NCBI GenBank assembly: GCA_012797375.1
Contig: JAAZPG010000136.1
Location: 1 to 33,264 of the forward strand
Direction of reading: 5' to 3'
DNA: 33,264 bases
From: Acidobacteriota bacterium
GTDB lineage: Bacteria; Acidobacteriota; Aminicenantia; Aminicenantales; UBA4085
Shown here: piece after piece, positions 1 to 33,264 of the stretch
Layout of the letters: every line of letters starts with the position of its first letter
How positions within the stretch are numbered: the stretch's first letter is position 1
Position numbers and translations under genes: made by a program
Notes under the pieces: generated by a model
Told to the model about the DNA's origin: nothing
Databases searched by the model: none
What the model saw: only the letters and a program-made list of their open reading frames with translations

Positions 1-419
1 AGGACGGCGATCTCGCCGTTTGCCGGCTCGTCCCCTTCCAGCCGGGTGCCGTCCGCCTCGAGAATAAACCGCAAGGTTTTCGTCGACCGGGCCACGGCCA
101 CCCGCCGGTCGCGGCGGACGCGCTTCATCCAAGTGATCTGGACGATCATGTCCGGCGGAGCGTCTTCCCCCGGAAGGACGATCGAGACGGCGATATCCTT
201 ATACGTGTCGTCGTCGCCCTCCCCGATGAAGAATTCCTGGCGGATGAATCGTTCGCCGGGACGGGCCGGCATGGTCTGGACTTCCTCGTAAATCCGGCGG
301 AAGAGATCCGAAACCTCTTGTTCCAGAACGAAAACGACATCCGTTCCGGCCGGCCCCGCGATCATAAAGACCAGGGCCGCCGCCAGTCGTTTTCGTGTCC
401 GAAGCGAAAAAGCCGACAT
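1..419 (-). CDS. Exported protein of unknown function (3' end beyond window)
   Basis: I do not recognise this protein. Translation from the ATG at 417-419 stays open to the left window edge, giving about 139 residues of an incomplete product. The start MSAFSLRTRKRLAAALVFMI has basic residues followed by a hydrophobic stretch, which suggests a signal peptide or membrane anchor; no lipobox cysteine is seen. The visible mature part is charged and looks like alternating beta strands and short helices (for example VSIVLPGEDAPPDMIVQITW). An AAAGGG sequence lies about 11 bases before the ATG and is a weak ribosome site. The gene diverges from the small gene at 559. Reading frame and start are supported by continuity and codon character; function is unknown. 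Confidence 0.6.
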   Translation of the reverse strand, partial: MSAFSLRTRKRLAAALVFMIAGPAGTDVVFVLEQEVSDLFRRIYEEVQTMPARPGERFIRQEFFIGEGDDDTYKDIAVSIVLPGEDAPPDMIVQITWMKRVRRDRRVAVARSTKTLRFILEADGTRLEGDEPANGEIAV

Positions 420-513
420 GAGCCGTTCTTGCCCTTTGAGATAAGGGTAAACCGGAAAAAGCGTCGCGTCAATGAATCCGGACTTTTAAAACAGCTTCCC
501 GGGCCGGCGCTCC

Positions 514-530
514 TTGGCACATTCCTTGCA
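514..530 (+). promoter_or_regulatory. Sigma-54 (-24/-12) promoter
   Basis: The sequence TTGGCACATTCCTTGCA matches the sigma-54 consensus YTGGCACGNNNNTTGCW at all fixed positions but one (A for G after TGGCAC). The spacing between the GG and GC dinucleotides is the required 10 bases. The expected transcription start is near 541, just before the ribosome site AAGGAG of the small gene at 559. Sigma-54 promoters need an AAA+ enhancer-binding activator; no such gene is in the window. Confidence 0.65.
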
Positions 531-558
531 GGTATGAAAAGGGACAAGGAGAAATCAA

Positions 559-759
559 ATGGAGCTTGAGAGGGAAACGGCTTTGATGCTTATGGATCTC
601 TTGGCTTTTGCCTATACCCAGAACCCCTCCCGGAAGACGAAGAATGAATTCGAGAGCGCTTGCCGCCTCGGCGACGCCCTATCTTTACCCGAGGTGAATG
701 TCTTCCGGGAGCTCGTCTCCGGGCTCGAGCAGGAATTGGTTGAGCTCCAAGCCGACTGA
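559..759 (+). CDS. Small hypothetical protein (66 aa), sigma-54-driven
   Basis: A 66-residue acidic, probably all-helical soluble protein with no signal peptide, cysteine or recognisable domain. The start is well placed: AAGGAG ends about eight bases before the ATG. Upstream is a near-perfect sigma-54 promoter (514-530), and downstream a GC stem with a short T run (827-848). It therefore looks like a complete monocistronic unit, which is the main argument that such a short frame is real. A frame on the other strand covers the same bases but has no such signals. Small helical proteins under sigma-54 could be regulators or adaptors in stress or nitrogen control, but nothing in the sequence decides this. 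Confidence 0.6.
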   Translation: MELERETALMLMDLLAFAYTQNPSRKTKNEFESACRLGDALSLPEVNVFRELVSGLEQELVELQAD

Positions 760-826
760 GGCTGTTCGAACTCGGGCTGAGGGCCGCAAGATCAAACGCC
801 GCGAATAAATCCGGCGATGCTTCCTC

Positions 827-848
827 CTCGGCCTCGAGGCCGAGTTTT
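827..848 (+). terminator. Rho-independent terminator of the small gene
   Basis: A perfect 7-bp stem (CTCGGCC 827-833, GGCCGAG 838-844) with loop TCGA is followed by TTTT and a pyrimidine-rich stretch. It lies 67 bases after the stop at 759 and points in the direction of the small gene. Confidence 0.6.
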
Positions 849-857
849 CCTCTTCCC

Positions 858-890
858 AAAAAAATCCCGGGGCCCTTCGGGGCCCCGGGA
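858..890 (-). terminator. Rho-independent terminator of the M16 operon
   Basis: A perfect 11-bp stem (865-875 with 880-890) and a four-base loop is followed, on the minus strand, by seven T residues (858-864 are all A on plus, except T865 which closes the stem). It lies 36 bases past the stop of the M16 gene ending at 927. It is the strongest intrinsic terminator in the window. Confidence 0.85.
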
Positions 891-926
891 CGATGAAATC
901 GACGGATCAATCAGAAGGACCGCCCT

Positions 927-2387
927 TTATTTGATCTCCTCCCCCGTCAGGGGATCGATGAGATTGAGACGGTGGACCTTGCCCAGCTTGTCCAAGGGGC
1001 CGGCCCATTTGTCGCCGCCGTCGTTGCACGGCTCGAAGTCGCCGACGATCAGGATGACCATCTGATCCGGGCGGATGTACTTCCGGGCGACGTCCTGGAC
1101 CCGATCCTTGGTGACGGCCTTGATCTTGTCCCGGAAGGTTTTGAACTCGTTCATCGGCTTTCCTTGCATCTCCAGGTTAGCGAAAGCGGTCATCGTCGCT
1201 TGGGGCATCTCGAACTGGCTGGAGAAGCTGTCGATGTAATAACTGACGGCCGTGTCCATCTCCTCGTCCGTGACCGGCTCCAGTCGGATGCGGTTGAATT
1301 CCGCCTGGATCAGGGAAACGGCATAGCCGACCGTGGACGACTTGGTCTGAACGTAGCCGGCGAACGTGCCCGGGAAGCCCCAGCGGGTGGTGAACCGGCT
1401 GCCCTGGTTGTAGGACAGGCCTTCGTCCGAACGCACCTTGGTCGTGATGCGAGAGGTGAAGCTTCCTCCTCCGAGGATGAAGTTCATCACCTGCACGGCC
1501 GGGTAATCGGGGTGGGTGTCCTCGAGGCCGAGATGACCGAGACTGATGTAGCCTTGGTTGATGGGTTTCTGGATGAAATAGACGCCCGGCTCCGGGGACG
1601 GAAACGACTTGGAAAACGCCGGTATCGCGGGCTTCCGTCCCTTCCAAGCGCGGATGATCTTGTTGATCCCGGCCTCCAGGCCGGCCTTGGAAAAATCCCC
1701 CGAGGCGGCCAGGATGACGTTACCCGGGACGAAATAACGGGCATGGACCGCTTTAAGGTCGGCCGGGGTGACATTCTCATAGGATGATTTCATCGGCCGG
1801 CGGGTCAAGGCATGCCGGCCGTACAGGAGCTTTTCGTATTCCCGATTCAGGATCATCCCCGGCTGATCGTTGGCCTGGCGAAGCTGCTCGATCGCCCGGG
1901 CCTTGGCCAGGGCGAAGGGCGGCTCGCGGAATTCGGGGTTCATCAGGACGTCGAAGAACAGGGCCAAGCCCTCGTCCAGGTCCTTGCTCAGGACGAACAG
2001 GTTGAGGGACGAGGTCCGTTCTCCAACGGCGAATGTCAGCGATCCGCCCAGAAAATCGATCCGTTCCTCGATGGACGCGCCCTCGCGGGTCTTCGTTCCG
2101 CCCCGGATGAGCGTGTCGCCGAGCAGGACGTCCAATCCCTCCTTGCCTTCGGGAACATAGAGACTCCCGAAATCGATCAAGGCGGAAATGTTGACCGCGG
2201 GCAGGGACCGGTCCTCCTGGACATACGCCCGCAAGCCGTTGGCCAGGACCGTCCGGAACGCCTTGGGATCGGGCGGCTCATAGGTCAGGGCGGGGAATTT
2301 TAAATCGGACGGCTTCGTCACTTGAGCCAGGCCCGAGGCAAGGACGAGGATGAACACGCCGATCATCAAGCTGATTGTTTTTTTCAT
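927..2387 (-). CDS. M16 family peptidase-like protein, non-catalytic subunit
   Basis: A 486-residue exported M16 (pitrilysin/processing-peptidase) homologue. The first 22 residues form a signal peptide (MKKTISLMIGVFILVLASGL). The N-terminal M16 domain aligns with the family (VLANGLRAYVQEDRSLPAVN) but the zinc site HxxEH is replaced by EGLDVLLGD near residues 83-91, so it cannot bind zinc in the usual way. The C-terminal domain keeps the substrate-binding-type stretch VRSDEGLSYNQGSRF. It begins 15 bases after the upstream catalytic M16 gene stops, with the ribosome site GGGAGG. In M16B enzymes an active and an inactive subunit commonly form a heterodimer, and this pair fits that pattern. It probably acts in the periplasm on oligopeptides. 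Confidence 0.9.
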   Translation of the reverse strand: MKKTISLMIGVFILVLASGLAQVTKPSDLKFPALTYEPPDPKAFRTVLANGLRAYVQEDRSLPAVNISALIDFGSLYVPEGKEGLDVLLGDTLIRGGTKTREGASIEERIDFLGGSLTFAVGERTSSLNLFVLSKDLDEGLALFFDVLMNPEFREPPFALAKARAIEQLRQANDQPGMILNREYEKLLYGRHALTRRPMKSSYENVTPADLKAVHARYFVPGNVILAASGDFSKAGLEAGINKIIRAWKGRKPAIPAFSKSFPSPEPGVYFIQKPINQGYISLGHLGLEDTHPDYPAVQVMNFILGGGSFTSRITTKVRSDEGLSYNQGSRFTTRWGFPGTFAGYVQTKSSTVGYAVSLIQAEFNRIRLEPVTDEEMDTAVSYYIDSFSSQFEMPQATMTAFANLEMQGKPMNEFKTFRDKIKAVTKDRVQDVARKYIRPDQMVILIVGDFEPCNDGGDKWAGPLDKLGKVHRLNLIDPLTGEEIK

Positions 2388-2402
2388 CGCCGCTTTCCTC
2401 CC

Positions 2403-3923
2403 TTACCGGCCCGTCGTCCGCGTGTAGACGGCGGTCAGGCTGTTGTCCTTGACGAAATATTTCACCGCGACGCGCTTGATGTCGTCGTTGGTCACGTTCT
2501 GGACGGCCTCATTGTCGGCGAGGATCGAGCGCCAGCCCCGGTGAAGCTCGGCCCGGCCGACGGCGCTCGCCAGTCCGGCCGAAAAGGACAAGCTGCGAAC
2601 GAAATTGGCCTCGCTCCGGTTCTTGATTTTTTGAATTTCATCGCCGGTCACGCCGTCCGTCTTGATGTTCTCGATCTCGGCCCAGATTTCTCTCTCCAGA
2701 TCCTCCGGCTTGACGCCTTTGTCCAGACGGGGCGAACCGCTGAACTGGAACGCGCCGACGTACCATTGGGGCCGGTGGAACGCCGCGGCCGAGACGGCCA
2801 GCTGTTTTTCCCGGACCAGGATCTTCTCCAAGCGGCCTGTTCCGCCGCCTCCGCCGCGGGGACCGCCGAAGCCGCCCCGGCCGCCGCCGGCGCCGAGGAT
2901 GCCGGCCAGGACGGTCAAAGGCGCCGCGTCGGGATGGCCGGCCGGAGGGGTATGGAACATCATCTGAAGGCTGGTCGGAGCGGCACCTTCCCCGTACATC
3001 CTTTTCTCCGCGTACTGGGGAGGCTCCGACGTCCGGATCGGCTCGACGTCGGGGCCCCGGGGGATGGGCCCGAAATATTTCTCGGCCAAGGCGAAGATGT
3101 GATCGGGTTTCACGTCGCCGACATAGATGGCCACGGCGTTGTTGGGGATGTAGTACCGGTTGTGAAATTCGATCATGTCGGCCTTGGTCATCTTCTTGAG
3201 GTCGTCCATCCAGCCGATAACGTCCCAGTGGTAGGGGGAAGCGGCGTAAAAGGCGGCCCCGACTTGTTCCCGGAACAGGTAGCCGGGGCTGTTCTCGCTC
3301 AGCCGCCGCTCTTCCATCACGACGTCCTTTTCGGAATAGAATTCCCGAAAATAAGCGTTCCGCATCCGGTCGGCTTCCAGGAGCATTTGAAGCTCGACCT
3401 TGTTGGAGGGTAGAGTCACGTAATATCCCGTGCTTTCCTGGCTCGTCGAGGCGTTGAGGCCGGTGCCGCCGTTCTTCATGTACAACTCCCAGAGGTCATC
3501 CTTGACGATGAAGGCTTTTTCGGCGGCGGTCAGCTCATCGGCTTTTTTTTGGAGCTCGACGATTTTGGCCGGATCGCCGTCCGGCTTCCAATACTTTTCC
3601 CGGTAGATTTGGTCCATGACCTCGTCGATCCGCCGGTCGAGGGCCGCATCCTTCTCGAAATCGGTCACGCCCATCATTTTCGTGCCCTTGAACATCATAT
3701 GCTCGTGGACGTGGGCGATGCCGGTGATGCCGGGCCGCTCGTTGATCGATCCTACCTTGTAATAGACATGGCCGACGACGCGGGGCACGCCCGGATTGGG
3801 GATCACCAGGATTTTCATCCCGTTCCCCAGGGTCTGCTCCTTGACGTCCAGGGTGATCGACCCGGCCGCGGCGAGGGCGGCCAGGACGAGCACCGCGAGC
3901 GAAAGCGTCAAGACGCGCTTCAT
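2403..3923 (-). CDS. M16 family zinc peptidase, catalytic subunit
   Basis: A 506-residue zinc metallopeptidase of family M16. A signal peptide occupies about residues 1-20. The inverted zinc motif HxxEH is present as HVHEH at residues 71-75, and the likely third ligand is Glu163 in NASTSQEST, further away than usual because of a charged helical insert between them. A glycine-rich loop (residues about 335-355, GAGGGRGGFGGPRGGGGGTG) sits near the domain linker and is unusually flexible for the family. The start has a very strong ribosome site, GAGGAGGAGG. It leads a two-gene operon with its catalytically dead partner downstream and likely cleaves peptides in the periplasm for nutrition or quality control. 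Confidence 0.92.
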   Translation of the reverse strand: MKRVLTLSLAVLVLAALAAAGSITLDVKEQTLGNGMKILVIPNPGVPRVVGHVYYKVGSINERPGITGIAHVHEHMMFKGTKMMGVTDFEKDAALDRRIDEVMDQIYREKYWKPDGDPAKIVELQKKADELTAAEKAFIVKDDLWELYMKNGGTGLNASTSQESTGYYVTLPSNKVELQMLLEADRMRNAYFREFYSEKDVVMEERRLSENSPGYLFREQVGAAFYAASPYHWDVIGWMDDLKKMTKADMIEFHNRYYIPNNAVAIYVGDVKPDHIFALAEKYFGPIPRGPDVEPIRTSEPPQYAEKRMYGEGAAPTSLQMMFHTPPAGHPDAAPLTVLAGILGAGGGRGGFGGPRGGGGGTGRLEKILVREKQLAVSAAAFHRPQWYVGAFQFSGSPRLDKGVKPEDLEREIWAEIENIKTDGVTGDEIQKIKNRSEANFVRSLSFSAGLASAVGRAELHRGWRSILADNEAVQNVTNDDIKRVAVKYFVKDNSLTAVYTRTTGR

Positions 3924-4271
3924 GCGGATCCTCCTCCTCGTGAAATTGAAATGGTCGGGAGCCGGCCGGGACGGCCGGAAAACAGAAACCGCTCTCCCTT
4001 CTTATTAGACGCCCCGGGCCCCGTCTTCTTCCCTCATCGGAAGCGGCCCGATCATCGCCCCCCTCATGGGAGGGACGATAAAAAAAACGATCCATAAAAA
4101 GAGGTCCCGGCGGCGTTTCCTCCGGCCGGCTGAAAGACGATCGTCGGTCTCATCGAAAAACGAATCCACCAAGGCCGCCGGAGGGAGCAGCCGCGAAAAG
4201 CGGGGAAATCCCTCCCTCTGAAGCGTTCTTGATTGAAATCAATGAATTCCCGGAGTCCCGGCTTCCCTGAA
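3924..4271. other. 348-base intergenic region with no gene identified
   Basis: This lies between the C69 stop at 4272 and the M16 start at 3923, both on the minus strand, so it should hold the 3' end of one operon and the promoter of the next. I see a perfect small inverted repeat TTGATT-N2-AATCAA near 4229-4242, a palindrome GACGATCGTC near 4137-4146 and an A8 tract near 4078-4087. None makes a convincing promoter or terminator. Short open frames here lack ribosome sites and are not called. Confidence 0.5.
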
Positions 4272-6251
4272 TCATTTGATTTTCTCATAAGTTAAAGACG
4301 AGGGGCCTTGGTGGTAAGTAAAAGACTCGACGCCTCCCGTTTCCGATTCTTTGAAAACCAGGTAAACCAAAGGAGCCACGCGGAAAAATCGTTTTCCCTC
4401 CGCATCCGGGGGACGCAGCTCGTAGGTTTTCTGTCCGGAGATTTTCAACGCCAGGCTGTTGTTCTTGATGACAATCTCCAGGGTTTCGTCGAGCTCGTCG
4501 CCGTGGTACTCCCCAAGAAATTTCCGGAGCTCTTCCAGGGGAATCTCCGGCGGCAGGACGATTCCCTTTCGCGGCAGCTCGAAGGACATCGCCCCCCGGC
4601 GGAAGATCATGGCCGTGACGCCGAATTCGGGCCGCCGGCTGAAGGAAACGCCGGCTTGGGGAGAGGCGGCGAGGGCCCGGAAGCCCTCGGCGTCCGGCGG
4701 ACGAAGCTCAAGGGCGCCCTGTCCCGGGATCTCCAGGAACAGGCGGCCGTCCCGGGCCGAGACGTTCCATTCCGCGTCCGCGAAAGCCCCGAAATTGGCG
4801 ATATAGACGCCCGCCTCTTCCGGCGCCGCCGATTTGTCTGAACCGGCCGGTTTCCAGGAATCCCGAAGCGCCCGGGCCGCGGCCGCGGCTCTTTCGACGC
4901 AGGCGGCCGAGAAATCGTCCAACACCCGGGCCGCTTCCACGGTCTTTCCGGCCTTCCGTAGTTCCGTGGCCGACTTGAGGACAGGCGGGAGGGCGGCGGC
5001 GAAGGATTGTTCCAAAGCGTCGAATTCCTTTCGGACGGCCGCGAGCCGGCCCGGCCGGTCGAGATTGACGAGGTCGGTCAAGTCGCGGAAGACCCACCAG
5101 TAGGAATCGGGCGAATACCGGTCGGTCGGGGCCGTCTCCGGCGCGACGACGCGCTTCCCCGCCGTTCCGGCGGCCGAGAGGAAGGCCGGAAGCTCCGTTC
5201 CATGAACAAAGAACGGGACGAAAATCCCGCTTGAGGGGACGGACGCGCACCACCAGAAAACGGGGAGTCCGCCGCCGTCGGCGGGAAGCGAGGCGACACA
5301 GGAGCTGGCCGTCGCATCCAGGTCCAGGCTCGGGTCGGTGGACCGGTCGCGGGCGATCCGCTTCATCCAAGATTCGTCGATCGATCCGGATTTTTCCCGG
5401 AGAAGCCCAAGGGAACAGTTCGCCCGGACTTGGGCTCTCCCCCGGGCGATTTCTTGATCCCGTCCCTCGGCCGAATATGCCTGTTCGAAACTGAACGCGG
5501 CTTCGGAGCTTCCCTTCCACCAGCCTTTCTCCCGGGCATGGGCCGCAAGGTCGGCCGACGACAAGTCAAGGGAACCGCCCAGGCTCAGGGTGTTGGAGAT
5601 CGAGGCCGTTCCGCCCTCGATCCTCTTCGCCGCCCAGCGGATTCCGGCCGTTTCTAAAATCCAGGCTTCCCTCGGATCGGCGACGAGATAAGAATTGTCA
5701 TACGCGCCTTCCAGCCTTTGGCCGGGAAGGCCGGAGCCGAACTGCCCGTACGTTTCCGTCAAGGCCGCGATCGTTTCCACCGCTTCCTTGGCCGTCCGGC
5801 TTCGCTCCAGGCCGAGGCGGACAAGATCCATTCCGGTCGGGCCCGGCTTCGGTCCCCGGCTTTCCCGGGCGGCGGCGATCGCTTCCTGCAACGGCTTGGT
5901 GGAAACGCCTTCGTTCCCGATGACGACGCCGAACTCGTTGATCCCCTCCTCGTATCCCCAGCACCAATACGGGCCGGAGCCGAGGGTGGCGAATGTCTCC
6001 CCGGCCTGGGGGATGGAAACGCGGCCGAGGTCGATCATCGCGCCGGCCGGCCATGATTTCCGCGGATGAAGGGCCAGCGGCTGGCTGTCGAAAACCGTCC
6101 GATCGCTGTTTTTCGCAAACAGCACCCGCCCCCGGGACACGGCGTCCCTGAGGGCCACCCAAGTGTCGCAGGCGAATCCCGCCGGGGCGAAGAGAAAGCC
6201 GATATTCAGGCCCAAAACGAAAAGAGCGAGGGAAGCAGTCTGTTTTTTCAT
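4272..6251 (-). CDS. Secreted C69 family dipeptidase with duplicated C-terminal domain
   Basis: A 659-residue Ntn-hydrolase of peptidase family C69 (dipeptidase A-like). The start chosen is the ATG at 6249-6251, with GGGGGT as ribosome site, 23 bases after the permease stop; an in-frame extension upstream runs out of frame through the permease gene and is rejected. Residues 1-27 are a signal peptide ending AGFA, so cleavage would expose Cys28 (CDTWVALRDA), the expected N-terminal nucleophile. Family signatures KNSDR and GNEGV follow. Residues about 479-570 and 571-659 look like two copies of a beta-rich domain resembling DUF3471; both contain the identical string ELRPPDAEG. It closes the ABC operon and probably hydrolyses dipeptides outside the cytoplasm. 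Confidence 0.88.
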   Translation of the reverse strand: MKKQTASLALFVLGLNIGFLFAPAGFACDTWVALRDAVSRGRVLFAKNSDRTVFDSQPLALHPRKSWPAGAMIDLGRVSIPQAGETFATLGSGPYWCWGYEEGINEFGVVIGNEGVSTKPLQEAIAAARESRGPKPGPTGMDLVRLGLERSRTAKEAVETIAALTETYGQFGSGLPGQRLEGAYDNSYLVADPREAWILETAGIRWAAKRIEGGTASISNTLSLGGSLDLSSADLAAHAREKGWWKGSSEAAFSFEQAYSAEGRDQEIARGRAQVRANCSLGLLREKSGSIDESWMKRIARDRSTDPSLDLDATASSCVASLPADGGGLPVFWWCASVPSSGIFVPFFVHGTELPAFLSAAGTAGKRVVAPETAPTDRYSPDSYWWVFRDLTDLVNLDRPGRLAAVRKEFDALEQSFAAALPPVLKSATELRKAGKTVEAARVLDDFSAACVERAAAAARALRDSWKPAGSDKSAAPEEAGVYIANFGAFADAEWNVSARDGRLFLEIPGQGALELRPPDAEGFRALAASPQAGVSFSRRPEFGVTAMIFRRGAMSFELPRKGIVLPPEIPLEELRKFLGEYHGDELDETLEIVIKNNSLALKISGQKTYELRPPDAEGKRFFRVAPLVYLVFKESETGGVESFTYHQGPSSLTYEKIK

Positions 6252-6274
6252 CGGATACCCCCCGGCCGCCGGGA

Positions 6275-6964
6275 TTAAAACTCCCGGCGGGCGTAAAACC
6301 TCGTCGAAAGAAAGAGGGACACGAGAAAGGGGATGAAGACAGCCGCCGCGGCGGCCAAGACAAAAAGGGGCGTCCCCAAGGAGAGCCGGAGAACCCGGAC
6401 GGCCCCGAAAATAACGGCCTCCCCGCCGCCCGAAGCGAAGGCGTCCGAGAGGGCGGCCTTGAGCCCGGCCGCGCCCAGCGCGGCGCAAAGGACGCCGGCG
6501 GCCGTGAACAGGAGCGTTCCGCGGCCGAAGCCGAAGCGGTGATAGAACGGAAGGTAGAGAGACAGGAAAAACGCGGTCAGCGGAAAAAACAAGGCCGCCG
6601 CTTCGATCGAAAGAAGCCCGGGGAACCCGCCGGCCGGGCGCGGAACGTGCATCAAGGCGCCCGCCCAGCCGATGATCCCGAAGACCATCGCGCCGCCGGC
6701 GGCCAGCAGGACGGCTCCCAGAAGATAACGGGCGCCGACGATCGACGCTCTCGAGACAGGGAGGCTGAGATAGAGAATTTCGGTTTTGTTCCGATCCTCG
6801 AGGAAAAAGACCGTCGCCTGGCCGGCCAGAGCAAGCGCACCGCCGGCCGCCAGGATGAATCCGGCCGAAAAGAACGGCTGAAGCGAGTAAAGAGATAGGA
6901 CAGCCGCTCCACAGAGCAGAATCCACCGGGCCGCGAGCAGATCTTTCCCGACGAGCTTAAGCAT
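6275..6964 (-). CDS. ABC-2 type transporter permease
   Basis: A 229-residue integral membrane protein with about six hydrophobic segments, including LLAARWILLCGAAVLSLYSL and a C-terminal span before RFYARREF. After the second segment comes EDRNKTEILYLSLPVSRASI, a cytoplasmic loop typical of the YtrC/BcrB-type ABC-2 permeases. Its ATG overlaps the end of the ATPase gene by 8 bases, so the two are translationally coupled and presumably form one transporter. It is a diverged paralogue of the permease at 7884-8555, which has the parallel motif AETFTLSLPVTRREYL. The substrate is unknown; an antibiotic- or peptide-resistance exporter is the usual suggestion for this class. Confidence 0.85.
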   Translation of the reverse strand: MLKLVGKDLLAARWILLCGAAVLSLYSLQPFFSAGFILAAGGALALAGQATVFFLEDRNKTEILYLSLPVSRASIVGARYLLGAVLLAAGGAMVFGIIGWAGALMHVPRPAGGFPGLLSIEAAALFFPLTAFFLSLYLPFYHRFGFGRGTLLFTAAGVLCAALGAAGLKAALSDAFASGGGEAVIFGAVRVLRLSLGTPLFVLAAAAAVFIPFLVSLFLSTRFYARREF

Positions 6965-7874
6965 GGCCGTTTCCCTTGCTCATGAAAAACATGATGTCCT
7001 CGAGGGTGGCCGTTTCGACGATCGCCTCGCGGCCGAACCGCCGGCGGGCTTCGTCGGCCTCGGCCGTCAGGGCATGGACGCCGCAGGCGCTCTGCCGAAT
7101 CCCCTTGAACAAGGGCCGGTTCTCGGCGGCCAGGAGCTCCGGCCCGCCCTTGACCACAACCCAGGCCCCGAGAATCCGGTCCCGGGGCGAGGAGAAAACG
7201 ATCCGGCCGCCGCGGATGAAAGTGATGAAATCGGCAATCCGCTCGAGGTCCGAAGTGATATGGGTGGAGAAGAGGACCGATTTGCCTTCATCCTGGATAA
7301 AAGCCGATAGCTTTCTTAAAAGTTCGCGCCGGAAGACGGGATCCAGGCCCGAGGTCGGCTCGTCGAGGATCAGCAGTTCGGCCTTGTGGGACAAGGCGGC
7401 GGCCAGGGCGAACTTCATTTTCATCCCCCGCGACAGGGTCTTGAATCTTTTTCCCAGAGGCAGCTCGAACTCTTCCGCCAGCCGCCGGAAACAAGCGTCG
7501 TCCCAGTCCCGGTAAAACGGGGCGACTGTTTTCCGGACATCAGCCAGGGTCAAGTGTTCGTAGAAAAACGGCGTGTCGTGGACGAATCCCAACCGGCTTT
7601 TGATCTCCATTTCTCCGGCGATATTGTCCAGGCCAAGGACCCGGATTTCGCCGCCGTCCCGGCGGATGAGGTTCAGGATGAGCTTGATGATCGTCGTTTT
7701 ACCCGCCCCGTTGGGGCCGATCAAGCCCATGATGTACCCCCGGGGCAGGGAGAAGGAGACCTCGTTCAAATGAAACCCGCCGCCCGACCCGGCGGAATCG
7801 GGCGCCGGCCGGGTCAGGCGGCCGGACGGGCTGTAAGACTTGGAAAGGTCCTTGATTTCCAGGGCGCAGTCCAT
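6957..7874 (-). CDS. ABC transporter ATP-binding protein (first of two paralogues)
   Basis: A 305-residue ABC ATPase. Walker A is GPNGAGKT at residues 53-60, the signature is LSRGMKMK, Walker B is LLILDEPTSGLD and the H-loop is STHITSD. The LSxGMKxK signature instead of LSGGQ is common in YtrB/BcrA-type ATPases. Compared with its paralogue at 8548 it carries an extra Gly/Pro/Ser-rich segment of about 17 residues before the first beta strand (residues 16-33). The start has ribosome site AGGAGGGG, 9 bases after the previous permease stop. A C-terminal region after residue 220 resembles the accessory domain of this subfamily. Confidence 0.92.
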   Translation of the reverse strand: MDCALEIKDLSKSYSPSGRLTRPAPDSAGSGGGFHLNEVSFSLPRGYIMGLIGPNGAGKTTIIKLILNLIRRDGGEIRVLGLDNIAGEMEIKSRLGFVHDTPFFYEHLTLADVRKTVAPFYRDWDDACFRRLAEEFELPLGKRFKTLSRGMKMKFALAAALSHKAELLILDEPTSGLDPVFRRELLRKLSAFIQDEGKSVLFSTHITSDLERIADFITFIRGGRIVFSSPRDRILGAWVVVKGGPELLAAENRPLFKGIRQSACGVHALTAEADEARRRFGREAIVETATLEDIMFFMSKGNGHA

Positions 7875-7883
7875 GGCCCCTCC

Positions 7884-8555
7884 TTAATATTCCTTCCTCC
7901 GGAACAAGGCCAGGCTGAGGGAGAACGAGCCGTAGGAAAACAGGGCCAGGAGGGAGAGAACCGCGAAGACGGCGGGCGCCGGGCCGAAAGCGGCTTGAAT
8001 TTCGGCCACCGCGTTAGGAACCAGGCGAAAGAGCGTCTTGATCAAGCCGATGCCGACGGAGCTGCGGAAAACCATGAGAAGGACGCCGGTGACCTGCAGA
8101 ACGACGAGAAAAACGAGCAGCCCGGCCTGGCCGAAACGGACGAACAAAGGCATCAACAAACCGAAATAGACGGCAATGAAGGCCAGGGAGGAAAGAACCA
8201 TGCGAGGCCCGAAAACCGTCGCGGCCGGAAGCTTCGCTCCCGGAACCACGGCCATCAAGAGGGAGCCGGCGGCGAACATGAGGAGCATCAATATCCAGCT
8301 CAGAAGAAACCGGGCCCGGAGGTATTCCCGGCGGGTGACGGGAAGACTGAGAGTGAACGTTTCGGCTTTGAACTTGTCCTCCCGGCCGAATAGAACGAAG
8401 GGGACGATGACGTAGAGGAACGCGCAAAGGACGGGGAGGAGCGTCGTGCGGCCGATCCGGGAGCCCATATAACCGATATAGAGCGGATAGACGAGTCCGA
8501 CTCCCAAGACGAATTTCTTATGGAGAATGAAATCCTTGCGGAACAGTTTAATCAT
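7884..8555 (-). CDS. ABC-2 type transporter permease
   Basis: A 223-residue membrane protein with about six hydrophobic spans and the cytoplasmic loop KAETFTLSLPVTRREYLRAR, which parallels the other permease. I chose the ATG at 8553-8555 (MIKLFRKDF) rather than one 13 codons upstream. It has a GGAG ribosome site and overlaps the ATPase stop by exactly 8 bases, as the other ATPase/permease pair does. It partners with the ATPase at 8548-9411. Confidence 0.85.
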   Translation of the reverse strand: MIKLFRKDFILHKKFVLGVGLVYPLYIGYMGSRIGRTTLLPVLCAFLYVIVPFVLFGREDKFKAETFTLSLPVTRREYLRARFLLSWILMLLMFAAGSLLMAVVPGAKLPAATVFGPRMVLSSLAFIAVYFGLLMPLFVRFGQAGLLVFLVVLQVTGVLLMVFRSSVGIGLIKTLFRLVPNAVAEIQAAFGPAPAVFAVLSLLALFSYGSFSLSLALFRRKEY

Positions 8556-9411
8556 GGGAAGCTCCGGAATGCAGGAAGACCATGATGTCTTCAATCGAGG
8601 CCCGGTCGAAGACGGCCGAGGGGAAGGCGGCCCGGGACGCTGGAATATCCCCCGTCAAGGCCTCCACCCCGTAGGGCGATTCCCGGACGGCCCGGAACAG
8701 GGGACAACGGACGGGATCAAGGAGCTCGGGCCCGCCCTTGACCACGGCCCATTTATCCCGGATGTCATCCCGCGGCGCCGAGAGAACAACTTCTCCATCG
8801 AGCAGCAGGGTCACATAATCGGCCGTCCTCTCCAAATCCGAGGTGACGTGGGTGGAAAAAAGAACCGCCTTCCGGCCGTCTTGGATCACGCCGGCGAGAC
8901 GGTCCAGAAGCTCCCGCCGGAAGACGGGGTCCAGGCCGGAGGTCGGCTCGTCGAGAATCAGAAGGTCGGCGTCGTGGCTGAGGGCCAGAGCCAAGGAAAA
9001 TTTCATCTTCATCCCATGGGACAGGGCCTTGAATTTCTTTCCGGCCGGAAGCTCGAACTCCCGGAGCATCGCTTGGAACAGGGCGGGATTCCAGCATGGA
9101 TAGAAAGGCGCCACGACGGAGGCGATATCCCGAAGCGGGACGTCCTCGACCAGGGCCGGCGTCTCGTGGACGAACCCGATCCGGTTCTTAACTGCTTTTT
9201 CATCGGCGAGGTTATCCAGGCCGAAGACCTTGATCGCCCCCGCCTGACGCCGAACCAAGTTCAGGATAAGCTTGACGATCGTCGTTTTGCCGGCGCCGTT
9301 GGGACCGACCAGCCCCATGATCGAGCCCTCGGGGACGGCGAACGACACGTCCTTGAGGGCGAATCCCTTGTAGGACTTGCGGAGTCCGGAGATTTCGAGG
9401 GCGGCGGCCAT
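8548..9411 (-). CDS. ABC transporter ATP-binding protein (second of two paralogues)
   Basis: A 287-residue ABC ATPase with Walker A GPNGAGKT (residues 36-43), signature LSHGMKMK (130-137), Walker B LLILDEPTSGLD (150-161) and H-loop STHVTSD. Its start codon shares one base with the stop of the GntR gene (TGATG), and GGAG lies just upstream, so regulator and ATPase are coupled. It is similar over its whole length to the ATPase at 6957, showing duplication of an ATPase-permease unit. The arrangement GntR-ATPase-permease recalls the Bacillus ytrABC-type resistance operons. Confidence 0.92.
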   Translation of the reverse strand: MAAALEISGLRKSYKGFALKDVSFAVPEGSIMGLVGPNGAGKTTIVKLILNLVRRQAGAIKVFGLDNLADEKAVKNRIGFVHETPALVEDVPLRDIASVVAPFYPCWNPALFQAMLREFELPAGKKFKALSHGMKMKFSLALALSHDADLLILDEPTSGLDPVFRRELLDRLAGVIQDGRKAVLFSTHVTSDLERTADYVTLLLDGEVVLSAPRDDIRDKWAVVKGGPELLDPVRCPLFRAVRESPYGVEALTGDIPASRAAFPSAVFDRASIEDIMVFLHSGASHD

Positions 9412-9788
9412 CAGATATTCTCCTTGAACAGAAGACGGAGCATGTCCGCCACCTGGCTCTCTTCGATACCCATCAGCCGGGCCTCGTCGACGGCCCGGGC
9501 CAGCGCTTCCTCGACGACTTTCATCTTCTTCTCCCGGAGAAGTTCCTTATTCTGGACGGCGACGAAGGTGCCCTTGCCCCCCACCGTGTCAAGGAAGCCC
9601 TCGGCTTCAAGCTCGTCGTAAGCCCGCTTGGTCGTGATCACGCTGATTTGGAGGTCTTGGGCAAGGCGCCGGATGGAAGGCAACGGGCTTCCCTCCTCCA
9701 AGTCGCCGGAGAGGATCTGGGCCTTGATCTGTTTTCCAATCTGCTCGTAGATGGGGTCGGGCGAGGAGTTGGAAATGATGATTTTCAA
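9411..9788 (-). CDS. GntR family regulator, YtrA subfamily
   Basis: A 125-residue repressor made of a winged-helix domain (residues about 10-75, with PIYEQIGKQIKAQILSG and the recognition region LPSIRRLAQDLQISVITTKR) and a short helical dimerisation tail, the YtrA layout without a large effector domain. Translation starts at TTG (9786-9788); AAGGAG lies 8 bases upstream and there is no better ATG. It leads the six-gene operon down to the C69 peptidase. The promoter just upstream lies inside a perfect inverted repeat, so autoregulation is likely. In B. subtilis YtrA responds to cell-wall antibiotics; the inducer here is unknown. Confidence 0.9.
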   Translation of the reverse strand: MKIIISNSSPDPIYEQIGKQIKAQILSGDLEEGSPLPSIRRLAQDLQISVITTKRAYDELEAEGFLDTVGGKGTFVAVQNKELLREKKMKVVEEALARAVDEARLMGIEESQVADMLRLLFKENI

Positions 9789-9825
9789 AACCGGGGCTCC
9801 TTCCGTTCTACTTGTATCATTTGTT

Positions 9826-9856
9826 TATACTGTTTATATATTACAATCACAGTATA
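9826..9856. promoter_or_regulatory. Likely operator of the YtrA-type regulator
   Basis: A perfect 8-bp inverted repeat, TATACTGT (9826-9833) and ACAGTATA (9849-9856), with a 15-base AT-rich spacer. The long spacing resembles the widely spaced half-sites described for YtrA-type GntR proteins. The right half-site contains the -10 hexamer of the operon promoter, so binding would block RNA polymerase. Confidence 0.65.
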
Positions 9857-9878
9857 GCCGGCGGTTTTTATTTGTCAA
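9851..9878 (-). promoter_or_regulatory. Sigma-70 promoter of the GntR-ABC-C69 operon
   Basis: On the minus strand TTGACA (9873-9878) is separated by 16 bases from TATACT (9851-9856). This is one of the two best sigma-70 promoters in the window. The start point should be near 9844, about 55 bases before the TTG start codon. Confidence 0.75.
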
Positions 9879-9935
9879 GTATTTTTTATAAAATAAGAAG
9901 GCGTTTCAATCCGCCTGGAATCGGAGGCTCTGACC

Positions 9936-10709
9936 ATGAAAAATGCCGTAATCGCTTCACTTTTCCTCGTTCCCGCCCTTCTCCTGACTTTCTTTCCCGC
10001 CGGATGTTCCGGTTTCTCTTCCGATTCCGAGGCGGCGCTGGAAGCGGCCCGGGTAGCGATCTTGGAGGAATTCAACCGGGTTAATATCGAGCTGCGCCGG
10101 GCCGCCGAGCGCCTGGGAGCGTCGGGCTTGACCGGATGCGACGCCCGCTCAGCCCTCGAGGATCTTTATCTCGCCATCCCCTCGGCCGTGGATTGCGCCG
10201 CCGTCGACTCCCGCGGGATCATGGTGACGATCGAGCCGGCGTCCTACCGTCACCACGAAAACAAGGACATCAGCGGCCAGGAGCAGGTGAAGAGGATGCT
10301 GGATCGCCGCGAACCGGTCATGACCGGAATCTTCCTGACTGTCGAGGGGATCGAGGCCGGCGACGCCGAATACCCGGTCTTCGGGCCCGAGGGGGCGTTC
10401 CTCGGCTCCGTCAGCCTGCTTTTTTCGCCGGAGAAGCTGCTGGACGGCGCTCTCTCCCCCGTCTCCGGAAAGACCGACGGCCTTGTCGTGATCGAGACGG
10501 GCGGACGCATCCTCCGTCATTCGGATGGCGCCCGCATCGGAACAAACCTTTTCGCCTCGGCCGGCTTCAAGAGCGACGAACGCATGCGCCGGCTTGGGGA
10601 GCGACTGGCCGCCGAGCTCGAGGGACGGGACGGCCCGACGGGCGCATCCTGGAAAAGCGTCGAGCTTTACAACGGCTTCTGGCGGATCGTCGACCTGCCG
10701 TCTCGCTGA
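9936..10709 (+). CDS. Lipoprotein with probable Cache-type sensor domain
   Basis: A 257-residue lipoprotein: signal peptide with lipobox FPAGC and lipidated Cys24. A long helix (about residues 30-60) precedes an alpha/beta region with features of a Cache/PAS-like extracytoplasmic domain: DCAAVDSRGIMVTIEPASYR, VFLGSVSLLFSP-type strand pairs and VIETGGRILRHSDGARIGTN near residues 186-205, the pattern of a ligand-binding PAS strand-helix unit. Unlike chemoreceptors it has no second membrane segment or signalling domain, so it may present a ligand to a partner. The start has GGAGG at good distance. It diverges from the GntR operon and converges on the M49 gene with a 7-base gap. The domain assignment is from pattern only. 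Confidence 0.7.
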   Translation: MKNAVIASLFLVPALLLTFFPAGCSGFSSDSEAALEAARVAILEEFNRVNIELRRAAERLGASGLTGCDARSALEDLYLAIPSAVDCAAVDSRGIMVTIEPASYRHHENKDISGQEQVKRMLDRREPVMTGIFLTVEGIEAGDAEYPVFGPEGAFLGSVSLLFSPEKLLDGALSPVSGKTDGLVVIETGGRILRHSDGARIGTNLFASAGFKSDERMRRLGERLAAELEGRDGPTGASWKSVELYNGFWRIVDLPSR

Positions 10710-10716
10710 TATTCAA

Positions 10717-12765
10717 TCACAGGAAGCCGTACTTCTTTCCGTACTCCAGCATCTGGGCGACGTAATCCTCGGGCAGCGAGATCTTAACGTCGACGATCTT
10801 GCCGCTTCCGTCCGTGACGGGCGTATAGACGGGATTGATGAAGCCGGCGTAGGGAGCCAAGTTCAGCTTGGCGTACCGGGCCAGGACCTCGGCGTGGAGT
10901 TCCGGATCGATCTTGACGCCGTAGGCCTCGACAAGATTCTTGGCGGCCTCGTAATCGCCCTCGCTCGTGATCCGTTGGATCTCGGCCAAAAGCCGGCCGT
11001 AGAGCGTCCGCAGCTTCCGGTAATCGTTGATCACGAAATACGTCTTACCGTCCTTTTCGATCCGGCTGATGACGTTTTCCGGCATCCCTTTCTCATAGAC
11101 CCATTGGGAGACCAGCGCCCGGCTCCGCATGTGGGCCTGCTCGATCGTCTGGCCCGGCTGGATCCGGGTCATCTGGGTCAGGAGGCCGTTGCGGATATTG
11201 GCGTCATACTCGGCCTTGGCCGCGTCCTCGTTCGGCAGCAGGCCGAGCTCGAGGATCTTCGGATCCATGATGTAATAAAGAGCGAACAGGTCGGCCCGGG
11301 CTTCCTCGACCGGGGAATGGTAGTTCTTGAGCGCTTCGGAGCTGACGCCGGGGAGAAGCTGGCCCGAGCCGTGGCCCAAGACCTCGTGGAAATCGGTGTG
11401 AAGGTTGCCGGCTTGCCCGCCGTACGTCCGGCTCCGGTCCAGTTCCTCGGGCGAGGCGGTGAATTCGGGGCCGAAGCCGGAGGCCAGCGAGGACTGGTTA
11501 TAAGCATAGGTGATGTTCTCCAGGGTCACGGACTTGGAGCCGTGATTGACCCGGATCCAGTTGGCGTTGGGCAGGTTGATCCCGATGGGCGTGGACGGGT
11601 AGCAGTCCCCCCCCAGCATGGCCGCGGTGATGACCTTGGCGGCCACGCCCTTGACTTCCTTTTTCTTGAATTTCGGGTCGACCGGCGAGTTGTCCTCGAA
11701 CCATTGGGCGTTGGCCGAGATGAGGTCCGCCCGCTTGGTCGCCTCCAGGTCCTTGAAGTTGACCAGCGATTCCCAGGTCGCTTTCCGCCCCAGCGGGTCG
11801 TTATAGACCTCGATGAAGCCGTTGACGAAATCGATCCGGGAGTCGAGATCGCCGACCCAGAGGATGTTGTATTCATCGAAATCATTCAGGTCGCCGGTCC
11901 GGTAGTACTTGATCAAAGCTTCGATCACTTGCTTCTGCCGGTCGTTTTCGGCGACGCCGGCCGCCTTTTCCAGCCAGAAAACGATCTCCTTGATCGCCGG
12001 CCCGTACATCCCGTCGATCGAGGCGGCGATCTCGGCGACCCGCCCGTCCTTCTTGACGACCTTCGTGTTCAGGCCGTAGGAAACGGGGGTTTCGTCCTTT
12101 GGATCGATGACCTTCTCGTAATACCGCTCCACCTCGGCCTGGGTGACTCCTTCGTAGAAATTAACGGCCGATTGAACCACTAAATCCCGCGAGGAATCCT
12201 GGGAGACCTTCTTCGCATCGACCGCCGGGTCGAAAAGGATCGGCTGAAGGAAGGCGATGAACTCGTCCAGCGACTGCCCCGCGGCCGCCGGAAAGGCCGC
12301 TCCTTCCGAGCCCTTCACCAGCCCGGCGAAATAGTCCGGCTCGATCTCCGGCAGGAACTTGTCCGTCGCGTAATGGTGATGGATGCCGTTGGAAAACCAG
12401 ACCCGCTTGACGTAGGCCATGAACTTGTCCCAGCGCGGATCGGTCCGGTCGCCTTTGTAGCCCTCGACGATCGCGTCCAGCGTTTTGCGGATCGTCAGGT
12501 TATGCCGGTAGTTCTGGTCAAAGACGATGTCCCGGCCGCAGAGAGCCGCCTCCGAGAGGTAATAGACCAGCTCCTTCTGGGACGGCGTCAGGGCTTCAAC
12601 GCCGGGGACTTGGTAGCGGAGGATCCTCAGGTCGGCGAACTGGTCGACCTGCCAGCGGAATTCGGGGGCGGCGGCCGCGGGTCCGGGCTCGCTCTTCTTG
12701 CATCCCGGGACCAGGGGCGCGGCCATGATCAAAACAATCGAAAACAGGACGTTCGAACGGGACAT
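10717..12765 (-). CDS. Peptidase M49 (dipeptidyl-peptidase III) lipoprotein
   Basis: A 682-residue zinc exopeptidase that releases dipeptides from peptide N termini. The zinc motif HEVLGH is at residues 460-465 (HExxxGH type of family M49) and the further ligand Glu488 lies in EEARAD (487-492). The 28-residue distance between them is that of the short bacterial form known from Bacteroides rather than the human form. I chose the ATG at 12763-12765 because of the strong site GAGGAGG and because it gives a lipoprotein signal with lipobox VPGC (Cys22); a longer in-frame reading has no signal. Membrane anchoring suggests that it trims imported peptides at the cell envelope. The amino acid permease is divergent next door. 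Confidence 0.92.
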   Translation of the reverse strand: MSRSNVLFSIVLIMAAPLVPGCKKSEPGPAAAAPEFRWQVDQFADLRILRYQVPGVEALTPSQKELVYYLSEAALCGRDIVFDQNYRHNLTIRKTLDAIVEGYKGDRTDPRWDKFMAYVKRVWFSNGIHHHYATDKFLPEIEPDYFAGLVKGSEGAAFPAAAGQSLDEFIAFLQPILFDPAVDAKKVSQDSSRDLVVQSAVNFYEGVTQAEVERYYEKVIDPKDETPVSYGLNTKVVKKDGRVAEIAASIDGMYGPAIKEIVFWLEKAAGVAENDRQKQVIEALIKYYRTGDLNDFDEYNILWVGDLDSRIDFVNGFIEVYNDPLGRKATWESLVNFKDLEATKRADLISANAQWFEDNSPVDPKFKKKEVKGVAAKVITAAMLGGDCYPSTPIGINLPNANWIRVNHGSKSVTLENITYAYNQSSLASGFGPEFTASPEELDRSRTYGGQAGNLHTDFHEVLGHGSGQLLPGVSSEALKNYHSPVEEARADLFALYYIMDPKILELGLLPNEDAAKAEYDANIRNGLLTQMTRIQPGQTIEQAHMRSRALVSQWVYEKGMPENVISRIEKDGKTYFVINDYRKLRTLYGRLLAEIQRITSEGDYEAAKNLVEAYGVKIDPELHAEVLARYAKLNLAPYAGFINPVYTPVTDGSGKIVDVKISLPEDYVAQMLEYGKKYGFL

Positions 12766-12811
12766 GCGATCCTCCTCATCGGCGAATGGAACGGGAATGA
12801 CATCACGGGAA

Positions 12812-12841
12812 AGCATATCAAAACGCCCGCCCCCCTGACAA
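12812..12841 (-). promoter_or_regulatory. Possible sigma-70 promoter of the M49 gene
   Basis: TTGTCA (12836-12841) and TATGCT (12812-12817) on the minus strand, spaced 18 bases, about 45 bases before the start codon. Confidence 0.4.
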
Positions 12842-12968
12842 TCCCGCGGAAGAGCCGGCCGGCGGATTTTTTCCCTTTTCCTTGATTTTTTTGCTAAGAT
12901 ATGGGGCTTCAGTCCACGGAACGGCCTTCCGACCCGCGCCGGACCGCCCCTTTCCGCGAGGAGAAACC

Positions 12969-15026
<2,058 letters not shown>

Positions 15027-15044
15027 TCCTGGTCTCCCAGACGA

Positions 15045-15557
15045 TCAGAAACGTCCGCGGCGGATCAGCTCGGCCGGCGGACGGCGCTTTTTGGGGCCGG
15101 GGGAGTCGGCCGGGTAGCCCAGCGGAGTGAAGGCGACCGGGACGAGTTCGGAGGGGAGGTTGAGGACCTCGCTGGCGGCCTTCGGATCGAACGCCGCGAT
15201 CCAGCACGTCCCCAATCCCTCGTCGGCCGCGGCCAGGATGAGATGATCCAGGGCGATCGTCGCGTCGACCTCGGCCGAGCACCAGCCGTCGTGCCGCCGC
15301 CTCCAGCTTTCGGCCGGAAGCGCGCAAACGGCCAGAACGAGGGGCGCCTGGACGAACCACGGCCGCCCGTAGACGCGGCCAAGCTCCTCTTCCCGGCCCC
15401 GGGTAGGCACAACGACGATCCGGAACGGCTGTCGGTTGCAGGCTGACGGGGCGAGACATGCGGCTTCGAGAACACGGGCGAGCTTCTCTTCCTCGACGGG
15501 ACGCGGGTCATAGGCCCGGACGCTGTAACGGCGGCGGATCAGATCCTGAAAGTTCAT
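15045..15557 (-). CDS. Nitroreductase family FMN oxidoreductase
   Basis: A 170-residue flavoprotein of the nitroreductase family. The N-terminal FMN phosphate-binding region RRRYSVRAYDPRPVEEE (residues 8-24), APSACNRQPFRIVVV (36-50) and the C-terminal helix region ALDHLILAAADEGLGTCWIAAFD are all typical. It is short for the family but has both FMN-binding ends. I chose the ATG at 15555-15557, which has GAGGGAG upstream; a 126-codon in-frame extension runs antisense-like through the next gene and is rejected. It lies 17 bases after the glycosyltransferase gene, likely in one transcript. The substrate cannot be inferred. Confidence 0.88.
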   Translation of the reverse strand: MNFQDLIRRRYSVRAYDPRPVEEEKLARVLEAACLAPSACNRQPFRIVVVPTRGREEELGRVYGRPWFVQAPLVLAVCALPAESWRRRHDGWCSAEVDATIALDHLILAAADEGLGTCWIAAFDPKAASEVLNLPSELVPVAFTPLGYPADSPGPKKRRPPAELIRRGRF

Positions 15558-15574
15558 GGCGCGTTCTCCCTCGG

Positions 15575-16753
15575 CTATTGCGGCCAGATTCTCACGTATC
15601 GATAGAGATGGGAATGGAAAAAGATCCGGAGAAAGGTCAAGACGACGAGAGCGAGGGAAAAAGCAGCCGGAAACCACCGTTCTCCTTTCGCCAAATAATC
15701 CGCGGCCTTCGGCCGGACCTTGAAGAAGACGAGAAGGCCGGCTAAGGCCGTAAGCGGATACGCCGGGAAAATATACCGGTCCGCCTTGCGGTCCGAGAGG
15801 GAAAAAAGAACCGCCGCAATCAGGACCGACAGGAGCAGGAACCGGGCGAATCCATCCCGCGGAAAAGGCCTTTTCTTCCTCAAGGACGCCGCCCCGTCGT
15901 AAATCAATAAAAACGTCCACGGCGCGGCGAACCAAAGAATGCGGGCCGCGTACCAGGCGAAATTATAGGCCGCGTGAAGCGGGCGGAAGGCCCCGCCCAA
16001 GCTCCGGCCTCCCTGGACGGCGAAATAACTCGACCAAAAGCCCAGCTGAGTCGTTTCCCGGAACCAAACCTCGAACAAGGCGGCCGCCGCCAGGGCGATC
16101 AGATGGCCGGCGGCGATCCAAGAAAACGTCTTCCGGTTGCGGGCCGCCAGCAGCCAGAACAACCCGGCCGGAAGGGAGAGCCAAACCGCGCTGACTCCCT
16201 TGATCATTACGGCCGAGACCAGGGCCGCAGCGAACAGCCAACCGCCCCAACGAGAATCCCGCAGGCGGACCAAGCCGTAGATTCCGGCTAGGACGGCCAG
16301 GGCCAGAGGAGGTTCCTGGTTGGCCCGGATCAAGTACTGGAGAAAGGCGGGCGTCAGGATGACGCCCCAGACCGCTCCCCAGCCCAGGAGGGAATCTCCC
16401 CGTCTCTCCGCCAGCTTGAAAATCAAAAACAGGCTCGACAGCAGATATACGAAGTTCGCCCAGAGAGCCGCCCGGTCGGCCTTGACGCCCGCTTGAATGA
16501 AGAGCGCCGGAAGCCAGAAAATCCCGGGGGGATGCTCGAAAAAAAGCCCCTCGTTGCCCCCGTGCCCGCCCCACTGCGGCGCGCACCATTCCCCGTACGG
16601 CCTCCGGGCCAGCTTCTGCGAAAGGGAGCTGTAGCAGGAGGAATCCGAATCGCGGTATTCATAAGGGAAGACACTGATGATGACAAAGAGAGCGGCCGCC
16701 GCCGGGGCGAAAACAGCAAGACGGAAAAACCGGCCGGGGCTCGTCGCCTTCAT
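15575..16753 (-). CDS. GT-C fold glycosyltransferase (family 39/ArnT-like)
   Basis: A 392-residue polytopic membrane protein with about ten hydrophobic spans. After the first span the loop RDSDSSCYSSLSQKLA (residues 34-49) contains the acidic pair expected at the catalytic site of GT-C enzymes, and FFEHPPGIFWLPAL matches the PPL-type motif of the PMT/ArnT group. Such enzymes transfer a sugar from a polyprenyl-phosphate donor on the outer side of the membrane. The acceptor is unknown. No ribosome site precedes the ATG; the predicted transcript leader is only about 8 bases. Confidence 0.8.
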   Translation of the reverse strand: MKATSPGRFFRLAVFAPAAAALFVIISVFPYEYRDSDSSCYSSLSQKLARRPYGEWCAPQWGGHGGNEGLFFEHPPGIFWLPALFIQAGVKADRAALWANFVYLLSSLFLIFKLAERRGDSLLGWGAVWGVILTPAFLQYLIRANQEPPLALAVLAGIYGLVRLRDSRWGGWLFAAALVSAVMIKGVSAVWLSLPAGLFWLLAARNRKTFSWIAAGHLIALAAAALFEVWFRETTQLGFWSSYFAVQGGRSLGGAFRPLHAAYNFAWYAARILWFAAPWTFLLIYDGAASLRKKRPFPRDGFARFLLLSVLIAAVLFSLSDRKADRYIFPAYPLTALAGLLVFFKVRPKAADYLAKGERWFPAAFSLALVVLTFLRIFFHSHLYRYVRIWPQ

Positions 16754-16767
16754 GGGGATTTATCGTC

Positions 16768-16796
16768 AGATTAACAAAGCCGCCCGGGCATGTCAA
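16768..16796 (-). promoter_or_regulatory. Possible promoter of the GT-C gene
   Basis: A perfect TTGACA (16791-16796) is separated by 17 bases from TAATCT (16768-16773), on the minus strand. The -35 overlaps the stop codon of the GNAT fragment. The expected start point is about 8 bases before the ATG at 16753. Confidence 0.45.
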
Positions 16797-17173
16797 AGCT
16801 CCCGTTCCATCTCGTATTGCCGCGCGTAGACGGCGAATCCCGCCTTTTCGGCCAAAGCGGCCGTCGCCGCGTCGGCCGCTTCCACATTAATGAGTTTAAC
16901 GGGCGCCGGCCCGCCGGATACATCGTCTAGAAGACGGTCCATCAGGCGGGCGGCGATCCCCCGCCGCCGGAACGCCGGATCGACGGCGATGTTCGTCACC
17001 CAGCGCAATTCCGGATAATAAGCCGCAAACCCGACCCATCGGCCGTCGAGGCGCGCCCCGTGGATTCTCAGCTCGTCGGGGATGCGGGCCAGGGAGGCGA
17101 AGCTGTTTTCCCAGGAGGGGAGCCAATCGGCGAAGGCGGCGGGGCCGGCCGAGCCGGCTCCGCCGGGGGATAT
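16793..17173 (-). pseudogene. GNAT acetyltransferase fragment or gene with a non-standard start
   Basis: The frame encodes the acetyl-CoA-binding half of a GNAT enzyme: WENSFASLARIPDELR, then GARLDGRWVGFAAYYPELRW, then motif A VTNIAVDPAFRRRGIAARLMD and a final AEKAGFAVYARQYEMEREL. The usual first strand and helices, and in related proteins roughly 100 further N-terminal residues, are missing: the frame is closed by a stop 15 bases upstream of the given position and the methyltransferase gene ends only 33 bases before that. No ATG, GTG or TTG precedes the conserved core except TTG at 17008, inside it. The only codon with a good ribosome site (GGGAGG, 5 bases away) is ATA at 17171-17173, used here as the boundary. 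Either a truncated remnant or a rare AUA start. Confidence 0.55.
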
Positions 17174-17219
17174 TTTTTCCTCCCGGCTTTATCCGCGGAC
17201 GGCGCTCTCCCGCCGTCTC

Positions 17220-17930
17220 TCACCAGATTCCCGGGATCAGCCGGAACCTGGTTTTTTTCATGTAGTCCGCGTATCCATCGAGGTCCCGGAGGAGAACGCG
17301 CTCCTCATTCAGGATCCGGATGGGGAAAAGGGCCGCGATGAGCCCGAAGGGGATCAAGGCCCAAAAGCTTCCCAGAGCTAAGGGTGTGAATAAGTAGAGC
17401 AGCAGAACGCCGGCATACATGGGATGGCGGACGACGGCGTACGGCCCGCTGGAGATGACGTTTTGTCCGGCCTCGACCTCGACGACCCGCAAGAGAAAAC
17501 GGTTCTCCCGTATCACCAAGACGAAAATCCCGTATCCGAGAGCCACCATGACGTCGGCGATGACGACCAGGACCAGAGGGACGGCCGACCAATCCCAACG
17601 ACGGTCGAACCCGATGATGAGAAACGCGGCGGCGAATAAGACGAAGCCGGCGAGGGAGAATTTTTTCTGGGTTTTTTCCTTCTCCCTCGTCCGCAGGCGG
17701 CGTTCCATGACTTCGGGATCATGCTTGAAAAAATAGATCCCGACGCCGGCCATCGGAATGAACAGGATCGCCAGGTAAGCCCAGGCTTCCCAGAAGCGCA
17801 GCGTCCCGGCCGGAAGGAACAGCATGAGGCCCAGAACCGCCAGGGCCAGGACATACATCCTTCCCAGTTTCTTTTTCAACGCCGGGACATCGACCTTGTT
17901 TTCGACGCGGGGAGCGTTCGGTCCGCTCAT
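17220..17930 (-). CDS. Isoprenylcysteine carboxyl methyltransferase-like membrane protein
   Basis: A 236-residue membrane protein with about five hydrophobic spans. The C-terminal SAM-binding signature GPYAVVRHPMYAG (residues about 172-184) and the later NEERVLLRDLDGYADYMKKTRFRLIPGIW are hallmarks of the ICMT/PEMT methyltransferase group. Bacterial members methylate varied small molecules or lipids, so the substrate is open. I chose the ATG at 17928-17930 with AAGGAG at 7 bases; an ATG 8 codons upstream lacks a site. A 7-bp hairpin without a T run lies just after the stop (about 17195-17214). Confidence 0.85.
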   Translation of the reverse strand: MSGPNAPRVENKVDVPALKKKLGRMYVLALAVLGLMLFLPAGTLRFWEAWAYLAILFIPMAGVGIYFFKHDPEVMERRLRTREKEKTQKKFSLAGFVLFAAAFLIIGFDRRWDWSAVPLVLVVIADVMVALGYGIFVLVIRENRFLLRVVEVEAGQNVISSGPYAVVRHPMYAGVLLLYLFTPLALGSFWALIPFGLIAALFPIRILNEERVLLRDLDGYADYMKKTRFRLIPGIW

Positions 17931-18119
17931 GATCCGTCTCCTTCCCGCCGTCATTTCGGCCGGAGATGATGCGCCCGGCCGTTCTCCCCGAGGGCTTGGG
18001 GAAATCCCGCCCGCGCGTTGTCCATCCCCGCCTTGAAACGGCCGGCGCCGGCCTTCTCAAACAAAACAAAGACCATGACCGGCGCGGAAAGTCAAGCGAA
18101 TCGCTCCCGGGAAAAGGAT

Positions 18120-19724
18120 TTATTTTTTGTACAGGTCCCCGCCCTTGTCGTCGTAGATGAGGAAGGCGGGAAGATCCTTGACGACGATCCGGCGGACCGC
18201 TTCCATCCCCAGGTCGGCGAAATCGATGACTTCGCTCCGGATGATGTGCTCCTTAGCGATCAGGGCGGCCGCGCCGCCGATCGTTCCGAGGAAGAATCCG
18301 CCGTGTTCCCGGCAGGCTTCGACGACCTTGGGGGAACGGTTTCCCTTGGCCAGGGTGATTTTCGAAGCCCCGGCGGCCATGAGGGCCGGCAGGTAACCGT
18401 CCATCCGCTGGGCCGTGGTCGGGCCGAAGCTCCCGGAGGCCATCCCCCGCGGCGTCTTGGCCGGCCCGGCGTAATAAACGGGGTGGTTCTTGAAATAGTC
18501 GGGGAGGCGGCCCGTTTCCTTGAACATCTTCCAGATCCGGGCGTGGGCGATATCCCGGGCGACGACGAGCGGCCCGGACAGCCGGACCATCGTTCCGACC
18601 GGCAAGGCCGACAGGTCCCGGAGAATTTCCGCGATCGGCCGGTCCAGATCGACCGCCGTTGCTCCGGGGGTCGAACCGGAGGGAATCCCCTCGAGGAACC
18701 TCCCGGGATCTTTCTCGAGCTGCTCGATAAACAGCCCTTCCGCGGTGATCTTCCCCCGGCAGTTTCGGTCGGCGTTGCAGGAAACGCCGATCCCCACCGG
18801 ACACGAGCCGGCATGCCTCGGCAGGCGGATGAATCGCGCCTCGTGGACCAGGAAACGGCCTCCGAACTGGGCGCCCAGGCCGGTTTCCTCGGCGATTTTC
18901 GCCAGCCGTCCCTCCCATTCCGCGTCGCGGAAGGCGATTCCGCTTTTCTTTCCCCGCGTCGGCAGGGAATCCAGGAAGCCGGCCGAGGCCAGCTTGACCG
19001 TTTTCATCGTCATCTCGGGCGAGAGTCCGCCTAGAACAACGGCCAGCCGGTAGGGCGGGCAGGCGGCCACGCCCAGGGCCCGAACGTGCTCGGCTAGGAA
19101 AGCCTCGAGCTTCTTTTCCTCCAGGAGGGCCTTGGACTCCTGGAACAAGGCCGTCTTGTTGGACGATCCGCCGCCCTTAGCCATGAAATAGAAATGGTAT
19201 TCCTCCCCCTCGGACGCCAGGAGGTCGACCTGGGCCGGAAGATTCGTCCCCGTGTTGGCTTCCTCGAAAACGGAGAGCGGGGCGACGAGCGAATACCGGA
19301 GGTTCCGCTTCCGGTAAACGTCCCGGAGGCCGGACGTCAGGGCTTCTTCATCCCGGCCGTCGGTCAGAACACGGTGTCCCTTGAAGCCGACCACCTGGGC
19401 CGAGCCGGTATCCTGGCACAGGGGCAGAACGCCCTCGCCCGCGATGGCCGCGTTCCTGAGAATCGCCCCGGCGACGAAGCGCTCGTTGTCCGAGGCCCGC
19501 GGGTCGTCGACGATCGCCCGGATGCGCTTCAAGAAGGCCGGCCGCAGGTAAAAGGCCAGGTCGGAAAAAGCTTCCGCGGCCAGCAGAACCAAGCCCGCAT
19601 GATCGACGGCGAGCGCCTCCCCCCCGGAGCACTTCACCCGGCGGACAAACCGGTCCGAAACCCGCCGGTATCGCGTCCGGTCCGGCCGCTGCGGGAAAAG
19701 CTTGAAAGGCTTGGGGGCGCTCAT
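18120..19724 (-). CDS. Class I fumarase-type hydratase, probable mesaconase
   Basis: A 534-residue iron-sulfur hydro-lyase of the one-subunit class I fumarase type. The three cluster ligands are in place: Cys103 (PLCQDTGSA), Cys222 (ACPPYRLAVVLGG) and Cys316 (SCNADRNC). The C-terminal beta-type half contains GPLVVARDIAHARIWKMF, YYAGPAKTPRGMASGSFGPTTAQRMD and KGNRSP. I chose the ATG at 19722-19724, whose AAGGAG overlaps the previous stop; an ATG seven codons earlier lacks a site. As last gene of a glutamate mutase/methylaspartate lyase operon it most likely hydrates mesaconate to citramalate; class I fumarases are known to do this. Fumarate activity may coexist. Confidence 0.9.
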   Translation of the reverse strand: MSAPKPFKLFPQRPDRTRYRRVSDRFVRRVKCSGGEALAVDHAGLVLLAAEAFSDLAFYLRPAFLKRIRAIVDDPRASDNERFVAGAILRNAAIAGEGVLPLCQDTGSAQVVGFKGHRVLTDGRDEEALTSGLRDVYRKRNLRYSLVAPLSVFEEANTGTNLPAQVDLLASEGEEYHFYFMAKGGGSSNKTALFQESKALLEEKKLEAFLAEHVRALGVAACPPYRLAVVLGGLSPEMTMKTVKLASAGFLDSLPTRGKKSGIAFRDAEWEGRLAKIAEETGLGAQFGGRFLVHEARFIRLPRHAGSCPVGIGVSCNADRNCRGKITAEGLFIEQLEKDPGRFLEGIPSGSTPGATAVDLDRPIAEILRDLSALPVGTMVRLSGPLVVARDIAHARIWKMFKETGRLPDYFKNHPVYYAGPAKTPRGMASGSFGPTTAQRMDGYLPALMAAGASKITLAKGNRSPKVVEACREHGGFFLGTIGGAAALIAKEHIIRSEVIDFADLGMEAVRRIVVKDLPAFLIYDDKGGDLYKK

Positions 19725-19734
19725 TCTCGTCTCC

Positions 19735-20697
19735 TTATTCTCCATATCCTTCGAGATACTCCTCGATATCGATCATTTCCTCGAACCCGGCCGAGGATTT
19801 CTGCCCCACCAGGCCGACGATGTAGTACTCCTTGGTCCGGGAATCGAAACGGTATTCGTGCAGAAGCCGGAAGTTTTCGATCTCTCCGGCTGTTTTCACA
19901 TGAGTCCGGGTCCCGGTGCAGGGCATGGCGTGCCGGCCGATGCGGATGCGGTTTTCGCCGCAGGCGGCGATCGGCTCGTTCCGGGCGATGACCTCGTTGA
20001 CCTTGCGCTCGAGCTCCTTGAGGTCGACGTTGGGCCGGTGGTTGAAATTGAGGACGAATCCCTGCCGGACGTCGGAGTGGAGCGGAGGGAACGGGAAATG
20101 GTAATCCCGTTTCAAGATCGAACAGGTGATGTCTTCGGCCGAGTGGGCCATCAGCCGGTACTTGATCGTCCGGTCGACGATGTCCTTGATCGCCTGGGGA
20201 AACGGACCGAAAACCGTCGGCCGGGCGACGATGATCTCCTCGCCGATGCCGAACAGAACCTGGGCGTTGTAGCCGAGGGCTTGGTAAACCAGGTCGAAAT
20301 GCTCGATGATCACCCGCCGGCCGTGGGTAACGGCCTTGTGGATGACCTCGGCCAGCTCGAACTTCTGGTGGAAAGCCAGCTCGTAGCGGACGTCGATGTG
20401 AAACGTGTGCCCGGAAAAGGCGTCCTTGGGATCGAAGTCGATGAGCGGCGTCGGCCGGACGTTGATCCCGTCATCGTCGTTGGTCAGCTCCAATCCGGGG
20501 AAGAGCCCCTTGATGAGGGTCGATTTCCCGGAGCCCTCCGCCCCGAGGACGCCGATCACGAGATCCGTCGGGGTGAGGTATTTCTGGGACAGCTCGGCCG
20601 CGACCAGGTAAAGGCGGTTCCGGCCGCGCGGGGCGTAATACGTGGCGTAGATGAGCGTTTCCCGGTGAACCGTCCGCTGCGGACTGGACTTCATCAT
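19735..20697 (-). CDS. P-loop NTPase fused to an AlaX-like (tRNA_SAD) domain
   Basis: A 320-residue protein with an N-terminal P-loop (Walker A GAEGSGKS at residues 52-59 and a downstream RRVIIEHFDL strand that could supply the Walker B acid) and a C-terminal part similar to the second additional domain of alanyl-tRNA synthetase and AlaX. In that domain the first zinc motif HxxxH appears as HSAED (185-189), so the second His is Asp, and the second motif appears as PCTGTRTHVKTAGEI (259-273), with two residues inserted between the usual CxGT and H. The catalytic or metal role may therefore be changed. It sits between DUF4387 and the fumarase in the methylaspartate operon, with GGAGGAGG before its ATG. 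Function unknown; tRNA editing alone does not explain its place. Confidence 0.75.
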   Translation of the reverse strand: MMKSSPQRTVHRETLIYATYYAPRGRNRLYLVAAELSQKYLTPTDLVIGVLGAEGSGKSTLIKGLFPGLELTNDDDGINVRPTPLIDFDPKDAFSGHTFHIDVRYELAFHQKFELAEVIHKAVTHGRRVIIEHFDLVYQALGYNAQVLFGIGEEIIVARPTVFGPFPQAIKDIVDRTIKYRLMAHSAEDITCSILKRDYHFPFPPLHSDVRQGFVLNFNHRPNVDLKELERKVNEVIARNEPIAACGENRIRIGRHAMPCTGTRTHVKTAGEIENFRLLHEYRFDSRTKEYYIVGLVGQKSSAGFEEMIDIEEYLEGYGE

Positions 20698-20714
20698 GTC
20701 CGGCCTCCTCCGCG

Positions 20715-21026
20715 TCAGAACATCAGGCTCAAGAGCGGCGCGTGCTGCTGGGCGCCGTAGATGTCGGTCTCGCCCGGGTGGCCGGACGGAATCGGCCGCT
20801 TGAGGGTGACCTTCAGGGCCTTGGCCGGCTCGAAGTAAACGATCTTGAGGACGTCGGCGGGCCGGCAGCGGTACAGTCGGGCGATTGTGGCCTTGGTCAC
20901 GGCGTTCGACCGCCGGAACAGGTCATAGCCTTTCCGGTCCTTGAAAATGATGTCCAGGGTCAGCTCGTACGGACCGCTGTTTTTCGACCGGATGACCTTG
21001 GCCACGGATAATATGCTGCGTTTCAT
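20715..21026 (-). CDS. DUF4387 family protein
   Basis: A 103-residue soluble protein that I recognise as DUF4387 from the N-terminal KVIRSKNSGPYELTLDIIF and the central YCR-type stretch RLYRCRPADVLKIVYFEPAKALKVTLKRP. DUF4387 proteins are commonly found beside, or fused to, AtuA-like DUF1446 proteins, as here, with a 16-base gap. The two are therefore likely subunits of one enzyme. The reaction is not established. GAGGAG precedes the ATG. Confidence 0.8.
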   Translation of the reverse strand: MKRSILSVAKVIRSKNSGPYELTLDIIFKDRKGYDLFRRSNAVTKATIARLYRCRPADVLKIVYFEPAKALKVTLKRPIPSGHPGETDIYGAQQHAPLLSLMF

Positions 21027-21042
21027 GGGACGGCTCCTCGTC

Positions 21043-22407
21043 TCAAATGGTGACGACCTTGACCGGGAAAGGGGTCCGGCCGGTCAACGGCATCAGGTGG
21101 TAGACCGAAAATTCGAACGTCTCTCCCATTCTGACATCCGAAGGCGAAAAAGGAAAGGCCAGGTTGCCCGCCGTCGAGATCCGGCCCGGGTAGCCGTAAT
21201 GGAGGAGAGTCGAGCGGGTGATGCTGCAGAGCGAATCGGCCGCCTCCGGCGTCGATCCGACGGCCTCGATGACGATCCCAAGCTCGTGGCTCCGGATCTT
21301 CGTCTCGGGCTCCAAGGGGCCCATGACCCCGTCCTTGCCGTAGACGTGGAACTGGATGCGGCCGTCGATTTTCTCAGCCTTGAGGATGTCGCGGACTTGG
21401 CCGGTGACGGCTTCCAGGATCGCGTCGATCTCCTTGATCATGATGGGATCCCGCGTGCCGGCGACCGAGATCGTCCGGAAACCGGTCCGCCGAACGCCCT
21501 CGAGCTTGACGTAATATTCGGGCGTCGGGACATGGCGGCTTCCCCGAACCTCGACCCGGCCGCCGGGCAGGGCGGTGAACGTGCAGGCGGTCAGATCCAG
21601 CTCGCCGCCGGGGCCTGGAAGGTGGTAGGGATCGGTTTTTTCGTAGAGGGTGTGGGCGGCCGTGGATTCGGGAGTGAACGTCCGGGCCGGATTGAGCGTT
21701 TCCAGGATGAAGGAATCCCCGCGGAGAACGCCCAGGGCGCAATCCGCCCCCGAGCCCGGGGTGGCCGCGATGGCCGCGCACTCGAGGATCTTGCCCATGT
21801 GGAGGGCCAAACCCTCATCGAATCCCCGCATGACCGGAAGGGCGGCGAAGACCGCCGGATCATAGCATCGTCCGGCCAGGACGACCTGGCATCCCCTCCG
21901 GAGGGCCTCTTGGATCGGTTCGACGCCCATCTGGGCGACGATGTGGAGGGAGTCGTCCAGCATTTTTTCTGTCAGGGGCGGGACGTAGGCCAGGGGGACG
22001 ATTTCCCCCTTCCGAAGGTGTTTCCGGACGCGCTCCTTCGGAATGTCGGCGTAGATGATGCCCAGGGTGAAGGCCAACTTTTCCTCCCGGGCGATTTCCC
22101 GGATGATCGCCTCGCACCAATCGACATGGGGACGGGCGCCGCTGCCGCCGGCCGTGCCGATGACCACGGGGATGCCCCGCCGCACGCCTTCCCTCAGCAT
22201 AAAACGAAGGTCGCGCTTGACGCCGGACCGATTGGTGAAGGCCTTCCCGGCTCCGAGATAATACGGGCCGGGGTCGGTCGAGCCGGCGTCGGCTCCGATC
22301 AAGTGGGGTTTGCGGGCCAGGCCGGCCCGGAACGATTTCTCCGGAAAGCCGTAGCCGAGAATGGCGGTGGCGGAAAGAACACGGAATTCTTTTTCACGGG
22401 AAGTCAT
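21043..22407 (-). CDS. AtuA-like protein (DUF1446)
   Basis: A 454-residue protein of the acyclic terpene utilisation AtuA family (DUF1446). Recognisable parts are the N-terminal LIGADAGSTDPGPYYLGAGK, the GTAGGSGARPHVDW loop near residue 85, GRCYDPAVFAALP in the middle, and PHLPGPGG/ELDLT-type C-terminal strands. The start lies 2 bases after the methylaspartate lyase stop, and its ribosome site GAGGGG is inside that gene's end. In Pseudomonas AtuA belongs to the citronellol/geranyl-CoA pathway but its exact reaction is not settled. Here, paired with DUF4387 in a methylaspartate operon, it probably acts on a C5 branched acid such as mesaconate or citramalate, or on their CoA ester. That role is inference. 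Confidence 0.82.
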   Translation of the reverse strand: MTSREKEFRVLSATAILGYGFPEKSFRAGLARKPHLIGADAGSTDPGPYYLGAGKAFTNRSGVKRDLRFMLREGVRRGIPVVIGTAGGSGARPHVDWCEAIIREIAREEKLAFTLGIIYADIPKERVRKHLRKGEIVPLAYVPPLTEKMLDDSLHIVAQMGVEPIQEALRRGCQVVLAGRCYDPAVFAALPVMRGFDEGLALHMGKILECAAIAATPGSGADCALGVLRGDSFILETLNPARTFTPESTAAHTLYEKTDPYHLPGPGGELDLTACTFTALPGGRVEVRGSRHVPTPEYYVKLEGVRRTGFRTISVAGTRDPIMIKEIDAILEAVTGQVRDILKAEKIDGRIQFHVYGKDGVMGPLEPETKIRSHELGIVIEAVGSTPEAADSLCSITRSTLLHYGYPGRISTAGNLAFPFSPSDVRMGETFEFSVYHLMPLTGRTPFPVKVVTI

Positions 22408-22409
22408 GG

Positions 22410-23660
22410 TTATTTCCCCTCAGGGCGGGCCCGAAGCACCGCCAGAATGCGCTCCATCTCGTTGCGGACGATCATAAAGCCCTCGTCGAATCCCATCCCG
22501 GGCTTGGCCAGCAGACGTTCGGCCCGGGCGGCCACGGCCGCGTGGACGCAGGCGCGGGCCGAGACGTCCGACTCGTTGCAGGTGCCGCCCTGGTAGGCTT
22601 CCATGCCGTGCCTCCGGCAGTAAAGGACGCTCTCGATGGTGTTCTGGATCCCGCCCAGGTCGGGCGTCTTGATTTGGACCATGTCGCAGCAGGCGGCGTC
22701 GGTGAAATCGCGGACGTCTTCCAAGGTGTTGCACCACTCGTCGGCCACGATCTTGACCGAGGAGCCGCGCCGGCGGAGAGTCTCCCGAACCTTCCCGAGA
22801 AGCTCAATCTGCCGGGCCTTTTCCTCGGCGTCGACCGGCCCTTCGATGTACAGCGGGAACTCGGCCGAATCCTCCTCGAGCGAGGCGAGGTAATCGGCCA
22901 CTCGTCCCGGGTCGAGCCCGAAGATTTGTCCGATCGTCCCGTAGACGTCGATATGGAGGGTCGGACGGTAGGAGGGTTCGGTCCGGAACGCGCGGATCCG
23001 GTCGGCCAGCCAGCGGATGTACGCCCGAAGCAGCTCCCCGTTCCGACCGAGCTTTTCGTCGACGTTGTTGATCAGGGCGTGGGGCAGGACGTCCACGCCT
23101 TTGAGGATCATCTTGTCGGCGTTGACGTAGCGGTCGTCCCCGGTCTGGCCGAAGACGGGGACGCGCTCGGCGACGACCGGGAGATTGTATTCCTCGCAGA
23201 TGATCTCGGCCATGAGCCGGTGACGGTCGAACGCCCGGGCTTGGAGGAGGGCTTGGGACAGTCCGTAGCGGACGGCGGTATGGAGCCGCACACCGTCGAA
23301 TTCCAGGTTTTCGACCTCCCCGGCCATCGTCCGGAACGGTCCGATCTCCCGCCCTTCGAGCAGCGGCCGGATGCGCGTCTCGAGCAGGGGCAAGTAATCC
23401 GCGGCCAGGAAGAGCGGATCGCGCCCTCCGGCTCCGGAATACTGAACCGCGGCGCAATCCCCTCCGGCGACGGCTCCGTTCTCCAGGACGAGGAGAATGG
23501 ACAAGATTTCTCCGGCCACCCGGACGGACTTGAAATGGGGCGTGGCCGGCTGCCCGGTGTAAAAAAATCCGTCGTGGCCGGCCCCGGCCTTGATGGCCCG
23601 CTGGTCGTCGAAATAGAAGGCGGACGACCCGGGCACGAACAGCGTTTTGACAATTTTCAT
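22410..23660 (-). CDS. mal: Methylaspartate ammonia-lyase
   Basis: A 416-residue enolase-superfamily enzyme that eliminates ammonia from (2S,3S)-3-methylaspartate to give mesaconate. The TIM-barrel residues match the Clostridium tetanomorphum enzyme without any shift in numbering: His194 (LPHAL), metal ligands Asp238 (HIDVYG), Glu273 (IEGPVD) and Asp307 (VADEWC), and catalytic Lys331 (QIKTPDLGG). Length is also as expected (413 in Clostridium). The start overlaps the glmE stop by 4 bases (ATGA), so the two are coupled. It draws the product of glutamate mutase onward and needs Mg2+ and a monovalent cation by family knowledge. Confidence 0.96.
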   Translation of the reverse strand: MKIVKTLFVPGSSAFYFDDQRAIKAGAGHDGFFYTGQPATPHFKSVRVAGEILSILLVLENGAVAGGDCAAVQYSGAGGRDPLFLAADYLPLLETRIRPLLEGREIGPFRTMAGEVENLEFDGVRLHTAVRYGLSQALLQARAFDRHRLMAEIICEEYNLPVVAERVPVFGQTGDDRYVNADKMILKGVDVLPHALINNVDEKLGRNGELLRAYIRWLADRIRAFRTEPSYRPTLHIDVYGTIGQIFGLDPGRVADYLASLEEDSAEFPLYIEGPVDAEEKARQIELLGKVRETLRRRGSSVKIVADEWCNTLEDVRDFTDAACCDMVQIKTPDLGGIQNTIESVLYCRRHGMEAYQGGTCNESDVSARACVHAAVAARAERLLAKPGMGFDEGFMIVRNEMERILAVLRARPEGK

Positions 23661-25105
23661 TTCGGCCTCCCGATCAGTTTGCTCTTGCTGATGGCATAGA
23701 TATCATCGGTCACCATCTGGAAGGTGACCGCCCGGCCTTCGGCCTTGGCCCTCTCGGCCAGGCGTTCCTTGTGGAAGGCCATGATCTCGTCGGACAAGGG
23801 AAGATTGCCTTTGGCGAAGAGGCGGATAAACCCCTCGTTGTCGCGGGCCGGAAGAACCCGGCCGCGGTTGAAGATGGACGGGGCGAACGGCACGTCCAGC
23901 AGGCCGCCGGCGAACGCCCGGACGATCCCTTGGATCGGGTCGCCGCCCGAGGCGTTCTCCACGGCGTTCATCAAGCAAGCCACTTCCTCCCGGATCAAGT
24001 TCTTCTCCCGGCGGATGATGTCGTTGTCGCCGCAGATTATTTGGTCCGTCAGCATGGATAAAATCTGGCGGGTGGTTTTGAGGCCGGCGGCGTTGGCTTC
24101 CTTGGTCGGAATCCCGGCGGCCTCATGGGGCGACTTGACGATGATTTTTTCCACGCCGGCCGCGGCCGCGACGAACGAGCCGAGGCTGATGACGGCGAAC
24201 GCCTTGGCCTCGTCCTCGGGAAATCCGCCCATCCACTGATGAAAAACGATCGTCAGGTCGAAATCGGTGAAACCGGCCTTTTCGAAATATTCGCCGGCCA
24301 GTTCCCGCAGCGAGGAGAGGGCGGCCAGGTCCTGGAGAACGTTGCCGCCCTGGCCGTAGCCGAGAGTGATGGATTTGGCGCCTTGTTCGAGGGCCAGGAG
24401 ACCCTCCAGGATGGCCACGGTGTGTCCGATGAACGGCGGCAGGAGGGTTCCGGTCAGCGGCCCGAACGGCTCGCGGTTGATCGAGACGCCGTTTTCCTCG
24501 TACCAGCCGACCAGCCGGTCGATATAGCGCCACGCCCGGAGCGAGTCCCCGAGCTCGACTTTCTTGGCGTACGGGATGTTGTAGGAAATGCCGCCGCCCT
24601 CGAAGCTGGTGAATCCGCCGGCCAGCGAGATCTCGGCCAGGAGCCGGGCGTCAGGCGTGCCATGGCGGACTTGGATCGGTTTGGTCACGGCTTCGGTCAC
24701 CCGGCGGCAGCCGCCCAGGCCGTGGTTCACCGCCGGAAAGCCGTTGAGAAGGGAATGGCCGGCGGCCGTCGATTTCTCGATCCCGACGGCCGCTTCCTCG
24801 TACCGGTTCTGGCGGGTATAGGCGTCGATCGTCGTCGGAAGCAGGTCGGCCGTGCCCTCGGTCTCCAAGAAGCGCAGGAGACGGATGTGATCATCGATCA
24901 GAGCCACGCCCGCCCGGGGCTGGATCAAGGTCCGGCCCTTGGCCTTGGCCCCGCTCATCGCCCGGGCGAAGTTCTTCGCCTCGGGAATGTCCCGTTGGTA
25001 GCGGAGCCCTCCCTCCAAGTCGACGTCCTTGCCGGTCGGCCAGGTTGCCAGAACGGATTTGCGCTGGGTCAAGAAATCCTTCCAGGCCATGGGTTCGTAT
25101 CTCAT
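23657..25105 (-). CDS. glmE: Glutamate mutase epsilon subunit
   Basis: A 482-residue TIM-barrel subunit of adenosylcobalamin-dependent glutamate mutase, almost the same length as the 483-residue Clostridium cochlearium protein. The N-terminal RTLIQPRAGVALIDDHIRLL, the central VRHGTPDARLLAEISLAGGFTSFEGGGISYNIPY and YGQGGNVLQD are characteristic. With GlmS it interconverts L-glutamate and (2S,3S)-3-methylaspartate. It begins 4 bases after glmL, with AAGGAT as ribosome site, and overlaps mal by 4 bases. Recent family usage also names it mutE. Confidence 0.96.
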   Translation of the reverse strand: MRYEPMAWKDFLTQRKSVLATWPTGKDVDLEGGLRYQRDIPEAKNFARAMSGAKAKGRTLIQPRAGVALIDDHIRLLRFLETEGTADLLPTTIDAYTRQNRYEEAAVGIEKSTAAGHSLLNGFPAVNHGLGGCRRVTEAVTKPIQVRHGTPDARLLAEISLAGGFTSFEGGGISYNIPYAKKVELGDSLRAWRYIDRLVGWYEENGVSINREPFGPLTGTLLPPFIGHTVAILEGLLALEQGAKSITLGYGQGGNVLQDLAALSSLRELAGEYFEKAGFTDFDLTIVFHQWMGGFPEDEAKAFAVISLGSFVAAAAGVEKIIVKSPHEAAGIPTKEANAAGLKTTRQILSMLTDQIICGDNDIIRREKNLIREEVACLMNAVENASGGDPIQGIVRAFAGGLLDVPFAPSIFNRGRVLPARDNEGFIRLFAKGNLPLSDEIMAFHKERLAERAKAEGRAVTFQMVTDDIYAISKSKLIGRPK

Positions 25106-25109
25106 GCGT

Positions 25110-26504
25110 TCATCCTTTTAAAACACGGAGTCCGCCGACGGCCGTCCGGGCGGCGGCGTCGGGATAATCCCCGGCCAGGTTCGCCAGCAGGGGGAAGAGA
25201 TACCCCTCATCGGCGTAAGCCGCGGGGGAAACCGGAAGCAGGGGTTGGGAATCGGCGTCGGCTTGGCCGGGGGCGCAGGCCTCCAGGAGAATCGCGGCGT
25301 TTTCGGTCCGGGAGAGATATCCCCCGGTCCCGATCAAGCGAGTGATCCGGCGGAGATCCTTGCCCCGCTGAACGTGAAAGCCGCCCTGGGGCGTGTAAAC
25401 CCGGCTGAGCGTTCCGGCGTGACGGAGAGCGGCCGCCCGGACGCAGGCGGCGGCCATCATCTCGTCATACGCCCGCTCGGCGCCGCCTTCGGGCCGCGAC
25501 TCCGGTTGAGCGGAAACGCGGTGGATGTACGCGTCGAAATCCTCGATCGAACGGCCGGCGGCCGCCAGGCGCGAGGTCAAGTACGCCCGCTCGGATTCCC
25601 ACAAGGCGGCGGCCGAGACGCGGAGTCCGAGGTCGCCCTCGACCGTCCGCTTGAGAAGGGGTTCGTGCAGGCCGCGAAGCAGGACCGAATCCCCTCCGGT
25701 GAAGGCCTCCGTGTGGGAGTAGAAGTCCGTGGTCGCCCCGCCCATGTCGACGAGACCGAAATCGGACCAGCCCGGCTGGGAGGCCCCGATCCGGCGGACG
25801 AGCTCGAAGACGGCCAGCGGCGTCGGCCAGGGATCGCGACCGGTCTCGCGGACGACGGTCGACAGTCCCTTGCCGTCGACGATCCGCTTGAGGAAGATCT
25901 TCCGGATGACTTCGCGGGCCGGCTCGATCTGGATCGTCCCGACCTCGGGCATGACGTTATCGGTGGCGGCCGCCGCCTTGCCGTCGAGCAAGGCCAGGAC
26001 CCGGTCGCGGACCTTGGCGTTGCCGGCATAGAGGATGAACGCGGCGGTCGAGGACCGGCCCAGGAGCTCCGCGTTGCGGAGGACGACGGCCGAATTGCCT
26101 CCGTCGGTGCCCCCGGTGAAGAGGATGATGTCGGGTTGGAGGGCTTCGAGGCCGGCGATCTCGTCGGCCGCGAGCTCATAGGAATACGTCCGGACGATCT
26201 TGCCTCCGGCCGAATACGCGGCCATCCGGGCGATCGAAAGAGTCAAGTCGGCCGTCAGCCCGAGAGCCGCGATCTTAAGACCGCCTCGGGCGGAGGAGGA
26301 CAAGTAAACCGGAAAATCCTCCGGCCCTCGGCCGCCGGGGCCGAGTTTCTCCCGGACCCGGCCGAAACCGACGGCCAGGTTGTCGGCCGTCGTCGGCGTC
26401 TCGGCCCGGGAGAGAAGCCGGAAAGCCCCCGCCTCCAGGGCGAACAGGGCGCCCTTGGTGTAGGTCGACCCGATGTCGATCGAGGCGAGGGCCGAGGGCG
26501 TCAT
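25110..26504 (-). CDS. glmL: GlmL/MutL, ASKHA-fold partner of glutamate mutase
   Basis: A 464-residue protein with the actin-like ATPase phosphate motifs DIGSTYTKG (residues 10-18) and [11 protein letters not shown], close in length to the 462-residue MutL of C. tetanomorphum. It is always found between the small and large mutase genes and is thought to act as chaperone or reactivase that exchanges damaged cobalamin; it is unrelated to the DNA mismatch repair MutL. Its ATG overlaps the glmS stop by 4 bases and it has no ribosome site of its own, so translation is coupled. Confidence 0.93.
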
Positions 26505-26923
26505 GGACGGCTCGCGGCGGCGATATCGGCTTTCAGCATCTTGACGACCTCGGCCAGGTCGACCTGGGGGCGGAAGACGCGGTTGAAGCCCATGTCCAAG
26601 AACTTCTTCTCGACCTCCTCATAGGGCGTTTTGCCGACCACGAGGTTGCCGCCGACATAGAGGAGAATGCGGTCCAGGCCGCGCTCGATGCATTTGGCCC
26701 GAAGGCCTTCGCAGTCGATTTCTCCGTGACCGTAAAGAGAGGAGACGAGGATGGCCGCGGCATCCGTCTCAACGGCCGCGTCGATAAATTCCTCCTGGCT
26801 GACCATCACTCCGAGGTTGGTCACATGAAAACCCGCCTCGGAGAAATAGGCATCCAGGATCTTGTTGCCGACCGAGTGACAGTCGGCCCCGATGACGCCG
26901 AGAACGATATTTTGCGGATTCAT
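26501..26923 (-). CDS. glmS: Glutamate mutase sigma subunit, B12-binding
   Basis: A 140-residue Rossmann-like cobalamin-binding subunit. The base-off/His-on motif DxHxxG is Asp14-His16-Gly19 ([12 protein letters not shown]), with His16 at the same position as in C. cochlearium. Further signatures are [22 protein letters not shown] and [10 protein letters not shown]. The start ATG shares one base with the stop of the GntR gene and has AGGAG at 7 bases. It presents the corrin to the GlmE barrel. Confidence 0.96.
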
Positions 26924-27927
26924 CAGACGCTCCTTTTTTCCTCGTCCAGGAGCGTTCGCAGCCGCTCTTCGACATGAAGGAGCGAGCCCCGCTCGATTTG
27001 GTAATCGAAGGGGATGATGATCCCGCCCCGCTCGGTGAACGCCTGGAGAGCGGGCAAGTGCTCCCGGTTTTTCTGCAGGGAATACCCGGCCGGAACGATG
27101 ACCGCGTCGAGCGCGGCGATGAACTCGTCGAGACGCTCGAGCTGGGAGATGAAGAGGGTTTTGACGCCGGTGGAGGGGATGTCGAACGTCCGGAGATGGT
27201 CCAGGATGATCGCCTGAAACTTTCTCGATTCGCTGAGGATGCCGATCCGCTGAGCCGGCGTGAGCCGGGCCAGGCTGATGATGGACGTCCGGGTCGGGGC
27301 GACGGCCACCTGGACGGCCTTGCTCCGGATTTCGGGGAAGCGGTCGATCAATTCCTGGTAATGGGTGGTGGTCGTCAAAACGAGGTCGAAGATCTCGAGA
27401 CGGGCGCCCGCCCCGGGATCCTCGAACAAGTCGTCCAGGTCGATCCGAGCCAGGTTGACGTTGGGGATCAGGAGAAACTGGCGCTCGAAAATCGTCAGGG
27501 TTTCGGGATTGCAATCGATGGCGGCCACCGAGAGATTCCGCAGGCTGTCCTCCCGGCCCAGCAGGCGGAGGTCGAAGAACATCCGAATGTCCTGGGCGGA
27601 AAACTTAAGGCGACCCAGTTGATCCAATAGCTCGTCGATCAGCCGGATCGCCCGGTCTTTGCGATCCTCGACCGGGGCGACCGCTTCCCCGGCGACGAAA
27701 GATCCGCGGCCGGAAAACGCTTCGATGAGCCCGCGGCGGACGAGCTCCTCGTAGGCTCTTTTAACCGTTCCCCGGGCCGTCCCGTGTTCCTCGGCGAGCT
27801 CGCGCTCGGGAGGGAGCTTGTCGCCGGGAAGAAGAACGCGGTTTTTTATCTGCTGGTCGAAAAAGGAGATGATTTGCTGATAAGCGGGCGGAGCGGAAGA
27901 GCTTTTGTCCAGCTTCATCTTTTCCAT
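26923..27927 (-). CDS. GntR family regulator of the glutamate mutase operon
   Basis: A 334-residue regulator with an N-terminal GntR winged helix (residues about 12-78, [41 protein letters not shown]) and a C-terminal region of about 250 residues that I cannot place among the usual FadR, HutC or MocR effector domains. It has alternating strands and helices, e.g. [26 protein letters not shown] and [11 protein letters not shown], reminiscent of a two-lobed binding fold. Start: ATG at 27925-27927 with GGAGG at 5 bases, preferred over a TTG 4 codons upstream. It is the first gene of the operon and its promoter carries three copies of one 8-bp half-site, so it likely controls itself and the pathway in response to glutamate or an intermediate. 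Confidence 0.88.
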
Positions 27928-27939
27928 GATTTCCTCCAA

Positions 27940-27984
27940 ATGGACTAATCCACCTTATAATGGCCTAATCCTTCTATAGACCAT
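27940..27984. promoter_or_regulatory. Probable GntR operator: three ATGGNCTA half-sites
   Basis: ATGGACTAATCC (27940-27951) and ATGGCCTAATCC (27960-27971) are direct repeats exactly 20 bases apart, about two helical turns. A third copy, TAGACCAT (27977-27984), is inverted and forms a pair ATGGCCTA-N9-TAGACCAT with the middle one. The inverted copy overlaps the -10 hexamer and the others cover the transcript start. Confidence 0.6.
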
Positions 27985-28001
27985 TTTTACCGGCATGTCA
28001 A
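27973..28001 (-). promoter_or_regulatory. Sigma-70 promoter of the GntR-glutamate mutase operon
   Basis: TTGACA (27996-28001), a 17-base spacer and TATAGA (27973-27978) on the minus strand; the start point should be near 27966, about 40 bases before the GntR ATG. Confidence 0.75.
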
Positions 28002-28031
28002 GAATTGCTGGAAACACCGGTCGTTCCGGAG

Positions 28032-28037
28032 TATAAT
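28032..28037 (+). promoter_or_regulatory. -10 hexamer giving a possibly leaderless mRNA
   Basis: A perfect TATAAT ends 7 bases before the ATG at 28045, so transcription would start at or next to the A of the start codon. No good -35 is seen at 16-18 bases (the nearest TTGCTG, 28005-28010, is 21 away), and there is no ribosome site. Confidence 0.55.
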
Positions 28038-28044
28038 ATTTTTT

Positions 28045-31000
28045 ATGAAGAAAGGCGGATCCGCCGCGGGGCGATACCGATCCAGCCCTTGGCATGCGCT
28101 TCAATTCGAATCTCCGACTCCTCTTCGGGCGAGGGAAATCCTGGAAGCCGCCGAATCCGCCGTCTCCTCGGGCCGCCTTCCGGCGGCCGCCTCGGCCAAG
28201 GAATACCTGAACCTGACGTCGAGCCGGACGTTTCTTCAGGCGCTCGGCGAACCGGACCTGTTGAACCGATGGGCGGAGACGGTCTTCGCCTTCATCCGTC
28301 TCACCGGCTACAACCTCCTCGACTTGTTCGAAAGCCGGATCCGGGAACAGCCTCACAAGATCCTTTTCCAAGACATGTCCGCGTCCACGCCCGTCCAATG
28401 GACCTACGAACAGGTGGGCCGCCGGGTCCGGGAGCTCGCCGGCTCATTCTACGCCATGGGCCAGGAGGACGGAGCGGAGCCCCGGGTGGCGATCTACGCG
28501 GAAAACAACGTCGAATGCGCCTCGGCCGATTTGGCCTGCCTCCTTTACGACATTCTGGACACGCCGATCAATCCCCATTTCAACATCGACAACTTGGTCG
28601 AGATCTTCGACGCTCTGAACATCACGATCGCCCTCACCGACCGGCCGGACCGCCGGAAAATCCTGGGCGAAGTCCGCCGCCGGACGGCCCGGCCGTTCCG
28701 GATCTTGACCGTGGCCCCGGCCGGGAAGCCGGAAAATGAAAAGGACGGCGTCCTCATTGAATATGCCAAACGCCGGCCGGTTCGTTCCCTCGAATCGCTT
28801 CTCGAGGCCCGCCGCCGCCGGCCGGTCAACGAAGTCGCCACGGTCATGTTCACCTCGGGCTCGACCGGGCGGCCGAAAGGCGTGTCCTTTTCTTCCTACC
28901 ACCTGGTCTCCAAGCGCTTCGCCCGGGCGGCGGCCCTGCCCGACGTCGGCGACGACGAGGTCTTCCTGAGCTTTCTTCCCCTCTTTCACACGTTCGGCCG
29001 TTACCTGGAGCTTCTCGGCATGATCTTCTGGAGGGGGACATACGTCTTCGCCGGGAATCCCTCGGCCGACACGCTGTTCACCCTCTTCCCCAAGGTCAAT
29101 CCGACGGGATTCATCAGCGTCCCCGTCCGCTGGGCCCAGCTCTACGAGAGGTGCCTGGAAAAGCTGGACGAGACCTCCGGCGCCGACCGGAAGAGCGTCA
29201 TCCGCTCGGTTGTCGGCCAGCGGCTCCGCTGGGGCCTGTCCGCCGCCGGTTACCTGGATCCGAGAGTCTTCCGGTTTTTCGAACAGGAGGGCATCAACCT
29301 TTCGAGCGGGTTCGGCATGACCGAGGGCACCGGAGGAATCACCATGACTCCTCCCGGCCGGTACGTCGACAACACCCACGGGCTGCCGCTTCCGGGCGTC
29401 CGCCTCCGCCTCGGCCGGGACAGCGAGCTCGAGGCCTCCGGCCATTACATCGCCCCTTACCTGGAAGCGGCCGCGCCGGAAAGCCTCATCCCCTTCCCGG
29501 AAAATCCGGAGACCGACTACTGGCTTCAGACCGGCGACATCTTCCGGCGGCTGTCCAACGGCTATTACCAAATCATCGACCGGATCAAGGACATTTATAA
29601 AAACAACCGGGGCCAGACGATCGCTCCCCGCAAGGTCGAGGATAAATTCATCGGCGTCCCCGGCATCAAGCGGACGTTTCTCGTCGGAGACGGGCGGCCC
29701 ACCAACGTGCTGTTCATCGTTCCCGACCGCAGCGACACCGTCCTGGCTTCGGCCTTGGTCCAGGATAACGGCCGGGAATATTACCGGCGGATCGTCACCG
29801 CGGCCAACGCCGACCTGGCTCCTTACGAACGGGTCATCAATTTCGCCGTCCTCGACCGCGATTTCGACGCCGCCTGGGGCGAGGTGACTCCCAAGGGTTC
29901 CTTCAACCGGAAGCGGATCGAGGAGAATTTTTCCGGCCGGATCGAGGAGCTCTACCGCAAACCTTATCTTGAGCTGGCCGGCCCCGGCGGAACCGTCCGC
30001 ATCCCGCTGTGGTTCTTCCGCGACTTGGGCATCCTGGAGGACGAAATCACGCGCGACGCCCGCGGCCTCCGCGACCGGAACCGGAAGCTCCGCCTGCCGT
30101 TGCGGCCGACGGCCCGGCCGAAAGTCTGGCTGGTGGGCGATCTGGAATACGAAATCCAGGGGACGGTCGTCGATTTAGGCTTGTTCGCCCGCCAGCCGAT
30201 TCTTTGGGCCGGCAATCCCGCCTTGATCCGCTTTTCCCCCTGCAAGGAAGGCTGGGACCTGCCGCTGGAGCCGGCGACGGACCGCGTCTTCCTTCCCGAC
30301 CGGCGCGTCCGTCTCGCCCCGACGGAGGATATCGCCCAGCCGTCCAATATCCGGAACACTCCCCTTCTCCGCCTCAATGAAATCCTCGTCCGGATCCTAT
30401 TTTCCGGACGGAAGCCGCTCGACGGCCTTCTCGACGAGCTGGAAAAGCTTTTCCAGGAGCCGGATCTCCGAACCACGAACCTCATCCGCAGCCGTCTCCG
30501 GGCCCTTGCCGGCCATCCGGCCGAAGACGTCCGCTGCTGGGCCTACCGCCTCCTTCTCCTCGACAATCCAAACGTCGATTACAGCCGGCTTCTGCCGGCC
30601 TTCGTCCAGTCGGGCAAGCCGTTCCTCAATGCCCGGAGCATCGAGGGAATCGTCTCGGCCCGGCCGGGCAAAAGCCGCCTGGATTCACTCCGCCGGCGGA
30701 TGATCGCCTACCGGGAAACGATGACCTGGCCGGCCAATCCGGTCACCCGGCTCCAATTCGACCGCATCCTCCGGCTGCTGGCGAACCTGACCCGGGTTCA
30801 CCCGGAATTCTTCGGCTCCATCCGGGCGGAGCTGGCGGCCTGGGCTCTTCATACGGCCGATCCAGGGCTGGCCGCCTCGGCCGAAAAGCTCCTGGCCAAG
30901 CTCACACACGGGATCGAAAAAGACGGCAAGAAAGCCGCCTTCGGCGTCTTGAGAAAAGAAGACCGGCTGGTTTTCGAGGAAGGGCTCGGTCCCGCCGAGA

Positions 31001-32661
31001 TCCGCCGGTTGAAAACGCTTCTCCTCGGGACGACGTTCCTCCACGAGTCCATCCGGTTCGCCTTCGGCCCGGATGATTTCAACCCGAGGGACATCCCGGC
31101 CGCCGGCATTTGGATTTCCCGGGCCCATTCCGTCTCCTCCTTCCCCGATTACCGGATCAGCCTGAATACGACCTCCAGCCGCCATTATGACCTGAAGCTT
31201 TTCCTCAAAGGGCGGCCGTGGTCGGACCGCGAATGGCGGACGATTCTCTGGTCGGCCTTCCTGGCCGACCACCCGGAGGAGACGGCGGCCATGGCTCCCC
31301 TTGGGGCAATCCGGCTTGGGGAAGGCGCCGTCTCCCGGAGATACATCGGCGACCTGACCCTCTGGGAAAAGATCCGTGAATACGCCGGCCGCCGGGCGGC
31401 GGGCGCGCCTCCGCCCGAACTGGCGGTTTGGCGGAAGCTCTACATTGAAGCGATGTCCGTCTTCTTCCGGGCCTGGAAAATGACCGGCCGCCGGATCGTG
31501 CCGGGCCCCGTTTCCCCCCTCAACGCCATCGTCCCGGAAATCGAGTACCGGGACGCGACGATCATCGCTTCTCTCGACTCCCGGACGCCGTACCGGAACA
31601 CTCTGTCGATTGTCCGTCCGCTCGTCGACCGCTTTTACCGTCGGACGGCCGCCGATTATCCTTGGATCCGGGAGCAAACGGACTTGGAATGGATTTTCGA
31701 CGCCTGCTACAACGCCCTGGGCCGTGATGAAGCGGCGGCCTTTTTCGCCGAACTTCAAAACGACCTCGGCGGGGGGAAGCCCGCCTCACCGGAGCTGGCC
31801 GGCCTGCGCCGGCTGCTGGCCGAGTACCGCGCCCGGTTCGAAAAAAGCTACCGAATCCCGCTGGCCGGGCTCAACGCCGTCCGGGCCTTTCAGGAATGGG
31901 AGGCGGCCAATCCGAAGGCCGACTCCCGGGACCGGGAACGAAAGGTCCTCGATCTTCACCGGAAATACGACCTGGGCCGCTTCCCGGAGATCGTCCGCTA
32001 CCATCTCTACCGCCACACCTATTTCGCCGGGCGGAGCTTGAAGGAGGAGGAGCTGTTCGACCGGCTCCTGGCCTTGATGTCGGAGAATCCCAAGGCCCCG
32101 GCCGTCCGGCACGTCGAGCTGTCCGATCTCCAAGCCGCCTTGAACGACGAGAGGGACCGGGCCGTCTTCAGCCGGATGATTTTTCCCCATCTCGAGCCGG
32201 ACCGCCGTCTCGACGTCGTCGTCGAGGGCGAAGAGGGGGCGGAGCGGATCGTCGTCCGGAGCTTTCTTGTCGACCGCCGGGGCGAAACGTACGCCTTCAG
32301 CGAAACAACCGACCCGGCCGACATCGGCCGCCTCTATCGGCTCTTCTACAAGGAGAATTTCCCCAAGGTCATTTCCCAACAAGACCGACATTTCATCCTC
32401 CAAGACCGCCAGAACCGCATCGTCGGAGGATTGTGCTACCGGGTCATGTCCCGGTCCGTCGTTTTCATCGATGCGGTCGTCATCACGTCCCGGCTGAAGT
32501 CAAGCGGCTTGGGCGGAGCCGTGGTGGACGATTTTTGCGGGCGGATGGCCGGCCAGGGATACACGACGGTCCTGACCCATTTCTACCTTCCCGGCTTTTT
32601 CCTCCGCCGGGGATTCCGCCTGGACAAGAAATGGGGGGCCCTGGCCAAGTCGATCGGCTAG
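28045..32661 (+). CDS. Giant AMP-forming acyl ligase - unknown region - GNAT fusion
   Basis: A 1538-residue protein. Residues 1-85 are helical. Residues about 90-635 form an ANL (acyl-CoA synthetase) domain of the long-chain type: A3 TSGSTGRPKG (270-279), A5 GFGMTEG (422-428), A7 TGD (496-498), hinge region DRIKDIYKNNRGQ (512-524) and a terminal lysine region TPKGSFNRK (615-623). Residues about 655-1390 are unrecognised; 740-950 look like helical repeats, and about 1000-1120 holds strand-rich sequence (YRISLNTTSSRHYDLKLFLK). Residues about 1395-1538 are a GNAT domain with motif A VVITSRLKSSGLGGAVVDDF (1478-1497) and PGFFLRRGF. No signal peptide. It may activate an acyl group and pass it to an amine, but the substrate is unknown. 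It diverges from the GntR-glm operon. Confidence 0.85.
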   Translation: MKKGGSAAGRYRSSPWHALQFESPTPLRAREILEAAESAVSSGRLPAAASAKEYLNLTSSRTFLQALGEPDLLNRWAETVFAFIRLTGYNLLDLFESRIREQPHKILFQDMSASTPVQWTYEQVGRRVRELAGSFYAMGQEDGAEPRVAIYAENNVECASADLACLLYDILDTPINPHFNIDNLVEIFDALNITIALTDRPDRRKILGEVRRRTARPFRILTVAPAGKPENEKDGVLIEYAKRRPVRSLESLLEARRRRPVNEVATVMFTSGSTGRPKGVSFSSYHLVSKRFARAAALPDVGDDEVFLSFLPLFHTFGRYLELLGMIFWRGTYVFAGNPSADTLFTLFPKVNPTGFISVPVRWAQLYERCLEKLDETSGADRKSVIRSVVGQRLRWGLSAAGYLDPRVFRFFEQEGINLSSGFGMTEGTGGITMTPPGRYVDNTHGLPLPGVRLRLGRDSELEASGHYIAPYLEAAAPESLIPFPENPETDYWLQTGDIFRRLSNGYYQIIDRIKDIYKNNRGQTIAPRKVEDKFIGVPGIKRTFLVGDGRPTNVLFIVPDRSDTVLASALVQDNGREYYRRIVTAANADLAPYERVINFAVLDRDFDAAWGEVTPKGSFNRKRIEENFSGRIEELYRKPYLELAGPGGTVRIPLWFFRDLGILEDEITRDARGLRDRNRKLRLPLRPTARPKVWLVGDLEYEIQGTVVDLGLFARQPILWAGNPALIRFSPCKEGWDLPLEPATDRVFLPDRRVRLAPTEDIAQPSNIRNTPLLRLNEILVRILFSGRKPLDGLLDELEKLFQEPDLRTTNLIRSRLRALAGHPAEDVRCWAYRLLLLDNPNVDYSRLLPAFVQSGKPFLNARSIEGIVSARPGKSRLDSLRRRMIAYRETMTWPANPVTRLQFDRILRLLANLTRVHPEFFGSIRAELAAWALHTADPGLAASAEKLLAKLTHGIEKDGKKAAFGVLRKEDRLVFEEGLGPAEIRRLKTLLLGTTFLHESIRFAFGPDDFNPRDIPAAGIWISRAHSVSSFPDYRISLNTTSSRHYDLKLFLKGRPWSDREWRTILWSAFLADHPEETAAMAPLGAIRLGEGAVSRRYIGDLTLWEKIREYAGRRAAGAPPPELAVWRKLYIEAMSVFFRAWKMTGRRIVPGPVSPLNAIVPEIEYRDATIIASLDSRTPYRNTLSIVRPLVDRFYRRTAADYPWIREQTDLEWIFDACYNALGRDEAAAFFAELQNDLGGGKPASPELAGLRRLLAEYRARFEKSYRIPLAGLNAVRAFQEWEAANPKADSRDRERKVLDLHRKYDLGRFPEIVRYHLYRHTYFAGRSLKEEELFDRLLALMSENPKAPAVRHVELSDLQAALNDERDRAVFSRMIFPHLEPDRRLDVVVEGEEGAERIVVRSFLVDRRGETYAFSETTDPADIGRLYRLFYKENFPKVISQQDRHFILQDRQNRIVGGLCYRVMSRSVVFIDAVVITSRLKSSGLGGAVVDDFCGRMAGQGYTTVLTHFYLPGFFLRRGFRLDKKWGALAKSIG

Positions 32662-33071
32662 GATTCGAAATTCCCGGCGGCTTCCGGCTGGTAGAGGACT
32701 TTCTTGATCTTGAATTTACGGAGTCCGCCCGGCACCTTCCACTCGACGACGTCGCCCTTGCGAAATCCGAGCAGAGCGGTTCCCAGGGGGACCAGGACCG
32801 AGATTTTTCCCACGCTGAAATCAGCCGCCAGCGGAAAAACGAGCGTGTATTCCTTTTCCTCGCCCGTCGCGACGTCCTGGATAAGGACCCGCGAGTTCAC
32901 GGTGACGACGTTCGGGTCGATTTCTTTCGGATCGACGACGACAGCCCGATCAAGCTCGGCCCGGAGCTCCTGGAAAGCGTTTTTATCGAGATCCGAGGGA
33001 TCCGGATCGACGGAAGTCAACGCCTTCAACCGGTCATAGTCGGTTTGGGTCAGGGTGATGGTCTTGGCCAT
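32658..33071 (-). CDS. rnk: Rnk-like regulator of nucleoside diphosphate kinase (GreA C-terminal fold)
   Basis: A 137-residue protein with a short helical N-terminal arm (residues 1-50) and a GreA/GreB C-terminal FKBP-like domain (about 52-130). The stretches VVTVNSRVLIQDVATGEEKEYTLVFP, VPLGTALLGFRKGDVVEWKVPGG and the end LYQPEAAGNFES closely match Rnk of Pseudomonas and E. coli. Rnk binds RNA polymerase through this domain and competes with Gre factors. The start has AAGGAG. The gene converges on the giant ligase; the two share the bases CTAG (32658-32661), each stop codon lying within that palindrome. Confidence 0.9.
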   Translation of the reverse strand: MAKTITLTQTDYDRLKALTSVDPDPSDLDKNAFQELRAELDRAVVVDPKEIDPNVVTVNSRVLIQDVATGEEKEYTLVFPLAADFSVGKISVLVPLGTALLGFRKGDVVEWKVPGGLRKFKIKKVLYQPEAAGNFES

Positions 33072-33130
33072 GGGAGACTCCTTCGCCTTTTTTTCGTGAT
33101 TGGATGACAGGTGGACCCGCTGTCAATGGC

Positions 33131-33159
33131 AATATAAGTCAAGACAGGGAATTATGCAA
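33131..33159 (-). promoter_or_regulatory. Probable sigma-70 promoter of rnk
   Basis: TTGCAT (33154-33159), 17-base spacer, TATATT (33131-33136) on the minus strand, about 60 bases before the rnk ATG. Confidence 0.5.
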
Positions 33160-33189
33160 GCCGAACGGCTCGTGGTAGAATCAGGGACA

Positions 33190-33264
33190 ATGAAGAGCAA
33201 GAGCGCAAAACCAAGGCCTCCCGCCCTTCGGGGACAGATTCAAATCTACACCGGAGACGGAAAA
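33190..33264 (+). CDS. Probable corrinoid adenosyltransferase (5' fragment, runs off window)
   Basis: Only the first 25 residues are present, ending RGQIQIYTGDGK at the right window edge. The IYTGDGK strand-loop is the start of the P-loop of CobA/CobO/BtuR-type cob(I)alamin adenosyltransferases (usual continuation GKT), and a 12-residue basic leader precedes it as in that family. CAGGGA lies 3 to 4 bases before the ATG and TAGAAT at 33174-33179 could be a -10. The enzyme would make the adenosylcobalamin that the nearby glutamate mutase needs. The call rests on about a dozen residues. Confidence 0.6.
   Translation, partial: MKSKSAKPRPPALRGQIQIYTGDGK

Follow-up and report, generated by a model that had tools for sequence, protein, structure and literature searches.

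AtuA-DUF4387 as the probable citramalate lyase of a glutamate-fermentation operon in an Acidobacteriota bacterium

How is citramalate split in a bacterium that carries the methylaspartate route of glutamate breakdown but none of the lyase genes with which clostridia finish it? This question is raised by a contig of an Acidobacteriota bacterium (assembly GCA_012797375.1, contig JAAZPG010000136.1), analysed over positions 1 to 33,264 and called the window below. Here three genes, encoding an AtuA family protein, a DUF4387 family protein and a protein of 320 residues (orf320), lie between the methylaspartate ammonia-lyase gene mal and the gene of a probable mesaconase. A sequence-only reading of the same DNA proposed that this trio was a candidate new step and that its products might form one complex. 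We favor, with a probability of about 0.88, a reading in which the operon encodes the methylaspartate route, AtuA-DUF4387 is its two-subunit citramalate lyase (CmlAB) and orf320 is an accessory gene outside the lyase.

Operon layout and proposed pathway

The open reading frame list and profile searches place nine genes on the minus strand in the order gntR-glmS-glmL-glmE-mal-AtuA-DUF4387-orf320-class I fumarase (Table 1). With glmS, glmE and mal above equivalog cut-offs and class I fumarase domains in the same operon, the locus is assigned to the methylaspartate pathway; against a further model, NF040745, glmL reaches 447.9 bits (cut-off 475). The AtuA, DUF4387 and orf320 frames are all open, and their coordinates and tight spacing agree with what the sequence-only reading had described: the gaps are 2 bp (mal/AtuA), 16 bp (AtuA/DUF4387) and 17 bp (DUF4387/orf320), and orf320 overlaps the fumarase gene by 11 bp. 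The window fumarase is 49% identical to the fumarase at the FumD position of the E. coli glm-mal cluster, and the GntR regulator is 28% identical to that of the Peptoclostridium glm-mal cluster. No RNA families were found in the window, and scans of it for promoters and terminators gave scores no better than shuffles.

Table 1. Features of the window and related loci discussed in the text
Feature	Position	Strand	Basis or remark
Two M16 peptidases, M49 dipeptidyl-peptidase, amino-acid permease	927-3923; 10717-13047; 12882-15026	-; -; +	near the operon
Single-chain class I fumarase, probable mesaconase	18120-19745	-	PF05681/PF05683
orf320, 320 residues	19735-20697	-	N-terminal P-loop half (GAEGSGKS) and C-terminal SAD-like half
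DUF4387 family, cmlB-like, small subunit of proposed citramalate lyase	20715-21026	-	PF14330, 4.1e-39
AtuA/DUF1446 family, cmlA-like, large subunit of proposed citramalate lyase	21043-22407	-	PF07287, 2.5e-21
mal, methylaspartate ammonia-lyase	22410-23660	-	TIGR01502 equivalog, 567 bits
glmE, glutamate mutase subunit E	23657-25105	-	TIGR01503 equivalog, 708 bits
glmL, glutamate mutase reactivation partner	25110-26504	-	PF13941, 2.4e-122; TIGR01319 above cut-off
glmS, glutamate mutase subunit S	26501-26929	-	NF002612/TIGR01501 equivalogs above cut-off
GntR-family regulator, first on operon side	26923-27939	-	PF00392, 4.8e-16
ORF of 1538 residues	28045-32661	+	Pfam AMP-binding enzyme within first ~640 residues only
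orf320 family, other loci	L010:11968-12933; L005:10452-11396		
AtuA-DUF4387 region, Neorhizobium	L006:8616-11825		class I fumarase homologue beside or near the pair
AtuA-DUF4387 region, Klebsiella plasmid	L007:8614-16671		class I fumarase homologue beside or near the pair

In the proposed pathway, glutamate mutase GlmSE, kept active by GlmL, would convert glutamate to 3-methylaspartate, which Mal would deaminate to mesaconate. Hydration by the class I fumarase would then yield (S)-citramalate, and AtuA-DUF4387, acting as CmlAB in place of the clostridial CitDEF, would split (S)-citramalate into acetate and pyruvate, needing neither an acyl-carrier protein nor CitCXG.

We further note that the peptidases and the permease near the operon fit a lifestyle based on peptides and amino acids. 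In the long plus-strand frame beyond the GntR gene, the remaining ~900 residues match no Pfam family at 1e-5.

Relation of the pair to known citramalate lyases

Both proteins of the pair match, across almost their whole length, the two subunits of a protein deposited under PDB 9erq and 9evf as citramalate lyase subunits A and B. Window AtuA aligns with 9erq_A at 2e-177 (residues 6-445 of 454), an entry whose molecule name reads both 'Acyclic terpene utilization AtuA family protein' and 'Citramalate lyase, subunit A (cmlA)', and the CmlA entry is also the sole match (4.1e-241) of an AtuA family profile searched against the PDB. Window DUF4387 aligns with 9erq_B, 'Citramalate lyase, subunit B (cmlB)', at 4.5e-32 (residues 1-103 of 103). 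The small-subunit sequence of 9erq_B closely resembles the DUF4387 copies of E. coli and Salmonella, and the sequence suggests that the solved protein is enterobacterial; the window proteins are ~60% (AtuA) and ~52% (DUF4387) identical to the enterobacterial copies. The citramalate lyase activity of CmlAB is taken here from the depositors' molecule names, and we found no paper describing CmlAB in the openly available literature.

Since AtuA and DUF4387 match CmlA and CmlB, the step would be the ordinary one, citramalate to acetate and pyruvate, carried out by an enzyme unrelated to the clostridial CitDEF. Judged by its sequence, the pair is thus a member of an enzyme type already deposited, and it very probably supplies the final step that seemed to be missing from glutamate fermentation. 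What stands of the 'candidate new step' is that the pair takes the place of a citF-type lyase; the step itself is a known one, done by a non-homologous enzyme. Nor is the chemistry of AtuA and DUF4387 wholly unsettled, as had been stated, given that 9erq and 9evf are deposited as citramalate lyase.

This assignment is accompanied by a lack of alternatives. The window holds no citramalate lyase genes, as the sequence-only reading had noted, and profile searches of the organism's own genome, a metagenome-assembled genome that is 89% complete in 524 contigs, gave no match to CitF (PF04223), to HpcH_HpaI (PF03328, the family of CitE-type and citramalyl-CoA lyases) or to a PEP-mutase-type lyase. 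The genome therefore lacks, as assembled, the CitF and CitE-type subunits that define a classical CitDEF enzyme. Because the assembly is 89% complete and in 524 contigs, this absence is likely rather than proven; the 12 mal-bearing relatives described below lend independent support to the absence of a classical lyase. The clostridial CitDEF with CitCXG serves the same step of the same pathway from the same place in the gene cluster, but no sequence relation between CitDEF and AtuA-DUF4387 was found. Since the operon contains no genes for an acyl-carrier protein, CitCXG, a CoA-transferase or a CoA-ester lyase, free (S)-citramalate is most likely cleaved directly by the window pair.

When 22 AtuA proteins are placed in one tree, that of the window falls in a clade of 11 rows together with the mal-linked copies of E. 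coli and Salmonella (support 98/97). Ten residues are common to the mal-linked AtuA proteins and two fumarase-linked copies, on Neorhizobium and Klebsiella plasmids, and are not found in eight copies from other contexts. Among the residues invariant in all 22 proteins are D40, D45, D183, E209, C210, E256, E303, E375 and H437, and acidic residues among them probably serve catalysis or metal binding.

Those eight copies have flavin oxidoreductases, transporters, RraA, citrate synthase and others as neighbours. Because they sit in so many other contexts, the name citramalate lyase should not be extended to the entire AtuA family, and the wider AtuA-DUF4387 family need not always be one. The same diversity of settings, with the nearest two relatives (Neorhizobium and Klebsiella plasmids) near a class I fumarase homologue, could indicate that the window pair catalyses a related step or takes a related substrate (mesaconate, another 2-alkylmalate or a CoA ester, for instance), while citramalate is cleaved elsewhere. 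We consider this improbable: each subunit has its match in a protein deposited as citramalate lyase, searches of the genome turned up neither another citramalate lyase nor a citramalyl-CoA lyase, and the operon has no gene for a CoA-transferase. The Neorhizobium and Klebsiella plasmid pairs themselves lie in catabolic gene sets without mal, and they may cleave other 2-alkylmalates.

Distribution and alternatives beside mal

Across the phylum, mal is found at full strength in 12 of 294 genomes, and DUF4387 occurs in exactly those 12; orf320 is present in the same 12 genomes in a draw of 297. The order glmE-mal-AtuA-DUF4387-orf320-fumarase is kept in every one of them (12/12), so the arrangement is not a chance one. 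The 12 genomes are related, spanning two families and four genera; even so, the association of mal, DUF4387 and orf320 is far beyond chance. The sequence-only reading named what would count against it, a full lyase set elsewhere in the genome and no co-occurrence of the trio with mal; no lyase was found, and the trio accompanies mal in all 12 mal-bearing genomes of the phylum. That AtuA-DUF4387 acts in the pathway, with citramalate as its likely substrate, agrees with both the co-occurrence and the PDB names.

Mutual exclusion between the pair and citF, which the sequence-only reading had suggested surveying, was followed in the phylum Acidobacteriota and in plasmid-collection records. CitF occurs in 47 of the 294 genomes of the phylum and in none of the 12 that bear mal, the expected direction, although taken alone this is a weak exclusion signal: given 47/294, chance would produce it in ~12% of cases, and these are related genomes. 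The exclusion may also not be absolute, because the cluster of Dictyoglomus thermophilum, listed among those similar to citramalate-lyase clusters, also has a DUF1446 gene after mal (PMC4682846).

Annotated plasmid-collection records containing mal show three kinds of occupant in the slot beside it. In E. coli, Salmonella and Prevotella the slot holds AtuA-DUF4387, and the enterobacterial clusters share with the window the order of the pair after mal but have no orf320 following DUF4387. In Peptoclostridium acidaminophilum it holds citF, a CoA ester lyase gene and citD, with citC and citX. In Ensifer, Gemmobacter and Mesorhizobium (L102, L103, L104) a CaiB CoA-transferase and a CoA-ester lyase take the same place, with a fumarase nearby; these alphaproteobacterial clusters thus end in a CoA-dependent third ending of the methylaspartate pathway. 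This route, pairing a CaiB-type CoA-transferase with a CitE-like citramalyl-CoA lyase, occupies the same post-mal slot but works through a CoA ester, and its lyase family, HpcH_HpaI, is the one without a match in the window's own genome. Because citramalate splitting is known or predicted for the other two occupants, AtuA-DUF4387 is best read as a third way of doing it.

The enterobacterial clusters carry a longer-standing question. In E. coli O157 the glm-mal cluster encodes the mesaconase FumD and, after mal, a DUF1446 protein without an assigned function; in a 2015 study the citrate lyase of this strain showed no citramalate activity, no citramalate lyase activity was seen under the conditions used, and what becomes of citramalate was not resolved (PMC4682846). 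Of 5426 complete E. coli genomes, 1099 (about a fifth) carry the AtuA-DUF4387 region. That the window copy is active as a citramalate lyase we infer from homology, gene order, phylogeny, co-occurrence and the missing alternatives together.

The accessory gene orf320

orf320 has no Pfam match above cut-off and belongs to no named family. Its P-loop is invariant in the 12 members, and its C-terminal half aligns with the editing domain of ThrRS (hhalign 92%, P 6e-7; unrelated controls 0.2-0.4%) better than with AlaX-type proteins (41%), so that the earlier 'AlaX' label was roughly right, with ThrRS as the closer relative. The tRNA_SAD family is recognised in 10 of the 12 members (best 1.4e-4); the window copy scores 14 bits against a Pfam cut-off of 24, and one relative passes at 25.1 bits. 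Compared with the editing (SAD) domains of ThrRS and AlaRS and with AlaX, orf320 differs in its fusion to a P-loop half, in the window copy falling under the Pfam cut-off and in altered metal ligands at the editing site, where HxxxH becomes HxxxD/E and C-x3-H becomes C-x5-H, the last His being lost in Prevotella. An AlphaFold2 model built from a two-sequence alignment had a pLDDT of 35 and was discarded. A genome-collection scan returned only two close relatives, both in Candidatus Aminicenantes MAGs and one of them 91% identical, and scans of viral contigs for orf320 and AtuA found nothing.

The distribution of orf320 bears directly on the suggestion that the products of all three genes assemble into a single complex, orf320 being an ATP-driven subunit of the lyase. 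Such a complex would account for the tight spacing and for the constant AtuA-DUF4387-orf320 order in the 12 genomes and in Prevotella, where the gap is wider. However, either part occurs apart from the other: the E. coli and Salmonella clusters contain AtuA-DUF4387 but no orf320, and in Peptoclostridium acidaminophilum orf320 stands between citC and citX in a classical citramalate-lyase (citDEF) cluster, on a record that has no AtuA-DUF4387. The deposited structures, moreover, list only two protein subunits that match the operon, and orf320 gave no match. We therefore reject the three-gene complex as very improbable. orf320 occurs in all sampled mal-bearing relatives of the phylum and with both lyase types (Prevotella, Peptoclostridium), and since the pair occurs without it and it occurs with the classical lyase, orf320 is not a lyase subunit but an accessory gene of the pathway.

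What the accessory role might be can be framed in two ways. The safer reading, possible though still tentative, is that orf320 matures or regulates, in an ATP- or GTP-dependent manner, an enzyme that the pathway variants share, either glutamate mutase or the mesaconase. This is consistent with the invariant P-loop and with the position of the gene, which overlaps the start of the fumarase gene in the window and adjoins split fumarase genes in Prevotella, but in Peptoclostridium it lies with citC and citX in a stretch where no fumarase is annotated, glutamate mutase already has GlmL, and searches linked the orf320 sequence to no known maturation factor. The boldest reading, which we regard as unlikely, is that orf320 acts in quality control, as the first member of a family in which a P-loop NTPase is coupled to an editing domain of the ThrRS type. 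Its SAD-like half would clear tRNA mischarged with 3-methylaspartate (or would sense this amino acid), and orf320 would for that reason follow the pathway whichever lyase is used. The SAD relation, the tie to mal in 12/12 genomes and the presence with both lyase types point this way; against it, the editing metal ligands are altered, with the last His gone in Prevotella, no tRNA-binding part was recognised, and orf320 is absent from the enterobacterial clusters. If true, orf320 would protect cells from a metabolic amino acid during glutamate fermentation, traveling with the pathway irrespective of its lyase. The analysis singles out orf320 as a small gene of amino-acid fermentation whose role can be tested.

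With AtuA-DUF4387 as the probable CmlAB, the locus would answer where citramalate goes in mal-bearing bacteria without CitDEF, and the methylaspartate route would appear as one pathway with three interchangeable last steps. The labels 'AtuA' and 'DUF4387' would thereby gain a concrete function in this clade.
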